Assembly: GCF_016862795.1 (NCBI RefSeq) | Contig: NZ_BONQ01000129.1 | Location: 62,001 to 126,000, forward strand | DNA: 64,000 nucleotides | Direction of reading: 5' to 3' | DNA from: Dactylosporangium siamense | Lineage (GTDB): Bacteria > Actinomycetota > Actinomycetes > Mycobacteriales > Micromonosporaceae | Shown here: one piece after another, positions 1 to 64,000 of the stretch | How positions within the stretch are numbered: the first letter of the stretch is position 1 | Layout: each line of letters starts with the position of its first letter | The notes under the pieces: model-generated | Told to the model about the DNA's origin: nothing | The model's input: the letters and a program-made list of their open reading frames with translations, nothing else | The model's database searches: none | Program-made: the position numbers and the translations under genes

Positions 1-125
1 ACATGGCAGACTCCTGATGCTGTGCGAGTACCGCAATGATCGGCGAGAGACTGAGGGTAGCGCGTGGCGACTGCCGTCGATGGCCTCGCGGATGACGCCC
101 ACGTGCCGCAGACGCTGATCGCACC

Positions 126-402
126 TCACTGCGGGACGGGTCGGTACTCCACGACCGGCGGCACCAAATAGCCCGACGTCGCGAACGCGTGCGCGGGTTG
201 GCCGGACGACACCAGCCAGCCGACCTCAGGCACCTCAAACAATGACCACACCGTGGCACCCGGAACGTTCCGTCGGGACGTCGGCCTCATCCGGCGACAA
301 TCCGCGAATCCGGGAAGCCGCCACGATCACGCCATCGTGCTCGATCGTGCCGCACCACTGTGGTGCCTCAGAGGCCGGTTTGCAGGTTTCTTCCATCCAC
401 AT
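126..402 (-). pseudogene. frameshifted small gene, function unknown
   Basis: Reading the minus strand from ATG at 402 (or 396) gives a coherent protein beginning MWMEETCKPASEAPQW. It stays sensible to ...DEADVPTERSG, where the frame is lost. Removing one base in the run near 257-262 restores a second coherent half (...ATVWSLFEVPEVGW...) that ends at the TGA at 126-128. The repaired product is about 91 residues with no recognised family, signal peptide or membrane segment. It diverges from the peptidase gene at 459. A sequencing error could also explain the single indel, so 'pseudogene' is provisional. Confidence 0.45.
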
Positions 403-458
403 CGATGATCCTGTAGCTTCTTGACATCATGTCCGTCGATGTCTGGATGGGAGCTCCC

Positions 459-1295
459 ATGAACCTTTCCGCCGTGCTGTCCCGTGGGGCGGTGGTGTTC
501 GCGCTGCTCGGGGTCGTCGTGCCCTTCGGCGGGCCGGCCGCCGCAGCGCTGCCGGTCGTCGACATGGAGCAGGTCATGCTCGCCGCGCAGGTCGACCCGC
601 CGAAGAGTGGCACCGGGCAGACCCCTGGCGCGGCGGCGAGCGTGCTGGAGGTCGAGCGGGCGCTGTCGGCGAAGGGATTCCTGGCCTCGGGCTCGGTCGA
701 CGGGCACTACGGCACGTCGACCGTCGCGGCGTACGCGGCCTGGCAGCGCTCACTCGGTTACTCGGGCCTGGACGCCAACGGGTATCCGGGTCCGTCGTCG
801 CTGACCACGCTCGGCAGCGGCCGGTACACGGTCACCAGGCCGATCAGCACCGGGTCGCGGACCAGCTCGTACGGTGGCGAACGGGTGAACGCCAGGACCC
901 GCGACATGCTCGCCGCGGCCGATGCCAAGCTGTCCTGGAGCATCACGCTGAGCCAGGGGTCCTACACGTCGTCGAACCCGAGCTCGGCCGGTACCCATGA
1001 CGCGGGCGGAGCGGTGGACATCTCGGTCGCCAGTCTGAGCACCACACAGCGGTGGCAGACCGTCCAGGCGCTGCGGACCGTCGGGTTCGCCGCCTGGCTG
1101 CGCAATCCGTCGCAGGGGGATTGGCCGTACCACATCCATGCCGTCGCGATCTCCGACACCGATCTGGCCACGGGGGCGGCCAACCAGGTGCACGACTACT
1201 ACTTCGGCAAGAACGGGCTGGCCAACCACGCCGCGGACGACACGCCGTCGGCCTATCGGGTGGCGTTCACGTGGTGGGAGAAGTACCAGCGGTAG
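459..1295 (+). CDS. secreted peptidoglycan-binding M15-type peptidase
   Basis: Predicted secreted cell-wall enzyme of 278 residues. I chose the third in-frame ATG (459) because GGATGGGAG lies just upstream and the product then begins with a signal peptide (MNLSAVLSRGAVV..., cleavage near the AAA stretch). Residues about 55-120 form a PG_binding_1 domain. The C-terminal half carries the M15/VanY zinc motifs: SAGTHDAGGAVDIS (H, D ligands) and WPYHIHAV (H). The family cleaves D-Ala-D-Ala or L-Ala-D-Glu bonds in peptidoglycan; which bond is cut here cannot be told. It stands alone, followed by a strong hairpin terminator. Its last 44 codons and the terminator are duplicated at 5037-5238. Confidence 0.85.
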   Translation: MNLSAVLSRGAVVFALLGVVVPFGGPAAAALPVVDMEQVMLAAQVDPPKSGTGQTPGAAASVLEVERALSAKGFLASGSVDGHYGTSTVAAYAAWQRSLGYSGLDANGYPGPSSLTTLGSGRYTVTRPISTGSRTSSYGGERVNARTRDMLAAADAKLSWSITLSQGSYTSSNPSSAGTHDAGGAVDISVASLSTTQRWQTVQALRTVGFAAWLRNPSQGDWPYHIHAVAISDTDLATGAANQVHDYYFGKNGLANHAADDTPSAYRVAFTWWEKYQR

Positions 1296-1306
1296 CCGAT
1301 ATTACG

Positions 1307-1342
1307 ACAACGGCCGACCCCATCGCCGGGGCCGGCCGTTGT
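1307..1342 (+). terminator. hairpin terminator of the M15 peptidase gene
   Basis: A perfect 10-bp stem, ACAACGGCCG / CGGCCGTTGT, with a 16-nt loop begins 11 bp after the stop codon and is followed by a T-rich run. A second copy lies at 5181-5216. Confidence 0.8.
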
Positions 1343-1586
1343 TTCGTCTTCAGCCGCGCCGCAGGCGGCGCACGGTGCCGTTGAAGCGCGATGCTCGACC
1401 CAGCTGCCCTCGGTCGAGTCGGCGACGCAGGCCGGCAGCTCCACCAGCTCCGGCTCCGAGTAGACGGCGGACCTGGACGCCGTGACCGCCGGCCTCACTC
1501 CGCCCTTCAGGTCCGAGCCGGTCGAGGGCAACGACACCGTGAGGCCGACCTCCGGCGGTGCACAGCGAGCAGGATGCGCGAACGTC

Positions 1587-2237
1587 TTATGGGGTTTGGT
1601 GGTGGGCGCCGGGGAAGACGAGGCCGAGTTCGTAGGCGAGGACCGCCGCCTGGGTGCGGTCGCGGGCGCCGAGTTTGTCCAGGATGTTGCCCACGTGCGT
1701 TTTGACGGTCTCGTTGGTGATGTGCAGCGTGGCCGCGATCTCCGAATTGTTCTGCCCGAGCGTGATGTGGCGCAGGACGTCCAGCTCGCGGGGGGTCAGC
1801 CCGGCCACCGTGCTGGATCGGACCGTGCCGGCGAGCGGTGCGGCGATACGGCGCAGCGCGTCGGGAAAGAGCACCGCATCGCGTGTGTGCACGAGCCGGA
1901 TGGCGTCGACCAGCTGCTCGGCGGGTGCGCGTTTGAGCACGTAGCCGGCGGCGCCGGCGCGCAGCGCGCCCCAGACGAGTTGGTCGTGCTCGAAGGTGGT
2001 GACCACGATCACCCGCGTCGTCGGGGCGCGGCGGGCGAGTTCCAGGGTGGCAGCCAGGCCGTCCATGCGTGGCATGCGGACGTCCATCAGCACCACGTCT
2101 GCGCCGGCGCCGGCCTCGACGGCTTCGCAGCCGTCGGCCGCGTCGGCCGCCACTTCGATGTCGTCGTGAAGGGAGAGGATGGTGCGCCATCCCGCGCGGA
2201 TGAGTCTCTCGTCGTCGGCCAGCACCACGCGGATCAC
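1587..2237 (-). CDS. NarL/FixJ (LuxR) family response regulator
   Basis: DNA-binding output partner of the histidine kinase at 2234-3289. The GTG start at 2237 overlaps the kinase TGA (GTGA), so the pair is translationally coupled. The 216-residue product has a receiver domain with the acidic pair DDE near residue 8, phospho-acceptor D52 in LMDVRMPRMDG, the conserved T in VVTTFEHD and K in YVLKRAP. A LuxR helix-turn-helix follows (TPRELDVLRHI...SNETVKTHV-type motif, residues about 150-205). The target genes are unknown; autoregulation or control of the membrane genes at 3377 and 4044 is plausible but not shown. Confidence 0.9.
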   Translation of the reverse strand: MIRVVLADDERLIRAGWRTILSLHDDIEVAADAADGCEAVEAGAGADVVLMDVRMPRMDGLAATLELARRAPTTRVIVVTTFEHDQLVWGALRAGAAGYVLKRAPAEQLVDAIRLVHTRDAVLFPDALRRIAAPLAGTVRSSTVAGLTPRELDVLRHITLGQNNSEIAATLHITNETVKTHVGNILDKLGARDRTQAAVLAYELGLVFPGAHHQTP

Positions 2238-3289
2238 AGCGGCAGCCTCGCCTGGACGCGCCACGTTCCGTCCGCCTGCTGCCAGGTGCATGTGCCGCCG
2301 GCCAGGCGAGCGCGCAGGCGCATACCGGTCAGGCCGCGGCCGGCCTCGCCGGGCGGGCCGACGGTCACGTTGCCCACGGTCAGCACCATTTCGGCGCCGA
2401 CGGCGAGGTCGAGTGTCACCGGGCCGTGCCCGTGCCGCAGGGCGTTGGTCAGCGCTTCCCGGGCGATCGCGAACGCCGCCCGCGACGTTGCGGCCGGGAC
2501 CTTGTCCACATCGCCGACGTTGGCGTGCACGTCCAGGCCGCTGATGAGCATGTCGAGTGCTTCCAGCGTGGGTGGCTGGGCGCCGACGCCGTCGTCGAGC
2601 ACGCTGAGCACGACGTCGAGGTCTTGCTGGGCGTGCCGGGCGGCTGCCGTCAGATGGTCGAGTGATGACACGGCAGCGGTGAGATCGGGCCGTTGCAGCG
2701 CGGCCTGGGCGGCCATGGCCTGCACCAGGACGACGCTGAGCGCGTGACCGACGGCGTCGTGCAGTTCCATGGCGAGGGTCTGGCGGCGGCCGAGTTCGTC
2801 GACCATACGGGACGGTTCGGTGCGCAGCAGCCGGCGCGCCGCCCAGCGTTGGCCGAACCCCGCAGCGACCATTGCGGCCAGGATGGCGGCGGCGGCCAGC
2901 AGGACCTCGGTCGAGTCGCCCGGCGCGCCACGCCGGTATCCGGCGGCGCGGACGAGCTCGGGGGACAGCGCCACCAGACCTGCGCTGAGCGTGGCGCCGC
3001 CGTACAGGTGCAGGCTGGTCAGGGCCGTCAGATAGACGGGGTCGACTCGCTTCGGCACGTCGACGTCGAGCAGCTCGGACAGCGCGGTCACCTCGAGACG
3101 CCGGATCAGCGGCGTCACGGCCAGGAGCACCGCGGCGGGCAGGCACGCCGCCCACCAGGCCAGCACGCGCTGCGGCGTCACCTCCACCAGGATCGGCAGG
3201 CCGAGTGCCACCGCGACCGGCGTCAGCAGCGCGGCGCCCAGCAACTGGTAGATCCCGGCCCGCGCGGCTCGGACGACACGGCGCTTCAC
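2234..3289 (-). CDS. two-component sensor histidine kinase, HisKA_3 type
   Basis: Membrane sensor kinase of about 351 residues. I prefer the GTG at 3289, which starts a short basic N-terminus (VKRRVVRAARAG) before the first membrane helix. Longer reading frames would run into the divergent gene at 3377. About five or six hydrophobic segments fill the first 150 residues. A dimerisation/phosphoacceptor helix follows, with ELHDAVGH (phospho-His near residue 177), the HisKA_3 signature of NarX/DesK-type kinases. The C-terminal ATPase domain has the N-box (AREALTNALRHG) and a G-box (GRGLTGMRLR). There is no recognisable extracellular sensor loop, so the signal may be sensed within the membrane. 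It is coupled to the downstream regulator. Confidence 0.88.
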   Translation of the reverse strand: MKRRVVRAARAGIYQLLGAALLTPVAVALGLPILVEVTPQRVLAWWAACLPAAVLLAVTPLIRRLEVTALSELLDVDVPKRVDPVYLTALTSLHLYGGATLSAGLVALSPELVRAAGYRRGAPGDSTEVLLAAAAILAAMVAAGFGQRWAARRLLRTEPSRMVDELGRRQTLAMELHDAVGHALSVVLVQAMAAQAALQRPDLTAAVSSLDHLTAAARHAQQDLDVVLSVLDDGVGAQPPTLEALDMLISGLDVHANVGDVDKVPAATSRAAFAIAREALTNALRHGHGPVTLDLAVGAEMVLTVGNVTVGPPGEAGRGLTGMRLRARLAGGTCTWQQADGTWRVQARLPL

Positions 3290-3376
3290 GACGACCGACG
3301 GTAGCCCACGCCCCGGACGGCATACTCCCTCGCCAGGGGGAGGCGACCCAGCCGGGCCGCTCCTAGCGTCATCGGC

Positions 3377-3955
3377 ATGACCGACATCGATCAATCAGGC
3401 GGCGGGGCCGCGCCGCCGATGCCCGCCGGGCGGCTGCGTGCCGCTTGGCGGGCCGCGCATGCGCCGGTCGCTGGGGTGCCCCGCTGGGCGCGAGTCGCCG
3501 CGTACGCGGTGCCGTTCGTCGTCCTGCCGTCCAGCCTTTGGCGGCTGCCGGCCGCGTTCCTGCACGGCGGCGGGCTCGGCGTGGAGGTCTACGTCGTCTG
3601 CCTGTCGATCGTGGCGGAGCTGGTGGCGTTCACCGCCGTCGGACTGGTCGCCTCCTGGGGAGAACGATTCCCATCCTGGATTCCCTGGCTTCGTGGCCGG
3701 ACCGTGCCGGCACTGGTGGCCGTCGTTCCCGCGACGGTCGCCGCGGTGTTCCTGACGGTCCTGTGGATCGTCGCCTTCATCGCCGTCTTCCGAGGGGTCA
3801 CGGCGGGAGGCGCACCGGTTCCCTCGGACTTCCCCACCCAGCAGGGCGTCTGGTCGGCCACGATCTTCTACATCTGCTACCTGCCCCTGCTGCTGTGGGG
3901 GCCACTCCTCGCCGTCGTCACCTACGCCTACCATCGACGCCGCCGGCAGCGCTGA
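3377..3955 (+). CDS. four-helix integral membrane protein, unknown function
   Basis: A 192-residue protein with a polar N-terminus of about 40 residues and four membrane segments: VAAYAVPFVVLP, the VEVYVVCLSIVAELVAF region, VPALVAVVPATVAAVFL and IFYICYLPLLLWGPLL. It ends in a very basic tail (YHRRRRQR). I recognise no catalytic motif or named family. It is divergent from the two-component system with 87 bp between starts, so the two-component system could control it. A similar membrane gene follows at 4044 on the same strand. Confidence 0.7.
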   Translation: MTDIDQSGGGAAPPMPAGRLRAAWRAAHAPVAGVPRWARVAAYAVPFVVLPSSLWRLPAAFLHGGGLGVEVYVVCLSIVAELVAFTAVGLVASWGERFPSWIPWLRGRTVPALVAVVPATVAAVFLTVLWIVAFIAVFRGVTAGGAPVPSDFPTQQGVWSATIFYICYLPLLLWGPLLAVVTYAYHRRRRQR

Positions 3956-4043
3956 TGGTGGGGCGCCGGTCGCAGATTCTCGGCTGTGGGCGATCTCAGG
4001 GTGGCTCAGCCCTGGCACAGGCCTGGGCATAGAGACTGCCGGC

Positions 4044-4985
4044 ATGCAGTTGAGGGTCTGGGTTGCGGGGGCGACCGCCGCATTCACTGCGTTGTTCGGC
4101 ATCGGCACAGGCATCGGCGCGTTCGCCGGCCACGACCAATTCGCCGGCTTTCCGCATGCGGCGTGGCCCGGCGCGGCGGTCTTGCTGCTCGCGACCGCTG
4201 CCGTGCTCACTCACCGCCGATGGGCGGCCTGGACGCTTGCCGTCGTGCTGCTCGCCGGTAGCTGCTGGCTGCTGCTCAACCTCGTCGAACTCGCGCTCAC
4301 CGGCACCGTCACCGACCGCCACGGCGACCCGGCCTGGCTCGCGTTCCTGGAACGCCTCGGGCTGACGACCGCCGGCGCCCTCCTGGTCGCGACCACCGTA
4401 CGGCGCCGCACCGCTGGCCTCCGGCCGCTCGCGCACTCCGCCCCCGCGCGGATCCGCCGGATCGCCTACGCCGGCTGTGCGGCGTGGCTACCGTACGGGG
4501 GCGTGCATCTGCTCGGCGCGTTCGGGGTGCCCGGTCTCGAGCCCGAGGGCTTCCGCCCGAGTCCCAGCATGGCGATCGCGCTCTGCGTCGGCCTCAGCCT
4601 GGCCGTGTTTCTGCTGCTCGGCCTGGTCCATCCATGGGGCATGGTGTTCCCCCGCTGGACGATCCTGCTGGCCGGCCGGCGCGTCCCCCGCTTCCTGCCG
4701 ATCGTCCCGGTCTGGCTGATCGCCCCCACGTTCGTGCTGTACGGGCTGGGCGCCGGGGTCTACGTCATGCTGCTGATCGGCGGCGTGCTGCACTGGCACG
4801 GCCGCACCGGCCTCGACGCGGCGGGCTATATCGGCGTGGCCCAGCCGATATCGTTCGCCGGCTATGGGCTGGCGCTGACCGTCTGTGCGGTCTCGTACCA
4901 GCTCAGGACTCGACCGACGCCGGTGACACTCCCGCCGAAGCTGGAAGCGGAATCACCGGAGCCGAGCAGTCGTACTGCACTTTGA
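4044..4985 (+). CDS. multispanning membrane protein, unknown function
   Basis: A 313-residue integral membrane protein with about seven to eight hydrophobic helices, starting MQLRVWVAGATAAFTALFGI. The last 25 residues (…RTRPTPVTLPPKLEAE…) are polar and rich in proline and glutamate. The stop codon overlaps the first two bases of a 50-bp repeat (4984-5033), so the tail may have been remodelled by a rearrangement. It lies 88 bp after the membrane gene at 3377 and could share its transcript. No functional family was recognised. Confidence 0.7.
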   Translation: MQLRVWVAGATAAFTALFGIGTGIGAFAGHDQFAGFPHAAWPGAAVLLLATAAVLTHRRWAAWTLAVVLLAGSCWLLLNLVELALTGTVTDRHGDPAWLAFLERLGLTTAGALLVATTVRRRTAGLRPLAHSAPARIRRIAYAGCAAWLPYGGVHLLGAFGVPGLEPEGFRPSPSMAIALCVGLSLAVFLLLGLVHPWGMVFPRWTILLAGRRVPRFLPIVPVWLIAPTFVLYGLGAGVYVMLLIGGVLHWHGRTGLDAAGYIGVAQPISFAGYGLALTVCAVSYQLRTRPTPVTLPPKLEAESPEPSSRTAL

Positions 4986-5033
4986 CGACCTCGAAGGCGT
5001 TGAACGGGGATTTGGAGGTGTGGACCGTCAATC
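4984..5033. repeat. 50-bp direct repeat, copy A
   Basis: Matches 8010-8059 at 47 of 50 positions in the same orientation. All three differences are silent third-codon changes if the minus strand is read as ...LTVHTSKSPFNAFEVV... (ACG/ACC, CAC/CAT, TTC/TTT). This suggests both copies are pieces of a once-selected coding sequence rather than a random repeat. Copy A starts at the stop codon of the upstream membrane gene and is followed three bases later by the duplicated M15 fragment. Confidence 0.75.
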
Positions 5034-5036
5034 AAC

Positions 5037-5169
5037 TCTGGCCACGGAGGCGGCCAACCAGGTGCACGACTACTACTTCGGCAGGAACGGGCTGGCCAAC
5101 CACGCCGCGGACGACACGCCGTCGGACTATCGGGTGGCGTTCACGTGGTGGGAGAAGGACCAGCGGTAG
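5037..5169 (+). pseudogene. duplicated 3' fragment of the M15 peptidase gene
   Basis: This fragment encodes only the last 43-44 residues of the peptidase at 459-1295 (…ANQVHDYYFGRNGLANHAAD…) and ends at the equivalent stop. It differs by a few bases, such as K-to-R, A-to-D and Y-to-D changes. The similarity continues through the terminator to 5238, so 1163-1364 and 5037-5238 form a 202-bp duplication. It has no start or catalytic residues and should be inactive. Confidence 0.88.
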
Positions 5170-5180
5170 CCGTCACGACA

Positions 5181-5216
5181 ACAACGGCCGACCCGGTCGC
5201 TGGGGCCGGCCGTTGT
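5181..5216 (+). terminator. duplicated hairpin terminator
   Basis: Same 10-bp stem (ACAACGGCCG / CGGCCGTTGT) as at 1307-1342, carried over with the 202-bp duplication. The stem is intact while the loop has drifted. It may now terminate transcription from the membrane gene that ends at 4985. Confidence 0.7.
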
Positions 5217-5310
5217 TTCGGTCGCAGCCGCGCCGCAGACCTGTCGCCTCGGCCCGGACCACGCTGCTCGCGGAGGTCGGTGGCCGACAGCGTCGCGGTG
5301 TCGACATCGG

Positions 5311-5670
5311 TCAGGCCGCGCATGCCGGGATGTGGACGATCTCGATGCGGGAGCCGTCGGGGTCCTCGACGAAGGCGGCGTGGTAGCCCGGTATGTACGG
5401 GAAGATCTGCGGTTCGTGCACGACGGCACCGCCGGCGTCGACGGCTGCCTGGTGCGCGGCGTTGACGATGCCAGGGCTGTCGACGGCAAAGGCGATGTGC
5501 TGGAGGCCGGGTCGGCCGTGGCGGTGCGGGTTGGTGTCGCCGCCCTCTTCCGCGTAGACGAGGACGTCCGGTCCGTCGCCGACGTAGACGAGTGGGCTGG
5601 TGAGACCGCTGCTCCGGGTCAGCCGAGCGGGGCGAGGGCCTGCTCAGCGATTGTCTGCCGGCGAGTCACC
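5311..5670 (-). pseudogene. VOC/glyoxalase-family relic, 5' truncated and frameshifted
   Basis: The minus strand encodes a clear vicinal-oxygen-chelate C-terminus: GLQHIAFAVDS..., VVHEPQIFPYIPGYHAA and FVEDPDGSRIEIVHIP, ending at the TGA at 5311-5313. Upstream, a typical ...RRQTIAEQALAPLG segment lies in another frame and joins at about 5620-5630, so one indel has broken the frame. The expected N-terminal metal-binding His and start codon are absent further upstream. VOC proteins are metal-dependent dioxygenases, lyases or resistance proteins. This copy cannot make a full domain. The stretch 5170-5775 contains no other gene that I can support. Confidence 0.75.
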
Positions 5671-5775
5671 TGCCGTCAGGCCCATGGCCGGGCTTCCTTG
5701 GCTGGCTGCTCGAGCATGACCTGGACCTCGGCGGTGAGCCCAAGCCTGTTCCAGTGGGTGGTCGAAGTCGGTCGG

Positions 5776-6540
5776 CTATCCGGTCACCCAGCGGGCCAGG
5801 AACCGCCCGATGTCGTCGCGCCACAGGTCCACTCCGGTGGCGAAGATTCCATGTCCGGTCATGGGCTCGTCGCCGATGGCCGGATACACCCGGGTCTCGT
5901 GTGGCCGGCCGCACCTGGCCAACTCGGCCCCGATCGCGTAGGTCGGCTGCAGGCTGTGGTCGTTGAACGCCTGGGCCAGAAACAGCGGCGCCGTCCCCGA
6001 CGCCGCCGCGGCCAGCAGTTCCGTCTGCAACGCCGGCGCGTCCGGCCAGCTCATCGACGGTCCGGCAAAGCTCACCCCAGCGCGCAACGGTGCCGGCTCG
6101 CTCAACGCGAGCACGGTCAGCACACCGCCGAACGATGAGCCGGCCACCGCGATCCGCCCGGCGTCCACCTCGGGTCGCGCCGCGACCCACTCCACCGCGG
6201 CCAACACGTCGACCAGTTCCGCCCGCAGGACGGCGACCAGCTGGCGGCCCATCTCCGGACTGCCCCACGGCGCCGGCACCAGATCCGACCAGTAGGGGCC
6301 CGGCTCCTCGTTGTGCCCGCGGCGGATCGGCGCGAACACCGCGCACCCCAGCGCGAGCAGCACCTGAAGACCCGGCAGCGAGGCCGGGCCGAGGCCGATG
6401 CTGCCGTGGTTGAACACCACTGCTGGATGCGGGCCGTCGCCGTCGGGCGTCAGCCAGAAGCCGGCCAGGTCACGCCCTTCGCTGCGGTACGACATACGCC
6501 ACCGCCGGTACGGTTCAAGGTGTTCGGCCGTTGCGCGCAT
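5776..6540 (-). CDS. alpha/beta hydrolase, dienelactone-hydrolase-like
   Basis: A cytosolic hydrolase of 254 residues with no signal peptide. The order of motifs fits the alpha/beta fold: oxyanion region VVFNHGSIG (about 41-49), nucleophile elbow GSSFGG with S136, acid D194 in AFNDH, and H230 in MTGHG. The family hydrolyses esters, lactones or peptides; the substrate is unknown. A shorter start at the Met in RMSYRSEG is possible. It sits alone between the VOC relic and an ankyrin gene, and the 275 bp upstream (6541-6815) holds nothing I recognise. Confidence 0.8.
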   Translation of the reverse strand: MRATAEHLEPYRRWRMSYRSEGRDLAGFWLTPDGDGPHPAVVFNHGSIGLGPASLPGLQVLLALGCAVFAPIRRGHNEEPGPYWSDLVPAPWGSPEMGRQLVAVLRAELVDVLAAVEWVAARPEVDAGRIAVAGSSFGGVLTVLALSEPAPLRAGVSFAGPSMSWPDAPALQTELLAAAASGTAPLFLAQAFNDHSLQPTYAIGAELARCGRPHETRVYPAIGDEPMTGHGIFATGVDLWRDDIGRFLARWVTG

Positions 6541-6815
6541 CGGACCTCCCGAAGACGGAGCCTACCGCGCGTCCGAGGGCACGTCGCGTCATGTCGTCGA
6601 CCCGCCACAGCTGCCGTGCTCGGCCGTGCACACTCGGCGACCACGTCGCTGGCCCGTCACCGGCGACTGTGAGGGGCTCGTGCGGTCGCCGGGTATCACT
6701 GCCGGGCGCTGCGCAGCCGCTGCTGGCAACAATCCGATCCGCCTCCGCCGCCGCGGGACCGTCTCGTCGACGATCTCGTCCACCACCGCCGATCTGGAAC
6801 TGATCTGTCTAGTGG

Positions 6816-7379
6816 CTACTGGCCGCGTTGCTCCAGCAGCGCGGCGCCTTCAGCCCACTCGATTCGATACTTCCTCAGTTGGTGGAGTCCCCGAGCAGCG
6901 TCGATCGGCCGGCCCTGCTTGCCGCCCGCTGCGATGCTGACATCAGCACCTCGCTCCAGCAGATACCGCAAGACGCGGAAGCGCGTGGCCTGCTGCTCGG
7001 GCGTCCACGGCATGGTGCCGGTGCCCGCTGCGAACCACAGCGCGGTGCGTCCAGCGGTGTCGACAGCGTCGAGCGGACAGCCGGCGTCGAGGAGCCTGTC
7101 GATGATCTCCACGCGAGCATCGGCGGCGCCGACCAGACCATGGGCCACCCGATGCAGCGGCGTCTCCTGAAACACCGTCAGCGCCCCGGCGTCCGCGCCG
7201 ACGTCCAGCAGCATCGTGACGACCGCGGACGCCCCCATACCGGCGGCGAAATGCAACGGCGTATACAAACGGAAATTACCTGCGTCGACCACGGCGCCCT
7301 CGGCGATCAACCGAGCTACCTCCTGCACATCGCCCGCCTGGGCGGCGATGTGCAGCGGGCCCTCTCGCAGCGCGTTCAT
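6816..7379 (-). CDS. ankyrin-repeat protein
   Basis: A 187-residue protein made largely of four ankyrin repeats: PLHIAAQAGDVQEVARLI, TPLHFAAGMG...VVTMLLDVGAD, TPLHRVAHG...IIDRLLDAGC and TALWFAAG...RYLLERGAD. Each shows the TPLHxAA turn and the GAD loop. Ankyrin repeats mediate protein-protein binding, and no enzymatic domain is attached. It precedes no obvious partner; the neighbouring 7468-7929 gene is transcribed the same way, upstream of it. In bacteria such small ankyrin proteins often act as inhibitors or immunity factors, but nothing here proves that. Confidence 0.85.
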   Translation of the reverse strand: MNALREGPLHIAAQAGDVQEVARLIAEGAVVDAGNFRLYTPLHFAAGMGASAVVTMLLDVGADAGALTVFQETPLHRVAHGLVGAADARVEIIDRLLDAGCPLDAVDTAGRTALWFAAGTGTMPWTPEQQATRFRVLRYLLERGADVSIAAGGKQGRPIDAARGLHQLRKYRIEWAEGAALLEQRGQ

Positions 7380-7467
7380 CTCCGCACACCAACTTGATCG
7401 ACTTTCGCCAGCCAGGTCCTCCGCGGGAGGCCGACGGCGTGAGCGGTGCCCAAAGTCGGCACTGGCG

Positions 7468-7929
7468 CTAACTTCGTGACTGGTCTTGTTCGCCGTGCGC
7501 GCCGGCAGTGTCTCGCCGGCTTCGGACGAAGTCCATGTATTCGTCGCCGGCGACCGCGTTGTTGACCCAGCGGTCGGGTTGTGCGGTCGTGGATCGCTCG
7601 GCGAGCGCTATCGCTTCGGCCTCGTCCTGGCTGGCGCCGAGTTCGCGGCCTTCGCCTACGTACTCTTGGTCGACCGGGTCGAGGGACATGAGGTTGGGCA
7701 GGTCGCCGAACTCGTCGTCGTCGGGGTCCTGCACGGTGTGCAGGGAGACACGGTACTGACCGTCCATGGGGCTGATCGCGACCCATTGGATGGCGGCCTC
7801 GCCGCCGAGCTGGATGCCACCGAGAAACTGTTCGATGCCGCGTCCGCGGCGCAGGGCCCCGATGGCGAACTGCCGGGTGAGGTAGCGCATCCAGGAAGCG
7901 TAGTGCGGGGAGCACCTGAAGCTGATCAA
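7468..7929 (-). CDS. hypothetical protein, possible immunity-type domain
   Basis: A 153-residue soluble acidic protein I do not recognise. Visible segments include CSPHYASWMRYLTRQFAIG, GGEAAIQWVAISPMDGQYRV, VSLHTVQDPDDDEFGDLPNL, and a C-terminal WVNNAVAGDEYMDFVRSRR. The alternating beta strands and acidic loops resemble small bacterial immunity proteins, and the neighbour is an ankyrin protein, but no toxin gene is visible nearby. The first dozen residues may be an artefact, because a coding relic ends only a few bases upstream (7926-8059); an internal start at the Met of WMRYL is possible. Confidence 0.55.
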   Translation of the reverse strand: MISFRCSPHYASWMRYLTRQFAIGALRRGRGIEQFLGGIQLGGEAAIQWVAISPMDGQYRVSLHTVQDPDDDEFGDLPNLMSLDPVDQEYVGEGRELGASQDEAEAIALAERSTTAQPDRWVNNAVAGDEYMDFVRSRRDTAGAHGEQDQSRS

Positions 7930-8009
7930 GATGCGAGCAGCACGGCGCCGTTCGGCGCCAGGACATCGGCGCTGACTTCGCTGACGGCAGCCGCGGATGC
8001 TGCGAGGTG

Positions 8010-8059
8010 GACGACCTCAAAGGCGTTGAACGGGGATTTGGAGGTATGGACGGTCAATC
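8010..8059. repeat. 50-bp direct repeat, copy B, within a coding relic
   Basis: Matches 4984-5033 at 47 of 50 positions. On the minus strand it reads ...LTVHTSKSPFNAFEVV and continues in frame to a stop at 7926 (…HLAASAAAVSEVSADVLA…), probably the tail of a lost gene. Its right end overlaps the last codons of the beta-lactamase-fold gene that stops at 8054. Confidence 0.7.
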
Positions 8060-9031
8060 GGCTCGAGTTCCGAGTATTGGGTCGGCTGGGTTGAGCTCGT
8101 CGAGCAAGGCGTTGGCGAGGCCGATCGTGCGGTCGGTGTCGTCGGCCAGTGCGAGGATGACGATGCTGGACCGTTGGTCGGGGATGCGGATGAGTTGGGC
8201 GCGCAGGCCGGGCCAGCCGCCGCCATGGCGGTAGATGCGGCGCCCGGCGTGGGTCCGGAGGCCGAGGCCCCACGCGTAGTCGAGGACGGTGCCGTCGTCG
8301 AGGGTGCCGGGTGTGTGCAGCAGTGTTGAGATGCCCAGTTCGTCGGCTTCGAGGGCCTGGTTCCAGCGGATCAGGTCGTGCGCGGTCGTCCAGATGCCGC
8401 CGTCGCCGAGGGACAGTGGCGCGGGCCGAGGGTCGGGCAGTGGTGCCGCCCCGGGCGGGTGCGGTGCGGGTCCGGGCCAGTATTGGCTACGGTTCATGCG
8501 CAGCGGCGCGAACACGTGCGCACGGGCGAACTCGGGCAGCGGCTGGCCGGCCGCGCGTTCGACCGCGGCTGCCAGGCAGACGTATCCGGCGTTGGAGTAC
8601 AGGTACTGACCGCCTGGGGTGCTGGGGGCGTCCACTGACCGGGCCAGTGCTCCGATGATGCCGGCGGTGGTGCGGTCGTGATCGGTGCGGATGAGCGTGT
8701 CGATGTGGTCGTCGGCAGGCAGCCCCGCGGTGTGGTGGACGAGGTGGCGCAGGTGGATTTCGTGCGCCCAGCCGGGCAGTTCGGGCAGCCATTGCGCGAG
8801 CGTGGATCGCATGTTCAGGCGGCCCTGGTTGACGAGCAGGGCGGCGCAGGCCGCGGTGATCTGTTTGGCCAGGGACGCGGCGTAGACGGGTGTCGAGGCA
8901 GTCAGCGTCGACCCTTGGGCTGAGAAGACCGGTGGTGCCCCACGCTGCTGGATGCCGACGACGATCGGTTGGTCGTCGGTGTAGCCAGCCTGCCTGATCA
9001 GCGTGGCTGTGCGGTGGCGGAGATTGGACAT
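8054..9031 (-). CDS. serine beta-lactamase / D-alanyl-D-alanine carboxypeptidase family hydrolase
   Basis: A 325-residue class C-type serine hydrolase. The catalytic motifs are complete: SLAK with S53 and K56, YSN at 145-147 and HGGG at 269-272. There is no signal peptide or lipobox, so it is predicted cytoplasmic. That fits an esterase or peptidase better than a true antibiotic-degrading lactamase. The stop lies inside the 50-bp repeat copy B, so the C-terminus (…PADPILGTRAD) may be a fusion product. It is 7 bp downstream of the SDR gene on the same strand and may be co-transcribed with it. Confidence 0.85.
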   Translation of the reverse strand: MSNLRHRTATLIRQAGYTDDQPIVVGIQQRGAPPVFSAQGSTLTASTPVYAASLAKQITAACAALLVNQGRLNMRSTLAQWLPELPGWAHEIHLRHLVHHTAGLPADDHIDTLIRTDHDRTTAGIIGALARSVDAPSTPGGQYLYSNAGYVCLAAAVERAAGQPLPEFARAHVFAPLRMNRSQYWPGPAPHPPGAAPLPDPRPAPLSLGDGGIWTTAHDLIRWNQALEADELGISTLLHTPGTLDDGTVLDYAWGLGLRTHAGRRIYRHGGGWPGLRAQLIRIPDQRSSIVILALADDTDRTIGLANALLDELNPADPILGTRAD

Positions 9032-9038
9032 CGAGCGG

Positions 9039-9794
9039 TCAGGCGGCTTCGACGTGGCCGAGGCCGCCGTCGACGGGGAGTTCCACCCCGGTGGTGAAGG
9101 TGGCGTCGAAGGCGAGGAACAGCACCGCGCGGGCCACCTCGTCGGTGGTGCCGTGCCGGCGCATCGGGGTGACCTCGTCGCCGATCTTCATCAGCGCCGC
9201 GCGTTGCTCGGCCGTGGCGTCAGCGATACCCATCGTGGGAGTGTCGATGAACCCCGGTGCGACGGTGTTGACCCGGATGCGGCGTGGCAGGAACTCCGCG
9301 GCCAGGACCTTGGCGAACGCTCGCACTGCGGCCTTGGTGCCCGAGTACACACTCATCGTCGGTGAACCGCGGCCGTTGGTGACGGCGGTGGTGAACACGA
9401 TCGACCCGCCGTCGCGGATCAGCGGGGCGAGGCGCTGGGCGGTGAAGAAGGCGCCCTTGACGTTCACGTCGAACATCCGGTCGTAGCCCGCCACGGTCAC
9501 GTCCTCGAACGGCTGCGCATCGGCGACACCGACGTTGACGAACAGGAGGTCCACCGCGGGAAACCGCTCGGCCACCAAGGTGCCAAGGGCGTCGATGTGT
9601 GCGGCGTCGGCGACATCCGACCGCACGACGTGTGCCGTCGCGCCGAGCTCCTCCGTGGCCTGCCGCACCGTCGTCTCGGAACGGCCGGTCAGCAGCACCT
9701 GCGCACCGCCGGCCACCAGATGATCCACCACCGCGCGGCCCATGCCGTGGGTGCCGCCGATGACGACGCAGTGCTTGCCGTTGAACGGGCGCAT
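9039..9794 (-). CDS. short-chain dehydrogenase/reductase (SDR)
   Basis: A classical SDR of 251 residues. It shows the Rossmann glycine motif (GGTHGMG, about residues 11-17) and an R in LLTGRSE consistent with NADP preference. The NVG motif stands in place of NNAG, and the catalytic triad is S (TAVTNGRG region), Y and K in YSGTKAA. It has the typical C-terminal PVDGGLGHV. Of two adjacent ATGs I prefer 9794, because AAGGAG then sits four bases upstream; 9797 would leave almost no spacing. It is divergent from a GlxA-like regulator at 9904, a common pairing that suggests repression by that regulator. The substrate is unknown. Confidence 0.88.
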   Translation of the reverse strand: MRPFNGKHCVVIGGTHGMGRAVVDHLVAGGAQVLLTGRSETTVRQATEELGATAHVVRSDVADAAHIDALGTLVAERFPAVDLLFVNVGVADAQPFEDVTVAGYDRMFDVNVKGAFFTAQRLAPLIRDGGSIVFTTAVTNGRGSPTMSVYSGTKAAVRAFAKVLAAEFLPRRIRVNTVAPGFIDTPTMGIADATAEQRAALMKIGDEVTPMRRHGTTDEVARAVLFLAFDATFTTGVELPVDGGLGHVEAA

Positions 9795-9903
9795 CATGCT
9801 CCTTGTGCCGAAGAGGGTGGTGTCATGCTGCCAAGCTGCGATACCCGCGCACGAGTGGCAGGACTGACCATGTCCGCAAAATTCGTGCCATACGATCGGA
9901 TGC

Positions 9904-10932
9904 ATGACTGGCCCATCTGTGGCGGTGGTCGTGGTGGACCACGCCGACCTGCACCCGTGGGACCTGTACGAGGTTGCCATCGCATCGGCGGTCTTCGGTG
10001 TGCCGCAGCCGGACCTGACCGACTCCTGGTACGAGCTGCGGCTCTGCCCCGGCAGCGACCGGCCGGCGCCGGCCGCGATCACCGCGCCGAGCGGGATCGA
10101 CCTGCGATCACCGCACCGCCTGTCGGACATCATGGGCGCGGACCTCGTCATCGTCACCGCCGTGCCGGAGGCCTGCGTCACCGGCGAGCAGGGTCTCGAC
10201 GGCGAGCTGCTGGACGCCCTCCGGCAGGCGAGCGCCGCCGGCAGCCGGATGATGTCGCTGTGCACCGGTGCGTTCGCCCTTGCCGCCGCGGGTCTGCTCG
10301 ACGGGCGCCGGGCCACCGCCCACTGGGCGCACACCGCGATCCTGGCGAGCCGGCACCCGGACGTGCAGGTCGACGACTCGGTGCTGTACGTCGACGACGG
10401 CCCGGTGCTCACCAGCGCCGGGATGACCGCCGGGCTGGACCTGTGCCTGCACGTGGTGCGTACCGACTACGGCGCACACGTGGCGAACCAGCTCGCCCGC
10501 CGTCTCGTGGTGCCGGCGCACCGGCCGGGGGACAGGTCGCAGTTCGTCGACGTCGCGGTGCCCGCCGCGGAGGACGACAGCGTCGGCACCGTCCTGCAGT
10601 GGGCAACCGCGCACCTCGACCGGCCGCACACCGTCGAGGCCCTCGCCCGTCGCGCGGGGCTCAGCCCGCGCACCTTCTTCCGCCGGGTCCAGGCCGCGAC
10701 CGGCACCACGCCACTGCAGTGGCTGCTGCACCAGCGCCTCGCCCACGCCCAGACGCTGCTGGAGGTGACGGACCTGCCGATCGACACCGTCAGCGAACAG
10801 AGCGGCCTCGGCTCGGCGGCGAACCTCCGCCGCCACTTCAGCCTCCACTTCGGAGTGCCGCCCCAGCACTACCGCCGCGACTTCTCGCTGCGGCTGGATT
10901 CGGCCCAGCCCCGCGCGGCCCGTTTCGAGTGA
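9904..10932 (+). CDS. GlxA-type AraC family transcriptional regulator
   Basis: A 342-residue regulator. Residues about 1-190 form a DJ-1/PfpI (class I glutamine-amidotransferase-like) domain including SLCTGAFALAAAG around the family cysteine. Residues about 225-325 hold two AraC helix-turn-helix motifs (TVEALARRAGLSPRTFFRR and the second helix pair ending FGVPPQHYRRDF). GlxA-type regulators usually control adjacent dehydrogenase or catabolic genes. The 109-bp gap to the divergent SDR is the obvious operator region. Confidence 0.9.
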   Translation: MTGPSVAVVVVDHADLHPWDLYEVAIASAVFGVPQPDLTDSWYELRLCPGSDRPAPAAITAPSGIDLRSPHRLSDIMGADLVIVTAVPEACVTGEQGLDGELLDALRQASAAGSRMMSLCTGAFALAAAGLLDGRRATAHWAHTAILASRHPDVQVDDSVLYVDDGPVLTSAGMTAGLDLCLHVVRTDYGAHVANQLARRLVVPAHRPGDRSQFVDVAVPAAEDDSVGTVLQWATAHLDRPHTVEALARRAGLSPRTFFRRVQAATGTTPLQWLLHQRLAHAQTLLEVTDLPIDTVSEQSGLGSAANLRRHFSLHFGVPPQHYRRDFSLRLDSAQPRAARFE

Positions 10933-10985
10933 CACAGCGGGGTATCCAATGCGCCTCAAGGCAGGCACCGACGTGTTGAGGAGGC

Positions 10986-12272
10986 ATGATGCGCCCGCTC
11001 CTGTTCCCGGATGACCAGCAGTTCTGGTTCGAGACGCTGCGCAGCCTCGGCCACACCGCATACGGCGGCGCGGACATCGGCGAGGTCGTGAGCACGGCCG
11101 AGGCCATCACCGCCGGCGACTACGACGGCTGGCACGACCGGTGGCTGGCCACCGCCGACCGGGTCGCGACCGTCGCCGACAAGGCCGCCGCGGCCGGGCA
11201 CCGGGTCAGCGCCCGCGACGCGCACCTGCGCGCCTCGAACTACTACCGGTCCGCCGAGTTCTTCCTGCACGGGCGGCCCGACGACCCGCGCATCCCGCAC
11301 GCCTACGACCGCAGCGTCGCCTGCTTCCACGCCGCGGCGGGCCTGTTCACGCCGGCGATCGAACCGGTCGAGATCCCCTATGAGGGCACGACGCTGCCCG
11401 GGTACTTCTACCACGGCCGCGGCAGTGGTACCGGCGAGCGCCGTGCCACGATCCTGATGTGCAACGGCTTCGACGGCACGGTCGAGGAGATGCACGTGTT
11501 CGGGGCCGCGGCCGCCGCCGAGCGCGGCTATCACGTGCTGAGCTTCGACGGTCCCGGGCAGCCGGGGCCGCGGCACCGGCAGGGGCTGGGTTTCCGGCCC
11601 GACTGGGAGCACGTGGTCGGTCCGGTCATCGACTACGCACTGACCAGGGTCGACGTCGACCCGATGCACATCGCGCTGCTCGGCGTCAGTATGGGCGGAG
11701 AGCTCATGCCGAGGGCCGCCGCGTTCGAGCCCCGCGTCAACGCCCTCATCGCGCTCGACGGCGTGTACGACCTCGGCGACTTCGTCACCGCGGAAATCAC
11801 CGCCGAGATCACCGCCGAGATCACCGCCGAAAAAGCCGCCGAAAAAGCCGCCGAGGTCCCCGGCGGCCGCGCCGACCTCGACCCACGGCTGCGGGCGGCG
11901 TCGGACCCGGACCTCGACGGCGTGATCGCCGGGCTGATGGCCGATAACCCGACCGTCAGATGGATGATGGAGCAGGGCATGTGGGCCTGCAACGCGCCGA
12001 CGCCACGGGCGTTCTGTGCCGGCTTCCTCGACTACCACCTGCGGGACGGCACCGCCGAGGAGATCGCCTGCCCGACGCTGGTGTGCTCCGCCGAGGAGGA
12101 CCTGTTCTTCAGCGGTCAGCCCGAGCGCCTCTTCGAACACCTCACCTGCAAGAAGACGCTGCTCGCCTTCACCAACGCCGAAGGCGCGGCGGCGCACTGC
12201 CAGTCGGGCGCGCAGCGGCTGGCGTTCGCCCGGATCTACGACTGGCTCGACGAGGTCTTCGGCCGGCGGTGA
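10986..12272 (+). CDS. alpha/beta hydrolase of the 2,6-dihydropseudooxynicotine hydrolase-like type
   Basis: A 428-residue two-part hydrolase: a helical N-terminal cap (about 1-130) and an alpha/beta hydrolase core. The core shows the oxyanion segment LMCNGFDG, nucleophile GVSMGG, an acid in CSAEEDLFF and a C-terminal His in AAHCQSG. This layout matches the C-C or amide-bond hydrolases of the DHPON/FrsA-like group. The start is supported by GAGGAGGC just upstream. A five-unit 12-bp repeat (11793-11852) inserts a Glu/Ile/Thr/Ala/Lys helix-like segment (residues about 270-289) soon after the nucleophile strand. It may share a transcript with the GlxA-like gene 53 bp upstream. Confidence 0.8.
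   Translation: MMRPLLFPDDQQFWFETLRSLGHTAYGGADIGEVVSTAEAITAGDYDGWHDRWLATADRVATVADKAAAAGHRVSARDAHLRASNYYRSAEFFLHGRPDDPRIPHAYDRSVACFHAAAGLFTPAIEPVEIPYEGTTLPGYFYHGRGSGTGERRATILMCNGFDGTVEEMHVFGAAAAAERGYHVLSFDGPGQPGPRHRQGLGFRPDWEHVVGPVIDYALTRVDVDPMHIALLGVSMGGELMPRAAAFEPRVNALIALDGVYDLGDFVTAEITAEITAEITAEKAAEKAAEVPGGRADLDPRLRAASDPDLDGVIAGLMADNPTVRWMMEQGMWACNAPTPRAFCAGFLDYHLRDGTAEEIACPTLVCSAEEDLFFSGQPERLFEHLTCKKTLLAFTNAEGAAAHCQSGAQRLAFARIYDWLDEVFGRR
11793..11852 (+). repeat. in-frame 12-bp tandem repeat, five units
   Basis: Units are GAAATCACCGCC, GAGATCACCGCC twice and GAAAAAGCCGCC twice, encoding EITA/EITA/EITA/EKAA/EKAA. The A-rich codons stand out against the surrounding GC-rich sequence, and the period keeps the frame. 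Confidence 0.9.
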
Positions 12273-12346
12273 CGCGAGCGACGGACCGGCTCCGGCGCAC
12301 CGTCGGCAAGGATTGTCCTAGGAAGCTCTGGACGCGGTGTGGGTTC

Positions 12347-12754
12347 TCACAGCTGGTTGGCGGCGGCGTACTGCTCCTCCGGCAGCGGCTCGAGCCATGT
12401 CGTCGGGTCGCCGCCGTCGGGTTTCGCCTCGAGCATGGCGAGGTGGCTCATGAACGTGTCGGCGGCCGCGCCGTGCCAGTGGTCCTCGTCGGGCGGGCAG
12501 ACGACGGTGTCGCCGGCGCGGATGCGCAGCACGGTGCCGTCGCGGGTGCCGACCAGCCCGACGCCCTCGGTGACGTGCAGGGTCTGACCGACGGCGTGGG
12601 AGTGCCAGTTGGTGCGGGCGCCCGGCGTGAAGCGGACCAGCGCGACGGTCATCCGGGACGGTCCCGTCCCGGCAACGATCGGCGTCATGTACACGTCCCC
12701 GGTGAAGCGCGTGGCGGGTGTCTTCACGGTGGCGGCAACGGGTTGCAGTCGCAT
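12347..12754 (-). CDS. cupin-domain protein
   Basis: A 135-residue single-domain cupin. Motif 1 has H-x-H (NWHSHAVGQTLHVTEG) and motif 2 is PPDEDHWHGAA, so a metal site is likely. I prefer ATG 12754, with AAGGAG six bases upstream. A GTG at 12769 would instead overlap the stop of the upstream dehydrogenase by four bases. It is the last gene of a three-gene operon with an alcohol dehydrogenase and a carboxymuconolactone-decarboxylase-family protein, a set often seen together under XRE or LysR control. The reaction is unknown. Confidence 0.87.
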   Translation of the reverse strand: MRLQPVAATVKTPATRFTGDVYMTPIVAGTGPSRMTVALVRFTPGARTNWHSHAVGQTLHVTEGVGLVGTRDGTVLRIRAGDTVVCPPDEDHWHGAAADTFMSHLAMLEAKPDGGDPTTWLEPLPEEQYAAANQL

Positions 12755-12765
12755 GGTGGGCTCCT

Positions 12766-13788
12766 TCACGGTCGCAGCAGGGTCTTGACGGCGCGACGCT
12801 CGTCCATTGCCGTGTATCCCTCGGCAACCCGGTCGAGGGGGAGGGTGAGGTCGAAGACCCGGCCCGGGTCGATGGTCCGGCTGGTGATGAGGTCGATGAG
12901 CTCGGGCAGGAACCGGCGCACCGGTGCCGGGCCGCCGTGCAGGTGCACGTGGGAGAAGAACAGCTCGCTGCCGGGCAGTTCGACGCCGTGGGCGACGCCG
13001 ACGTAGCCGACGTGCCCGCCGGGGCGGGTGGAGCGGATCGCCTGCAGCATCGACTCCTGGGTGCCGACGGCTTCGATGACGCTGTGGGCGCCGAGGCCGC
13101 CGGTCAGGTCCTTGACGCGGGCCACCCCGTCGTCGCCGCGTTCGGTGACGATGTCGGTGGCGCCGTAGTCCAGGGCGAGTTTCTGCCGGTCAGTGTGGCG
13201 GCTCATGGCGATGATCCGCTCGGCCCCGAAGTGCCTGGCGGCCAGGACGGCGAGCAGCCCGACCGCGCCGTCACCGACGACGGCGACGGTCTTGCCCGGC
13301 TGCACCTGGGCGGCGACGGCGCCGAACCAGCCGGTGCCGAGCACGTCCGACGCGGCGAGCAGGCCCGGCACGAGGTCGTCGGAGGGCAGCTCCGGCGTGG
13401 CGACCAGGGTGCCGTCGGCGAGCGGGATCCGCAGCAGCTCCGCCTGAGCGCCCCCGGCGCCGACCGGCTCGCGGTGGATGCAGCTGCTCTGGTATCCGGC
13501 GCGGCAGATCTCGCAGGTGTTGTCGGAGGCGAAGAACGAGCCGACGACGAACTGCCCGGGCCGGATCTGCCGCACGTCGCCGCCGACCGCCTCGACGACG
13601 CCGACGTACTCATGGCCCATCGGGGACGGCTGTTTGACCGGTTCGATGCCACGGTACGGCCACAGGTCCGAGCCGCACACGCAGGTCGCGGTGATCCGGA
13701 TGATGGCGTCCGTGGGTGCGGTGATCGTCGGGTCGGGACGGTCCTCGAGCCGGACGTCGCCGGGGGCGTGCAGGATGGTGCCGCGCAT
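12766..13788 (-). CDS. zinc-dependent alcohol dehydrogenase (MDR family)
   Basis: A 340-residue medium-chain dehydrogenase. Catalytic zinc ligands appear in CVCGSDLW and GHEYVGVVEAV. A lobe of structural-zinc type is partly present (CEICRAGYQSSC). The NAD(P)-binding motif is GDGAVG in VAVVGDGAVGLLAVL. The start at 13788 shares one base with the stop of the upstream gene, so the two are coupled. It oxidises or reduces an unidentified alcohol/aldehyde, with the cupin and CMD proteins as operon partners. Confidence 0.9.
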   Translation of the reverse strand: MRGTILHAPGDVRLEDRPDPTITAPTDAIIRITATCVCGSDLWPYRGIEPVKQPSPMGHEYVGVVEAVGGDVRQIRPGQFVVGSFFASDNTCEICRAGYQSSCIHREPVGAGGAQAELLRIPLADGTLVATPELPSDDLVPGLLAASDVLGTGWFGAVAAQVQPGKTVAVVGDGAVGLLAVLAARHFGAERIIAMSRHTDRQKLALDYGATDIVTERGDDGVARVKDLTGGLGAHSVIEAVGTQESMLQAIRSTRPGGHVGYVGVAHGVELPGSELFFSHVHLHGGPAPVRRFLPELIDLITSRTIDPGRVFDLTLPLDRVAEGYTAMDERRAVKTLLRP

Positions 13789-14117
13789 CAGTGGTCTCCT
13801 CGGAACAGCTGTTTGGCGACGGTCATCGCCGACACGGCCTTGGGCCAGCCGGCGTAGAACGCCAGATGGGTGATGACTTCGACGAGTTCGGTCTCGGTGA
13901 GGCCGTTGTCGCGGGCCCGGGCGAGGTGGAACGGCAGCTGCTCGGTGGCGCCGCTGGTGAGCAGGCTCGCGACGGTGATGAGGCTGCGGTCGCGCGGGGA
14001 CAGCTCGGGGCGCTGCCAGACCTGCCCGAACACGACGTTGTCGGTGAGGTCGACGAAGGCCGGGGCGAAGTCGCCGAACATGCGGTGCGGCCCGGACGGC
14101 TCGGATTGCTCGCTCAT
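13788..14117 (-). CDS. carboxymuconolactone decarboxylase family protein
   Basis: A 109-residue CMD/AhpD-fold protein: FGQVWQRPELSPRDRSLITVASL, then QLPFHLARARDNGLTETELVEVITHLAFYAGWPKA. The AhpD CxxC pair is absent, so the decarboxylase-like rather than the peroxidase-type branch is likely. ATG 14117 (MSEQSE) follows GGATGGG at good spacing; a start at 14126 is possible. It is the first gene of the operon that continues with the dehydrogenase and cupin. It is divergent from the XRE regulator at 14220. Confidence 0.88.
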   Translation of the reverse strand: MSEQSEPSGPHRMFGDFAPAFVDLTDNVVFGQVWQRPELSPRDRSLITVASLLTSGATEQLPFHLARARDNGLTETELVEVITHLAFYAGWPKAVSAMTVAKQLFRGDH

Positions 14118-14156
14118 GACACCCATCCAACCGCCGGCTCACGACGGGCGGGAGGG

Positions 14157-14174
14157 ATTACCGAAGGTGGTAAT
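14157..14174. promoter_or_regulatory. probable XRE regulator operator ATTACC-N6-GGTAAT
   Basis: A perfect 6-bp inverted repeat (ATTACC ... GGTAAT, 6-bp spacer) sits in the 102-bp gap between the divergent CMD operon and the XRE regulator gene. The position suits a site from which the regulator represses both directions. Binding is inferred. Confidence 0.6.
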
Positions 14175-14219
14175 GCCAGGACCCCTCTCGCCCGTGGCGG
14201 CACCCGTAGCGTGGGACGC

Positions 14220-15074
14220 ATGGACAACCGCGACGAGGTGCGCGACTTCCTGGCCACCCGCCGCGCCAGGATCACCCCCGAGCAGGCCGGGCTGCCGCAG
14301 TACGGCGGTAGCCGCCGCGTTCCCGGCCTGCGGCGGGCCGAGGTCGCGCTGCTGGCCGGGGTCAGCCCCGACTACTACGTCCGCCTCGAACGCGGCAATC
14401 TCGCCGGCGTCTCCGACAGCGTCCTGGAAGCCGTCGGCCGGGCGCTGCGGCTCGATGAGGCCGAACGCGCCCACCTGCACGACCTCGCCCGCGCCGCGAA
14501 CACCGGACCACGCAGCCGCCGGTCACCGAAGCAGCAGGTGCGTCCCGGCACCCTGCACCTGCTGCACGCGATGACCGACGCCCCGGCGTTCGTCCGCAAC
14601 GGTCGCCTCGACGTCCTCGCCGCCAACGGGCTCGCCGAGGCGCTGTACGCCCCGGCGTTCGACACCCCGACCCGGCCGGTGAACCTGGCCCGGTTCTGCT
14701 TTCTCGACCCCCGCGCGGAGGACTTCTACCCGGACTGGAGCGAGGCGGCGAACACGACCGTCGCGCTGCTGCGGACCGAGGCCGGCCGTGACCCGTACGA
14801 CAAGGGTCTCACCGATCTGGTGGGTGAGCTCGTCACCCGCAGCGACGACTTCCGCACCCGCTGGGCGGCGCACAACGTCCGCCTGCACCACACCGGCGTG
14901 AAACGCTTCCACCATCCCGTCGTCGGGACCGTCGAGCTCGGCTTCGAGGCGATGCCGATGCCGGCCGACCCGGGGCTCACCCTCACCGCGTACAGCGCCG
15001 CCGCGGGCACACCCGCGGCCGACGCGCTCCGGTTGCTGGCCAGCTGGGCCGCGCCCGCCGGTCACCACCGGTAG
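14220..15074 (+). CDS. XRE family regulator with MmyB-like ligand-binding domain
   Basis: A 284-residue regulator starting MDNRDEVRDFLATRRARITP. The N-terminal helix-turn-helix (residues about 10-80) has the typical RVPGLRREEVA-like segment (here RVPGLRRAEVALLAGVS) and YYVRLERGN. The rest matches the MmyB-like ligand-binding domain (…VLAANGLAEALYAP…, FHHPVVGTVELGFE). Such regulators usually repress adjacent oxidoreductase genes. The divergent CMD/ADH/cupin operon and the shared dyad at 14157-14174 fit that. It ends 3 bp from the convergent methyltransferase gene. Confidence 0.92.
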   Translation: MDNRDEVRDFLATRRARITPEQAGLPQYGGSRRVPGLRRAEVALLAGVSPDYYVRLERGNLAGVSDSVLEAVGRALRLDEAERAHLHDLARAANTGPRSRRSPKQQVRPGTLHLLHAMTDAPAFVRNGRLDVLAANGLAEALYAPAFDTPTRPVNLARFCFLDPRAEDFYPDWSEAANTTVALLRTEAGRDPYDKGLTDLVGELVTRSDDFRTRWAAHNVRLHHTGVKRFHHPVVGTVELGFEAMPMPADPGLTLTAYSAAAGTPAADALRLLASWAAPAGHHR

Positions 15075-15077
15075 TCC

Positions 15078-15887
15078 TCAGGAGAGCTGCCCCACTCCGG
15101 CGACGGTCATCAGCGACGCGATGCCGTGGTCGGTGGGGTCGCCGTCGTCGGGGCGCCAGGCGTCGGCGTAGGTGACGCCCGGCTCCACCAGGTCGAAGCC
15201 GGTGAAGAACCGCTCCACGTCCGGCTGGGCGCGCAGGACGAGCTGGTTGTCGGTGCGGTTGTACTGGGCCTGCGCGTCCGACGCCGGCGCCGGCATGCCC
15301 GGTGGCATGGTGGCGTGCGACACCGCGATGAAGCTCCCGGGCGCGAGCCGCGCGCGGTATCCGTCCACCACGCCGTAGGGGTCGTCGCCGTCGGGGAGGT
15401 TGTGCAGCACCGCCACCATCAGCAGGCCCACCGGCCGGGTCAGGTCGATCACCGCGGCCAGGCCGGGGTCGGCGAGCACCGCGTCGTGATCGCGGAGATC
15501 GGCGTGCACCGCGGCGGCCCGCGCGTCACCCGAGAGGATCTGTTCGTTGTACGCCGCGACGACCGGGTCGTTGTCGACATAGGCGACGGTGCATTCGGGA
15601 TCGAGCTGCCAGGCGATCTCGTGGACGGCGCCGACCGCGGCGATCCCGGCGCCGAGGTCGATGAACTGGCGGATGCCGGACCTGATGAGGAACTGCACGG
15701 CGCGGCGCAGGAACGCGCGGTTGAGCTGGCCGGCGACACGGACCGCCGGCATGGCCGCGATGGCCTGCTCGGCGACGGCCCGGTCCACGGCGAAGTTGTG
15801 GGAGCCGCCGAGCATGTAGTTGTAGACCCGCGCCGCGCTCGGTGTCTCGGATCCGGTTCGGGCCGGTGCCCAGGCAGGCGTTTCCAT
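15078..15887 (-). CDS. SAM-dependent methyltransferase, DUF574 type
   Basis: A 269-residue actinomycete-specific methyltransferase-like protein (Methyltransf_19/DUF574). The N-terminus has the family signature ARVYNYMLGGSHNFAVDR. The SAM-binding motif is QFIDLGAGIAAVGAVHE, followed by the acidic VAYVDNDPVV and a later LLMVAVLHNLPD. I chose the start at 15887 because GGAGGACC precedes it at good spacing; a longer frame to 15956 lacks a site. The substrates of this family are largely unknown. It is single, and convergent with the XRE gene. Confidence 0.9.
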   Translation of the reverse strand: METPAWAPARTGSETPSAARVYNYMLGGSHNFAVDRAVAEQAIAAMPAVRVAGQLNRAFLRRAVQFLIRSGIRQFIDLGAGIAAVGAVHEIAWQLDPECTVAYVDNDPVVAAYNEQILSGDARAAAVHADLRDHDAVLADPGLAAVIDLTRPVGLLMVAVLHNLPDGDDPYGVVDGYRARLAPGSFIAVSHATMPPGMPAPASDAQAQYNRTDNQLVLRAQPDVERFFTGFDLVEPGVTYADAWRPDDGDPTDHGIASLMTVAGVGQLS

Positions 15888-16161
15888 GCGACGGTCCTCC
15901 GTGGCGGGTCGGACAAGCTCGGATTGATGTCCGACACTACGCCCGGTGCGCCGCACTGCGCTGCCCGCGTCCTGTACCGCACCGGTTGTCGACCGGAGGT
16001 TCCACCCGCGACCGCGCCGCCGACGTCGTGCGCCGCACCGGCACGCCTGCTGAGCAGCGCGAGCGGGTGAAAGCGCTGGGGAAGTTGCCGGCTGTCGGCT
16101 GGACTGCCGCGCTGTCGGGGAAGGCGGCGACGTCTCGGTGCAACGCTGAAAGAGGTGAGTC

Positions 16162-17580
16162 GTGGAGGATGACGTCTTCGACGTGGTGGTGATCGGTGCG
16201 GGGCCGGTCGGGATGACCGTCGCCGCGCGCGTCGTGCGGGGTGGGCTGAGCGCGGCTGTCGTCGAGGACCGCCTGGCCGGCGGTGAGTGCGAGTACTACG
16301 GGTGTATCCCGAGCAAGGCGCTGCTGTGGCCGATGGAGCTGGCGGCCGAGGTGGGCCGGATGCCGGGGCTGCAACTGCGCGGCCCGATCGACGCCGCGGC
16401 GGTCCTGGCCCGCCGCGACGAGACGGTGTCGCACCGCAACGACGATCACGAGGTGCAGGCGATCGAGAAGTTGCCGGCGACGTTCGTGCGGGGTCACGGA
16501 CGGCTGGCCGGCCCGCGCCGCGTCGAGGTCGCTTCGTCAGACGGCGGTGTGGGTACGCTGCGGGCCCGGCACGCCGTGGTCGTCGCCACCGGGAGCACCC
16601 CGGCCGTTCCGGACGTGCCGGGGCTCGCGGCGGCCCACCCGTGGACGAACCAGGAGGCGACCAGTGTGCAGCGGGTGCCGCAACGGTTGGCGGTGATCGG
16701 CGCGGGGCCGGTCGCCTGTGAGATGTCGCAGGCCCTGCACTCCCTCGGTGCGCGGGAGACCACGATGCTGGTGCGCGGCGAGCGGCTGCTCGCCGCGATG
16801 GAGCCGTTCGCCGGTGACCTGGTGGCGCGCTCGTTTCGGGAGTCGGGCATCGACGTGCGGTTCGGCCGCTCGGTGACCCGGGTCGAGCGGCCGGTTCCGG
16901 GTGGTCCGGTGACCCTGCACACCGGCCGTGGCGAGCAGATCGTCGCCGACGAGATCCTCGTGGGTGCGGGCCGCCGGCCCGGGGTCGACGACATCGGCCT
17001 GGACACGGTCGGCGTGCGGGTGGACGGCCCGATCCAGGTCGACGGCAGCCTGCGGGCCACCGCGGTCGCCGAGGGCTGGCTGTACGCCGTCGGTGACGTC
17101 AACGGCCGCAACCTGCTGACCCACATGGGCAAGTACCAGGCCCGGGTGTGCGGCGACGTGATCGCCGCCCGGGCCGCGGGCGCCCGCGACGACGGGCCGG
17201 CGCTGCGTGCGACCGCCGACGACCGGGGCGCCCCGCAGGTGGTGTTCACCGAACCTCAGGTGAGCATGGTCGGGCGGACCGAGTCGCGGGCGCGCGCCGA
17301 CGGCTTCACGGTCCGGACCGTGGAATACGACGTGGGCGACGTCGCCGGCGCCATGGTCCGCGGCGTCGGCTTCAGCGGCCGGGCGAAGCTGGTGGTCGAC
17401 GCGGACCGCCGGGTCGTGCTCGGGGGCACGTTCGTCGCGCCGGACACCGCGGACATGCTGCACTCGGTCACGATCGCGGTGAACGCGGAGGTGCCCCTCG
17501 ATCAGTTGTGGCATGCCGTCCCGCCGTTCCCGACGGTCAGTGAGATCTGGCTGCGTCTGCTGGAGCAGTACGGCCTGTAG
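16162..17580 (+). CDS. FAD-dependent pyridine nucleotide-disulfide oxidoreductase
   Basis: A 472-residue flavoprotein with FAD motif GAGPVG (12-17), redox-pair CEYYGC (C43, C48) followed by IPSKALL, an NAD(P) motif GAGPVACEMSQAL and the second FAD motif YAVGDVNG. The GTG start follows AAAGAGGTGAG. In place of the HPTxxE His-Glu pair of lipoamide dehydrogenase or mercuric reductase the C-terminus has FPTVSEIW, so the catalytic base histidine is missing. This places it in a dihydrolipoamide-dehydrogenase-like side group of unknown substrate. It stands alone between the methyltransferase and the chitinase. Confidence 0.88.
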   Translation: MEDDVFDVVVIGAGPVGMTVAARVVRGGLSAAVVEDRLAGGECEYYGCIPSKALLWPMELAAEVGRMPGLQLRGPIDAAAVLARRDETVSHRNDDHEVQAIEKLPATFVRGHGRLAGPRRVEVASSDGGVGTLRARHAVVVATGSTPAVPDVPGLAAAHPWTNQEATSVQRVPQRLAVIGAGPVACEMSQALHSLGARETTMLVRGERLLAAMEPFAGDLVARSFRESGIDVRFGRSVTRVERPVPGGPVTLHTGRGEQIVADEILVGAGRRPGVDDIGLDTVGVRVDGPIQVDGSLRATAVAEGWLYAVGDVNGRNLLTHMGKYQARVCGDVIAARAAGARDDGPALRATADDRGAPQVVFTEPQVSMVGRTESRARADGFTVRTVEYDVGDVAGAMVRGVGFSGRAKLVVDADRRVVLGGTFVAPDTADMLHSVTIAVNAEVPLDQLWHAVPPFPTVSEIWLRLLEQYGL

Positions 17581-17597
17581 ACACCGTACCGAAAAAT

Positions 17598-17610
17598 TAA
17601 AGACTCTTTA
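17598..17610. promoter_or_regulatory. AT-rich dyad upstream of the chitinase
   Basis: TAAAGA-C-TCTTTA is a perfect 13-bp dyad about 90 bp before the chitinase start in an unusually AT-rich segment (17590-17640). It does not resemble the DasR box (ACTGGTCTAGACCAGT). An operator or promoter element is plausible. Confidence 0.4.
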
Positions 17611-17698
17611 CAGTTTCCTGGGTTTGCGATATGAACAAGGTCCCCCATCGAGGTAGGTCCATGTTCTGCCTCACCTCCGAGCCCAGGAGCACCCCAGA

Positions 17699-19003
17699 AT
17701 GGACAGATCACGACCGGCGCGGTTGCGCCGGGTGCTCGTCGCGGCGGCCGCCACCGTCCTCGGCGCCGTCGTCCTCATCCCGTTCAACCCCGGCACCGCG
17801 GCCGCCGCGGGCACCGGAGCGATCACCGGCTACGGCGGCAAGTGCGTCGACGTCAACGCCGCGAACACCGCGAACGGCACCGCCATCCAACTGTGGACCT
17901 GCAACGGCACCAACGCCCAGACCTGGACCGTGGGCACCGATGGCACGGTCCGCGCGCTCGGCAAGTGTCTCGACGTCGCCGGCGGCTCCACCGCCGACGG
18001 GACCAGGGTCCAGCTGTGGGACTGCAACGGCACCGGCGCCCAGCAGTGGGTCGCCACCGCCGCCAACGACATCGTCAACCCGCAGGCGAACAAGTGCCTC
18101 GACGCGGCCAACTGGGGCACCGCCGACGGCACCCCGTTGCTGATCTGGCCCTGCACCGGTGGCGCCAACCAGAAGTGGACGGTCCCCGGCGGCGGAGGCG
18201 GCAGCTCGTGCAACTACCCGAACTGGGTGGCCGGGCAGAACTACGTGACCGGTGCGATCGTGCGGTACACCAACGGCCTGTACTACCAGGCGACGCATGA
18301 CAACCCGGGCTACGACCCGACGATCAGCACCTGGTTCTGGTCGCCGTACGCCTGCGGCGGCGGTGGAGGTGGTGGTGGCGGCGGGAGCGGCTTCGTGGTC
18401 AGCGAGGCGCAGTTCAACCAGATGTTCCCGGGCCGCAACGGCTTCTACTCCTACGCCGGGCTGACCGACGCGATGAAGAAGTACCCGGCGTTCGCCACGA
18501 CCGGCAGCGACACGGTCAAGCGGCAGGAGGCCGCGGCGTTCCTGGCCAACGTGAGCCACGAGACCGGCGGCCTGGTCTACATCGACGAGATCAACACGGC
18601 GAACTGGCCGCACTACTGCGACTACAGCCAGCCCTACGGCTGCCCGGCCGGCCAGTCGGCGTATCACGGCCGCGGGCCGATCCAGTTGAGCTGGAACTTC
18701 AACTACAAGGCGGCCGGTGACGCGCTCGGCGTCGACCTGCTCAACAACCCGAACCTGGTCGCCACGAACTCGTCGATCTCGTGGCAGACCGGCCTGTGGT
18801 ACTGGATGACCGGCACCGGCGGCGCGGGCACCACGTCGCACAACGCGATGGTGAACGGGCAGGGCTTCGGCACCACGATCCGGGCGATCAACAGCATCGA
18901 GTGCAACGGCGGGAACCCCGCGCAGGTGCAGAGCCGGGTGAACCTCTACAACCAGTTCGTCGGGATCCTGGGGGTCCCCGCCGGTGGCAATCTGAGCTGC
19001 TGA
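17699..19003 (+). CDS. secreted GH19 chitinase with ricin-B and CBM5/12 modules
   Basis: A 434-residue extracellular endochitinase. The order is: signal peptide (1-37, ends AAAA); ricin-B lectin (38-162, three CLD/QxW repeats such as GKCLDV and NQKW); CBM5/12-like module (about 170-219, ANW-type aromatics in NYPNWVAGQNY and TWFWSPYAC); polyglycine linker; GH19 catalytic domain (about 231-434). The catalytic acid is E288 in SHETGG and a second glutamate lies in YIDEIN. GRGPIQLSWNFNY forms the substrate cleft. It hydrolyses beta-1,4-GlcNAc chains of fungal or arthropod chitin. It ends at a bidirectional terminator shared with the pectate-lyase-like gene. Confidence 0.95.
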   Translation: MDRSRPARLRRVLVAAAATVLGAVVLIPFNPGTAAAAGTGAITGYGGKCVDVNAANTANGTAIQLWTCNGTNAQTWTVGTDGTVRALGKCLDVAGGSTADGTRVQLWDCNGTGAQQWVATAANDIVNPQANKCLDAANWGTADGTPLLIWPCTGGANQKWTVPGGGGGSSCNYPNWVAGQNYVTGAIVRYTNGLYYQATHDNPGYDPTISTWFWSPYACGGGGGGGGGGSGFVVSEAQFNQMFPGRNGFYSYAGLTDAMKKYPAFATTGSDTVKRQEAAAFLANVSHETGGLVYIDEINTANWPHYCDYSQPYGCPAGQSAYHGRGPIQLSWNFNYKAAGDALGVDLLNNPNLVATNSSISWQTGLWYWMTGTGGAGTTSHNAMVNGQGFGTTIRAINSIECNGGNPAQVQSRVNLYNQFVGILGVPAGGNLSC

Positions 19004-19010
19004 CACAACA

Positions 19011-19044
19011 CGGACCGGTCGCGCCCAACAGCGTGACCGGTCCG
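19011..19044. terminator. bidirectional terminator between chitinase and pectate lyase genes
   Basis: A perfect 10-bp stem CGGACCGGTC / GACCGGTCCG with a 14-nt loop fills the 53-bp gap between the two convergent genes. Confidence 0.75.
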
Positions 19045-19056
19045 GTGCGTGCGGGG

Positions 19057-20868
19057 CTACAGGCTGACCGTGCGGCCGCCGAGGGTCACGACCAGGTGAC
19101 CGTCGGCGGCGAAGGACCAGGCCAGGGCGCCGCTGTACGTGCTGCAGCGGGAGCCGTTGGTGCCGGTCCAGAACTGGTTGGAGCTGTCGGTGTTGCCGAT
19201 GGTCTTGTCGTTGGAGCCGCCGCTGCTGTACCGGCAGGACGTGTTGTTGCGATACGTCGAGGTGCCCGCGTCGAAGGAGAAGTTGCGTTCGGCGTTGTCG
19301 ATCGACAGGTTGTTGGAGATGGTCATCGAGCCCGGGTTGCTGTTGTACGTGAACCCGTGATGGCCGTTGTGGTAGGCGATGCTGCGCTGCACGACGTGGT
19401 TGACGCCGATGTCCTCGCCGCCGAGCTTGTAGCCGTTGCGGTCGCCGTTGGTGTTCACGGTGCCGTTGCTGAGCGTGCCGTTGTTGTAGGACAGCGAGTC
19501 CTGGATGGTGACCGGGCCGATCGCGCCGGTGTCGGTCTTGGTGTACAGGTCCCAGCCGTCGTCGATGTTGTTGTGCGACACCGTGTAGCGGAAGACGTTG
19601 CCGGTGCCGACCGTGAGTTTGGCGGCGAAGCCGTCGGCGTCCTCACCGTCGGAGTCGGCGTTGTCGTGGGACTCGGAGCTGATGACGAGGTTGTTGGCCG
19701 GCCACTGCGCCTTCGGGGTGTCGGAGGCGGTCCGGGAGATCTGCAGCCCGCTGTCGCGGTTGAACCGCGTCACGACCCGCTCGAAGACGTTGTTGCTGCC
19801 GCCGACGAAGATGCCGTTGTCGCCGGCGCGTTCCACGACGATGCCACTGACGCGCCAGTAGTTGCCGTTCACGGCCAGGCCACGGTTGGCCGGGTCCTCG
19901 CTCTGCGCGGAGAAGTTGAGCACCGGCGTCTCACCCGGGTAGGCGGTGATGTTCTTCGTCGCGCCCGACGTGCCGTTGTTGCCGGCGGCGATCGTGATCG
20001 TGGAGGACTGGCTGTAGGTGCCGCCGCGCATGAAGATCGTCCCGCCGGTGGTGACCCGGGTGATCGCCGAGGCGAGGGTGGTCGGGCTGGCCTGGGTGCC
20101 GGCGGCGCCGGCGGTGCCGTTGGACGCCACGTACAACGCGGACGATGGCGGCTGACTGGTGGACGGCGAAGTCGAGGCCGAAGCCGACGGTGACGGCGAC
20201 GATGGAGGCGATGACGAGGACGACGGGGTCGGGTTCGTGCCGCCGGTGGTGACCGTGACGTTGTCGAAGTTCGCGGTCGAGTAGGCGGTCTGCAGGCCGA
20301 TGCGCCCCTTGGTGATCGACGTGTTGGTCGCGGTGCCGACCGTGGTGCCGTCCACGGCGCCGCTGACGGAGCTGCCGTTGACGGTGATGGACAGGGTGTG
20401 CCAGGTGCCGGTCGCCACCGTCCGCGACGCGCTGCCCAGGACGGTGACCGAGCCGCTGTTCACGGCCTGCAGCTGCACCGTGTTGCCGGGCAGCAGCGCG
20501 AGGCGGTAGTAGGTCGTCGCGCTGGTCGAGCGGGCGAGCAGGCCGGCGAAACCGCCCGATCCCAGCGTCAGCGGCTTGACGGAGGCCTGGACGGTGTAGT
20601 TCGTCCAGCCGCTGTCGCCGGCGAACTCGCGGGCGTTTTCGCTGCCGGCGTTGGACTGCTGCAGGACCTTGTTGCCGTCGGTGACGACGCTCCAGGTGCC
20701 GCCGGACTTCGACCAACCGCTGGTGGTGCCGTCCTCGAACGTCGCGCTGAACGCGGTGTCGGCGAACGCGATCTGCGTGGCCAGCACCACGCCCGTCGCG
20801 GCCACGACGGCGGCCGTCGCCGCGGGCCACCGGCGGGAGCGCAGCCGGGAACCGATGTGTAGACGCAT
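19057..20868 (-). CDS. secreted PL9-like pectate lyase (right-handed beta-helix)
   Basis: A 603-residue secreted protein. ATG 20868 is preceded by GGAGGATTC, and a signal peptide ending near AFA follows. Residues about 38-210 look like a laminin-G/concanavalin-like jelly roll (TFEDGTTSGWSKSGGTW... FDNVTV). A Ser/Pro/Thr linker (about 215-245) leads to a parallel beta-helix with many short Asn-rich coils. The PL9 hallmarks are the Asp cluster and Lys of NADSDGEDADGFAAK, then GWDLYTK. This family cleaves polygalacturonate by Ca2+-dependent beta-elimination. The upstream LacI-type dyad suggests sugar-responsive control. Confidence 0.85.
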   Translation of the reverse strand: MRLHIGSRLRSRRWPAATAAVVAATGVVLATQIAFADTAFSATFEDGTTSGWSKSGGTWSVVTDGNKVLQQSNAGSENAREFAGDSGWTNYTVQASVKPLTLGSGGFAGLLARSTSATTYYRLALLPGNTVQLQAVNSGSVTVLGSASRTVATGTWHTLSITVNGSSVSGAVDGTTVGTATNTSITKGRIGLQTAYSTANFDNVTVTTGGTNPTPSSSSSPPSSPSPSASASTSPSTSQPPSSALYVASNGTAGAAGTQASPTTLASAITRVTTGGTIFMRGGTYSQSSTITIAAGNNGTSGATKNITAYPGETPVLNFSAQSEDPANRGLAVNGNYWRVSGIVVERAGDNGIFVGGSNNVFERVVTRFNRDSGLQISRTASDTPKAQWPANNLVISSESHDNADSDGEDADGFAAKLTVGTGNVFRYTVSHNNIDDGWDLYTKTDTGAIGPVTIQDSLSYNNGTLSNGTVNTNGDRNGYKLGGEDIGVNHVVQRSIAYHNGHHGFTYNSNPGSMTISNNLSIDNAERNFSFDAGTSTYRNNTSCRYSSGGSNDKTIGNTDSSNQFWTGTNGSRCSTYSGALAWSFAADGHLVVTLGGRTVSL

Positions 20869-20990
20869 GAATCCTCCGGGAAGACGGTGCGCACGCAGGG
20901 CGGATCGCAGGGGAGATCGCACGGGTGCGCACGGTGAGGCCCTCGGCGGCGGGGTGCGGAGCGGGCCTTCGTGCCGATAAACGGACACTA

Positions 20991-21006
20991 AGGAAAGCGG
21001 TTTCCT
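20991..21006. promoter_or_regulatory. LacI-family-like operator upstream of the pectate lyase
   Basis: AGGAAA-GCGG-TTTCCT is a 6+6 dyad about 120 bp upstream of the pectate lyase start. GGAAA-N4-TTTCC dyads resemble operators of LacI-type regulators of plant cell-wall genes in actinomycetes. The regulator is not in this window. The rest of 21007-21159 shows nothing I can name. Confidence 0.5.
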
Positions 21007-21159
21007 AGCGCAAGGGAAGCGATGTGCAGGTTGTTTGCAGTCGGTGGAGCACCGTGCCGCGGGAGCCGCGCCGTTCGGGATTCGCGGCGGCGCGGGCGGA
21101 TCACCCGGTAGGCCGCCGCCATCGCCGTCGCCGTCGCCGTCGTGAAAGTTGCAGCGGGC

Positions 21160-22632
21160 TCAGCCGGGTCCGGTCAGGTCGTTGAGCAGTCGCCGGGCGT
21201 GCTGCCGGGTGCGCAGGAGCGCGGTCCGGTCGGTCCGGTGGCTGTGGTCGCGGTGGTGCCGCGCGGTGGCGAGCACGAGGTTGACGGCGAAGGTCTCCAC
21301 GATGTCGCTGTGCTCCGCACGGCGCTGCACCGCGTGGCGGACCTGGTCGGTGGGGGCGTGCAGGTGCAGCGTGGCCAGGTCGTAACCGGCGAGGTAGACG
21401 CCGGCGGCGCTGAAGTCGGCCAGACCGAGCCGCCCGGAGGGCAGGCGCAGGGCGTTGGCGAGGTGCAGGCTGCCGTGGGCGAAGGTGCGGTCCCGGCCGC
21501 ACCGGTCCAGCACGGTGTTGGCGCGGCGCAGGTCGTCGTCGGTGAGCCGGCCCGCCCGGTGATGCCCGTCGAGTTCGGCGGCGTAGTCGACGAGCCAGCG
21601 GCGGGCGTCCTGGCGGGTCGGCTGCCAGGCGGACAGCAGCGCGGCGGTGTGGGACATCTCGCGCGTGTCACGGCCGGAGAGCCGGTGGTCCGGCGCGTCG
21701 CCCTGCCGCCGGTCGAGGGCTTCACCGATGAGGCGGCTGAGGACGAGGACGCGGTCGCCGTCGGTCCAGCGGTACAGGCCGACGGGGATCGGCGGTGGGT
21801 CGGCGCCGAACGCGACGGCGACCTCGGTGCGTCGCTGGAACCGTTGCCGGGCCTGATCATCGTCGCCGGTCCGGACGACGACGGCGACGGGTTCGCCGTG
21901 CAGGTGGCCGGCGTGCACGGTCTCGGACCGGCCGGCTCGCAGCGGTGGCCGGACGTCGAGGACGAGTCCGGGCGGCAGGTGCTGCGGCGTCCACTGCCGG
22001 CCGTCGGCGGGCCTGCTGCCGGTGCACGCCGGAGCCGGCCGGGACGGCGGGTCGGACCGGACCGGCGGGTGGTCCGCCCGCCGGGCCTGCGGGGCGCGAC
22101 CGTCCGCCTGCCGGGCCTGCAGGGCGCGGCTGCAGATGACGGCCAGCCGGTCGAGGTCCCGCAGCTCACGGGTGGTCCAGTGGCGGGCCCGGGAGTCGAC
22201 CACGCTCAGCGCACCCACGGCGTGCCCGTCGACGTCGTGCAGGGGCGTGCCGGCGTAGGCGATCACACCGAGGTCCCGGACGGCGTCGCTGGTGTGCAGC
22301 ACCGGGTCACGGCGGGCGTCGGCGACGACCAGCGGCGCGTCGGCCCCCACGACGTACTGGCAGAACGAGTGCGTCAGCGGCGTGGTCCGGCTGCGCTGCC
22401 ACTGCTCGGGCAGCCCGGTCGCGCCGGGAAACACCTGCCTGGTCGCTTCCACCACGACCAGCAGGGCGACCGGCACGCGCAGGGTGCGGCGGGCCCGCTC
22501 GGCCAGCTCGTCCAGGTGCGGCTCCGGGGCCGCCGTGACCCCGAGCGCTGCGACGGCTGCCAGCCGGGCGCGGTCCCGCACCGCCGCCGCGGTCCGCACT
22601 ACATCGATCGCCATCGCACGGTCCACTCGCAT
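21160..22632 (-). CDS. GAF domain fused to an aminoglycoside-phosphotransferase-like kinase fold
   Basis: About 490 residues. The N-terminal half (about 30-175) is a GAF sensor domain (FCQYVVGADAPLVVADAR..., GVIAYAGTPLHDVDGHAVG, GALSVVDS). After a basic, proline-rich linker, the C-terminal half resembles the APH/choline-kinase fold (VLVLSRLIGEALD..., FAHGSLHLANAL, LGLADFSAAG). The catalytic loop normally reads HGDxHxxN. Here Ser388 replaces the Asp, while His386, Asn393 and the later metal-binding Asp406 remain. It may be a pseudokinase sensing a ligand through GAF. The start is uncertain (22614, 22632 or 22689). It is divergent from the LAL regulator. Confidence 0.65.
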   Translation of the reverse strand: MRVDRAMAIDVVRTAAAVRDRARLAAVAALGVTAAPEPHLDELAERARRTLRVPVALLVVVEATRQVFPGATGLPEQWQRSRTTPLTHSFCQYVVGADAPLVVADARRDPVLHTSDAVRDLGVIAYAGTPLHDVDGHAVGALSVVDSRARHWTTRELRDLDRLAVICSRALQARQADGRAPQARRADHPPVRSDPPSRPAPACTGSRPADGRQWTPQHLPPGLVLDVRPPLRAGRSETVHAGHLHGEPVAVVVRTGDDDQARQRFQRRTEVAVAFGADPPPIPVGLYRWTDGDRVLVLSRLIGEALDRRQGDAPDHRLSGRDTREMSHTAALLSAWQPTRQDARRWLVDYAAELDGHHRAGRLTDDDLRRANTVLDRCGRDRTFAHGSLHLANALRLPSGRLGLADFSAAGVYLAGYDLATLHLHAPTDQVRHAVQRRAEHSDIVETFAVNLVLATARHHRDHSHRTDRTALLRTRQHARRLLNDLTGPG

Positions 22633-23006
22633 CCGCCGCCCTACCTGGTTAGGCGCTGCCATGTACCCAGGTCGTCCGGGGTACCCCACATTTCAGTGTC
22701 CAGTTCACCCGTTCGTGGTCAACCGATCGAGTAAGCTCGATAGCTGAACGGCTTAGCAGTGAAGTCGTTCGGTCGACGACACCTTCGATATCGGTGCAAC
22801 ATGTGGACAAGCACATGCCGGGTTCGGCATCGTCATTGTTTCCGGGCGTAACCGTGCCGTCACGTGTGGCGAGGGCGGTGGGCACTGCGGAAGGGGACTG
22901 GCGATGGGGGTCGGCAGTGAGCATCGGACCGGGTCCGCGTGGCCGCGTCCCGCGTCGCCGGCGGTGATGTGCCGCCGGCACCGCACGGCGCCGACGACCG
23001 GCTGCT
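22633..23006. other. divergent intergenic region with an 18-bp dyad
   Basis: No gene can be supported here. It holds an inverted repeat CATGTG-N6-CACATG at 22800-22817, between the divergent GAF-kinase and LAL genes, which could be an operator. The stretch 22690-22830 is less GC-rich than its surroundings, as expected for promoters. Confidence 0.4.
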
Positions 23007-25205
23007 GTGATGGTGAGTGACCCGGCGACGGGCGCGGTGATGATGCCGGCGGCGAAGCGCCTGTACCGGCCACGGCTGCACCGTGCCCTGGACCGCGCCG
23101 ACCAGCACAGCATCACCGCCGTGCTGGCGCCCGCGGGCGCCGGCAAGACCGAGCTGGCAACGGTCTGGCTGCGGACCGTGCCGCCCCCGCATCGCACGGC
23201 ATACGTGCAGGTGGCGCAGTGCCCCGACGGCCGGTGGTGGTGCCCCACCACCCTACCGGCGCGCTGGTGGCCGGCCGGCGCGACGACCTTCGACGGCTGG
23301 CTCGACCAGCTCCGGCAGCAGGGCGGCGGGACCACGCCGTGCACGGTCGTGCTCGACGGCGCCGAGACCGCCGCGCCGGGTGCGCTGGCGCAACTCGACC
23401 AGCTCGTGACCGCCCTGCCGGTCCACGTCGTGCTGTGCGGCCGGCACGCGCCGGCCTCAGCCGATCCCGCACCCGGTGACGAAAGCCTGTTCCCGGCCCT
23501 GAACGGCGCCGACCTCGCCTTCACCCCGGCCGAGACCGCCGACCTGTGCGACCGGCACCACCTGACCCTGCCGCCCACCACCGTCCGGCGCCTGTACGCG
23601 GTGACCGAGGGATGGGCCGCCGGGGTCGTCGTGGCGATCGCCGCCCTCGCCGGCGAACCCCACGACCCCGACACGGTGCTCGACCGGCTCGAGCGCACCG
23701 GTGCGGGCCTGCACGACTACGTCCAGAACGAGGTGCTCGCCGAGCTGCCCGCCGACGTGGCCGACGCGGTGCAGGCCAGCAGCATCGTGGAAACCGTCAA
23801 CCCGGAACTGTTCACGGCGCTGACCGGGCGGGCCGACAGCGCCGACATCCTCGCCGAGCTGTCCCGCAACGACATGTTCGCCTGCCGGCTCAACCCGACC
23901 TCGCACTGGTACCGGTACCGGCGACTGTGGCGGGCCGCCATCGTCACCGCCCTGCACGAACAGGACCCGGCGACCGCCCGTGAGCTCCACCGCCGCGCCG
24001 CGATCTGGTACGGGCACCATCAGCAGCCCGCCGAGGCGCTGCGGCACGCCCTCGCCGGACACGGCCCGACCCTGACGGCCGGCGCGAGCCCCCCGGCACC
24101 CGCCGGCCGCGCCGCGCCCGGTGCCGCCGCCGGAATCGCCGAGGCCTGGCTGGCCCTCAGCCACGGCCGACCCGATCTGGCTCAGGCGGCACTCGACACG
24201 ACCGGCGCCAGGCGGCCACCCGCGCCCGGCGACGCGCCCGACACGGCGCCGCTGCGCGTCCAGGCCGTCATCGCCTACCAGCGCGGACAGCTCCGCAAAG
24301 CCGCCCGCCACGCGGACCGGATGAGGGCCGTCCTGGCCGAGCACGGCATCACCGGCGCCGACGACGAAGGATGGGCCCTGCTCGTGCTCGCCGGCGTCGC
24401 CATCGCCCGCGGGCGAGCCAAACAAGCGCACCGGCACCTGTACCGGCTCGCCGCCGAACTGCGCCGCCCGGACCCGCAGATCGTCGCCGGCGAACGGTTC
24501 CTCACCGCACTGCTGGACCACCAGCAGGGCCGGCACGCCGCCGCCCTGCGCCACCTCGAGCGGCTCATCACCGACGGCCTCGACACCCTCGTCATCCCGC
24601 GCTGGGCACCACGCGCCCTGCGCATCGAAGCCCTCCTCGCCGTCGATCTGCCGTCCGACGCGCGCCGCCACTGGAGCCACGACGCCGGCGTGCTTCCCCA
24701 GGTCCTCGCCGACCTCATCGCCGCGAAACTGCTCCTGCTGGACGACGCCACGCCCGAGGTGCGGCAACGCATCGATCGACGGCTCCAACCGCACCTGCAG
24801 AACCCGCCGCCGTCACTGCTGCACGACATCGAAGTGCGCCTCGTCCTGGCCGCCGACGCCCACCGGCACGGCGACACCGCACACGCCGCCCACCTCGAAC
24901 GTCAGGCCGCCGCCCTGGCCGCCGATGAAGGCATCCACCACCCACGGCTCCTCGACCCCAGGTGGCCGCACGGCCTGCACCGTGCCGCACCGGAACGCGC
25001 GGAAACCCTGATCGTCCCGCTCACCGCCGCCGAGACCGCCGTGTGCGAGCTGCTGCAAGGATTTATGACCGTCACCGAGATCGCGCGGGCCCTCAAGGTG
25101 TCCCCGAACACCGTCAAGACCCACATGGCGGGCGTCTACCGCAAACTCGGCGTCCACCGGCGTCGTGACGCGGTGCGCCGCGCCCGGGAGCTCGGCCTGT
25201 TCTGA
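23007..25205 (+). CDS. LAL-type LuxR family ATP-binding transcriptional regulator
   Basis: A 732-residue MalT-like regulator. Walker A is LAPAGAGKTELATVW (about 41-55), with a Walker B-like segment in TVVLDGAETAAPG. A long helical-repeat (TPR-like) region fills about 330-650, and a C-terminal LuxR helix-turn-helix covers about 668-732 (LTAAETAVCELLQG, VSPNTVKTHMAGVYRKLG). These proteins bind ATP and an inducer and activate transcription. A GTG at 23007 and an ATG at 23010 are adjacent; either may be used. Candidate targets are the divergent GAF-kinase gene or its own promoter. It is convergent with the stress protein gene 18 bp away. Confidence 0.9.
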   Translation: MMVSDPATGAVMMPAAKRLYRPRLHRALDRADQHSITAVLAPAGAGKTELATVWLRTVPPPHRTAYVQVAQCPDGRWWCPTTLPARWWPAGATTFDGWLDQLRQQGGGTTPCTVVLDGAETAAPGALAQLDQLVTALPVHVVLCGRHAPASADPAPGDESLFPALNGADLAFTPAETADLCDRHHLTLPPTTVRRLYAVTEGWAAGVVVAIAALAGEPHDPDTVLDRLERTGAGLHDYVQNEVLAELPADVADAVQASSIVETVNPELFTALTGRADSADILAELSRNDMFACRLNPTSHWYRYRRLWRAAIVTALHEQDPATARELHRRAAIWYGHHQQPAEALRHALAGHGPTLTAGASPPAPAGRAAPGAAAGIAEAWLALSHGRPDLAQAALDTTGARRPPAPGDAPDTAPLRVQAVIAYQRGQLRKAARHADRMRAVLAEHGITGADDEGWALLVLAGVAIARGRAKQAHRHLYRLAAELRRPDPQIVAGERFLTALLDHQQGRHAAALRHLERLITDGLDTLVIPRWAPRALRIEALLAVDLPSDARRHWSHDAGVLPQVLADLIAAKLLLLDDATPEVRQRIDRRLQPHLQNPPPSLLHDIEVRLVLAADAHRHGDTAHAAHLERQAAALAADEGIHHPRLLDPRWPHGLHRAAPERAETLIVPLTAAETAVCELLQGFMTVTEIARALKVSPNTVKTHMAGVYRKLGVHRRRDAVRRARELGLF

Positions 25206-25223
25206 CGTGCGCCGGCGCCGGGG

Positions 25224-26063
25224 TCAGGCCGGCGCCGCCCCGGGCACGATCAGCACCGGGCAGTCGGAGCGCTGCAACAGGTGATGGGTGACCGGATCGA
25301 GTGACGCACCGTATCCGTGCTGGCTCAACACGACCAGCTGCGCGCTGCGCGCCGCGGCCACGAGCACGTCCGCGGCGTTACCGGCGGCGAGCTCGACCTC
25401 CACCGGCACCGCCGGATACCGGTCCTGCAGGCGGGCGACGCCCTCGGTCACCTCGATCGCGGCAATGGTCCGCAGGCCACCCGCCGCGGCGCGCACCCGC
25501 GGCGCGTCGTTCTCGACGGCCCGCACCGCGACCAGCGCACAACCGCGGCGGTACGCCTCCGCGAAACCGGCCTCCAGCACCCGATCGCTCGACGGGGTGT
25601 CGTCGACGCCGACGACCACCGGTCCGATCGCGGTGTGCGCACGCCCCCGAACGACGACGACCGGGCCCGCGGCGTACGTGGCGATCTGCAGACCGACCGA
25701 ACCCAGCAGCGCCGAGGCGAGCGCGCCCCGCCCGTGCGAACCGACGACGAGCAACGCCGCCGTCCTCGCCTCGGTCAGCAGCGCGTCGGTCGGCAGGCCG
25801 AGGACCGCGGTCCCGTGCACGTCGACCGCGGGCTGCGCGCCCTGCGCGTCGGCGACCGCCGCCGCCACGACGGCCAGCGCCTGCGCCCGGGCCGCCGCGT
25901 CCAACTGCGCCGCCGACCGCCCCGGACCGGGCAGCGGCCAATGGTAGACACAGACGATCCGCAGCCGGGCCCGGACCCGCTCCGCGTGCGTCGCGGCCCA
26001 GCGGACGGCGGAGGTGCCGGCCGCCGAGCCATCGGTGCCCACGACGATGTCGGTGTACTGCAT
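25224..26063 (-). CDS. tandem universal stress protein (two UspA domains)
   Basis: A 279-residue cytosolic protein with two UspA folds. Domain 1 (about 1-140) begins YTDIVVGTDGSAAG and has the ATP-binding signature GSHGRGALASALLGS. Domain 2 (about 146-279) begins VVVGVDDTPSS, with SQHGYGASLDPVTHHLL in place of the canonical G-2x-G-9x-G(S/T), so ATP binding there is doubtful. ATG 26063 is preceded by GAAGGAG. Two-domain Usp proteins are typical of actinobacterial hypoxia or dormancy regulons. Its position divergent to cydABDC fits a respiratory-stress role. Confidence 0.92.
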   Translation of the reverse strand: MQYTDIVVGTDGSAAGTSAVRWAATHAERVRARLRIVCVYHWPLPGPGRSAAQLDAAARAQALAVVAAAVADAQGAQPAVDVHGTAVLGLPTDALLTEARTAALLVVGSHGRGALASALLGSVGLQIATYAAGPVVVVRGRAHTAIGPVVVGVDDTPSSDRVLEAGFAEAYRRGCALVAVRAVENDAPRVRAAAGGLRTIAAIEVTEGVARLQDRYPAVPVEVELAAGNAADVLVAAARSAQLVVLSQHGYGASLDPVTHHLLQRSDCPVLIVPGAAPA

Positions 26064-26193
26064 CGATGCTCCTTCAACGGCGATCCCCAGCAGGGGTGCA
26101 GCTCCACCCTCGTCCGGTGCCACCCGTCACCGGAAGAGGACGGCGGCCCCCGCGCCCGTGACGAACGGCCCGTCACTGCCCGGCCGGATGAAC

Positions 26194-26213
26194 CCAGGAC
26201 CGACGGTCCCGAA
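26194..26213. promoter_or_regulatory. possible DosR/DevR-like half-site between usp and cydA
   Basis: The minus strand reads TTCGGGACCGTCGGTCCTGG. The first eight bases match the left half of the DevR consensus TTSGGGACTWWAGTCCCSAA and an inner dyad GGACC-N3-GGTCC is present, but the right half fits poorly. It lies 54 bp before cydA and 131 bp before the stress protein start. Confidence 0.3.
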
Positions 26214-26267
26214 CAGACGTGCCGTTCGGCCCTGCCGGGACACCCGGTGAGTCCCGAGGATCGCCCC

Positions 26268-27662
26268 ATGGACGCGCTCGATCTCGCCCGGTGGCAGTTC
26301 GCGATTGTCACCGTGTACCACTTCATCTTCGTGCCGATCACCATCGGCCTGTCGGCGCTCGTGGCCGGGCTGCAGACCGCCTGGGTGCGGACCGGGCGGC
26401 CGGACTACCTGCGGGCGACCAGGTTCTGGGGCAAGCTGTTCCTGATCAACTTCGCGATGGGGGTCGTCACCGGCATCGTGCAGGAGTTCCAGTTCGGCAT
26501 GAACTGGAGCGCCTACTCCCGCTTCGTCGGCGACATCTTCGGTGCGCCCCTGGCCATCGAGGGACTGCTCGCGTTCTTCCTCGAGTCGACGTTCCTCGGA
26601 CTGTGGATCTTCGGCTGGGACCGGCTGCCGAAACGCGTCCACCTGGCCACGATCTGGCTCGCCTCGATCGGCACGATGCTGTCGGCGTACTTCATCCTCG
26701 CCGCGAACTCGTGGATGCAGCACCCCGTCGGGTACACCGTCAACACCGAACGTGGCAGGGCCGAACTCAACGACATCGGTGCCGTGCTGACCAACTCGAC
26801 GGCCCTGGTGACGTTTCCGCACACCATCACCGCGTGCTTCCTCACCGCCGGCGCGCTCATGCTCGCGGTCAGCGCCTGGCACCTGCGCCGCCGCAACCAG
26901 GTCGAGGTCTTCCGTCCCGCCCTGCGGCTCGGCGCCTGGGTCGTGCTGATCGCCGGTGTGGGCGTGCTCATCACCGGCGACCTGCAGGCCCGGGTGATGA
27001 CCGAGCAGCAGCCGATGAAGATGGCCGCGGCGGAGGCGCTGTACCAGACCGACCAGCCCGCCTCGTTCTCGATCTTCACCATCGGCTCGCTCGACGGTCG
27101 CGAGGAGGTCGCCAGCGTCCGCATCCCGTCGCTGCTGTCCTTCATGGCGACCGGCAGCCCCAACGGCGAGGTGGAGGGGATCAACGACCTGCAGCGGCAG
27201 TACACGGAGCGGTACGGCGCCGGCGACTACGTCCCCTACGTGCCGGTCACCTACTGGTCGTTCCGCCTGATGATCGGGTTCGGCGCCCTCGCCATGGCGA
27301 TCGCCGCGGTCGCGTTGTGGCGCACCCGCAAGGGCCGGCTGCCCGGCGGGCGCTGGCTGTGGATCTCCGCCGTGGCCACCGTCGCGATGCCGTTGCTGGC
27401 CAACTCGTTCGGCTGGATCTTCACCGAGGTCGGCCGCCAGCCGTGGACCGTCTTCGGGGTGTTCAAGACCTCGCAGAGCGTCTCACCGACCGTCGGCGCG
27501 GGCACCGTCGCGACCTCGCTGATCGTCCTGACCCTGCTGTACGGCGTCCTCGCCGTCATCGAACTGACGCTGATCCTGCGCTACGCCCGGGCCGGAGCCC
27601 CGGAAATCGTCGTACCACACGACGAAGATGACGAAGACCGCCCACTGGCGTTCGCGTACTGA
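26268..27662 (+). CDS. cydA: cytochrome bd ubiquinol oxidase subunit I
   Basis: Membrane quinol oxidase subunit of 464 residues that carries hemes b558, b595 and d and reduces O2 to water. Visible ligands are His18 in YHFIF (heme b595/d side), His in VTFPHTITACF (b558), a Met in the later helices, and acidic residues in APLAIEGLLAFFLES for proton transfer. GRQPW follows in the conserved C-terminal part. The Q-loop between helices 6 and 7 is short, as in non-enteric CydA. ATG 26268 has GAGGATC upstream. It is the first gene of cydABDC; cydB follows after 10 bp. Confidence 0.96.
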   Translation: MDALDLARWQFAIVTVYHFIFVPITIGLSALVAGLQTAWVRTGRPDYLRATRFWGKLFLINFAMGVVTGIVQEFQFGMNWSAYSRFVGDIFGAPLAIEGLLAFFLESTFLGLWIFGWDRLPKRVHLATIWLASIGTMLSAYFILAANSWMQHPVGYTVNTERGRAELNDIGAVLTNSTALVTFPHTITACFLTAGALMLAVSAWHLRRRNQVEVFRPALRLGAWVVLIAGVGVLITGDLQARVMTEQQPMKMAAAEALYQTDQPASFSIFTIGSLDGREEVASVRIPSLLSFMATGSPNGEVEGINDLQRQYTERYGAGDYVPYVPVTYWSFRLMIGFGALAMAIAAVALWRTRKGRLPGGRWLWISAVATVAMPLLANSFGWIFTEVGRQPWTVFGVFKTSQSVSPTVGAGTVATSLIVLTLLYGVLAVIELTLILRYARAGAPEIVVPHDEDDEDRPLAFAY

Positions 27663-27672
27663 AGGATTCGAC

Positions 27673-28677
27673 ATGGAACTCACCACCGTCTGGTTCGCGC
27701 TCATCGCCGTGCTGTGGGCCGGCTACTTCCTCCTGGAGGGCTTCGACTTCGGCGTCGGCATGCTGCTGCCGGTGCTGGCCCGCGACGAGCGGGAGCGGCG
27801 CCTGCTCATCAACACCATCGGCCCGGTCTGGGACGGCAACGAGGTGTGGCTGCTCGTCGCCGGCGGCGCGACCTTCGCCGCGTTCCCCGAGTGGTATGCC
27901 ACCCTGTTCTCCGGCTTCTACTTGCCGCTGCTGCTCATCCTCGTCGCGCTGATCCTGCGCGGCCTCGCCTTCGAATACCGCGGCAAGGTCGACAGTCCAC
28001 AGTGGAGACGCCGGTGGGACCTGTGCGTCATCGGCGGCAGCCTCGTCCCGGCGCTGCTGTGGGGCGTCGCGTTCGGCAACATCGTGCGTGGTGTGCCGAT
28101 CAACGCCGACCACGAATACGTCGGCACCTTCTTCACCCTGCTCAACCCGTACGCGCTGCTCGGCGGGCTCACCACGCTGTCGCTGTTCGCGCTGCACGGT
28201 GCCGTGTTCCTGGCGTTGAAGACCGACGGTGACATCCGGGTCCGCGCCGGGCGGCTCGCGATGCGGCTCAGCCTGCCGGCGGTGCTCCTCGCCGCCGGGT
28301 TCCTGCTGTGGACGCAGCTGACCCACGACGACGCGTGGGGCTGGACGCTGTCCGCCGCGGCCGCCGCCGCGCTGGTCGGCGCCGTGCTCGCCGCCAAGGT
28401 CCGCCGCGAGGGGTGGGCGTTCCTGGCCACCGGCGCGACGCTCGTCCTGGCCGTCGCGGCGCTCTTCGTCACGCTCTTCCCCGACGTCATGCCGACCACC
28501 CTGGCCGGCGGCGACAGCCTCACCGTGACCAACGCGGCGTCCACGCCGTACACGTTGAAGGTCATGACCTGGGTCGCGGTGTGCTGCACCCCGATCGTGC
28601 TGGGCTACCAGTCGTGGACCTACTGGGTGTTCCGCCGCCGGCTGCGGGTCGAACACATCCCGGCGAGCCACCCGTGA
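27673..28677 (+). CDS. cydB: cytochrome bd ubiquinol oxidase subunit II
   Basis: A 334-residue membrane subunit with about eight helices. The family start FLLEGFDFGVGMLLP and GPVWDGNEVWLL are intact, as is ALRG-like LILRGLAFEYR. CydB supports heme insertion and the stability of CydA. ATG 27673 follows GAAGGATT. The TGA overlaps the GTG of cydD by four bases (GTGA), so translation is coupled. Confidence 0.96.
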   Translation: MELTTVWFALIAVLWAGYFLLEGFDFGVGMLLPVLARDERERRLLINTIGPVWDGNEVWLLVAGGATFAAFPEWYATLFSGFYLPLLLILVALILRGLAFEYRGKVDSPQWRRRWDLCVIGGSLVPALLWGVAFGNIVRGVPINADHEYVGTFFTLLNPYALLGGLTTLSLFALHGAVFLALKTDGDIRVRAGRLAMRLSLPAVLLAAGFLLWTQLTHDDAWGWTLSAAAAAALVGAVLAAKVRREGWAFLATGATLVLAVAALFVTLFPDVMPTTLAGGDSLTVTNAASTPYTLKVMTWVAVCCTPIVLGYQSWTYWVFRRRLRVEHIPASHP

Positions 28678-30467
28678 GGCCGCTGGACCCGCGCCTGCTG
28701 CGCTACGCCCGGGCGACCCGCACCTACCTGATCCTGTCCGTCGTCCTCGGCGTCGCCCTCGCCGCCCTGGTCGTGGCGCAGGCGACCCTGCTCGCCACCG
28801 GGATCACCGCCGTCTACCAGCACGGCGCCGACGTGCACCGGATCGCACCGACGCTGGCGTGGCTGGCCGCCGTCGTCACGCTGCGGGCCGCGGTCGCCTG
28901 GGCGCAGGAGGTGACCGCCGCCCGCGCCTCGGCCGCCGTCAAACGGCAACTGCGGTCCCGGCTCCTCACCCACGTCGCCGCGCTCGGACCGGGCGCGGCC
29001 GGCGGCAGCGGCACGATCGCCACCCTGGCCACCCGCGGGCTCGACGCGCTCGATGCCTACTTCGCCCGGTACCTGCCGCAGCTGGTCCTCGCGACCCTGG
29101 TGCCGGTGATCGTGCTCGCCCGCATCGCACCGGTCGACCTCGTCGCCGCCGGCACGATCGCGCTCACCCTGCCGCTCATCCCGGTGTTCATGGCCCTCGT
29201 CGGCCTGCACACCGAAGCGGCGAACCGGCGGCAGTTCCGGCTCCTCGCCCGGCTGTCGCACCACTTCCTCGACGTCGTCGCCGGCCTGCCGACACTGCGG
29301 GTCTTCGGCCGTGCGAAACGACAGGCCGGGATCATCGCCCGGATCAGCGCCGAGCAGCGCACCACCACCATGCGCACCCTGCGGGTCGCGTTCCTGTCCT
29401 CGCTCGTGCTGGAGCTGCTCGCCACGCTGTCCGTGGCGCTCGTCGCCGTCGGCATCGGCCTGCGCCTGCTCGACGGCAGCCTCGGTCTCGCCACCGCGCT
29501 GCTCGTGCTGATCCTCGCCCCGGAGGCGTACCTGCCGCTGCGCCAGGTCGGCGCCAACTACCACGCCAGCGCCGAAGGACTTGCCGCGGCCACCGAGGTC
29601 TTCGAGCTCCTCGAAACACCCGCACGACCGCGGGGCACGGCACCGGCCGACGCGCCGCCTGGCGCACCGCCTGGCGCACCGGTCGGCGTGGCATCGGTGT
29701 CCGCCGGGACGGTGCGGTTCGAAGCCGTCGCCGTGCGGCACGCCGGCCGGTCCACCGCGTCGCTGCCGCCGTTCACCGCCACCGTCGAACCGGGGGAGCT
29801 GGTCGCCCTGACCGGCCCCAGCGGCTGCGGCAAGTCCACCGCTCTGGCGGTCCTGCTCGGTTTCGCCGCACCGACCAGCGGCCGCGTCACCGTCGGCGGC
29901 CAGGACCTCGCCACCGTGGACCCGGACGCGTGGCGGCAGCGGGTCGCGTGGCTGCCGCAACGGCCCTGGCTGAGCACCGGCACCATCGCCGACAACATCC
30001 GCCTCGGCGCGCCCGGCACCACAGACGCGGCGGTGCGCGCCGCCGCGGAACAGGCCGGCGCCCTCGCCTTCATCGACGCGCTCCCGGACGGTCTGTCGAC
30101 CAGGCTCGGCGACGACGGCGCCGGACTGTCCGCGGGGCAGCGGCAGCGGATCGCGCTCGCCCGGGTGTTCCTCCGCGACGCGCCGCTGGTCCTGCTCGAC
30201 GAGCCGACCGCCAACCTCGACGCTTCGACGGAGGCGGGGATCCTCGCCGCCATCCGGGCACACGCGGCCGGCCGCACCGTCATCATGGCCGCGCACCGCC
30301 CGTCGCTCGTCGCCCTCGCCGACCGGGTGATCCCCGTCGGCACCGCCGCGACCCCGGGCGGCACCACTGTGACCTCGGGCGGCACCGCCGCGATTCCCGC
30401 CGGCGCCACTGTGATCCTTGCGGGCGCTGCGGCGACTTCCGTCGACGCCGTGGTGGTGGCGGCATGA
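28674..30467 (+). CDS. cydD: heterodimeric ABC exporter subunit for cytochrome bd assembly
   Basis: A 597-residue fused ABC half-transporter. Six membrane helices lie in about 1-310, then a nucleotide-binding domain with Walker A GPSGCGKST, signature LSAGQRQR, Walker B LVLLDEP and H-loop AAHRPS. CydDC exports thiols/heme-linked reductant and is needed to assemble cytochrome bd. The last 40 residues form a five-unit heptapeptide repeat (AATPGGT-like) absent from the family core. The stop TGA overlaps an ATG at 30464 that begins the first of two 103-bp repeats, not the true cydC start. Confidence 0.93.
   Translation: MRPLDPRLLRYARATRTYLILSVVLGVALAALVVAQATLLATGITAVYQHGADVHRIAPTLAWLAAVVTLRAAVAWAQEVTAARASAAVKRQLRSRLLTHVAALGPGAAGGSGTIATLATRGLDALDAYFARYLPQLVLATLVPVIVLARIAPVDLVAAGTIALTLPLIPVFMALVGLHTEAANRRQFRLLARLSHHFLDVVAGLPTLRVFGRAKRQAGIIARISAEQRTTTMRTLRVAFLSSLVLELLATLSVALVAVGIGLRLLDGSLGLATALLVLILAPEAYLPLRQVGANYHASAEGLAAATEVFELLETPARPRGTAPADAPPGAPPGAPVGVASVSAGTVRFEAVAVRHAGRSTASLPPFTATVEPGELVALTGPSGCGKSTALAVLLGFAAPTSGRVTVGGQDLATVDPDAWRQRVAWLPQRPWLSTGTIADNIRLGAPGTTDAAVRAAAEQAGALAFIDALPDGLSTRLGDDGAGLSAGQRQRIALARVFLRDAPLVLLDEPTANLDASTEAGILAAIRAHAAGRTVIMAAHRPSLVALADRVIPVGTAATPGGTTVTSGGTAAIPAGATVILAGAAATSVDAVVVAA
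30345..30449 (+). repeat. 21-bp tandem repeat at the 3' end of cydD
   Basis: Five imperfect 21-bp units encode AATPGGT, TVTSGGT, AAIPAGA, TVILAGA and AATSVDA. The frame is kept. The array sits directly before the 103-bp repeats of the cydD-cydC junction. Confidence 0.75.
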
Positions 30468-30669
30468 GGGGGGTGGGTGCGGTGCTGCGGTTGTGCCGGC
30501 CCGCCGTCGGTCAGCTGTCCGTGGCGGTGTTCGTTGGGGTCGCAGCCGCCGCCGTGGGGTGGCGACATGAGCGGGGTGGGTGCGGTGCTGCGGTTGTGCC
30601 GGCCTGCCGTCGGTCAGGTGTCCGTGGCGGTGTTCGTTGGGGTCGCAGCCGCCGCCGTGGGGTGGCGGC
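30464..30669 (+). repeat. two 103-bp tandem copies of the cydC start region
   Basis: Units 30464-30566 and 30567-30669 agree at 99 of 103 positions. Each begins with an ATG and resembles the first ~103 bases of cydC at 30670, with the first ~43 bases almost identical. An ORF from 30464 runs 69 codons and stops at TGA 30671-30673, overlapping the cydC ATG as ATGA. The cydD stop overlaps ATG 30464 in the same way. The two-unit insertion therefore keeps stop-start coupling at both ends. A single unit would not, because 103 is not a multiple of three. Confidence 0.92.
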
Positions 30670-30673
30670 ATGA
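30464..30673 (+). CDS. possible coupled leader ORF between cydD and cydC
   Basis: A 69-codon frame made by the 103-bp repeats: [16 protein letters not shown]..., a copy of the CydC N-terminal helix, then out-of-frame Arg/Gly-rich sequence. It overlaps cydD by ATGA and cydC by ATGA. It could serve only to pass ribosomes from cydD to cydC. Whether a stable peptide exists is unknown. Confidence 0.35.
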   Translation: MRGVGAVLRLCRPAVGQLSVAVFVGVAAAAVGWRHERGGCGAAVVPACRRSGVRGGVRWGRSRRRGVAA

Positions 30674-32346
30674 GCGGGGTGGGTGCGGTGCTGCGGTTGT
30701 GCCGGCCCGCCGCGGGCCAGCTGACCCTCGCGGTGCTCGCCGGGGTCGGCGCGGCCGGCGCCGGGGTGGGTCTGATGGCGACCTCGGCGTGGCTGATCTC
30801 GCGGGCCGCCCAGCACCCACCGGTCCTGCACCTCATGGTGGCGATCGTCGCGGTGCGGGCGTTCGGCATCGGCCGGGGCGTGCTGCGCTACGTGGAGCGG
30901 CTCACCGGCCATGACGCGGCGTTCCGGGTGCTGGGCGCGCTGCGGGTCCGCACGTACCGCCGGCTCGAACGGCTCGCACCGGCCGGCCTGGTCGCTTTCC
31001 GCCGCGGTGACCTCGTCGCCAGGCTCGTCGACGACGTCGAATCCGTCCTCGACGTCATCGTCCGCGCGCTGCTGCCCATCACGGTCGCCGCCGTCACCGG
31101 CGCCGCCACCGTCGCGCTCGTCGGCGGGCTGTTGCCCGTCGCCGGAGCCGCCCTCGCCGTCGCGATGCTCGTCGTCGCCGTCGGGGTCCCGGCGGTGCAG
31201 GCGGCCGCGGTCCGGCGCGCCGACGCCCGGCTCGCGCCCCTGCGCGGCGCCCTCGCCGCCGGGGTCGTCGACCTCACGCAGGGGCTGCCCGACCTCATCG
31301 CGTACGGTGCCGTCAGCGACACGCTGACCACCCTGGACCGCACCGACCGGCAGCTGCTCACGGCGGCCCGCCGCTCCAGCGCCGCCGCCGGTGTCTCGGC
31401 CGCGGTCACCGCGCTGTGCACCGGACTCAGCGTCCTCGCCGGCCTCGCCGCCGGCGCCGTCGCCGTCCGGGCCGGCACGCTGCCCGGCGAACTGCTCGCC
31501 GTGGTCGTCCTGACACCGCTCGCCGTGTTCGAGACCATCGGCGCGATCCCCGCCGCCGCGCAGCGCCTCGCCGCCGCGCGGGCGGCGCTGGGCCGGCTCG
31601 CCGAGATCGCCGCCGCCACCGAACCGGCGCCCGACCCCGCCGTCCCCGTCGCGCTGCCGACCGGGCCGCTGACCGTCCGCCTCGAGCACGTGTCGGCCGG
31701 ATGGGAGCCGGGCCGGCCCGTGCTGCACGACGTCACGCTCACCCTGCGCCCCGGCCGCCGGGTCGCGCTCGTCGGACCGAGCGGCGCGGGGAAGACCACC
31801 GTCGCCGCGCTGCTGGTCCGCTGGCTCGACCCGACCGCCGGCCGGGTGACCCTCAACGACGTCGACGTGCGCGACCTGCGCGGCGACGACCTGCGGAGCG
31901 TCGTCGGCTACCTGGGCGAGGACGCGTACCTGTTCGACAGCACCCTCGAGGCGAACCTCCGCATCGGCCGGCCCCACGCGACCACGGCCCAGCTGGAGAC
32001 CGCGCTCGCCGCGGCCCGGCTGCTGGACTGGGTGCGGACGCTGCCCGCCGGTCTCGGCACACCCGTCGGCGAGCACGGTGTCGCCCTGTCCGGCGGCCAG
32101 CGGCGGCGGCTCGCCCTGGCCCGGGCGCTGCTGGCCGACTTCCCCGTCCTCGTCCTGGACGAGCCCACCGAACACCTCGACGACGACACCGCCGCCGAGC
32201 TGATCCGCGACCTGCTCGCCGCCGCCGGGGACCGCGCGGTCCTGCTCATCACCCACCGGGCCGACGTCCTCGCCGACGTCGACGAGGTCATCACCCTGAC
32301 GCCGGGCGACCGCGCGGCGGCGACCGCCTCCGTGCGGGCAGGTTGA
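30670..32346 (+). CDS. cydC: heterodimeric ABC exporter subunit for cytochrome bd assembly
   Basis: A 558-residue ABC half-transporter, partner of CydD. The membrane domain covers about 1-310 (including [16 protein letters not shown] and [14 protein letters not shown]). The nucleotide-binding domain has Walker [10 protein letters not shown], signature LSGGQRRR, Walker B LVLDEP and H-loop ITHRAD. I chose ATG 30670 because family alignment starts there ([16 protein letters not shown]) and because two upstream ATGs belong to repeat copies. Loss or change of coupling at this junction would alter the CydD:CydC ratio. It is convergent with the small gene at 32377. Confidence 0.93.
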
Positions 32347-32376
32347 GGAGGCGGGTCGGAGCAACGTTCTCGGACG

Positions 32377-32568
32377 TCAGGAGAGCTGGTCGAGGGCCCT
32401 GCGGACCACGGTCACCGCGTCGTCGCGGTCCAGCCGGTCGAGTGCCGCCGCCAGGTCCCGGACCGTCAGTTCCAGGAGCTGGACCCGCGACTCCAGCCGG
32501 CGCACGCGAAGCAGGACGGCGTCCGACGGCGGGAACCCGCCCGCCACCGGCTCGTCAGGGGCGATCAT
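32377..32568 (-). CDS. small coiled-coil protein, unknown function
   Basis: A 63-residue acidic protein (MIAPDEPVAGGFPPSDAV...) whose second half is a heptad-patterned helix (RRLESRVQLLELTVRDLAAAL). ATG 32568 has GGAGGGGG eight bases upstream. A GTG at 32595 would instead overlap the stop of the upstream small gene as GTGA. It is likely co-transcribed with that gene. No family was recognised. Confidence 0.55.
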   Translation of the reverse strand: MIAPDEPVAGGFPPSDAVLLRVRRLESRVQLLELTVRDLAAALDRLDRDDAVTVVRRALDQLS

Positions 32569-32591
32569 GACTGGTACCCCCTCCACAACGG

Positions 32592-32894
32592 TCACATCTT
32601 GGTCTTGGGTAGCTCGATCGGGTGCTCGACCGCGTCCTGGGCGGCCAGGGCGGCCATCGCCGAGCGGTACGAGGCCCGGTCGAGGGTGCCGGCGGCCAGC
32701 CGGTGGACGGCGTCGCGCTCGGCCCGGCCGCGCCGCCGCTCGTCATGGCCGGCGAGCCACCTGGCGATCCGCGGGCGGTAGCGCTCGTTCGCCGCCGCAC
32801 CGCCGCGAATGGCCAGGACGTGCATGGCGATCAGCGCGACGTAGACGGCCACGATGACCGTGGCCACCAGCATGACTGCCACCACCGGACTCAC
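32592..32894 (-). CDS. small single-pass membrane protein, unknown function
   Basis: A 100-residue protein with one N-terminal membrane helix (VVAVMLVATVIVAVYVALIAM). A basic cytosolic part follows, with a short SHOCT-like helical segment near the C-terminus (AVHRLAAGTLDRASYRSAMAAL). It lies upstream of, and overlaps, the 63-residue coiled-coil gene, so the two may form a complex. Their role is unknown; the nearest larger genes are cydC and a broken acyl-CoA hydrolase. Confidence 0.6.
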   Translation of the reverse strand: MSPVVAVMLVATVIVAVYVALIAMHVLAIRGGAAANERYRPRIARWLAGHDERRRGRAERDAVHRLAAGTLDRASYRSAMAALAAQDAVEHPIELPKTKM

Positions 32895-33033
32895 CTTCCG
32901 TCATGCGTCGGAGCGCTCTGCTTGCCACGGTATGCGTCCGGGGCGCCGCAGACGAGGGTCGAACGTCACGAACCTGGGTGCCGGTCGTGCCCGCGCCGCG
33001 GTCACCCGGGTGGATGATCGGCGGCGACTCAAG

Positions 33034-33445
33034 TCAGGGCAGCCCGAACGTCCGGCCGGCGGCGCGCAACTCGTCGCGGGCGGCCAAGTGCGCGGCCCGG
33101 TCGACGATCTGTTGGGCCTGCTCCACCGAGTCATGGCCCCAGATCCGGGCGGTGCCCTGTTCGGTGACGATGTAACTGTGCGGGAAGGACGTGACCGGGC
33201 CGGACACCAGGGGAACGACCGAGGACACGTCCGCTTTCGGGTGCCAGGACCGCAGCGCAATGACGGCGTGGCCGCCGGGGGGAGTGCCTGGCGCCGACGA
33301 TGAAGTCGGTCTGCCCGCCGAAGCCGGAGTGCGTCCGGTTGCCGATCCGGGTCGCGTTGGCCTGGGCGAACAGGTCGACCTGCAGGGCGCTGTTGACGCT
33401 CATCAGGTTGGGGTTCGGCTGACCGGACGACAGGCGGCACCCGGC
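33034..33445 (-). pseudogene. acetyl-CoA hydrolase/transferase C-terminal relic
   Basis: The minus strand encodes a clear AcetylCoA_hydro C-terminal domain: QPNPNLMSVNSALQVDLFAQ, THSGFGGQTDFIVGARHSP, then GGHAVIALRSWHPKADVSSVV in another frame, and a normal end at 33034 (…LRAAGRTFGLP). The break falls in a six-C run (about 33280); five Cs would restore HSPGGH. The N-terminal two thirds of the gene are missing, because the uppP stop at 33447 directly abuts the fragment. It is therefore truncated as well as frameshifted. Confidence 0.85.
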
Positions 33446-33446
33446 G

Positions 33447-34358
33447 TCACGCCGCCAGCAGCCAGGTGAGGCAGGCGAGGCCGGCTGCGACGCAGTAGAT
33501 GGCGAACGGGGTCAGGGTGCCCTTCTCGAAGTAGCGGGTCAGGAAGCGCACGGACAGGTAGGCCGCCGCGCCCGAGGCGAGGCTGCCGACCAGGACCTGA
33601 CCTCGGATGCCGTCGCCGAGCGGGCCGAACAGGTCCGGGAGCTTCAGCACGCCGGCGGCGAGGATGACCGGGGTGGCCAGCAGGAACGAGAACCTGGCGG
33701 CGTCCTCGTGGGACAGCCCTCTGAGCAGGCCGGCGCCGAGGGTGACGCCGGAGCGGCTGATGCCGGGCAGCAGGGCGAGCACCTGGGCGGCGCCGACGAG
33801 CGTCGTCCCGGTGAACGTCTCCGCAGCGATCCGCCGGTCCGAAGTGATGCCGCCGTCCTCATTGATGGGGTGGGCCTTGTCGGTCGCCGCCGATCGGCGG
33901 CGAAGGCGTTCGGCGCCGTAGAGCAGGATGCCGTTGACGGTCAGGAAGATCGCCGCCGGCACGGGCCGGCCGAGCACGGTGCGGAACGTGTGCTCCAGGA
34001 GCAGGCCGGTAACCCCGACCGGAATGGTCGCCAGAATGATCATCCAGGCCAGCCGCTCGTCCGGCGCCTGCACCCGCCGGTGCCGTACCGAGGTGGCGAA
34101 GCCGGTGACGATGCGCAGCCAGTCACGCCAGAAGTACGCGAGCAGCGCGAGGGCCGTGGCCACGTGCAGGCCCACGACGAAGGCCAGGTACGGCGACTCG
34201 GGCGAAGCCACGTTGAGGTCCTGGGCCCAGCGTCCGCCGAGCAGGGCCGGCAGCAGGATGCTGTGGCCCAGGCTCGACACCGGGAACAGCTCGGTCACGC
34301 CTTGCAGGAGGCCGATGACGATCGCCTCGGGATAGGTCAGGTGATGCACGTCGGGCAT
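33447..34358 (-). CDS. uppP: undecaprenyl-diphosphate phosphatase (BacA/UppP family)
   Basis: A 303-residue integral membrane phosphatase that recycles undecaprenyl pyrophosphate for cell-wall synthesis and can give bacitracin tolerance. The two signature segments are present: GVTELFPVSSLGHS (usual EGxTEFLPISSTGH) and LLPGISRSGVTLGAG. The changed first motif (Q-G-V-T-E-L-F-P-V-S-S-L-G-H) marks a divergent branch, with extra loops (about 155-180) compared with the enteric enzyme. It abuts the acyl-CoA hydrolase relic. A possible longer start upstream is not supported. Confidence 0.9.
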   Translation of the reverse strand: MPDVHHLTYPEAIVIGLLQGVTELFPVSSLGHSILLPALLGGRWAQDLNVASPESPYLAFVVGLHVATALALLAYFWRDWLRIVTGFATSVRHRRVQAPDERLAWMIILATIPVGVTGLLLEHTFRTVLGRPVPAAIFLTVNGILLYGAERLRRRSAATDKAHPINEDGGITSDRRIAAETFTGTTLVGAAQVLALLPGISRSGVTLGAGLLRGLSHEDAARFSFLLATPVILAAGVLKLPDLFGPLGDGIRGQVLVGSLASGAAAYLSVRFLTRYFEKGTLTPFAIYCVAAGLACLTWLLAA

Positions 34359-34489
34359 TCTGGCCGGGCGATGCTGAGAAATTCATGAACGCACGTCGCG
34401 GCGGGCCCGCGCCCGGCCGCGCAGCAGCTCGACGGCGATCGGCACCGTTCCCACAAAGCGCTCCAAGCGCAGGCCTACCTAACCTCCGT

Positions 34490-34547
34490 CAATCTCCTGC
34501 ATCGTGTAGGAGATTGTCGAGCCAGCCGTTCACCTACATGTTGTAGG
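34490..34547. promoter_or_regulatory. paired CTCCTRCA/TGTAGGAG operators
   Basis: Two related dyads precede the secreted protein at 34628. Site 1 (34490-34516) is CAATCTCCT-N9-AGGAGATTG. Site 2 (34533-34547) is CCTACA-TGT-TGTAGG. Both carry a TGTAGGAG right half. Their spacing, about 40 bp from the first to the second centre, and their location 80-140 bp before the start suit cooperative regulator binding. No regulator gene is adjacent. Confidence 0.55.
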
Positions 34548-34627
34548 AGTATGGACTGCGGGCCGTCGGGCCGTAACCGCGGCGGCCGACACTCCGGACA
34601 GCCATCTCGCCCCCGGAGGAGCCCGCC

Positions 34628-35746
34628 ATGCGCACCCAACTGTCCGTCGGCCTGACCGCGGCCGGAGCTGCCCTGATCATGGGCGTGGTCCTGGCCACCG
34701 GCGGCTCGTCGCCGGCCCTCGCCGACGGCAACCACGACGACCGCTCCCGCGGAGCGACCTTCGACGTCGGTCTCTTCGGCGACATGCCCTACGGCGACTA
34801 CGGCCGGTCCCACATCGCCAACCTCGTCGCCGACATGAACGACGCCCGCCTCGCCTTCTCGGTCTTCGACGGCGACACCAAGAACGGCAGCGAACCCTGC
34901 TTCGCCGACCCGCACCCGACCGACCCGAACAACCCCACCCCGGACAAGGCGATCGCCGACGCGACCCACCCGGACGTGTACAAGTACACGAAGCACCTCT
35001 TCGGCCAGTTCCAGGCTCCGGTGGTCTACACACCCGGCGACAACGAGTGGACCGACTGCGACCGGCCGAGCACCCTCGGCGGCCTGATCTCCGACTCCAG
35101 CGACCGGCTGGCCTACCTGCGTTCGATCTTCTTCACCACGAACCTCAGCCAGGGCCGCCACCCGATGAGCGTGACCCGGCAGAGCGCCGCCTACCCGGAG
35201 AACGCCCGCTGGTCGCGCGGCCCGGTCACGTTCATCACCGTCAACATCCCCGGCAGCGACAACAACTTCGCCGACGGCGGCAAGAACGGCCCCGCCGCGG
35301 AGGGCCAGGCCGAGTACGCGGCCCGCAACGCGGCCAACCTGGAGTGGCTGCGCGCCGGTTTCGCCGCCGCGAAGGCCGCCCGCAGCAAGGGCGTCATGAT
35401 CATCACGCAGGCCGACATGTGGGACCCGACCGCGGTACAGACCCACTACGCGGACACCAAGAAGGAGCTGTTCCTGCAGACCACCGCCTTCAACGGCCGG
35501 GTGGTCCTGGTCAACGGCGACAGTCACAGCTTCGAGATGGACAAGCCCCTCACCGACTACGCCACCACCAACGCCGCCGGCCTCGCGGGCCCGAACGTAG
35601 TCGAGAACTTCACCCGCGTGACCACGTTCGGCGAGGCCCAGAACCACTGGGTGAGCGCCACCGTCGACGCCCGCGACCCGAACGTCTTCGCCTTCGAGCA
35701 GCACCTGGTCGCGGCGAACCTTCCGGCCTACACCCCGCCCGCCTGA
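34628..35746 (+). CDS. secreted metallophosphatase-like protein
   Basis: A 372-residue exported protein. The signal peptide (about 1-32) ends ALADG, and GGAGGAGCC precedes the ATG. The mature part begins FDVGLFGDMPYGD, followed by LAFSVFDGDTKNG, VVYTPGDNEWTDCDRP and later VNGDSHSFEMDKP. These look like the D-x-H, GD, GDN(H) and GDSH motifs of calcineurin-like metallophosphoesterases, with the first histidine replaced (GDMPYGD). It probably acts on extracellular phosphate esters, but catalytic competence is uncertain. The two dyads at 34490-34547 may control it. Confidence 0.7.
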   Translation: MRTQLSVGLTAAGAALIMGVVLATGGSSPALADGNHDDRSRGATFDVGLFGDMPYGDYGRSHIANLVADMNDARLAFSVFDGDTKNGSEPCFADPHPTDPNNPTPDKAIADATHPDVYKYTKHLFGQFQAPVVYTPGDNEWTDCDRPSTLGGLISDSSDRLAYLRSIFFTTNLSQGRHPMSVTRQSAAYPENARWSRGPVTFITVNIPGSDNNFADGGKNGPAAEGQAEYAARNAANLEWLRAGFAAAKAARSKGVMIITQADMWDPTAVQTHYADTKKELFLQTTAFNGRVVLVNGDSHSFEMDKPLTDYATTNAAGLAGPNVVENFTRVTTFGEAQNHWVSATVDARDPNVFAFEQHLVAANLPAYTPPA

Positions 35747-35839
35747 CGGGTGACGACCCTCGACACGCCGGGTCCTGCGCAGGTGCCTTCAGCGGGCTGC
35801 TGACGCACGTCCGGGACCGGTTCGCCGCCGCCGGGCTCA

Positions 35840-38794
35840 TCACCTCCTGAAGCCGTTGCCCACCGACCGCAGCAGCGCCCCGGCGGCGACGGACGTCAGG
35901 GCGACCGTCAGCATGGTGCTCAGGGCGATCCCGGTGACCGGCAGGCTCGCCGCAGCGGACGGGACGGTGACCGCGAGCGCGAGGGTGTGCGTGAGGCCGT
36001 TGCTGTCGACGCCGAGCGCGATCAGGTTGTGGGCGCCCGCGGCGAGGTCCGCCGGCACGGTCACCGGCTGTTCCACGTCCCCGGCGGCGTCGGCGACGGC
36101 GGTCGCGAGGACCTTCGGCGTCGAGTACACGGCGATGGTCACCGTCGAGTGGGGGGCGAACCCGTGCCCGACGACCACGATGCGCTGGCCGGGGGCGGCG
36201 GTGCTGATGTCGCCCTGGTCGGTGGTGAGCTCGGCGGCGGACGACGGCGGGGCGGCCGGTAGCGGCGGGGTCGTCGGGGTCACCGCGGCGGACACGCCCG
36301 CTGCGGAGTCGCGGCCGAACGTGCCCTTGGCGACGACGGACACGGTGTAGCTGGTGCCGGCGATCGCGCCGAGGACGCATCCGGTGCCGGTGGGGCCGGT
36401 CTCGCAGGTGGCCGGCCCGGGCGTGGCGGTGACGAGGTAGCCGCCGATGCCGGAGCCGGCGGCGGCAGCGGTCCAGCTGACCGTGATGGAGGCGGTGCCG
36501 CCCTGGACGGTGACGACCGGCGCGGCCGGTGCGACGCTCGGGGTCACGGTGGCGGGGCTGCTCGGCGAGGAGTCGAGGTCGCCGCTGGCCAGGACGGTGA
36601 TCGTGTAGCCGGTGCCGTTGGCGAGCCCCACGATGGTGCAGGTGAGCGCGGGGGCGGCGGCCTGGCAGCGCAGGGTCGGGCCGCTCCCGGTGGTGGGGAC
36701 GGCGGCCGCGTGGAACGTGACGGACTGCGCGGCCGAGGTCCAGGTGACGACCGCCTGCCCGTCGCCGGGCACGACCGAGGCGATCGTGGGCGCCGCCGGT
36801 GCGTCGGCGGCGGTCACCGGCGTGGCGTCGGTGGATTCGCTGCCGGTGCCGGCGGCGTTCGTTGCGGTGACGCGGACCCGGTAGGCGGCGCCCGCCTCGA
36901 GGCCGCCGAGGACGCACGGGCTGGCCGCCGGCGCCGCGCAGGGACCGGTGGTGACGCTCGTGTACGGGCCGCCGTTCTTGGACAGCGTGACGCGGAAGCC
37001 GGTCGCCGGGGCGGTGCTGCTGCTCGGGTATGTCCACGTGACCCGCAGCGAGCGCGCGCCGGCGAGGGTGAGCGCCGGGGTTCCCGGCGGGCCCGGCGTC
37101 GTGATCGCGGTGACCTCGCCGGACGGCACGGACTGGCTGCCTTCCAGGACGCCTGAGACCGCGGAGATCGTGAAGTGGTACGCCTGGCCCGGTGCCAGCC
37201 CGGTGACGGTGCACGGGCTCGAGGTGGGCGCGGCGGCGCAGGTACCCGCGGCGACGGCGGTGTACGGGCCGCCGGTGGAGCTGTACACCTTGAACCCGGT
37301 CGTGGCCTCGGACGGCCCGGACCAGGCGACGGTCACGGTGCCGGACCCGGTGACGGTCACGCTCGTCGGGGTCGGGGCGCCCGGCGCGGCGACCGCGACC
37401 ACACCGGTCGACGGGTTCGACGCCGAGCCGGTGCCGGCGGCGTTGCTTGCGACGATCTGGAAGCGGTACGAGGTGCCGCCGGTCAACCCGGTCACGGTGC
37501 AGGGGCTGGTGACCGGGCCGGTGAAACACGTGCCTGCGGCGGCCGCGGCGAACGAGCCGGCGCCGGCGGAGACGAGGACCTGGTAGGTGCTGGCCGGGGC
37601 GCCCGCGGTGGACGGGTCGGTCCAGGTGACGGTCATCGTCCCGTCGCCGGTGGCGGCGCCGCTGACGGTGCCGGGCGGCGCCGGTGGCTCGATCGCGGTC
37701 GCGGAGACCGCCGGATTCGACGCCGCGCCCTCGGCGGCGCTGAGGACCGCGGCGACGGTGAAGTAGTACGCCTGGCCGGGGGTGCCGGTGAACGTGCAGG
37801 AGGTGCCCGTGGGGGCGGCGCAGGTGCCGGACGCGACGGCGGTGAACGGTCCGCCGGAGTTGGTGGCCTGGTAGACGACGTAGGAGTCGGCGCCGCCGCC
37901 GGGTGCGGTCCACTGCAGGCCGATGGCGCCGGTGCCCGCGGTGACCTGGGCGCTGACGCCGGACGGGGCGGGCGGGCCGAGGGTGGAGATCTCGATCGAG
38001 CCGGTGTTGTAGTTGTCGGCGTTGGTGTATGTGGGAGCGGCGTCCTGCCTGGTCGCGTCGACGTAGCTGGAGCCGCCGCCACCGGGACCGCCGACGGAAC
38101 CGCCGGAGTTCGTCCCGCCGCCCCCGCCGCCGCCGTAGTAGCCGCCTCCGCCGCCGCTCCCGCCGACCGTTCCGGTGCCGCCGGCGCCACCGGTGCCCTG
38201 CGCACCGGCGGATCCGGCGCCCGCACCGCTCGCTGCTGTGCCGCCCGCGCCGCCGCCGACCTGGGTGCCCGGGCCGCCTTCACGGCCGAAGTTGCTGCCG
38301 ACGCCGGAGGTGTTGTAGGCGGGCATGGCGGGCTTGCCGCCGCCGCCACCGTCGTAGTTGACGCCGCCGCCACCGCCGCCGGCCACGACCGTGCGGTCGC
38401 CGGCGGCGCAGCTGAGGGTCGCGGCGCAGGTGCCCTGCCGGATGTCGGACGCACCGCCGCCGTTGCCGCCGCCGGACGTTGCCGAGCCGCCGCCGTTCCA
38501 GCCGCCCGAGCCGCCGACCATCACCTGGATCGTGCCGCCCAGTGACGGCGGGGTGGTGATCACGACGGACACCACGCCGCCGGGTCCGCCGTTGCCGCCG
38601 GCGCCCTGCGCACCCTTGAGGACCACCTGCAGTTTCGTGGCACCGGCCGGGATCGTGTACGTCTGCGGCGCACCGGTGTAGGAGAACGAGGTGGGACCGC
38701 TGGCGGCCGCCGGGCTCGCCGCCGCGGTGATCAACACGCCGGTGCTCAGCGTGGTGGCGAGGACGGCGACGATGCCCGAGACGAATTTACGCAT
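35840..38794 (-). CDS. LPVTG-anchored surface protein with six fibronectin III repeats
   Basis: A 984-residue surface protein. The signal peptide ends near AAA(S)G. A glycine-rich domain (about 35-265; GGGGG blocks) contains FSYTGAPQTYTIPAGATKLQV and SSYVDATR, typical of the secreted glycine-rich fold. Six FnIII-like repeats (about 275-845) each start P-x-x-P and most contain a C...C pair. A smaller beta domain (about 855-950) precedes LPVTG, a hydrophobic helix and a basic tail (RSVGNGFRR), a sortase sorting signal. It is predicted to be linked to peptidoglycan and to act in adhesion or substrate binding. No sortase gene is in the window. Confidence 0.85.
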   Translation of the reverse strand: MRKFVSGIVAVLATTLSTGVLITAAASPAAASGPTSFSYTGAPQTYTIPAGATKLQVVLKGAQGAGGNGGPGGVVSVVITTPPSLGGTIQVMVGGSGGWNGGGSATSGGGNGGGASDIRQGTCAATLSCAAGDRTVVAGGGGGGVNYDGGGGGKPAMPAYNTSGVGSNFGREGGPGTQVGGGAGGTAASGAGAGSAGAQGTGGAGGTGTVGGSGGGGGYYGGGGGGGTNSGGSVGGPGGGGSSYVDATRQDAAPTYTNADNYNTGSIEISTLGPPAPSGVSAQVTAGTGAIGLQWTAPGGGADSYVVYQATNSGGPFTAVASGTCAAPTGTSCTFTGTPGQAYYFTVAAVLSAAEGAASNPAVSATAIEPPAPPGTVSGAATGDGTMTVTWTDPSTAGAPASTYQVLVSAGAGSFAAAAAGTCFTGPVTSPCTVTGLTGGTSYRFQIVASNAAGTGSASNPSTGVVAVAAPGAPTPTSVTVTGSGTVTVAWSGPSEATTGFKVYSSTGGPYTAVAAGTCAAAPTSSPCTVTGLAPGQAYHFTISAVSGVLEGSQSVPSGEVTAITTPGPPGTPALTLAGARSLRVTWTYPSSSTAPATGFRVTLSKNGGPYTSVTTGPCAAPAASPCVLGGLEAGAAYRVRVTATNAAGTGSESTDATPVTAADAPAAPTIASVVPGDGQAVVTWTSAAQSVTFHAAAVPTTGSGPTLRCQAAAPALTCTIVGLANGTGYTITVLASGDLDSSPSSPATVTPSVAPAAPVVTVQGGTASITVSWTAAAAGSGIGGYLVTATPGPATCETGPTGTGCVLGAIAGTSYTVSVVAKGTFGRDSAAGVSAAVTPTTPPLPAAPPSSAAELTTDQGDISTAAPGQRIVVVGHGFAPHSTVTIAVYSTPKVLATAVADAAGDVEQPVTVPADLAAGAHNLIALGVDSNGLTHTLALAVTVPSAAASLPVTGIALSTMLTVALTSVAAGALLRSVGNGFRR

Positions 38795-38809
38795 GGCGAA
38801 GAGACACTC

Positions 38810-38837
38810 CGTTACGTTAAGTGCTCAGAACGTAACG
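38810..38837. promoter_or_regulatory. 9-bp inverted repeat before the LPVTG protein
   Basis: CGTTACGTT-N10-AACGTAACG is a perfect dyad centred about 30 bp upstream of the start at 38794. It could be an operator overlapping the promoter, or a leader hairpin close to the ribosome binding site. The rest of 38838-39014 is unremarkable. Confidence 0.55.
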
Positions 38838-39014
38838 CATTGTGTCGTTCGCCGTTGGACTTCACGGATCTTGTTCCCCGGCCGGTGCCACCGCGGAGGT
38901 CCGGACATGGACATGGTTCACAGCATGGACCGGTCCGCTCGGCGCTGGGCGCGCGGCGGCACACGATGACGGGCGTCCGGTGAGCCGCCGGGCGACCGAC
39001 ATCAAGGAGGTTCC

Positions 39015-39485
39015 ATGCGCAAAGCGTTCGTCGCCGCAGCCGTCGCGGCACTCGGGGTCGCGTTGCTGCCCGCGACCGCGGCACACGCCTCTCAGCAGCT
39101 CACCTACTTCGAGACCGCCGCCAACGTCGTCTTCGTGCCGGCGTGCACGCCGACGCCGGTCGACCCGACCTGCGACCCGCGCGGTGCGGGCAGCTGGTTC
39201 AGCTCGACCGGGCCGCTGAGCCTGACTCAGGGCGGCGCCGCGGTGGGTTCGGTGAGCACGTTCTGCCTCACCACCCGCAAGGTCGGCGCCGACTACTACG
39301 GCACCTGCACCGACGTCCTGTACACCCCGGCCGGTGTCTTCGAGGCGACCGGCGAGATCAACGAGAGCGCGCTGGAACGGTTCGTGCCGCAGCAGCTGCC
39401 GCTCACCAAGAACCACACCGGCACGCTCACGGTGCAGCAGGTCGTGTACCCCGACGTGTTCGTGCTGACGGTCAACGCGAACTGA
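39015..39485 (+). CDS. small secreted protein, possible allene-oxide-cyclase-like barrel
   Basis: A 156-residue exported protein with a signal peptide (1-26, cleavage after AHA) and a strong AAGGAGGTTCC ribosome site. The mature part is all-beta in appearance, with four cysteines (VPACTPTPVDPTCDPRG, FCLTTRKVGADYYGTC). The ending (FEATGEINESALE ... VYPDVFVLTVN) resembles allene-oxide-cyclase/dirigent-type barrels. Assignment is weak. It is convergent with the TetR gene and divergent from the LPVTG protein. Confidence 0.6.
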   Translation: MRKAFVAAAVAALGVALLPATAAHASQQLTYFETAANVVFVPACTPTPVDPTCDPRGAGSWFSSTGPLSLTQGGAAVGSVSTFCLTTRKVGADYYGTCTDVLYTPAGVFEATGEINESALERFVPQQLPLTKNHTGTLTVQQVVYPDVFVLTVNAN

Positions 39486-39527
39486 GGCGGGACTTCGCGC
39501 TCCGTAGGCCGGGCAGCGCCGCCCGGC

Positions 39528-40121
39528 CTACGGGTGCCGGTAGGCGAGGAGAACCCGGTCGACGACCCGGGCGGCGAACGCCGGGTCGACCGTGCCCTGC
39601 GAGACGGTGCGCCGGTGGAAGATCGGCCCGGCGATCAGGTCGAGCACCTCGGCCGGGTCGGTGCCGGCCGGCAGCTCGCCGCGCCGGATGCCCCTGGTGA
39701 TCACGTCGAGGATGACGGCGTGGCGCAGCTCGGCCTCGCGCCGGTGCAGCGCGGCGTAGGACGGCTCGCGTTCCGCCGCGTCCATCAGGGCGAGCATCAG
39801 CCCCGCGGCCGGCCCGGTGGACAGGGCTCGGGCCAGGCCGGTGGTGAGCTCGACGAGGTCGTCGCGCAACGTGCCGGTGTCGGGGTCGGCGGGTGGCCGC
39901 AGGACGGCGGCGAAGGCGTCGAGCACGAGCTCGGCCTGGCCCGGCCACTGGCGGTAGATCGTGGTCCGGGCGACGCCGGACCGTTCCGAGACGGCTTCGA
40001 TGGTGGTGGCGGCGATGCCGCGTTCGGTGAGCAGTTCCAGCGCCGTCGCGATGACGGCGGCGCGGCTGCGCTGCACGCGGGGGTCGGTGCTTCTCGGGAT
40101 GAACGGGTCCTGGCGTGCCAC
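39528..40121 (-). CDS. TetR family transcriptional regulator
   Basis: A 197-residue repressor with an N-terminal helix-turn-helix (ALELLTERGIAATTIEAVSERSGVARTTIYRQWP) and an all-helical ligand domain (TetR_C type, ending FAARVVDRVLLAYRHP). I prefer GTG 40121 with GGTGAACGG upstream; an ATG at 40148 would overlap the upstream nitroreductase-like gene. It lies 4 bp after that gene and is probably co-transcribed. It may autoregulate through the dyad at 40664-40681. Confidence 0.88.
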   Translation of the reverse strand: MARQDPFIPRSTDPRVQRSRAAVIATALELLTERGIAATTIEAVSERSGVARTTIYRQWPGQAELVLDAFAAVLRPPADPDTGTLRDDLVELTTGLARALSTGPAAGLMLALMDAAEREPSYAALHRREAELRHAVILDVITRGIRRGELPAGTDPAEVLDLIAGPIFHRRTVSQGTVDPAFAARVVDRVLLAYRHP

Positions 40122-40125
40122 CCGT

Positions 40126-40650
40126 TCACCGTATCGGCGGCTGAGCACCCGGCGAGCGGGAATCCAGGTCGAGATAGAGCACGGACAATCCGTCGCGGGT
40201 CGCCGCGGTTGCCAGCTCGTCCAGGGTGGGGGTGCGGGGGACGTTGATGCGGATGCCCATCCTGCGGCCCGCCTTCTCGTGCCCGACGGCCTCGATGAGG
40301 TCCCGGTAGAGCTGGGCGACGGTCTGCGGGTCCTCGATCAGCTCGGCGCCGGCCTTGCGCCGCTCGCCGAGCAGGGTGACCGCGACGTCGGAGCGGCCGC
40401 GGAGGTTGACCCGCCAGCCGGAGTTGGTCAGCACCAGCAGCCGGCCGTCCTCCAGGGTCCGGTAAGCGACCGGAAACACCAGGCTCCGTCCGGTTTTGCG
40501 GCCGGTGACGTGCAGCAGCATGAGGTGGCGGCCGACGCCCCGGGCCCGGCGCGGTGAGGACAGCAGGCCGCGCATGACGCGGTTGACCAGTCGGTACGGG
40601 GTCTTCGGTGGCTGGACGCGTTCGACCGCAGGTCGCTGCTGGATGCTCAC
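40126..40650 (-). CDS. deazaflavin (F420)-dependent nitroreductase family protein
   Basis: A 174-residue protein of the DDN/DUF385 split-barrel family: LMLLHVTGRKTGRSLVFPVAYR, DGRLLVLTNSGWRVNLRGR and VTLLGERRKAGAE. Members use F420H2 to reduce quinones, nitroaromatics or related substrates. The substrate here is unknown. The TetR gene follows immediately, which suggests induction by the substrate. The C-terminal extension (…LDLDSRSPGAQPP) is slightly longer than usual. Confidence 0.85.
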   Translation of the reverse strand: MSIQQRPAVERVQPPKTPYRLVNRVMRGLLSSPRRARGVGRHLMLLHVTGRKTGRSLVFPVAYRTLEDGRLLVLTNSGWRVNLRGRSDVAVTLLGERRKAGAELIEDPQTVAQLYRDLIEAVGHEKAGRRMGIRINVPRTPTLDELATAATRDGLSVLYLDLDSRSPGAQPPIR

Positions 40651-40663
40651 CCCGCCAGCGTAA

Positions 40664-40681
40664 CGCTACGCGAGTGTAGCG
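40664..40681. promoter_or_regulatory. probable TetR operator CGCTAC-N6-GTAGCG
   Basis: A perfect 6-bp inverted repeat starts 14 bp upstream of the nitroreductase-TetR operon, at promoter position. Cognate binding by the downstream TetR protein is inferred from position. Confidence 0.55.
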
Positions 40682-40967
40682 AAAACTGGCAGGCCCGCCA
40701 ATCCTGTGCGCCATCGAATATGCGGTGAAAGACGTCAATTCCGGCGAACTTATTTCCGGATCTCTAAAACTTTTGTTCAACAGATCCAAAACTATGGACT
40801 CGGTCATCGAAAGTGCCCTATCGTCCGAGTCCATCACGCGATGCCTCAAGGGTGTTCGTCGTCGGCGTCGACGACCCCGGGCTCGGATGATCGGCTGCCG
40901 CCCAACCCGCCAGACCCCGCCAGACCCGGTCGGCCGCCGAACCCACCCACCCCTTTCAGGAGGAATC
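40682..40967. other. promoter region of the multidomain secreted protein
   Basis: No gene is supported; the frame open upstream of 40968 lacks a ribosome site. The part 40730-40810 is strikingly AT-rich for this genome and holds GGATCT...AGATCC arms (40758-40763 and 40782-40787) around CTAAAACTTTTGTTCA, perhaps an operator or promoter. Confidence 0.45.
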
Positions 40968-43900
40968 ATGGGCACCCGACTGCTGCGCCGACTTCGCAGT
41001 CCTGTCCTCGGATCGTTCGCGCTCGTCCTCACCGCCGGCCTCTGGGTCGCGCCCGCCGCCGCGGCCCCCGCCCAGGAGCCGGGCGTCACACTGCGGGTCT
41101 TCGACGTGCAGACACCCCTCAACGAGCTGTGCACCCTCAAGGCCGCGCAGACCCCGAACGTCGACAAGCTGATGCCCACCATCGACTGGACCTCGGTCAG
41201 CGACTTCGGCCAGGACAACTTCTTCGTCGCCCAGGTCCTCGGCAACGTCAACATCAGCGCCGCCGGCAGCTACACCTTCCGGCTCACCAGCGACGACGGG
41301 TCCCGGCTGCTGATCGACAACTCCACCGTCATCAACCACGACGGGTTGCACGGGCCGCTGCCCAAGGAGGGCACCGTCAGCCTGACCACCGGGCTGCACG
41401 CGCTGCGGATCGACCACTTCGAACGCGACGGCGGTCAGCAGATCACCCTGGAATGGAAGACCCCGGGCTCGTCCTCGTTCGTGCTGGTGCCCAACTCGGC
41501 GCTGAGCACCGACGCCGGGGTGGTGCGGGTGACCGCGCCGGGCCGCAAGGAGTGCGAGGGCGGCGCCGACTCGCCCGGCGACGGGCTGCCGCTCACCTCG
41601 GTCCACCCCAGCTACACGCTGACCGACCTGCGCCCGTCCGGCTTCGAGCCGCAGGTGACCGGCTTCGACTGGTTCCCCGACGGCCGCCTGGCCGTGGCCA
41701 CCTGGGGCGGCTCCCTGAACACCGCGGGCGAGGTGTGGATCCTGGGCAACGTCACCGGCGCCACCAGCGCCGCCCAGGTGACCCGGACCCGGGTCGCCAG
41801 CGGCCTGCAGGAGCCGATGGGCGTGAAGATCGTCGACGGGAAGATCTACGTCTCGGAGAAGTCCAGGCTCACCGAGCTCAACGACACCAACGGCGACGGC
41901 GTCACCGACCAGTACCGCACCGTCGCCACCTGGCCGTTCGGCGGCAACTTCCACGAGTTCGCGTTCGGCCTGCTGTACCAGGACGGGTTCTTCTACCTGA
42001 ACCTGTCGGTGTCCATCAACTACGGCGGCGCCACCACCGACCCGCAGCCGGCCCCGAACCGCGGCACCACCATCAAGATCGACCGCAACACCGGCGCGGT
42101 CACCTACGTCGCCGGCGGGCTGCGCACACCGCACGGCATCGGCTGGGGCCCGGAGAACAGCCTGCTCGTCACCGACAACCAGGGCGGCTGGCTGCCGTCG
42201 TCGAAACTGCTGCACATCAAGCAGGGCCGGTTCTTCAACCACTACATGAACCCGGCCGGCCCGTTCGACGGCACCGCGGTCACCCAGCCGGTGATCTGGT
42301 TGCCGCAGAACGAGATCGGCAACTCGCCCAGCACGCCGGTCCTGCTGACGCAGGGGACGTTCGCCGGGCAGCTGGCCATCGGTGACGTCACCTACGGCGG
42401 CCTGCAGCGGGCGTACCTGGAGAAGGTCAACGGCGAATACCAGGGCGCGCTGTTCCGCATGACGCAGGGCCTGGAGGCCGGGGTCTCCGAGGTCAGCCTG
42501 GGCCCGGACGGCGCCCTGTACACCGGCGGCCTGCACGGCGGCGGCAACTGGGGCCAGGACGGCAAGCTCAGCTACGGCCTGCAGAAGCTCACCCCCAACG
42601 GCACCAACACCTTCGACATCCTGGCGATGCGGGCGCAGTCCGGCGGGTTCGAGATCGAGTACACCAAGCCGGTGTCCGCGGAGACGGCGGCAGCCCTGGC
42701 CGGCAAGTACCGGGTCAAGCAGTGGCGATACGTGCCGACCGCGGCCTACGGCGGCCCGAAGGTCGACGAGGAGACCCTGACCGTCACCTCGGCGACGCTG
42801 TCGGCCGACGGCAAGAAGGTCACCCTCGCCATCGACGGGCTCAAGGCCGGCCGGGTCGTCTACGTCCGCTCGCCCCGGCCGTTCAGCTCCACCGACGGTC
42901 AGGCGCTGTGGAGCACCGAGGCCTGGTACACGCTCAACGCCATCCCCGGCGGCACCCAGCCGGCCGGCAACCTCGCCCTGAACAAGCCGGCCACCGCCGA
43001 CAGCTCCTGCGCCGCGTCCGAGGGCCCGGCCCAGGCGGTCAACGGCAGCGTCTCCGGCGGCAACGGTGACAAGTGGTGCTCCCTCGGTGCCGGCAAGTAC
43101 CTGCAGGTCGACCTCGGCGCGAGCTACAACGTCAACCGGTTCGTCGTGCAGCACGCCGGCGCCGGCGGCGAGAACACCGCCTGGAACACCCGCGACTTCA
43201 CCATCCAGACCAGCACCGACGGCACCAACTGGACGACCAGGACGACGGTGACGGCCAACACGGCCAGCACCACCACCCACGACATCACCGCAGTCGGGGC
43301 CCGCTACGTCCGGTTGAACGTCAGCACCCCGGCCAGCGACGGCAACCTCGCCGCCCGCATCTACGAGCTGGAGGTGTACGGCGCCGCCAGCACCGGAGGG
43401 GCCGGCACCATCACCGGCATCGGCGGCAAGTGCATCGATGTGAACAACTCCGGCACCGCCGACGGCACCAAGATCCAGCTGTGGACCTGCAACGGCACCG
43501 GCGCGCAACAGTGGACCCGCACCGGCGACACGTTCAGCGCCCTGGGCAAGTGCCTGGACGTGGACAACGGCGGCACCACCAACGGCACGCTCGTGCAGCT
43601 GTGGACGTGCAACGGCTCCGCCGCCCAGGTCTGGCAGCCACAGGCCAACGGCTCCATCCTCAACCCGCAGTCGGGCAAGGTCCTCGACGCCGCCGGCGTC
43701 AGCTCCGCCGACGGCACCCAGATCCACATCTGGGAGTTCGCCAACGGCGACAACCAGAAGTGGGTGTTCAACGGCGGCGCGGGCAGCACCCGGACCCAGC
43801 TGTTCGACGGCACCAACCTCAACAACTGGCAGCTGTCCGACGGCAGCGCCGCGACCTGGCCGGTCTCCGGCGGCTCGGCCGAGGTCCTCGGCGGCGACAT

Positions 43901-44369
43901 CCGCTCCAAGCAGTCCTTCGGCGACTTCAAACTCCACATCGAGTTCTGGCTGCCGAACCTGCCCGGCGACGTCACCGGACAGCAGCGCGCCAACAGCGGC
44001 ATCTACCTGCAGGACCGCTACGAGCTGCAGGTGCTGGACACCTACGGCAAGGCCACCCTCGCCAACAACGACTGCGCCGGCTTCTACCTCAAGCACGCGG
44101 CCACCAGCAACGCCGGCACCGCACCGGAGACCTGGCAGACCTACGAGATCACCTTCACCGCAGCCAGGTACAACGGCACCACCAAGACGGCCAACGCCCG
44201 CGCCACCGTCGTGTGGAACGGCGTGACCGTGCACAACAACGTCGAGCTCGACGGACCCACCGGAGCCGGGGCCGCCGAGGGCCCGACCGGCGGGCCGATC
44301 CGCCTGCAGGACCACGGCGACCCGGGCGCCAACGTCCGCTACCGCAACATCTGGATCGAACCCGCGTAA
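40968..44369 (+). CDS. secreted five-module PA14 / beta-propeller / CBM32 / ricin-B / DUF1080 protein
   Basis: A 1133-residue secreted enzyme, started at 40968 after AGGAGGAATC. Order: signal peptide (1-33); PA14 domain (about 38-190, SDDGSRLLIDNS); six-bladed propeller of the sorbosone-dehydrogenase/membrane-bound dehydrogenase type (about 210-560, GFDWFPDGRLAV..., GLRTPHGIGWGPENS); a C-terminal barrel wing; F5/8-type C (CBM32, about 665-805); ricin-B lectin (about 808-935); DUF1080/3-keto-disaccharide hydrolase domain (about 945-1133, NSGIYLQDRYELQVLDTYG). It probably oxidises or cleaves glycan material outside the cell. The combination of a propeller with DUF1080 suggests 3-keto-sugar chemistry, unproven. 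Confidence 0.85.
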   Translation: MGTRLLRRLRSPVLGSFALVLTAGLWVAPAAAAPAQEPGVTLRVFDVQTPLNELCTLKAAQTPNVDKLMPTIDWTSVSDFGQDNFFVAQVLGNVNISAAGSYTFRLTSDDGSRLLIDNSTVINHDGLHGPLPKEGTVSLTTGLHALRIDHFERDGGQQITLEWKTPGSSSFVLVPNSALSTDAGVVRVTAPGRKECEGGADSPGDGLPLTSVHPSYTLTDLRPSGFEPQVTGFDWFPDGRLAVATWGGSLNTAGEVWILGNVTGATSAAQVTRTRVASGLQEPMGVKIVDGKIYVSEKSRLTELNDTNGDGVTDQYRTVATWPFGGNFHEFAFGLLYQDGFFYLNLSVSINYGGATTDPQPAPNRGTTIKIDRNTGAVTYVAGGLRTPHGIGWGPENSLLVTDNQGGWLPSSKLLHIKQGRFFNHYMNPAGPFDGTAVTQPVIWLPQNEIGNSPSTPVLLTQGTFAGQLAIGDVTYGGLQRAYLEKVNGEYQGALFRMTQGLEAGVSEVSLGPDGALYTGGLHGGGNWGQDGKLSYGLQKLTPNGTNTFDILAMRAQSGGFEIEYTKPVSAETAAALAGKYRVKQWRYVPTAAYGGPKVDEETLTVTSATLSADGKKVTLAIDGLKAGRVVYVRSPRPFSSTDGQALWSTEAWYTLNAIPGGTQPAGNLALNKPATADSSCAASEGPAQAVNGSVSGGNGDKWCSLGAGKYLQVDLGASYNVNRFVVQHAGAGGENTAWNTRDFTIQTSTDGTNWTTRTTVTANTASTTTHDITAVGARYVRLNVSTPASDGNLAARIYELEVYGAASTGGAGTITGIGGKCIDVNNSGTADGTKIQLWTCNGTGAQQWTRTGDTFSALGKCLDVDNGGTTNGTLVQLWTCNGSAAQVWQPQANGSILNPQSGKVLDAAGVSSADGTQIHIWEFANGDNQKWVFNGGAGSTRTQLFDGTNLNNWQLSDGSAATWPVSGGSAEVLGGDIRSKQSFGDFKLHIEFWLPNLPGDVTGQQRANSGIYLQDRYELQVLDTYGKATLANNDCAGFYLKHAATSNAGTAPETWQTYEITFTAARYNGTTKTANARATVVWNGVTVHNNVELDGPTGAGAAEGPTGGPIRLQDHGDPGANVRYRNIWIEPA

Positions 44370-44383
44370 CCCGGCACCGCACG

Positions 44384-44420
44384 CCACCCCTGCGTCCCCG
44401 CCGGAGGAGCGCAGGGGTGG
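44384..44420 (+). terminator. hairpin terminator of the multidomain gene
   Basis: A perfect 11-bp stem, CCACCCCTGCG / CGCAGGGGTGG, with a 15-nt loop begins 14 bp after the stop. It lacks a clear T-run, as is common in actinomycetes. Confidence 0.7.
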
Positions 44421-44468
44421 CCGCGGAGATCCACTCAAGAGCGGCGCCCCACGACCGAATTGAACGCA

Positions 44469-46175
44469 GTGAGGAGGTGGGCCGCCGGGTACGTCGCCGT
44501 GAGCGTGGTGCTCATGGCCCTGATCGTCGCGGGCCCACCGGCGGCGGTGGTCGTCGCCGGGGTCCTGACCGGCCTGGTCGGCGTCGCCGCGATCGTCATC
44601 GGCGTCCGGGTGCACCGGCCGCGGCGGCCGGCGATCTGGCTGATCCTGGCCGGAGCCGTCGGGTGCACGTCGTTTCCGAAGATGCTGACCAGTGGCGCGG
44701 CCTTGCACGGCCCGACGATCCTGGTGTCGGTGCTGGGCAACCTCGGCTTCCTCGTCGCACCGCTGCTCCTGGCGCGGGTGCGCGGCGGCAAGGACCGCGA
44801 GGAGGCGTTCGACGGCTGGATCCTGGCCCTGTCCTTCGCGGTCGCCCTGCGGCAGTTCCTCCTCGCCGGGCAGCCGGACCAGGCGGTCGTGCCGCAACAG
44901 GTGGTGCTGGTGCTCACCGTGAGCGCCAGTGTGACCCTCGCGGCGTGCCTGCGCCTGGTCTTTCTCGCGCGACGGTCACCGAGCGCCTGGCTGCTGCTGC
45001 TCGGCTCCGTCGCCGGGCAGCTCATCGGCATCTCCCTCGCCATGACCAACAGTGGCATCATCGGTTCCGTCGTCGGCGCCGACGTCCTCGCCGGGCTCAG
45101 CCGCCTGCTGCTGGGCGCGGCCGCGCTCGCTCCGGGCATGGTCCGCATGACCGTGCCCGGCGACCGTCGCGGCGACCTGCCCTACGCCAGGGTCGTGCTG
45201 CTCGGCATCGCCCTGTCGCTGGCCATCGTCGGGGTGTTCATCCAGGCCGGCGGCGACCAGCTGACCTCCTTCGGCGGCCTTGGCGTGCTCAGCGTCGTCG
45301 TGCTGCTCATCGTCAGGGTGATCCAGCTGATCAACGGCCGGGAACGGGCCCGGCGCCTGCACGCCCTCGTGGCGCAGCTCGGCACGAGGGCACTGGCCGA
45401 GGACGACGAGCACCGGCTGCTGCAGTACATCGTCGAGCAGGTCAGGGTGGCAATGTCCGCCGAGGCCGTCGTGCTGCTCACCGACGACGAGCACGGGACA
45501 CCGCACCTCGCGACCGCTGACGGGTCCCCGGCCGGCTCCAGTGCGACGCTGACCGTGGCGCTGGCCGAGGGCGGCCGGCTGCAGATCCAGCGTTCCGGCC
45601 GACGGCGGCGCTTCTCCGTCGACGAACGCTTCAGCGCCGAGGCCGTCGGCGTCACCATCTCCAGCGCCCTGCGCCGCTACCGCTCCGAGGCGCAGGCCCG
45701 GTACGCCGCGATGCACGACCCCCTCACCGGCCTGCCGAACCGGGCCCAGTTCCTGGCCCGCCTGGACGCCGCGCTCGCCGGCGCCGGCGGCGGCTCGGTG
45801 GCCCTGCTGTTCGTCGACCTCAACCGGTTCAAGGACATCAACGACACCCTCGGCCACCGCGCCGGGGACGACCTGCTGGTCACGGCCGCGGAGCGGATGC
45901 GCGCGGAGGTGCCGGACGGCGGTTTCGTCGCCCGGCTGGCCGGCGACGAGTTCGTGGTGCTGGTGCAGGACCCGGCCGCCGCCGCACCCGCGGAGCAGGT
46001 CGCCCGGCGCCTCCGGGCGGTGCTGGACGAGCCGTTCGTGCTGACGGCCGGGGTGGCGCAGATCGGTGGCAGCGTCGGCGTGGCCGTCCACCGCGCGGGG
46101 GAGTCGACCGAGCAGCTGCTGCACCGCGCGGACCTCGCCATGTATCAACGCAAACGCGAGGCGTCGCGACGGTAG
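44469..46175 (+). CDS. membrane diguanylate cyclase (GGDEF domain)
   Basis: About 568 residues that make c-di-GMP from GTP. Eight to nine membrane helices fill residues 1-290, then a GAF-like cytosolic segment (about 300-395) and a GGDEF domain (about 405-568). The active-site loop reads LAGDEFVV; A-G-D-E-F variants are usually active. The metal/guanine motif is LFVDLNRFKDINDTLGHRAGDD. The start is uncertain: GTG 44469 or TTG 44460, both without a strong ribosome site. No EAL domain is attached. It is the only c-di-GMP gene in the window. Confidence 0.9.
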   Translation: MRRWAAGYVAVSVVLMALIVAGPPAAVVVAGVLTGLVGVAAIVIGVRVHRPRRPAIWLILAGAVGCTSFPKMLTSGAALHGPTILVSVLGNLGFLVAPLLLARVRGGKDREEAFDGWILALSFAVALRQFLLAGQPDQAVVPQQVVLVLTVSASVTLAACLRLVFLARRSPSAWLLLLGSVAGQLIGISLAMTNSGIIGSVVGADVLAGLSRLLLGAAALAPGMVRMTVPGDRRGDLPYARVVLLGIALSLAIVGVFIQAGGDQLTSFGGLGVLSVVVLLIVRVIQLINGRERARRLHALVAQLGTRALAEDDEHRLLQYIVEQVRVAMSAEAVVLLTDDEHGTPHLATADGSPAGSSATLTVALAEGGRLQIQRSGRRRRFSVDERFSAEAVGVTISSALRRYRSEAQARYAAMHDPLTGLPNRAQFLARLDAALAGAGGGSVALLFVDLNRFKDINDTLGHRAGDDLLVTAAERMRAEVPDGGFVARLAGDEFVVLVQDPAAAAPAEQVARRLRAVLDEPFVLTAGVAQIGGSVGVAVHRAGESTEQLLHRADLAMYQRKREASRR

Positions 46176-46232
46176 GGGCGGTATCGAAGTGGGGGTCGGA
46201 GCGAGGCCCGCCGCAGCCCGGCCATCCTAGGG

Positions 46233-47075
46233 TCACAGGTAGGGCTGGCTGGCGGCCTCGATCGCGGCGAGGCGCTGCCCGGCGGCCGGCCCGAGCCGGT
46301 CGATGAGCCCGGCGACGAGCGCTTCGAGCAGGGCGAGCGACGGCACGAAGCTGTCATACAGCGACGGCGAGTCGACCCGGCTGGGCAGCACCACGTCGGC
46401 GAGGCCGGAGATGGGCGACAGCCACCGGTCGGTGCACAGGATGATCCGCGCGCCCTGCTGGGTGACGGTGCGGGCGAGCTCCAGCGTGGGCTGCTCGTAG
46501 CGGCGGAAGTCGAACAGCACGAACAGGTCCCGGCGCCCGACGTCGACGAGGGCGTCGACCCGCTGCACCGGGCCGGTGGGGAGCATCCGGCTGTTGCCGC
46601 GGATCTGCATGAGGTGCAGGACGAGGTACTCGGCGAGCAGCGAGGAGAACCGGCCGCCGTGCGCGGTGACCCGCAGCTGCTGGTCGGCGATGAGCCGCAC
46701 GGCATGGTCGAGCTCGGCGTCGGGGAGTTCGGCGAGCGTCTCGGCGACGGCAGTCGGCAGCACGGCCGCGGCGCGGGCGAGCGGGCCGTCGGCCGGTTCG
46801 TCGGCGCTGTACGCCGACAGCGGCGAGGTCTCGCGTTCGGCGAGCTCGTCACGCAGGGCGCGTTGGAAGTCGGGGTAGCTGCCGAACCCGAGGCGGGTCA
46901 GGAACCGCAGGACGGTCGGGGCGCTGACCTTGGCCCGTTCGGCGAGGGTGGCGACCGTTTCGAGGCCGGCGGTCGGGTAGGCGGCGAGCAGCACACGGCC
47001 GACCCGGCGCTCGGCTGGGCTGCACTCGCCCAGCCGAGCCCGGATGATGCCCGCGACACCGACGGTCTGCGTCAT
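46233..47075 (-). CDS. RpiR/MurR family transcriptional regulator
   Basis: A 280-residue regulator with an N-terminal HTH_6 domain (ECSPAERRVGRVLLA..., TLAERAKVSAPTVLRFLTRLGFGSYPDFQRAL). The SIS domain (about 125-265; FDFRRYEQPTLELARTVTQQGA) normally binds phosphosugars or other small ligands. The actinobacterial variant with RYEQPT in the SIS domain is often found beside amino-acid or peptide catabolic genes. It lies 20 bp downstream of the first cyanophycinase-like gene on the same strand. It is the best local candidate to bind the TGTAAC-N4-GTTACA dyads at 48532 and 53912. Confidence 0.9.
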   Translation of the reverse strand: MTQTVGVAGIIRARLGECSPAERRVGRVLLAAYPTAGLETVATLAERAKVSAPTVLRFLTRLGFGSYPDFQRALRDELAERETSPLSAYSADEPADGPLARAAAVLPTAVAETLAELPDAELDHAVRLIADQQLRVTAHGGRFSSLLAEYLVLHLMQIRGNSRMLPTGPVQRVDALVDVGRRDLFVLFDFRRYEQPTLELARTVTQQGARIILCTDRWLSPISGLADVVLPSRVDSPSLYDSFVPSLALLEALVAGLIDRLGPAAGQRLAAIEAASQPYL

Positions 47076-47095
47076 GGGACCAGCGTAGACAACAC

Positions 47096-48502
47096 TCAGA
47101 TCGTGATCGTGCACGTGTAGTCGGCGGTGCCGCTGCCGCTGTAGGCCTCGACATCGAGGTACAGCGTCGCGGAGCCGCTGCCGGTGTTGGTGTAGGTGAC
47201 GGATTCGTCGGTGCCGGCGCCGTCGTTGACGGAGCGGGTCAGCGTGCTGCCGCCGCTGTTGAGCAGGTAGATGTCGGCGTCGTAGGCGCTGGGCACGGCG
47301 CAGGCCGCGGTGAGCGTGCGCCCGGCGGCGAGGGTGAGCTTGAAGTAGTCGCGGTCGCCGCTGGTGGCGAGGTCGCCGGTGACGGTCACCGGGACGGTGA
47401 CGGTGTTGGCGGCGCTGCGGCTGTTGTTCGGTTCCGTCTCGGTGACCTGGGACGGGTTGCCGCCTCCGCCGCCACCGCCGCCGCTGCAGTCGGTGACCGG
47501 GGTGCCGGAGTACAGGCTGCCGCTCGGGGTGCCGTTGGTGACGCTCTTGAGGTAGTAGCCGCAGGTGGGGCGGGTCTTGAAGTCGAACGTGCCGCCGGGG
47601 GTGACCCGCCAGATCTTGTAGTCGGAGTAGGTGAGGGACTGCCCGGCGGTGGCCCGCTCGGGGGTGTGGTCGCCGAGCACGATGTAGGCGTCCTGCCCGG
47701 CGAGGGTGGCCAGGCCGTTGCGGTCGATGACGAACGAGCCGCCCTCCTCGATGCCGACGCCCCACGCCTTCCCGGCGGTGGTGCGCCCATCGGCGATGGC
47801 GCGGGCGACGAAGGCCATGGTGCGGCCCATCCGGTCGCGGGTGACGAAGTGCGAGTCGTTGATGGTGTTGAGGTAGTTCGGCCAGCCGAACATGCCGGTG
47901 GTGAAGGTCATGGCGGCGCTGTACGGGTCGGCGAGCGCGGTCGCCGACGTGGCGCTGCCACCGCACGCGTCGTACACGATGTCGCTGTTGATGTGCAGGC
48001 CGGCGCTGCCGCCACCGCTGCCGCCGCCCTTGGCGACCACCGACTCGACGGAGGCCTCCAGCGCGGTGCCCTTCCAGGCCGCGTAGCGGCACTGGTCGCC
48101 GCCGGCGAAGTAGACGAACTCGGCGTTGCGGATGTCGGTGTTGACCTGGCTGTTGTTGCCGTCGGACGCGGCGGTGAGGGTGAGGGTGGTGCAGGAGTTG
48201 ACGCCGGTCAGGCCGATGATGGCATCGCATTCCGGGGTGGTGGAACCAGATCCGGCGATGACGACGACGTCGAGGGTGCCGGTGCCGCCGCGGATCGCGT
48301 TCAGCGCGGTGGTCATCGTGGCCGGCACGACCGCGCCGGAGCCGTTCATCACGAACGACGGGCCGCTCCAGGTGCCGCGGGTGACGTCGCTGGTGCTGCC
48401 CTGCCGGACTCGGGTGACCGATGCGTGTGCGGCGGTGGCGCCGAGGGGGACGAGGGCCGTGGTGGTCAGCAGTGCGGCTGTGCAGAGCCGGGCTAGATGC
48501 AT
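47096..48502 (-). CDS. secreted cyanophycinase-like S51 peptidase with PPC domain
   Basis: A 468-residue exported serine peptidase. The signal peptide ends AHA(S), and ATG 48502 follows GGAGGCGTC. The S51 fold shows FAGGDQCRY (about 132-140), nucleophile S166 in GGGSAGLH, and SHFVTRDRMGR, the equivalent of the DxHFxxRxRxGR segment of cyanophycinases. A glycine linker leads to a C-terminal PPC domain (TEPNNSRSAANTV..., about 370-468), a carrier domain of secreted peptidases. Cyanophycinases release beta-Asp-Arg dipeptides from cyanophycin; the substrate here is inferred. The GGGSAG motif deviates from the usual GTSAG. Confidence 0.82.
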   Translation of the reverse strand: MHLARLCTAALLTTTALVPLGATAAHASVTRVRQGSTSDVTRGTWSGPSFVMNGSGAVVPATMTTALNAIRGGTGTLDVVVIAGSGSTTPECDAIIGLTGVNSCTTLTLTAASDGNNSQVNTDIRNAEFVYFAGGDQCRYAAWKGTALEASVESVVAKGGGSGGGSAGLHINSDIVYDACGGSATSATALADPYSAAMTFTTGMFGWPNYLNTINDSHFVTRDRMGRTMAFVARAIADGRTTAGKAWGVGIEEGGSFVIDRNGLATLAGQDAYIVLGDHTPERATAGQSLTYSDYKIWRVTPGGTFDFKTRPTCGYYLKSVTNGTPSGSLYSGTPVTDCSGGGGGGGGNPSQVTETEPNNSRSAANTVTVPVTVTGDLATSGDRDYFKLTLAAGRTLTAACAVPSAYDADIYLLNSGGSTLTRSVNDGAGTDESVTYTNTGSGSATLYLDVEAYSGSGTADYTCTITI

Positions 48503-48531
48503 GACGCCTCCGGGAGGGTCGAGCGGTGGGG

Positions 48532-48547
48532 TGAAACGTACGTTACA
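48532..48547. promoter_or_regulatory. TGWAAC-N4-GTTACA operator, S51 divergent promoter
   Basis: TGAAAC-GTAC-GTTACA lies 30 bp upstream of the first S51 gene and about 104 bp before the second. It matches the perfect dyad at 53912-53927 except for one base, and both continue with AAGTT after GTTACAN. A further GTTACA half-site is at 48581-48586. This is the probable RpiR site. Confidence 0.65.
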
Positions 48548-48650
48548 TAAGTTCTTCGATTTGTTAAAGATGTGCTTGCTGTTACATCGGCGGTGATCGT
48601 AGGGTAGTGGCGCACGGTCCGCCCTCTCACGGTTCGTCGGAGGAGCAACC

Positions 48651-49877
48651 ATGCCCAGAAAACGCTTGCCGGCCGCGTTGGCCGGCGTCTGCATCGCTCT
48701 CGCGCTCTCGGTGCTGCCGGCGTCAGCGGCGTCCGCCCACCATCCGCAGGATGATGGCGGCAGCCTGGTGCTCGTCGGCGGCGGCCTGTCCGACGACAAC
48801 GCGGCGGTCTACGGCGACATCGTCCGCCTCGCCGGCGGGCCGGGGCGCGCCCGGATCGGGATCGTCACCGCGGCGTCCTCGACGCCGGCCGAGGACCCCG
48901 ACGCCGGTACACCCGACTGCAACAACAGCGTCTGCAACGGTGACTACTACGCGGCGCTGTTCGAGCGGTACGGCGCCCACGCCGAGTGGATCCCGATCGA
49001 CCTCGACCACGTGTCCGCGGCCGACGACCCGTCGGTCGTGGCGCAGGTGCGGGGGCTGACCGGGTTCTTCTTCGGCGGCGGCGACCAGTATCGGTACGTG
49101 ACCACCATGCGGCGGGCCGGCGGCACCGACTCCGCCGTGCTCGCGGCCATCAGAAGCCGGCTGCACGCCGGTGCGGTGGTCGCCGGCACCAGCGCCGGCG
49201 CGCAGATCCAGGCCGGCGCAGACATGCTCACCGGCGGCGAATCGTACGAAGGACTCCGCGACGGCAGCGCCGCGGGCTACTTCGACGACGCCAGCGTGCT
49301 GGGCTACCTGCCGGAGGGCGGCTTCGGCTTCTTCCGGGCCGGTCTGCTCGACACGCACTTCTCCACCCGTGGACGGCAGGGCCGCTCCATCCGGCTCGCC
49401 GCGGACACCCACCACAACCGGGTGTTCGGCCTCGACCAGGACACCGCACTCGAGGTGACCGGCGTGGGCACGCGGCGGGAGGCGATGCGGGTCATCGGCA
49501 CGAGCGGTGTGCACGTGCTCGACCTGCGGGCCGCGAAGGTGGACCGGCGCACCGCTGGATGGGCGATCCGCGACGTGCGGTGGACCCGGCTGACCGCCGG
49601 CGACACCTACGACGCCGGCCGCTGGCGGCCGGCCAGCACCAGACCGCGGTCCCACGGGACCGGGGGATGCCAGGTGGGCCCGTCCGAGGACGTGTTCGGC
49701 GAGGATGTGCTGCCGACGCTCGCCCTCGGGCTGGTCGCCGGGTGCCGGCGCACCTCGGGCCGCACCTACGAGACGGGGCCGGCCTTCACGGTCGAGTTGA
49801 CCAGGGGCCCCGGCTTCGCCGGATTCGGCACCGGTGACGCGGTCACGTTCACCGGCGTCTCGATCCGGATCAGCTGA
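48651..49877 (+). CDS. secreted cyanophycinase-like S51 peptidase
   Basis: A 408-residue exported peptidase. The signal peptide (1-29) ends SAASA, and GGAGGAGCAACC precedes the ATG. The core is closer to canonical cyanophycinase than the divergent paralogue: FFFGGGDQYRYV (about 139-150), GTSAGAQIQ with nucleophile S181, and DTHFSTRGRQGR near 244-255. The C-terminal extension (about 310-408) carries a Cys pair and is not a known module. Two secreted S51 enzymes side by side suggest cleavage of different ends or bonds of the same polymer. It ends in a strong bidirectional terminator before the M20 gene. Confidence 0.87.
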   Translation: MPRKRLPAALAGVCIALALSVLPASAASAHHPQDDGGSLVLVGGGLSDDNAAVYGDIVRLAGGPGRARIGIVTAASSTPAEDPDAGTPDCNNSVCNGDYYAALFERYGAHAEWIPIDLDHVSAADDPSVVAQVRGLTGFFFGGGDQYRYVTTMRRAGGTDSAVLAAIRSRLHAGAVVAGTSAGAQIQAGADMLTGGESYEGLRDGSAAGYFDDASVLGYLPEGGFGFFRAGLLDTHFSTRGRQGRSIRLAADTHHNRVFGLDQDTALEVTGVGTRREAMRVIGTSGVHVLDLRAAKVDRRTAGWAIRDVRWTRLTAGDTYDAGRWRPASTRPRSHGTGGCQVGPSEDVFGEDVLPTLALGLVAGCRRTSGRTYETGPAFTVELTRGPGFAGFGTGDAVTFTGVSIRIS

Positions 49878-49882
49878 AACAG

Positions 49883-49912
49883 CGAAGGGGCCCCGGTTTC
49901 CCGGGGCCCCTT
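49883..49912. terminator. strong bidirectional terminator
   Basis: GAAGGGGCCCCGG-TTTC-CCGGGGCCCCTTC is a perfect 13-bp stem with a four-base loop, between the convergent S51 and M20 genes. Confidence 0.9.
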
Positions 49913-49927
49913 CTCCAGGCCGTGCCG

Positions 49928-51091
49928 CTACATCTCGTCGTGCGCCGCGGCGTCCACCAGGCCCGCGAGCAGCGCCACCCGCTCCGGCACCGACCCCAGG
50001 TCGAGCCACTCGTCGCTGCTGTGGTCGTTGCCACCGACCGGGCCGAGCCCGTCCAGCACCGCGACCCCGGCCGCGGCGAACAGGTTCGCGTCCGCGCAAC
50101 CGCCCGTGGCGGCGTCGCGGACCTCGACACCGATCGCGGCCCCGACCTTGCCGGCCAGGTCCACCAGCCGCTGCGTCGCGGCGGAACGCTCCCACGGCGG
50201 CGTCGGCGCGTGCACCGCCAGCTCCACCGTCACACCGTCCACGAACGACCGGCGACTCAGCGCCTCGACGGCGGCGAGCGCCTCGTCGAACGCGCCGACC
50301 CGATCGGCGCGCAGGTCCACGACGAGCCGGGCCTGGTCGGCCACCACGTTGGCCCGCTGTCCCGCCTGCAGCACACCGACGTTCACCGTCACCGACGGCC
50401 ACCGCCCGTTGAGCTCCTGCAGCGCGATCGTCAGCCGGGCCGCGGCCAGGGCGGCGTTGGCGCCACGCTCCGGCTCGATCCCGGCGTGCGCGGCCCGACC
50501 GCGCAGCACCAGCTCGACATCGGCGACGCCCTTGCGGGCCGAGACCAGATCGCCGTTCTCCCGGGCACATTCCAGGCACAGCGCCACGTCCGCGTCGGCC
50601 GCGAGCCGGCCCAGCAGCGCCCGGCTGCCGATCGAGCCGATCTCCTCGTCCGGCGTCGCCACCAGGATCAGCTCACCGAACCCGGTCCGGCCGAGGTCCA
50701 GCAGCGTCTCCACCGCGCACAGCCCGGCCAGGACGCCGCCCTTGTCGTCGCAGACGCCCGGCCCGGTCGCCCGGGTGCCGTCGATCCGGAACGGCCGGGC
50801 CGCCGCCGTGCCCGCCGCGAAGACGGTGTCCAGGTGCCCCGCGAGCAGGATCCGGCGGGTACCGGCACCCCGGACCCGGGCGACGACCGCATCGCCGAGC
50901 GGGGTCACTGCGGCGTCGTGCACCGGCACGAGGTGCGTCGACAGGCCCGCGTCGGTGCACCAGGCCGCCACCTGCGTCGCCACCTCGCGCAGACCCGCCA
51001 GGTCACGGGAGCCCGAGTCGATGTTCACGAGCCGGCCGAGACGCTCCACATAGGACGGGTAGCGCGCCTCGGCGGCGTCGCGGATGCTCAC
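49928..51091 (-). CDS. M20 family zinc metallopeptidase
   Basis: A 387-residue cytosolic peptidase with no signal peptide. Metal and catalytic residues are in place: GHLDTV (H86, D88), GVCDDKGG (bridging D115), DEE (E149, E150), LECAREN (E174) and the late NDHSSDEW (His). It resembles glutamate carboxypeptidase/ArgE-type exopeptidases that free acidic or basic residues from small peptides. The GTG start overlaps the ABC ATPase stop (GTGA), making it the last gene of the importer operon. The likely job is to split the imported dipeptide, perhaps beta-aspartyl-arginine; this is inference. Confidence 0.87.
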
Positions 51092-51924
51092 AGCACCTTC
51101 GACAGGAACGCGCGGGTGCGTTCGTGCCGGGGGTTGACGAGGACTTCGTCCGGGCTGCCGGACTCCACGACGCGGCCGCCGTCGAGGAACGCGACCGTGT
51201 CGGCGACCTCCCGGGCGAAGCCCATCTCGTGGGTGACCACCAGCATCGTCATGCCGTCGGCGGCGAGACCGCGCATGACCTCCAGGACGTCACCGACGAG
51301 CTCCGGGTCCAGCGCGGACGTCGGCTCGTCGAACAGCATGAGCTTCGGGCGCATCGCCAGGGCACGGGCGATCGCCACCCGCTGCTGCTGCCCGCCGGAC
51401 AGCTGCGCCGGAAACGCGGCGGCCTTGTCGGCCAGCCCGACCCGCTCCAGCAGGGCCAGGGCCCGCTCGCGGACCTCGCCGGCCGGCTCACGCAGCACCC
51501 GCAACGGCGCCTCGGTGATGTTCTGCAGCGCGGTCAGGTGCGGGAACAGGTTGAACCGCTGGAAGACCATGCCGATCTCGCGCCGCCGGGCCGCCACCTC
51601 ACGGGGGCGCAGCTCGAAGAGCCGGTCGCCGCGCTGCACGTAACCGACCAGGGCGCCGTCGACCCGCAGGCTGCCACCGTCGACCGTCTCCAGGTGGTTG
51701 ACGCAGCGCAGGAACGTGGACTTGCCGGAGCCGGACGGGCCGAGCAGGCAGCACACCTCACCCGGCGCGATGCGCAGGTCCACGCCGCACAGCACCTCGT
51801 GACCGCCGTACCGCTTCCGGACACCTTCGGCCGAGACCATCGGCACGCTCACGGCACCACCCTTCGGCACGTTCACCGCACCACCCTTCGGCTCGCTCAC
51901 CGCACCACCCTTCGGCTCGCTCAT
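51088..51924 (-). CDS. polar amino-acid ABC transporter ATP-binding protein
   Basis: A 278-residue ATPase of the GlnQ/HisP type: Walker [22 protein letters not shown]-loop, signature LSGGQQQR, Walker B LMLFDEP, H-loop VVTHEMGF. The annotated ATG at 51924 overlaps the permease stop (ATGA). The first 24 residues are three copies of an octapeptide, (M/V)SEPKGGA twice then VNVPKGGA, and each copy begins with a possible start codon. The conserved domain itself begins at [13 protein letters not shown], so translation might begin at any of several positions. Confidence 0.93.
51853..51924 (-). repeat. 24-bp tandem repeat at the start of the ABC ATPase gene
   Basis: Three 24-bp units (51924-51901, 51900-51877, 51876-51853) plus a partial fourth each begin with ATG or GTG and contain the ribosome-site-like GAAGGGTGG. 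They are in frame and encode SEPKGGAV-type repeats. Confidence 0.9.
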
Positions 51925-52772
51925 CGCAGACCACCTCTCGGTGCGGCGAAGCCACGGCCGAACCGCCGCTCCACGAAGAACTGGGCCACCGACAGCACGC
52001 TGACCAGCGCCAGATACCACAGCGCCGCCACCACCAGCAGCGGGATCACCTTGTAGTTGTTGCCGTACACGCCCTGCACGACCGTCATGAGGTCGTGCCC
52101 GGCGATCACCGACACCAACGCGGTGGACTTGAGCATGGTGATGGTCTCGTTGCCCATCGGCGGGATGATGACCCGCATCGCCTGCGGCAGCACGATGCGG
52201 CGCATCGTCAACGCCGGGCTCATCCCGAGCGCGTGCGCCGCCTCGGTCTGCCCCCGGTCCACCGAGAGGATGCCGCCACGCACGATCTCCGCCGCGTACG
52301 CCATCTCGTTGAGCGACAACGCCAGGATCGCGGCCGTCGTGCCGGACACCACGACGCTCGTCGGCTGGTCGAACAGCGTCCCCACGAACGGCACCGACAG
52401 GGTGATCCGGGGGAACAACGCGCCGAGGAACCCCCAGAAGATGATCTGCACGAGCAGCGGCGTGCCGCGGAAGAACCAGATGAACGCCCAGGCGCCGCCG
52501 CGCAGCACCGGGTTCGCCGACAGCCGCAGCACGGCCAGCACGACCGCGCCGGCGGTGCCGAGCACCATCGCGACCGCGGTCAGCAGCAGCGTCACGCCGA
52601 CGCCGTGCAGCACGTAGTCCTTGAACAGGTATTGGCCGATCGTCGCCGGCTCGAGGTTGGGGCTGTCCAGCAGGGCCCTGAAGAACAGCACGGCGATGAC
52701 GACCAGCACGGCGGCGCCGGCCCATCGGCCGTAGTGACGCACCGGTACGGCACGCACACTGGTGGGATCCAT
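51921..52772 (-). CDS. polar amino-acid ABC transporter permease
   Basis: A 283-residue membrane permease of the His/Glu/Gln/Arg/opine type: five to six helices with the EAA loop [10 protein letters not shown]-like segment (here [24 protein letters not shown]). [13 protein letters not shown] is family typical. It is coupled by ATGA to the ATPase. The gap of 152 bp to the upstream binding-protein gene contains a long hairpin. Confidence 0.93.
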
Positions 52773-52800
52773 GGCGGTGTTCCTTCGTCACTGAAGATGG

Positions 52801-52866
52801 CGCGATCGCCGGGTGCCGGCAGCGGTCCGCCCTCTCAAGCAGACGGTGCGGCACCCAGCGATCGCG
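52801..52866 (-). other. 18-bp intercistronic hairpin between binding protein and permease
   Basis: CGCGATCGCCGGGTGCCG and its complement CGGCACCCAGCGATCGCG pair at 17 of 18 positions with a 30-nt loop. Such hairpins often lower downstream expression or protect the upstream binding-protein mRNA. Three GCGATCAA repeats lie between it and the binding-protein stop (about 52898-52927). Confidence 0.7.
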
Positions 52867-52924
52867 GGTCTCGGGCCGGTCGCGCCGGCGGTCAGACGGC
52901 GATCAAGCAGCGATCAACCAGCGA

Positions 52925-53878
52925 TCAATCAATGGCCTTGTCGACGGTGATCTGCTTGAGCCCGATCGGCTGCTGCTTCCAGTGCTCCAGGATCTTTCCG
53001 TAGGTGCCGTCGTCGACGAGCGACTGCAGCGCCACCTGGTACGCCTCGGCGAGGTCCTTGCGCGACTTGAGGAACCCGAAACCGTTGGGGGAGGCGAGCC
53101 AGCCGTTCGGCGCGGCCGCGTCCTCGATCAGCTCCGCCTTGCCGGTCAGCGACGCCGCGGTCTCCACGAGGTTGACCTTGGTGGCGGCGACCGCGTCGAC
53201 GTTGCCGGCCAGCAGCGCCTGCACCGCCTGCGGGTTCTCCGGGTACTCCTGCACCGCGATCGCGCTGCCGCCGCAGCTGTCCTTGCTGTAGGCCGCCAGG
53301 TGCTTCGCCTGGTTGCTGGCCTTCTGCACCGCGACCTTCTTGCCGCACAGCTCCGCGACGGTCTTCACGCCACCGGGGTTGCCGGCCTTGACCAGGAACC
53401 CGGTGCCCGACGCCGAGTAGTCGACGAACGTGGCGACCTGCTGGCGCTCCTTCTTGTCGGTGATGCCGCCGGCGATCGCGTCGTACTTCGCCGCCTGCAG
53501 GCCCGGCACGAGACCGTCGAACGGCTGCTGGGAGAACTTCGCGGTGATGCCGAGCCGCGCCGAGGCCGCCGTGAACAGGTCGTAGTCCAGGCCCTTGAAC
53601 GCGTCGGTCTTGCCCTCGGCGATGAAGTCGATGAACGGCTGGTAGGGGGCGTTGGTAGCGACCGTCAGGCTGCCCTTGTCGCGGATGTCCTTGGGCAGCT
53701 TCGCGGCGACCTTGGCGTCGGTGCTCACGGTGCCGGCGCCCTCGACGGTCACGCTGACCGTCTTCGGCGTCGCCGAGGCGTCGCTGCCGCTGCCGGATGC
53801 ACCGTCGGATGCGCCGCAGCCGGCGGCCAGGGCCAGGACCGCCATCACCGCCGGAATTGCCAAAAGCCTGATGCGCAT
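52925..53878 (-). CDS. amino-acid ABC transporter substrate-binding lipoprotein
   Basis: A 317-residue binding lipoprotein. ATG 53878 gives a type II signal peptide with lipobox LAAGC (Cys about 21). A Ser/Gly/Asp linker follows, then an SBP_bac_3 domain (about 75-310; LTVATNAPYQPFIDF..., FDGLVPGLQAAKYDAIAGGITDKKER). Ligand-contact residues resemble polar or basic amino-acid binders, but specificity cannot be read reliably. It is the first gene of the importer operon. The dyad at 53912-53927 lies 34 bp upstream and shares its pattern with the S51 promoter. Confidence 0.92.
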   Translation of the reverse strand: MRIRLLAIPAVMAVLALAAGCGASDGASGSGSDASATPKTVSVTVEGAGTVSTDAKVAAKLPKDIRDKGSLTVATNAPYQPFIDFIAEGKTDAFKGLDYDLFTAASARLGITAKFSQQPFDGLVPGLQAAKYDAIAGGITDKKERQQVATFVDYSASGTGFLVKAGNPGGVKTVAELCGKKVAVQKASNQAKHLAAYSKDSCGGSAIAVQEYPENPQAVQALLAGNVDAVAATKVNLVETAASLTGKAELIEDAAAPNGWLASPNGFGFLKSRKDLAEAYQVALQSLVDDGTYGKILEHWKQQPIGLKQITVDKAID

Positions 53879-53911
53879 GTGCTCGTCCTCCCGAAGAGTG
53901 GTCTCCGAGAA

Positions 53912-53927
53912 TGTAACGCCTGTTACA
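53912..53927. promoter_or_regulatory. TGTAAC-N4-GTTACA operator of the importer operon
   Basis: TGTAAC-GCCT-GTTACA is a perfect 16-bp dyad, followed by GAAGTT and by another GTTACA half-site at 53939-53944. The near-identical element at 48532-48547 links the importer to the secreted S51 peptidases. Confidence 0.7.
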
Positions 53928-53990
53928 GAAGTTGTGAAGTTACAGTTTAGTGTACCGACCCGGGTCGCGGGGGCCACAACGTCTGAAACG

Positions 53991-54026
53991 CGCCTGCGGA
54001 GCCCTCGTTGGAGGGCTCCGCAGGCG
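53991..54026 (-). terminator. terminator of the secreted protease gene
   Basis: CGCCTGCGGAGCCCTC-GTTG-GAGGGCTCCGCAGGCG is a perfect 16-bp stem with a four-base loop, 6 bp after the protease stop on the minus strand. It isolates the importer operon promoter. Confidence 0.9.
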
Positions 54027-54032
54027 CCGGGC

Positions 54033-55172
54033 TTACGGGCAGGGGTTCTTCGGCCGCTTCCCGACGGTCAGGTTCACCCCTGAACCGGGCGACACGACGG
54101 TGCCCGGCGCCGGGGACTGCGCCATGACCAGGTTGATCAGCTCGCAGCTGTTGTCGACGGCCAACCCGACGCCGCCGACGTGCAGGCCGAGCGCCGCGAG
54201 GTCATCCTTCGCCTCCGTCACCGACTCGCCACGCAGGTCCGGCACCTTCACCGTGGCCGGGGCACCCTCGCACCAGATGCTCCACCAGCGGTTGCCGTCC
54301 TGCTTGGCACCAGGGAACGAGGTCGTGCCGTACAGCGCGTGCGGTGTGCCGGGCGAGCCGGTCGGGGAAAGGCAGGACCCCCAGCCGGGCACGATCGATG
54401 GGACCGTCTGGGCCAGCCAGGCCAGCTGTGCGTTGGCCAGCTCGGCGAACCCGGCCGCGTCGTCGCACTCGGTGCCGAAGAACGACACGTGGGCGAAGCT
54501 CGCGACGCCGACCTGCACCGGGTGGCCCCGGTCGACGACGAGCGGACCGCCGCTGTCGCCGTTGCAGACCGTGTGCGCGCTGGTGCCGGCACCGATCATC
54601 AGCGGCTCGTTCCAGTGATCGAAGCCCCACCACGGGTCGAACAGGTCGCTCATGTCGCTGTCGCTGCGCAGCGTCGTCTGGGCAAGCAGCAGCTGCGCGT
54701 TCGGCGCCCCGTCGGTGGACGTGACGCCTTTGCCCATGATCGTGGCCGGCGTGTTCGCGAAGTACGCGCCGGCGTCCCAGGGCGCACCGGCCTGGATCGG
54801 CGTGACCGTGCCGGTGGCACCCGGCGCCAGGTAGATCAGTGCGAGGTCGTGGCCGTCGCTGGTGTCGCCGTCGTAGAGCGGGTGCTCGGTGAAGCCGAAC
54901 GCGAGGTTGTCGCCGGCGCCGATCACCACGCGGGCTCCGGAGGAGCCGTGGACGCAGTGCGCGGCGGTGAGGATCACGTCGGCTGCGATCAGGGATCCGC
55001 CGCACTTCGCGGTGCCGTTGTCGTAGAACGCGGTGACCGCACCGAAGTAGGACGGGTAGGCGCCCGGGGCCGGCGGTGCACCGCCGATGACGGCGTATGA
55101 CGGTGCCGAGGTCGCCACCGCCGCGACCAGGCCGAGCGCGACGGCGCCCGAGACTTTCCAGAGGTTTTTCAT
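54033..55172 (-). CDS. secreted trypsin-like serine protease with PASTA domain
   Basis: A 379-residue exported S1 protease. The signal peptide (1-27) is followed directly by the mature-type N-terminus VIGG, so there is almost no propeptide. The triad is H72 in LTAAHC, D109 in GHDLALI and S207 in NGDSGGP. The C-terminal 65 residues form a PASTA domain (VKVPDLRGESVTEAKDDLAALGL ... PAPGTVVSPGSGVNLTVG), which may bind peptidoglycan. The region around 285-310 has a W/C-rich insert (NRWWSIWCEG). It is likely a free extracellular protease, with its own terminator. Confidence 0.92.
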   Translation of the reverse strand: MKNLWKVSGAVALGLVAAVATSAPSYAVIGGAPPAPGAYPSYFGAVTAFYDNGTAKCGGSLIAADVILTAAHCVHGSSGARVVIGAGDNLAFGFTEHPLYDGDTSDGHDLALIYLAPGATGTVTPIQAGAPWDAGAYFANTPATIMGKGVTSTDGAPNAQLLLAQTTLRSDSDMSDLFDPWWGFDHWNEPLMIGAGTSAHTVCNGDSGGPLVVDRGHPVQVGVASFAHVSFFGTECDDAAGFAELANAQLAWLAQTVPSIVPGWGSCLSPTGSPGTPHALYGTTSFPGAKQDGNRWWSIWCEGAPATVKVPDLRGESVTEAKDDLAALGLHVGGVGLAVDNSCELINLVMAQSPAPGTVVSPGSGVNLTVGKRPKNPCP

Positions 55173-55265
55173 GTCCTCGAGCGTCGGCGAACCGGCCCCG
55201 ATGGGCATCGGTGGATCTACCAAGGTTGTGGCCCGGCGATGCCGATCGGGCATCGGCAATGTTCC

Positions 55266-55607
55266 CTAGAAAACGGCGGGAGCGTAGAGCCGGACCGCGC
55301 CGCCGGCCAGGTTCGCCCGGAGCTCGGCGTCCGGCGAGCCGAGGATCTCGCCGGTGACGGTTGCCGTGGCGAGGATCGGCTCCATCAGGTCGGCGACGTG
55401 CTGCAGGTGCTCGATCAGCGCTTGTGAGTCGCGGTACCGCTCCAGCACGATGGCCTCGGACTCGTCGTCGTTGAGGTAGATCTCGTACTGCAGCGTACCG
55501 GTGTCCTTGGTCCGCACGATCTGCATGCATTGCGCGGACAGGCGCTTGAACTCCTCGACCCGGCCCGGGTGGAACGTGAAGCGGGCGATGCCCTGCAACT
55601 GCGTCAT
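55266..55607 (-). CDS. antibiotic biosynthesis monooxygenase (ABM) family protein
   Basis: A 113-residue ferredoxin-like dimeric fold: QGIARFTFHPGRVEEFKRLSA, TLQYEIYLNDDESEAIVLERY, then LIEHLQHVADLMEPIL. ATG 55607 has AAGGAG upstream. Family members are cofactor-free monooxygenases or heme/quinone handlers, and the role cannot be given from sequence. It lies 67 bp downstream of the MATE exporter gene on the same strand and could be in its transcript. Confidence 0.88.
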   Translation of the reverse strand: MTQLQGIARFTFHPGRVEEFKRLSAQCMQIVRTKDTGTLQYEIYLNDDESEAIVLERYRDSQALIEHLQHVADLMEPILATATVTGEILGSPDAELRANLAGGAVRLYAPAVF

Positions 55608-55674
55608 CTGGGTGCTCCTTCGTCGGTTGGTGTCCCTGGGACGGAGCCGGCTCCGCGTTCTCGACACGGCGGCC

Positions 55675-57105
55675 TCAGGCGAGCACTTCTTCGGCGCGTT
55701 CCGGGCTACCCTCGGCGAGGCCGCGGTCGATCGCGTGCCGGGACGCCAGCCACATCACGGCGCCGACGAGGAACACGATGCCCTCGGTGACGGTCAGCGC
55801 CCAGATGATGCCGGGCAGCCCGAACCACAGGTTGCCGAGGAACACGATCGGGATGAACAGCACGCCCTGCGACACCGACATCACCATCGCCGGCACCGAG
55901 CGTCCGGTCGCCTGGAACAGCGACGTGATCAGGCCCCGGAACCCGTTGACGATCATCGCGACGAGCTGCGCGGTGAGGATCGTGACGCCGATGGACAGGA
56001 CCGTGCGGTCCGCGACGAACGCGGCGAACACCTGCTCGCGGAACACGAACACGGTCGTGGAGAAGATCAGCACGATGCCGCCGACCGCGAGCGCGGAGCC
56101 GCGCAGTGCCGCCATGAGGCGGTTGCGGTCGCCTTTGCCGTAGGAGTACGCCAGCAGCGGCAGCACCCCGATCGTGACGCCCATGACCAGGAACTCCGGC
56201 ACCTGGGCGATGCGGACCGCGACGCCCATGGCGGCGAGGGGGCTGTCGCCGTAGGCGACCGCGAGGTTGTTGAGCACCAGGGACGTGACGATCAGGAACG
56301 CGGACTGGAGCAGCTCGCCGACGCCGACGCCGAAGACGGGCTTCAGCACGGCGGGGGAGAGCGTGAACCAGCGCGGTGCGAGGCTGACGTGCTCGCTGTT
56401 GCGCTGCAGCCAGGCGACGAAGTACGCGACGACGCCGAGGTTGGCCAGGCCCATCGCCAGCGCGGCGCCGGCGACGCCCCAGTGCAGCACGAGGATGAAC
56501 AGGACGTCGAAGACGACGTTGCCGACCGTGGACGCGATGAGCCCGATCATCACCTGGCGGGCGGCGCCTTCCGCCCGCACGATCTGTTCGAGGCAGAACG
56601 CGGCGGCGAGCACCGGGACGAAGGCGAGCATGACCGCGACGTAGGCGGTTGTCGGGGGTACGGCGGCGGCGTCCGCTCCGAGCGCCGTGACCAGGGGGTG
56701 CAGCAGGAGCAGTCCGGTGCCGCCGAACACGGTGCCGGCGATGACCGCGCCCCAGACGGCGAACGACGAGACGTGCTTGATCTCGCCGGCCTTCGCCGGG
56801 TCGTGTTCCGCCGCGCCGAGCAGCCGTGAGATGAGCGCGCCGCCGCCGACGCCGAACACCCCGCCGACGGCCATGACCAGGCCGAGGATCGGCGCCCCGA
56901 GGGTGATCGCGGCGAGGAGCGCCGGGTCGTGCAGCGAGCCGATGAAGCCCGCGTTGATGACGTTGTACACGGCGCCGACGATCATCGCGGCGGCCATCGG
57001 CACGCACAGGTGCACGAGGGCGCGGACGATGGGCGCGGCCGAGAGGTACCAGCGGTTGGTGCCGACGGCGTCCGTCTGCACCGGCGATTCGAGGCTTGTG
57101 GTCAT
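55675..57105 (-). CDS. MATE family multidrug/cation efflux transporter
   Basis: A 476-residue exporter with twelve predicted helices in two MatE halves (first half about 25-180, GGVFGVGGGALISRLLGA; second half about 250-420, QVPEFLVMGVTIGVLPLLAYSYG). It is closest to the NorM/DinF-type Na+ or H+ drug antiporters such as MepA. ATG 57105 follows a GGAAAGG ribosome site. The MarR gene is upstream on the same strand, with a palindromic repeat array between them, so MarR probably regulates export. Confidence 0.92.
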   Translation of the reverse strand: MTTSLESPVQTDAVGTNRWYLSAAPIVRALVHLCVPMAAAMIVGAVYNVINAGFIGSLHDPALLAAITLGAPILGLVMAVGGVFGVGGGALISRLLGAAEHDPAKAGEIKHVSSFAVWGAVIAGTVFGGTGLLLLHPLVTALGADAAAVPPTTAYVAVMLAFVPVLAAAFCLEQIVRAEGAARQVMIGLIASTVGNVVFDVLFILVLHWGVAGAALAMGLANLGVVAYFVAWLQRNSEHVSLAPRWFTLSPAVLKPVFGVGVGELLQSAFLIVTSLVLNNLAVAYGDSPLAAMGVAVRIAQVPEFLVMGVTIGVLPLLAYSYGKGDRNRLMAALRGSALAVGGIVLIFSTTVFVFREQVFAAFVADRTVLSIGVTILTAQLVAMIVNGFRGLITSLFQATGRSVPAMVMSVSQGVLFIPIVFLGNLWFGLPGIIWALTVTEGIVFLVGAVMWLASRHAIDRGLAEGSPERAEEVLA

Positions 57106-57125
57106 GACTGTTCCTTTCCAGGGCA

Positions 57126-57286
57126 GGTGGCATCGCGCGCCGGCGGTACGCCGGCACGGCTGTGGGGCGGGTGGCATCGCGCGCCGACGGGACGCCGGCA
57201 CGGCGGTGGGTGGCATCGGGTGCCGGCGGTCGCCGGCACGGCAGAGGGCAGGGTTCAGCGCGCGCCGGCGGCTCGCCGGTGCGGGA
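57126..57286. repeat. four-unit palindromic repeat array
   Basis: Four imperfect units of about 39-44 bp share GGTGGCATCGCGCGCCGGCG-like sequence, beginning at 57126, 57170, 57209 and near 57251. Each contains an internal GCCGGCG...CGCCGGC-type hairpin. The units sit between the MarR and MATE genes, where tandem hairpins could shape mRNA stability. Confidence 0.75.
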
Positions 57287-57301
57287 GGGGTCGGGCTGCG
57301 G

Positions 57302-57745
57302 TTACGACCGCGTCGGTTGCGGCAGCTCCGCGGTTATCTTGGAGAGCAGGGTGTGCAGCGTGTCCCGCTCGGCCTGGCTCAGTGGGGCGAGGATGGTCTC
57401 CTCCGTGGCGGCCATCGCGGTGTCGAACCCGGCGATCAGTTCGACGCCCGCCGGGGTCGCGTAGACGCGTTTGCTGCGATCGTCGCCGCTCTCGGTGCGG
57501 CGCTCGACGAGCTCGCGGCGTTCGAGGCCCTGCAGCAGGCTGGTGACGCTCGCCGCGCTGGTGCGGGTGATCTCCGCGATGTCCCGCTGGATCGCACCGG
57601 GGCGCTTCGCCAGGTAGCCGAGCACGAAGGCCTGCGGGTGGCTGAGCTCGCGGGCCCGGATCCAGTCCTCGCCGGCCTTCTGCTGCGCCCACCCGATCCA
57701 GCGGACCAGGTCCAGCGGGCTGGTGAACTTCGGCGCGTCGTCCAT
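57302..57745 (-). CDS. MarR family transcriptional regulator
   Basis: A 147-residue winged-helix repressor: AFVLGYLAKRPGAIQRDIAE, TRTSAASVTSLLQGLERRELVER, and the wing RTESGDDRSKRVYATPAG. It is the first gene of the MarR-MATE-ABM string. The start at 57745 lies 10-30 bp downstream of overlapping dyads (57756-57775), consistent with autorepression. The inducer is presumably a substrate of the MATE exporter. Confidence 0.93.
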   Translation of the reverse strand: MDDAPKFTSPLDLVRWIGWAQQKAGEDWIRARELSHPQAFVLGYLAKRPGAIQRDIAEITRTSAASVTSLLQGLERRELVERRTESGDDRSKRVYATPAGVELIAGFDTAMAATEETILAPLSQAERDTLHTLLSKITAELPQPTRS

Positions 57746-57755
57746 GGTTCAAAAG

Positions 57756-57775
57756 CTAACCGTTAGAACTCTAAC
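57756..57775. promoter_or_regulatory. MarR operator, overlapping dyads
   Basis: CTAAC-C-GTTAG (57756-57766) overlaps GTTAGA-AC-TCTAAC (57762-57775) directly upstream of the marR-like gene. The AT-rich repeated TTAG/CTAA halves are typical of MarR sites. Confidence 0.65.
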
Positions 57776-57810
57776 TGTCAACACTCGAACTGATCGGCGG
57801 CCCAGGACTG

Positions 57811-57953
57811 CGGGCGAGGCTGCCACTGCTGGCCTTCACGACGCTCTACGTCCTGGTGTACGCCGGCGAGCCGATCAAGTCGCGATCCCGGCCGCCTTCG
57901 GCCTGCTCGCCGTCCTCGGCCTGACCGGCATGGCCCGCTCGGACCCGTCGTGA
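57811..57953 (+). pseudogene. membrane protein relic
   Basis: Two hydrophobic pieces in different frames, RARLPLLAFTTLYVLVYAG then AIPAAFGLLAVLGLTGMA ending at a stop at 57953, look like parts of one membrane protein separated by a deletion near 57880. No start is seen. The parent family is not identified. Confidence 0.4.
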
Positions 57954-57966
57954 CCGCCGGCCGTCG

Positions 57967-58443
57967 TCACTGCCGCGCCAGCACCGCCCGGATTCGGGCC
58001 CCCAGCTCGGCGAACTGCTGCGGTGCGTACGGCAGGACGCCGTGCTCGGCCATGAGCGCGTGATACTGCTGCCGCTCGTACGGCACGCCCGGCGGCAACG
58101 GCGCGACGTGCCAGTGCACATGCGCGTTGCCCTGCATGCTGCCGAGCGACAGCAGGTAGGTGCGCTCCGGCTGGAGCACCTCACCGACGGCCCGGGCGAC
58201 CCGGTGCACCACGGCCTGCAGGCCCAGGTACTCCTCCGGCGTGAGATCCCGGACCACGTCCTCGACATGCCGGCGTGGCACAACAAGTGCGTAGCCCGGC
58301 AACGTCGGATACCGGCTGAGGAACGCCACATGGGCGCCGTCGTCGTGGAGCAGCTCGTGCTCGAACCCCGCCGCACCGTCGAGGAACGCGCAGATGAAGC
58401 ACGGTCCCGAGCGAACCTGCCGCTCGTACGCGACGAGGTTCAT
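57967..58443 (-). CDS. HIT (histidine triad) family hydrolase
   Basis: A 158-residue nucleotide-binding protein. It has FICAFLDG near the N-terminus and the triad NAHVHWHVAP (H-x-H-x-H). HIT proteins hydrolyse or transfer nucleotidyl groups from AMP-linked substrates such as Ap4A or AMP-lysine. The second Met (58443, MNLVAYERQ) is taken as start; 58470 is also possible. Between it and the MarR gene lies the membrane relic. It is divergent from the hypothetical gene at 58521. Confidence 0.88.
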   Translation of the reverse strand: MNLVAYERQVRSGPCFICAFLDGAAGFEHELLHDDGAHVAFLSRYPTLPGYALVVPRRHVEDVVRDLTPEEYLGLQAVVHRVARAVGEVLQPERTYLLSLGSMQGNAHVHWHVAPLPPGVPYERQQYHALMAEHGVLPYAPQQFAELGARIRAVLARQ

Positions 58444-58520
58444 CGGCACCCGATCACCAAGCCCACCCATCCAGGCACCATAGTTGTCAGACCTCGACTC
58501 GGGACGGGAGGATCGCGGTC

Positions 58521-59150
58521 GTGTCAGCACAGCATCCGCCCGACGGCGGCGAGGACGAGACGGTCATCGAGAGCTATGTCGCCGGGTGTCCGATCGGTCC
58601 GGAGCTGGCTGGGCAGCTCATCGAGCTGGCGGACCTGCCGTGGGACGATCCGGATGTCACCGATCGGGCGATGCGCCACCTCGGATGGTCCGACGAGGAC
58701 ATCCCGATCGACGACGCCCGCTTCGTCACCACCACCGGTCACGTGGTCCATGGCGACCGTTGCCTCTACCTGCCGTTCGCTCACTCCTACCGTGTGGGCG
58801 GAGAGCTGTGGCCAGATGACTTCTGGGGCTCCCTGCCCGGCTGGACCAGCCAGCGGGGGGCAGGCCGCGAGGAGTTCGCGGCACACGTGGACGTCGCCAT
58901 CGACCGGCTCGCCGAACGGCTCGGTGCACCGCAGTGTGACGCCAGGACCGAGGGCACGCGGATCTCCATCGGCCGGTACTCATGGCGGTACGCCGCCTGG
59001 CGACGCGGCGGCAACATCATCGTCGTCGGCCCGGCCCTGGATGGCTTTTCCTACTGTCAGGACGAGGAGGCCGTCGTCTACCTGGGCGGCTTCCCGGAGA
59101 ATGCCCCGTTCCCGGACGCCGCCGACTTCCTCGACCTCATCAGCGGTTAG
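58521..59150 (+). CDS. hypothetical protein
   Basis: A 209-residue soluble acidic protein (MSAQHPPDGGEDETVIESY...) with W/Y-rich strands near the end (ISIGRYSWRYAAWRRGGNIIVVG, YCQDEEAVVYLGG). The pattern recalls SUKH- or DUF-type small immunity-like folds, but I recognise no named family. It is followed after 4 bp by a CadD-like transporter, so the two may be co-transcribed. Confidence 0.6.
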   Translation: MSAQHPPDGGEDETVIESYVAGCPIGPELAGQLIELADLPWDDPDVTDRAMRHLGWSDEDIPIDDARFVTTTGHVVHGDRCLYLPFAHSYRVGGELWPDDFWGSLPGWTSQRGAGREEFAAHVDVAIDRLAERLGAPQCDARTEGTRISIGRYSWRYAAWRRGGNIIVVGPALDGFSYCQDEEAVVYLGGFPENAPFPDAADFLDLISG

Positions 59151-59154
59151 GCGC

Positions 59155-59751
59155 ATGCACCTCGGCATCATCGGTCAGGCGGCCGGCCTGTTCGCCGTCA
59201 CGAACATCGACGACCTGCTCGTCCTCGCCCTGTTCTTCTCCCAGGGCGCCGGCCACCGGGGCGCGACAAGGAACATCGCCGTCGGGCAGTACCTCGGCTT
59301 CGCCGCGATCCTGGTCGCCGCCGTGGCGGCCGCGTTCGGCGCGACGTTCCTGCCCGAGAGCGTCATCCCGTATCTCGGGCTCCTCCCGCTCGGCCTGGGC
59401 GTCAAGGCCGCCGTGCAGGCGTGGCGGCACCGCGGCGACGCCGACGAGGAGACCCGGGCCGGGTCGGACGGGCCGAAGGTCCTCGAGGTGGCCACGGTCA
59501 CGTTCGCCAACGGCGGCGACAACATCGGCGTCTACGTGCCGGTGTTCGCCACCGCGGGAACCGGCGGCATGAGCGTCTACGTCGCCGTCTTCCTCGTCCT
59601 GGTCGGCGTCTGGGTCGCCGCCGGCCGGTACTTCGCCACCCGCCCCGTGATCGCCAGGGCGCTCAGCCGGTGGGGGCACATCCTGATGCCGGCCGTCCTG
59701 ATCGGGATCGGCGTGCTCATCCTCGTCGAAGGTGGCGCGTTCGGCCTGTGA
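59155..59751 (+). CDS. CadD-like cadmium resistance/cation transporter
   Basis: A 198-residue membrane protein with five to six helices. Conserved acidic motifs are TNIDDLLVLALFF in helix 1 and ANGGDNIGVYVPVF in helix 4, as in the CadD/LysE-related family. Family members export cadmium or other ions; the substrate is a guess here. A charged loop (HRGDADEETRAGSD) connects the halves. Confidence 0.82.
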   Translation: MHLGIIGQAAGLFAVTNIDDLLVLALFFSQGAGHRGATRNIAVGQYLGFAAILVAAVAAAFGATFLPESVIPYLGLLPLGLGVKAAVQAWRHRGDADEETRAGSDGPKVLEVATVTFANGGDNIGVYVPVFATAGTGGMSVYVAVFLVLVGVWVAAGRYFATRPVIARALSRWGHILMPAVLIGIGVLILVEGGAFGL

Positions 59752-59781
59752 CCCGGCGGCACGCGTGGGTATGTCGTCGGC

Positions 59782-60135
59782 ATGGAGGATCTCGGTGCGC
59801 CGGTGCCGTGTTCGGCCCTGCCGGTCGGGGTGCCGGTGTTCGATCGCGACGGGACCGGGGTCGGCGTCGTGGAGCACGTGCTGGCCGACGTGGACAGCGA
59901 CGTCTTCCACGGCCTGATCGTGCGGCCCCAGTATCTGCTGAAGGGCGCCGTGTTCGCCGACCGTGACCAGGTCGACGGGTTGTACGAGCATGGCGTCACC
60001 CTCACCGTCCCCGGTGCCGAGCTGCACGATCCGGGTGAGGACCCGGTCGCGGCCGAGGCCGCGGAGGGCCCGGCGGGCGGAACGATCCGTGAGCGGCTGC
60101 ACCAGGCGTGGCGGTGGCTGCAGCAGCCGCGATGA
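59782..60135 (+). CDS. PRC-barrel domain protein
   Basis: A 117-residue protein with a PRC-barrel-like beta fold (VPVFDRDGTGVGVVEHVLAD..., HGLIVRPQYLLKGAVFADRDQV). A helical tail (TIRERLHQAWRWLQ) follows. PRC barrels bind proteins or RNA or act in stress responses. No partner is obvious. It is a short gene close to the CadD-like gene on the same strand. Confidence 0.75.
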   Translation: MEDLGAPVPCSALPVGVPVFDRDGTGVGVVEHVLADVDSDVFHGLIVRPQYLLKGAVFADRDQVDGLYEHGVTLTVPGAELHDPGEDPVAAEAAEGPAGGTIRERLHQAWRWLQQPR

Positions 60136-60182
60136 TCCGGGCGGTGGGTGAGGGGTGAGGTGAACGGGGACAGCAGTGCTCC

Positions 60183-60323
60183 ACCCCGGCCGCCACCGCG
60201 GTCCAGCAGGCGGCCGGCAACACCACCCCACTGATGAGCTACACCGTCGTCTACGCCATGTCCAACGTCGTGCTGCCCCTGCTCGGCCCCATCGTCGTGG
60301 CCATGACCGGCGCCCTCACCTGA
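60183..60323 (+). pseudogene. AspT/YidE-type transporter C-terminal relic
   Basis: A frame ending at the TGA at 60321-60323 reads TPAATAVQQAAGNTTPLMSY then TVVYAMSNVVLPLLGPIVVA, the typical last helix of aspartate-alanine exchanger (AspT/YbjL/YidE) family transporters. No upstream part or start exists, and it overlaps the 3' end of the opposite membrane gene. Confidence 0.6.
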
Positions 60324-61335
60324 CCGACGCTGAGGGCGCGCCGCAGGTTGGGCAACGAACCGCGTCGGTGTGGACCGGCCGGCCGCCCGACGGCAGTCGG
60401 CCCCGCGCCGCGATGGCCAGCGGCATCGAAACCAGGCCGACCATCAACACCAGCACTGACGCGCCCACCATGTGTGACCACACCGGGATGATGGACCTGC
60501 CGGGGCCCGTGTCGTCGAGCATCGCACTGAGCGGGTTCAGTGCCAGCATGCCGATCGGCGTGAGCAGGATCAGCAGCGCCCAGACGCCGCGGTGGTCGTG
60601 CCGGGCGGCCAGGCCGAACGCGAGCAACGCCCCGCCGATCAGCAGCGTCACCGCAGCGGCAGGCAATGCCGTCGCGCCGGCTTCGTAGTAGAAGTCGCCG
60701 GAGAAGACGAAGCGAGGCGCGGTGCTGACAGCGACCGGCACGATCGCTGCCGCAGCGGCAAGCGGTAGCTGCCGAACCCACCGGGGTTGCCGTCCGGCCG
60801 CGCCGAGCGCGACGATCCCGAGCACGACCTGGGGCAGCAGCACGAACAGCGGCGGCCGATGCACTCCGGGCACCATCGCAGCCAGCACGACGCTTCCCGC
60901 AGTCACCAGCACGGCGAGACCGACCGCCCCCCGGAACCACCGGCCGGGCGCGGCGACGTACACGACGACGGCCACCAACCAGGCTGCCCACACCGGGACG
61001 CCGAGCGACGAGAGGAAAGGCCCGCGCTGCGGAAACCACGGCGCCCAGGGCACCACCGCCTCGAAGATCGCCCACCCGGTCGCGCACGCGGCCAGCGTGG
61101 CCAGCGCGAGCACGCCGGCGAGCCGGAAACCGGGACCGAGGCCCTGCGCGATCCGCAGATGCTGGCGCAGCCCACCGACCGCGAGGTCCGCGACGTCGGC
61201 GGCCGAGGGTCGCTTGCGGTCGGGCGCGGCCAGGGACAGGTAGGTGTCCACCAACTCCGAACCACGCTCCCGCCGATAGCCGGCCGGATAGAACAGCGCC
61301 GTCCAGCGCGCATAGCGGCGTTCCAGATCGGTCAT
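60316..61335 (-). CDS. PadR-associated multispanning membrane protein
   Basis: A 339-residue protein: cytosolic helical start MTDLERRYARWTALFYPAGYRRERG, then about eight membrane segments, and a small C-terminal zinc-ribbon-like CPTCGAP. The start at 61335 follows GGGAGG. A longer ATG at 61395 overlaps the PadR stop (ATGA), so coupling is possible either way. Such proteins commonly follow PadR regulators in actinomycetes. Their function is unknown. Confidence 0.75.
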   Translation of the reverse strand: MTDLERRYARWTALFYPAGYRRERGSELVDTYLSLAAPDRKRPSAADVADLAVGGLRQHLRIAQGLGPGFRLAGVLALATLAACATGWAIFEAVVPWAPWFPQRGPFLSSLGVPVWAAWLVAVVVYVAAPGRWFRGAVGLAVLVTAGSVVLAAMVPGVHRPPLFVLLPQVVLGIVALGAAGRQPRWVRQLPLAAAAAIVPVAVSTAPRFVFSGDFYYEAGATALPAAAVTLLIGGALLAFGLAARHDHRGVWALLILLTPIGMLALNPLSAMLDDTGPGRSIIPVWSHMVGASVLVLMVGLVSMPLAIAARGRLPSGGRPVHTDAVRCPTCGAPSASVR

Positions 61336-61391
61336 GGTCGAGCCTCCCTGGCCCTGCCCTTCCGGGCGGTCATGCCGGCGTTCCGCCGGGC

Positions 61392-61742
61392 TCATGCGAC
61401 CCCTCCACTGAGGCGGGGCGCAGCCTTGATGGCGCGCAATCGGGCGGTTGCAGCATCGACGTTGCGGCGCATGCGTTCGGTTTCGGTGGCCAGCACCTCG
61501 CCGCCGGGCTCGGTGAGCTGGTAGTAGCGGCGCAGCCGGCCTTCGACGATCTCCTCGTGGTCAACGCGCACCAGGCCGGCGTCGACCAGCCGGTCGAGTG
61601 CCCCGTACAGCGTGCCGGGCCGCAGCGAGACGCGGCCGCCGGACAGCCGGTCCACCTCGGCGATCAGGCCGTATCCGTGCAAGGGCTCGCCGGCCAGGGC
61701 CGTGAGGATCAGGAACGTGGGTTCTCGCAGCGGGGTCTCCAC
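61392..61742 (-). CDS. PadR family transcriptional regulator
   Basis: A 116-residue winged-helix regulator: PTFLILTALAGEPLHGYGLIAEV, SLRPGTLYGALDRLVDAGLV, GRLRRYYQLTEPGGEVLA. GTG 61742 is chosen over longer frames because the family starts there (METPLREPTF). A TATATT -10 box lies seven bases upstream, so the transcript is probably leaderless. It is coupled to the membrane gene. Confidence 0.92.
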   Translation of the reverse strand: METPLREPTFLILTALAGEPLHGYGLIAEVDRLSGGRVSLRPGTLYGALDRLVDAGLVRVDHEEIVEGRLRRYYQLTEPGGEVLATETERMRRNVDAATARLRAIKAAPRLSGGVA

Positions 61743-61746
61743 GCGA

Positions 61747-61760
61747 GCCAATATATCGGC
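61747..61760. promoter_or_regulatory. PadR self-operator overlapping the -10 box
   Basis: GCCGATATATTGGC (minus strand) is a dyad, GCC-N-ATATAT-N-GGC, whose centre is the TATATT -10 box of the padR-like gene. Binding there would block its own leaderless transcription. Confidence 0.55.
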
Positions 61761-61898
61761 TGCGAAGGTATGACGGAAGATCGCCACCGCCGGGTGCAAC
61801 CCGGAAACAGATCCGTCGTCACCACATCCGGAACGTTGTCCCTGCACAGCCGTGGCGGCTCCAAGCGACAGCGTGCGGTATCGGGTTGGTGAACTCGT

Positions 61899-62222
61899 TC
61901 AACAATTCCCGTGGCGTTGCCCGCCCAGCGGTACGGATGCGCAGGTGGACCACCTGTAGGCGGCTCCTTCGCGACGAAGGAGCACGAGTTCAGCCGACAC
62001 CGTGCACAGGTCAACGGTCGGCAGCTCACGGAGCGGATCTACCTTCGTGATCAGCGGCCCGGCCAGCTCGTTGCTGTTGCAGTACGCGACGCCGATGTGA
62101 GGGCGGAATGCCATCGCGTCGTTGGTCTGACCCGCGGAGGTCGCTGCGATCAGCCGTCGGTGCAGTTCGAGCACGGGTTCCCATGGCGAGACGGTGAGTC
62201 GGACGGCGCCGGGCGAGCCTGC
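61899..62222 (-). pseudogene. 2'-5' RNA ligase (LigT-like) C-terminal relic
   Basis: The minus frame ending at 61899 reads VRLTVSPWEPVLELHRRL, NDAMAFRPHIGVAYCNSN, ELPTVDLCTVSAELVLL, a LigT/phosphoesterase C-terminal half with its second HxT/V-like motif (HIGV). The N-terminal half and first motif are missing. The fragment stops at a 51-bp piece of a metallo-beta-lactamase gene (62224-62274), so a rearrangement removed the rest. The stretch 61761-61898 shows nothing else. Confidence 0.65.
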
Positions 62223-62223
62223 A

Positions 62224-62274
62224 AGCTGCTGTCGGCGAACTTCTGGTGGTTGCGCGGCAGCGACCGGGACATCG
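62224..62274 (+). repeat. 51-bp duplicate of the metallo-beta-lactamase gene
   Basis: Identical over 51 bp to 63566-63616, which encodes LLSANFWWLRGSDRDI inside the intact gene. Here it is isolated, with no start or continuation. It marks a recombination point beside the LigT relic. Confidence 0.9.
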
Positions 62275-62357
62275 GATCCAGCCGAGTTGGCGCGACCCCC
62301 GACGGCCGGGCATGATCTTCGCGCAATAGAGGAAGACGTCAGGTCAAGGAGACGGTC

Positions 62358-62717
62358 ATGGCAACCCGGAAGACCTCCATCACCGAGGTGCCCTACGACA
62401 AACGCGGGAACCTGCTCTTCTACGTCGAAGGCTCGCGCGGCTACTCCTACCTCGACGACGATGCGTACGTCGTGCCGTACAGCATGCGACCCAACGTCGC
62501 GTTCACCGCGACGCTGACCCTGGACTCCATGCGAACCGGGCGATCCGCCAAGTACCTGGTCTGGCGCGACACCGGCGGCCACCACTATCCGATGTTCATC
62601 TCAGACCTCACGACGATGCTGCCCCTGGTCACAGTGAGCCGCGGCGTCGTGTCCGGCACCTGGATCGTGCGCAAGAAGGGGCAGAACTTCGGCATCGCGC
62701 TCGACACCGGCAGTTGA
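62358..62717 (+). CDS. hypothetical protein
   Basis: A 119-residue, beta-rich, slightly basic protein (MATRKTSITEVPYDKRGNLL...). Features include YSYLDDDAYVVPYSM, KYLVWRDTGGHHYPMFIS and SGTWIVRKKGQNFGIAL. The ending resembles small phage/mobile-element proteins, but I recognise no family. AAGGAGACGGTC precedes the ATG. It lies between the two copies of the 51-bp repeat. Confidence 0.6.
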   Translation: MATRKTSITEVPYDKRGNLLFYVEGSRGYSYLDDDAYVVPYSMRPNVAFTATLTLDSMRTGRSAKYLVWRDTGGHHYPMFISDLTTMLPLVTVSRGVVSGTWIVRKKGQNFGIALDTGS

Positions 62718-62859
62718 GTCACGCACCGGCGCGCTTCCGCCGCCTGCTGCCTCAGCCGGCCCGCTGACGGCACAGGTTCGGCGTCCGGACATGCCACAAA
62801 CAAGGCGGGCCCGCCCGTCTCTGGCCCGAAGGTCGGCCCGGCCGGCCAGGATGGTCGGC

Positions 62860-63429
62860 ATGAGCCTCGCAACCTCGCTGGAGCAGATCGAACAATGGTT
62901 ACAGCAACACACACCCACGACCGCCGCGCTGCTCGCGCCGCCGGTGACCGCCGCCGAGATCGCCACGCTGGAAGAGGTCCTGGGGTTCCGGCTGCGGCCC
63001 GAGGTCGAGGCTCTGCTGCGCTGGCACAACGGCTCGACCGGATTCGACGGCGCGTTTCCGCTCGCCCCGGTGCACCGCATGCTCGACACGAGGCAGATCG
63101 CCGAGCGGTGGCGCACCATCAACGACGTCACGCGGGACTCTCGCGTCGAGTGGCCCGACCTCTGGCGGCCGACCTGGCTGCCGCTGACCACCGATGAAGG
63201 ACTTGCCAGTCTCATGGTCGACCACAGCCCCGGCGCCACCGGCGAGGTCTTCTACTGGGACCACGTGGACACGCGAAACCAGCAGGTCCCGCCGTGGCCG
63301 AACCTGGCAAGCGAGGTCGCCGACCTGGCCACCGCCCTGCTCACCGGTGGTCGGATGTCCGGCAGTGCCGCCCATCCCGGTCTGCGCCCGGTCGTCGCCC
63401 ACGACGGCGAACTCGGCTGGGACGACTGA
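62860..63429 (+). CDS. SMI1/KNR4 (SUKH) family protein
   Basis: A 189-residue SUKH-fold protein: LAPPVTAAEIATLEEVLGFRL, PEVEALLRWHNGSTGF, DTRQIAERWRTI, PTWLPLTTDEG, GATGEVFYWDH. These proteins act as immunity factors against toxins in polymorphic toxin loci, or as orphan antitoxin-like proteins. No toxin gene is beside it. ATG 62860 is preferred over the longer upstream frames. Confidence 0.9.
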   Translation: MSLATSLEQIEQWLQQHTPTTAALLAPPVTAAEIATLEEVLGFRLRPEVEALLRWHNGSTGFDGAFPLAPVHRMLDTRQIAERWRTINDVTRDSRVEWPDLWRPTWLPLTTDEGLASLMVDHSPGATGEVFYWDHVDTRNQQVPPWPNLASEVADLATALLTGGRMSGSAAHPGLRPVVAHDGELGWDD

Positions 63430-63495
63430 GCGGGTCGGGCGTGCCGTGGACTGCGAACACGTTGGGACGGTGCCCGCGCTGGCAGACTTGGGGGC

Positions 63496-64000
63496 ATGGT
63501 CGAGTGGTTTGCGCAGGCCCAGGTCGGTGCCGACGTCGTGCGGATCTCGGAGCCGCACGTCAACGAGCTGCTGTCGGCGAACTTCTGGTGGTTGCGCGGC
63601 AGCGACCGGGACATCGTGGTCGACGCCGGGCTCGGGGTCGTCGCCCTGCGGGACGCGATTCCGGGCCTGTTCGAGCGCGACCCGCTGGTCGTGCTCACCC
63701 ACGCGCACCTGGATCACGTCGGCGGGGCGCCCGAGTTCGGCGACCGGGCCGCCCACCCCGCCGAGGCAGGGCTCCTGGAGGCTGGTGTACCGGCGAGCCT
63801 GTACGGCGCGGAGCTCTACGACAAACTCGGGATCGACGCAGCCGGCGAACCAGTCCCGGAGCTCATGCTCGACGTCCTGCCCGATCCCGGCTACGACCCG
63901 GCCACCTACCGCATCGAGCCCATGACCGTGCACCGCACGCTCGACGACGGGGACCGGGTCGACCTGGGCGGGTGGGAGCTGACGGTGCTGCACCTGCCCG
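63496..64000 (+). CDS. metallo-beta-lactamase fold hydrolase, partial (window end)
   Basis: At least 168 residues, cut by the window end. The family zinc motif THAHLDHVGG is present, plus IVVDAGLG before it. A 51-bp piece of this gene (63566-63616) is repeated at 62224-62274. The substrate is unknown; MBL-fold hydrolases include lactonases and glyoxalase II-like enzymes. Confidence 0.9.
   Translation, partial: MVEWFAQAQVGADVVRISEPHVNELLSANFWWLRGSDRDIVVDAGLGVVALRDAIPGLFERDPLVVLTHAHLDHVGGAPEFGDRAAHPAEAGLLEAGVPASLYGAELYDKLGIDAAGEPVPELMLDVLPDPGYDPATYRIEPMTVHRTLDDGDRVDLGGWELTVLHLP
63566..63616 (+). repeat. 51-bp segment duplicated at 62224-62274
   Basis: Intact copy inside the metallo-beta-lactamase gene; the pair are direct repeats flanking about 1.3 kb. 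Confidence 0.9.

Follow-up and report, generated by a model that had tools for sequence, protein, structure and literature searches.

Does a compact gene cluster of the actinobacterium Dactylosporangium siamense encode the means to digest a cyanophycin-like polymer outside the cell, import the products and split them in the cytosol? The cluster lies at positions 46233-53927 of the window, i.e. the whole 64,000-nucleotide stretch of DNA that was analysed, and comprises seven genes: S51-PPC, RpiR, S51b, SBP, permease, ATPase and M20. Coordinates and profile matches bear out the original prediction that a pair of S51 peptidases, an RpiR regulator, an ABC importer and a coupled M20 peptidase are found here. 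On the minus strand, the gene of the 468-aa S51-PPC, named for its C-terminal PPC domain (47096..48502), ends 20 bp before the start of that of an RpiR/MurR-type regulator (46233..47075, minus strand), and the two likely form one operon; the regulator shows both Pfam domains of its class above their cut-offs, namely HTH_6 (38.9 bits) and SIS (57.5 bits). The divergent gene on the plus strand encodes the 408-aa S51b (48651..49877), and both S51 proteins appear to be secreted, as judged by eye from N-terminal hydrophobic stretches. A further minus-strand operon consists of SBP, permease, ATPase and M20, in which the ATPase gene overlaps both the permease and the M20 genes by 4 bp. It encodes a family 3 lipoprotein solute-binding protein (52925..53878; SBP_bac_3, 88.8 bits; best NCBIfam model Lys/Arg/Orn binding, below cut-off), a permease of the HEQRo type (51921..52772; BPD_transp_1, 73 bits; TIGR01726 above cut-off), an ATPase of the polar amino-acid type (51088..51924; ABC_tran, 116 bits; EhuA/GlnQ-type profiles below their own cut-offs) and a cytosolic 387-aa peptidase with a GTG start (49928..51091), which has the M20 catalytic (104.8 bits) and dimerisation (M20_dimer, 64.4 bits) domains. 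By profile, the polar amino-acid ABC importer (PAAT) set is complete.

The transcription units of the cluster are separate, divergent or convergent, an arrangement that would also suit genes that are neighbors by chance, or an importer operon that alone constitutes a unit. Such readings are contradicted by the linkage of the genes through nine different arrangements, the presence of both S51 genes in one and the same set of genomes and the dyads described below at both promoter regions; accordingly, we reject chance clustering and regard it as extremely improbable. S51-PPC is present in 16 of 150 genomes of the family. These 16 are also the genomes that encode a full-length S51b (E 2e-99 or better); weaker matches down to E 1e-10 raise the S51b count to 35 genomes. 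All seven genes are linked in every one of the 16 (15 regions and the window itself). We further collected 64 loci (L052-L115) and counted 56 of them for dyads and gene content, leaving out four duplicates (L052, L058, L062 and L064, of L068, L074, L071 and L073, respectively), a lone S51b (L067) and three Nostocales loci (L112-L114); two of the 56, L075 and L110, come from one strain. The complete set occurs in 51 of these 56 non-duplicate actinobacterial loci, again contradicting an absence of linkage. S51-PPC is present in all 56 by construction, the loci having been found or chosen with it, the RpiR-family gene in 53, M20 in 54 (L106 has a fragment) and the cluster ATPase likewise in 54 (a raw count of 55 includes an unrelated L106 ATPase with 33% identity). 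The three Nostocales relatives have none of the other cluster genes in their loci. In a sample of the phylum, S51-PPC matched in two of 396 genomes, one being that of the host itself and the other encoding a distant relative, with no such cluster seen by eye in its open frames. The cluster is thus a conserved unit common to soil actinomycetes.

The two parts of the cluster also share a palindromic element, TGTAAC-N4-GTTACA, at their promoter regions, much as had been predicted: one copy is exact, the other has a single mismatch, and the pattern is enriched at cluster promoters. The first putative operator (48532..48547, one mismatch) lies in the divergent promoter region between S51-PPC and S51b, with a degenerate copy (48571..48586, three mismatches) 39 bp from it; pairs with this spacing are found repeatedly in Micromonospora loci, L069, L070 and L074 among them. 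The second putative operator (53912..53927), the exact copy TGTAACGCCTGTTACA, overlaps the sigma-70-like promoter from which the importer operon would be read (TTCACA-17-TACATT; 53910..53938, minus strand), taking in the greater part of its spacer and four bases of its second hexamer; this is the single promoter-like site in 46180-54100 (mean of 0.1 in shuffles). The 12.7-Mb genome contains the dyad at three places with at most one mismatch, two of them, including its sole exact match, being in the window; as a control pattern, i.e. the dyad read backwards, gives two places, the count is near chance but the position of two of the three within the cluster is not. Across the loci, 39 dyads with at most one mismatch were found in 23.9 kb of S51-PPC and SBP promoter windows, against one in 1118 kb elsewhere. 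The 11 of 56 loci without a dyad at up to two mismatches in these windows count against a model of shared regulation. Under such a model, RpiR would act as a local repressor that binds the dyads, its SIS domain sensing a metabolite, whereupon the dyads would be released and both operons switched on together.

Profile scores and predicted folds place both S51 proteins closer to cyanophycinase than to dipeptidase E. Against TIGR02069, the cyanophycinase equivalog profile with a cut-off of 126.6 bits, S51b and S51-PPC score 95.0 and 57.3 bits, both below cut-off, as against 249.8 bits for the CphB of the host, the positive control; the PepE profile yields 15.7 bits for S51b and no match for S51-PPC. 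Pfam scores the domains of S51-PPC below threshold, the S51 domain at 14.7 bits (cut-off 23.9) and the PPC domain at 24.7 bits (cut-off 25.9). The predicted folds match cyanophycinase (3en0) with Z-scores of 28.5 (S51b) and 21.6 (S51-PPC), ahead of dipeptidase E (18.4 and 15.2); the next S51 entry, 6nqc, reaches 20.3 and 17.6, leaving the cyanophycinase fold nearest for both. Structural-alignment identity of S51-PPC with the solved cyanophycinases is 16-21%.

In S51-PPC of the window, each of the eight residues for catalysis and substrate that CphB and CphE have in common is present: the Ser-His-Glu triad is formed by S166, H218 and E253, and in an alignment of 28 proteins Q137, S166, D216, H218, R222, R224 and R227 occur in every row and E253 in 26, while the position of CphB Gln173, a residue also absent from CphE, is occupied by Ser. 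S51b of the window retains S181 and H236 but has Q263 at the position of the catalytic Glu, which is Pro in two of 24 aligned proteins; these alignments (A1 and A2, of 28 and 24 rows) drew on part of the loci. The five substrate positions, Gln101, Asp172, Arg178, Arg180 and Arg183, are kept in both window proteins, and Arg178 in just five of the 24 S51b sequences, where the other four persist. Hence, the notion of a cyanophycinase-like pair holds for the active site of S51-PPC and for both folds, and falters at the Gln-for-Glu replacement and the rarity of Arg178 in S51b, which, by its residues, may not be a standard cyanophycinase. In a tree of 39 S51 proteins, CphB (94/79), S51-PPC (100/100) and S51b (66/22, weak support) separate; a further pair of host S51 proteins, provisionally labelled PepE-like, attaches to S51b by a branch of 4.4 that is flagged by the tool as a possible artefact, and the tree was not used to place S51b.

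These features of S51b invite a different division of labor, in which S51-PPC depolymerises cyanophycin, S51b is an extracellular isoaspartyl/aspartyl dipeptidase, free Arg or Asp enters through the importer, and M20 does other work, such as N-acyl removal. The loss of Arg178 in 19 of 24 S51b proteins, the Gln or Pro in place of Glu in three of 24 and the proximity of the SBP to the Lys/Arg/Orn-binding model are congenial to it, as is a Streptomyces S51 dipeptidase E that cleaves isoAsp-Leu, according to the accessible portion of PMC11078827. We nevertheless hold it to be unlikely: Gln101, Arg180 and Arg183 are retained in 24 of 24 S51b proteins, the predicted fold of S51b is closer to cyanophycinase than to dipeptidase E, and both the overlap of the M20 and ATPase genes and the presence of M20 in 54 of 56 loci are left unexplained.

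The PPC domain raises the question of whether the target is cyanophycin at all. Its model is closest to collagenase collagen-binding domains (Z 16.5 to the PPC-type domain 5iku), and together with the sub-threshold cyanophycinase scores of both S51 proteins this could point to other Asp-containing material, be it Asp- or isoAsp-rich peptides or a protein held by a collagen-binding-like PPC domain; a poly(aspartic acid) hydrolase (7ljh, E 7.7e-12) among the structure matches of M20 agrees with such a target. However, PPC domains are general adhesion modules, the five substrate positions are invariant in 28 of 28 S51-PPC proteins, and, by eye, both the GGDQ and the HFxxRxRxxR stretch are missing from the two other host S51 proteins, making this option quite improbable.

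The nearest solved relative of the cluster M20 is carboxypeptidase G2 (CPG2; E 8.9e-50 over nearly the whole length), and PRK06133 matches at 297.2, below its cut-off of 349. Nonetheless, the positions of CPG2 Lys208 and Arg324, which we take to be its glutamate-binding residues, align with Leu and Thr, and we ruled out a glutamate carboxypeptidase because these residues are not retained; the cluster proteins have instead a nearly invariant ECAR(E/D)NGD stretch. It is the position of its gene that suggests a role as a beta-Asp-Arg dipeptidase. The window had been said to contain no isoaspartyl dipeptidase, and this extends to the whole genome of the host, where no IadA scores above cut-off (a single 23-bit match lies outside the cluster) and no IaaA is found. 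The further proposal that M20 replaces IadA gains little from this: 146 of 150 family genomes, including cphA1 genomes without the cluster, likewise have no IadA or IaaA match at the thresholds used (E 1e-40 and E 1e-10, respectively), and since most have neither, their absence is no specific argument for M20. As a proxy for CphZ, the AstE/AspA-type (M14) model PF04952 matched none of the 150 genomes, though it is a 76-position domain that matched only one of 14 controls.

Taken together, we see cyanophycin scavenging, by extracellular digestion, import and M20 cleavage under one local repressor, as the best reading and a reasonably probable one. Secreted S51-PPC would hold the insoluble polymer via its PPC domain and, with secreted S51b, cut the poly-Asp backbone to beta-Asp-Arg dipeptides; SBP, permease and ATPase would take these up, and M20 would split them into Asp and Arg in the cytosol. 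In some relatives an aspartate ammonia-lyase, encoded next to S51-PPC in 13 of 64 loci searched, might then deaminate the Asp; inspection by eye of the listed 22 neighbor families that the loci share most revealed no gene of arginine catabolism. More tentatively, and with somewhat less than even confidence, we propose that M20 represents a novel, unrelated type of beta-Asp-Arg dipeptidase and takes the place of IadA, IaaA and CphZ in a secrete-import-hydrolyse pathway that filamentous actinomycetes dedicate to cyanophycin, one S51 enzyme holding the granule and the other finishing the chains.

Precedents exist for parts of this organization. As far as the accessible text of PMC10206079 relates, cyanophycin utilization loci (Ben Hania et al., 2017) occur in genomes that lack cphA1 and group cyanophycinase genes with those of a transporter and a dipeptidase. 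The present cluster similarly joins cyanophycinase-like S51 genes, albeit with products below the cyanophycinase cut-off, to a transporter and a candidate dipeptidase; by that account of the loci, it differs in having two different secreted S51 enzymes, M20 in place of IadA or IaaA, and an RpiR gene with its own dyads, as well as in being actinobacterial with some hosts that possess cphA1. Relative to the known loci, the novelty lies in the S51 pair, the putative control by RpiR and the use of M20 where IadA or IaaA would be expected. The extracellular CphE of Pseudomonas, in the portion of PMC3235067 available, is likewise a secreted S51 enzyme with the same substrate residues by its description, and shares with S51b a Thr before the catalytic His; unlike it, S51-PPC has a PPC domain and S51b of the window lacks the catalytic Glu. 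None of the matches listed in an open-access literature search dealt with this cluster or with an M20 enzyme that splits cyanophycin dipeptides, and the accessible parts of PMC7318851 and PMC10687191 hold nothing bearing on the question. The cluster offers a concrete candidate for the means by which soil actinomycetes feed on cyanophycin, a storage polymer rich in nitrogen, and a candidate enzyme for the dipeptidase step in genomes that lack IadA and IaaA. There is applied interest, too, in secreted cyanophycinases and beta-Asp-Arg dipeptidases, for dipeptide production from the polymer.

The host has its own cphB-cphA1 genes elsewhere in the genome (C21:9323-12815), with no known dipeptidase recognised by eye among the genes called in a 20-kb stretch at that operon. 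This intracellular CphB, encoded beside CphA1, has the S51 fold and active-site motifs in common with the cluster enzymes; unlike them, it shows by eye no export-like N-terminus, exceeds the TIGR02069 cut-off and groups with other CphB proteins. All 35 cphA1-bearing Actinomycetota genomes examined in PMC10206079 have IadA or IaaA; in our family sample, cphA1 occurs in 28 of 150 genomes, none of which has either at the above thresholds. If the scavenging reading is true, hosts that also have cphBA, like D. siamense, could recycle polymer from lysed mycelium. As would be expected of scavengers, cphA1 is missing from 13 of the 16 cluster genomes.

The DNA at 46233-53927 carries seven genes and, as the original prediction had it, brings together two S51 peptidases, an RpiR regulator, an importer and an M20 peptidase within 7.7 kb. 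The RpiR/SIS regulator (46233-47075, minus strand) lies 20 bp after the gene for S51-PPC (47096-48502, minus strand), the first S51 protein, from which the second, S51b (48651-49877, plus strand), is divergently transcribed. Convergent to S51b is a minus-strand operon that begins with the solute-binding protein (SBP; 52925-53878) and continues with the permease (51921-52772), ATPase (51088-51924) and M20 peptidase (49928-51091), with 4-bp overlaps at both the permease-ATPase and ATPase-M20 junctions. As read by eye, S51-PPC, S51b and SBP have hydrophobic, export-like N-termini, which are absent from M20. The N-terminus of the ATPase (about 51841-51924) is a short tandem repeat of three PKGGAV-like copies and a remnant; hence, its true start may lie further in.

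The linkage of these genes is conserved in other actinomycetes, and complete seven-gene sets were recovered in 51 of 56 actinobacterial loci. The host genome (12.7 Mb, 98.84% complete) is one of only two in an even phylum sample of 396 with an S51-PPC relative; the closest named locus is that of Dactylosporangium aurantiacum (S51-PPC 86% identical). Within the same family, S51-PPC is present in 16 of 150 genomes, precisely those with a full-length S51b orthologue (E 2e-99 or better), and the seven genes occur together in the window and in all 15 other family regions examined. Nineteen further family genomes have only weaker S51b matches, several with the cyanophycin synthesis gene cphA1 beside the match. 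A collection scan with S51-PPC as query yielded 48 loci; the 56 counted are those left once duplicates, three loci from Nostocales and one with S51b alone are set aside. S51-PPC (by construction of the sample) and SBP are found in all 56, the permease in 55, the ATPase in 54 (55 if an unrelated ATPase in L106 is counted), M20 in 54 (with a fragment in L106), RpiR in 53 and S51b in 52. Two of the five incomplete loci, L090 and L109, are truncated where their contigs end; of the others, L081 has no RpiR, L106 has neither S51b nor a proper ATPase, and L089 retains only S51-PPC, SBP and RpiR. The order SBP-permease-ATPase-M20 is constant in all 51 complete loci, and the S51 genes and RpiR vary in place and direction, giving nine arrangements (extra copies disregarded), e.g. 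S51b-S51PPC-RpiR-SBP-permease-ATPase-M20 in Micromonospora, or S51PPC divergent from SBP-permease-ATPase-M20-S51b in Streptomyces. Since the linkage persists through such reshuffling, a shared function is indicated, which points to the set being a functional unit.

An extra RpiR and/or SBP gene adjoins the cluster in ten Streptomycetaceae loci (L072, L075, L076, L077, L087, L094, L102, L105, L110 and L115). The family genome G133 encodes a second, more distant S51b copy (L067, 9802-10995) with no other cluster gene in the 20 kb examined. Two Nostocales loci (L112, 9806-10870; L114, 9902-10891) encode an S51-PPC relative without the PPC domain, 43-46% identical in the S51 part and flanked by glycosyltransferase-like and cysteine-desulfurase-like genes.

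The catalytic residues and the substrate residues common to the intracellular (CphB) and extracellular (CphE) cyanophycinases are described in PMC3235067; CphE has Thr in place of CphB Gln173. In S51-PPC, Gln101, Ser132, Asp172, His174, Arg178, Arg180 and Arg183 (CphB numbering) are kept in all 28 aligned proteins and the catalytic Glu201 in 26 of 28; the Gln173 position carries Ser or Thr. The S51b proteins retain the other shared residues in 24/24, with Arg178 and Glu201 as the exceptions and Thr always at the Gln173 position; Arg178 is found in five, including the window protein, and the Glu201 position holds Glu in 21, Pro in two and Gln in one, the window protein. This Gln263 (49437-49439) is also Gln in L053, a locus outside the alignment, and Glu in the sister D. 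aurantiacum; judged from sequence, activity has possibly been lost or changed in single species. Comparison of predicted models (mean pLDDT 82.6 and 80.6) with known structures, proposed originally, placed cyanophycinase 3en0 closest to both (Z 28.5 over 257 residues for S51b; Z 21.6 over 249 for S51-PPC). Among S51 structures 6nqc ranked second, with Z 20.3 for S51b and 17.6 for S51-PPC, and dipeptidase E gave 18.4 and 15.2, respectively. In profile searches, however, both proteins score under the cyanophycinase equivalog cut-off. As both also fall outside the CphB group in the S51 tree, we label them cyanophycinase-like. The modeled C-terminal domain of S51-PPC resembles PPC-type binding domains of collagenases (Z 16.5), as would befit a secreted enzyme that attaches to granules.

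The importer belongs to the polar amino-acid type. For SBP, the best profile model is Lys/Arg/Orn-binding (under cut-off), and its relatives among solved structures include nopaline- (4.5e-13) and octopine-binding (2.1e-8) proteins; thus, proteins of this family are able to bind arginine joined to an acid. M20 is closest to carboxypeptidase G2 among solved structures, and the positions presumed to contact glutamate in that enzyme are altered; ECAR(E/D)NGD and GPVGGxDH stretches are nearly invariant across the M20 proteins of the cluster. We infer that M20 splits beta-Asp-Arg from where its gene lies, from the absence of an export signal and because a reaction of this kind would be required. 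A full-length aspartate ammonia-lyase lies beyond S51-PPC in 13 of the 64 loci searched, all Streptomyces, with fragments in two more. The single example run against profiles, that of L075, clears the PRK12273 subfamily cut-off (666.4 vs 510) but falls short of that of the aspA equivalog (595.2 vs 681.2). This linked gene suggests Asp as a product; by eye, no arginine gene was recognized among the most shared neighbor families.

The host has a complete cphB-cphA1 pair on another contig (C21:9323-12815; cphA1 at 1047 bits vs a cut-off of 850) and is probably able to make and use its own cyanophycin in the cytosol. The absence of an isoaspartyl dipeptidase, originally noted for the window, extends to the whole host genome, with no IadA over cut-off and no IaaA. 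The 150 family genomes gave one sub-cut-off IadA match and three IaaA matches, none of them, at the thresholds used, in the 28 with cphA1; this differs from the statement in PMC10206079 that every cphA1-bearing Actinomycetota genome examined has IadA or IaaA. As cphA1 occurs in only three of the 16 genomes with the cluster, most of its hosts seem to scavenge cyanophycin and not to make it. On the other hand, 25 of the genomes with cphA1 lack the S51 pair and gave no IadA/IaaA match, and the cluster M20 therefore cannot account in general for the use of stored cyanophycin. PMC10206079 also describes utilization loci combining IadA or IaaA with transporters, and states that some groups have dipeptidases still to be discovered; its candidates are M14, S9 and esterase-like enzymes, and a term count for the paper gave no "M20". 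No account of the seven-gene cluster was found in the literature searched; we regard the cluster as a variation on such known loci, the M20 step being the part most worth testing.

The shared dyad predicted before both parts of the cluster is present: TGTAAC-N4-GTTACA occurs exactly at 53912-53927 and with one mismatch at 48532-48547. A copy with three mismatches lies 39 bp beyond the latter, at 48571, and such 39-bp-spaced pairs recur in Micromonospora loci. Across the 56 loci, the promoter windows of S51-PPC and SBP, 23.9 kb in total, contain 39 dyads with at most one mismatch, vs one in 1118 kb elsewhere; these windows have no dyad with up to two mismatches in 11 of the 56. A single sigma-70-like promoter was detected in 46180-54100, on the minus strand at 53938-53910 (TTCACA-17-TACATT), and the exact dyad overlaps it, an arrangement that would fit repression by the co-encoded RpiR, the inferred binder of the dyads. 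The whole host genome has three dyads with at most one mismatch, two of them, including the sole exact one, in the cluster; the pattern read backwards, as a control, occurs twice at the same stringency, and therefore it is the positions of the dyads that carry weight and not their number. The third (C23:11-26) lies at a contig end, some 50 bp ahead of an NADH-dehydrogenase-like gene, and may reflect chance or a site of another regulator.
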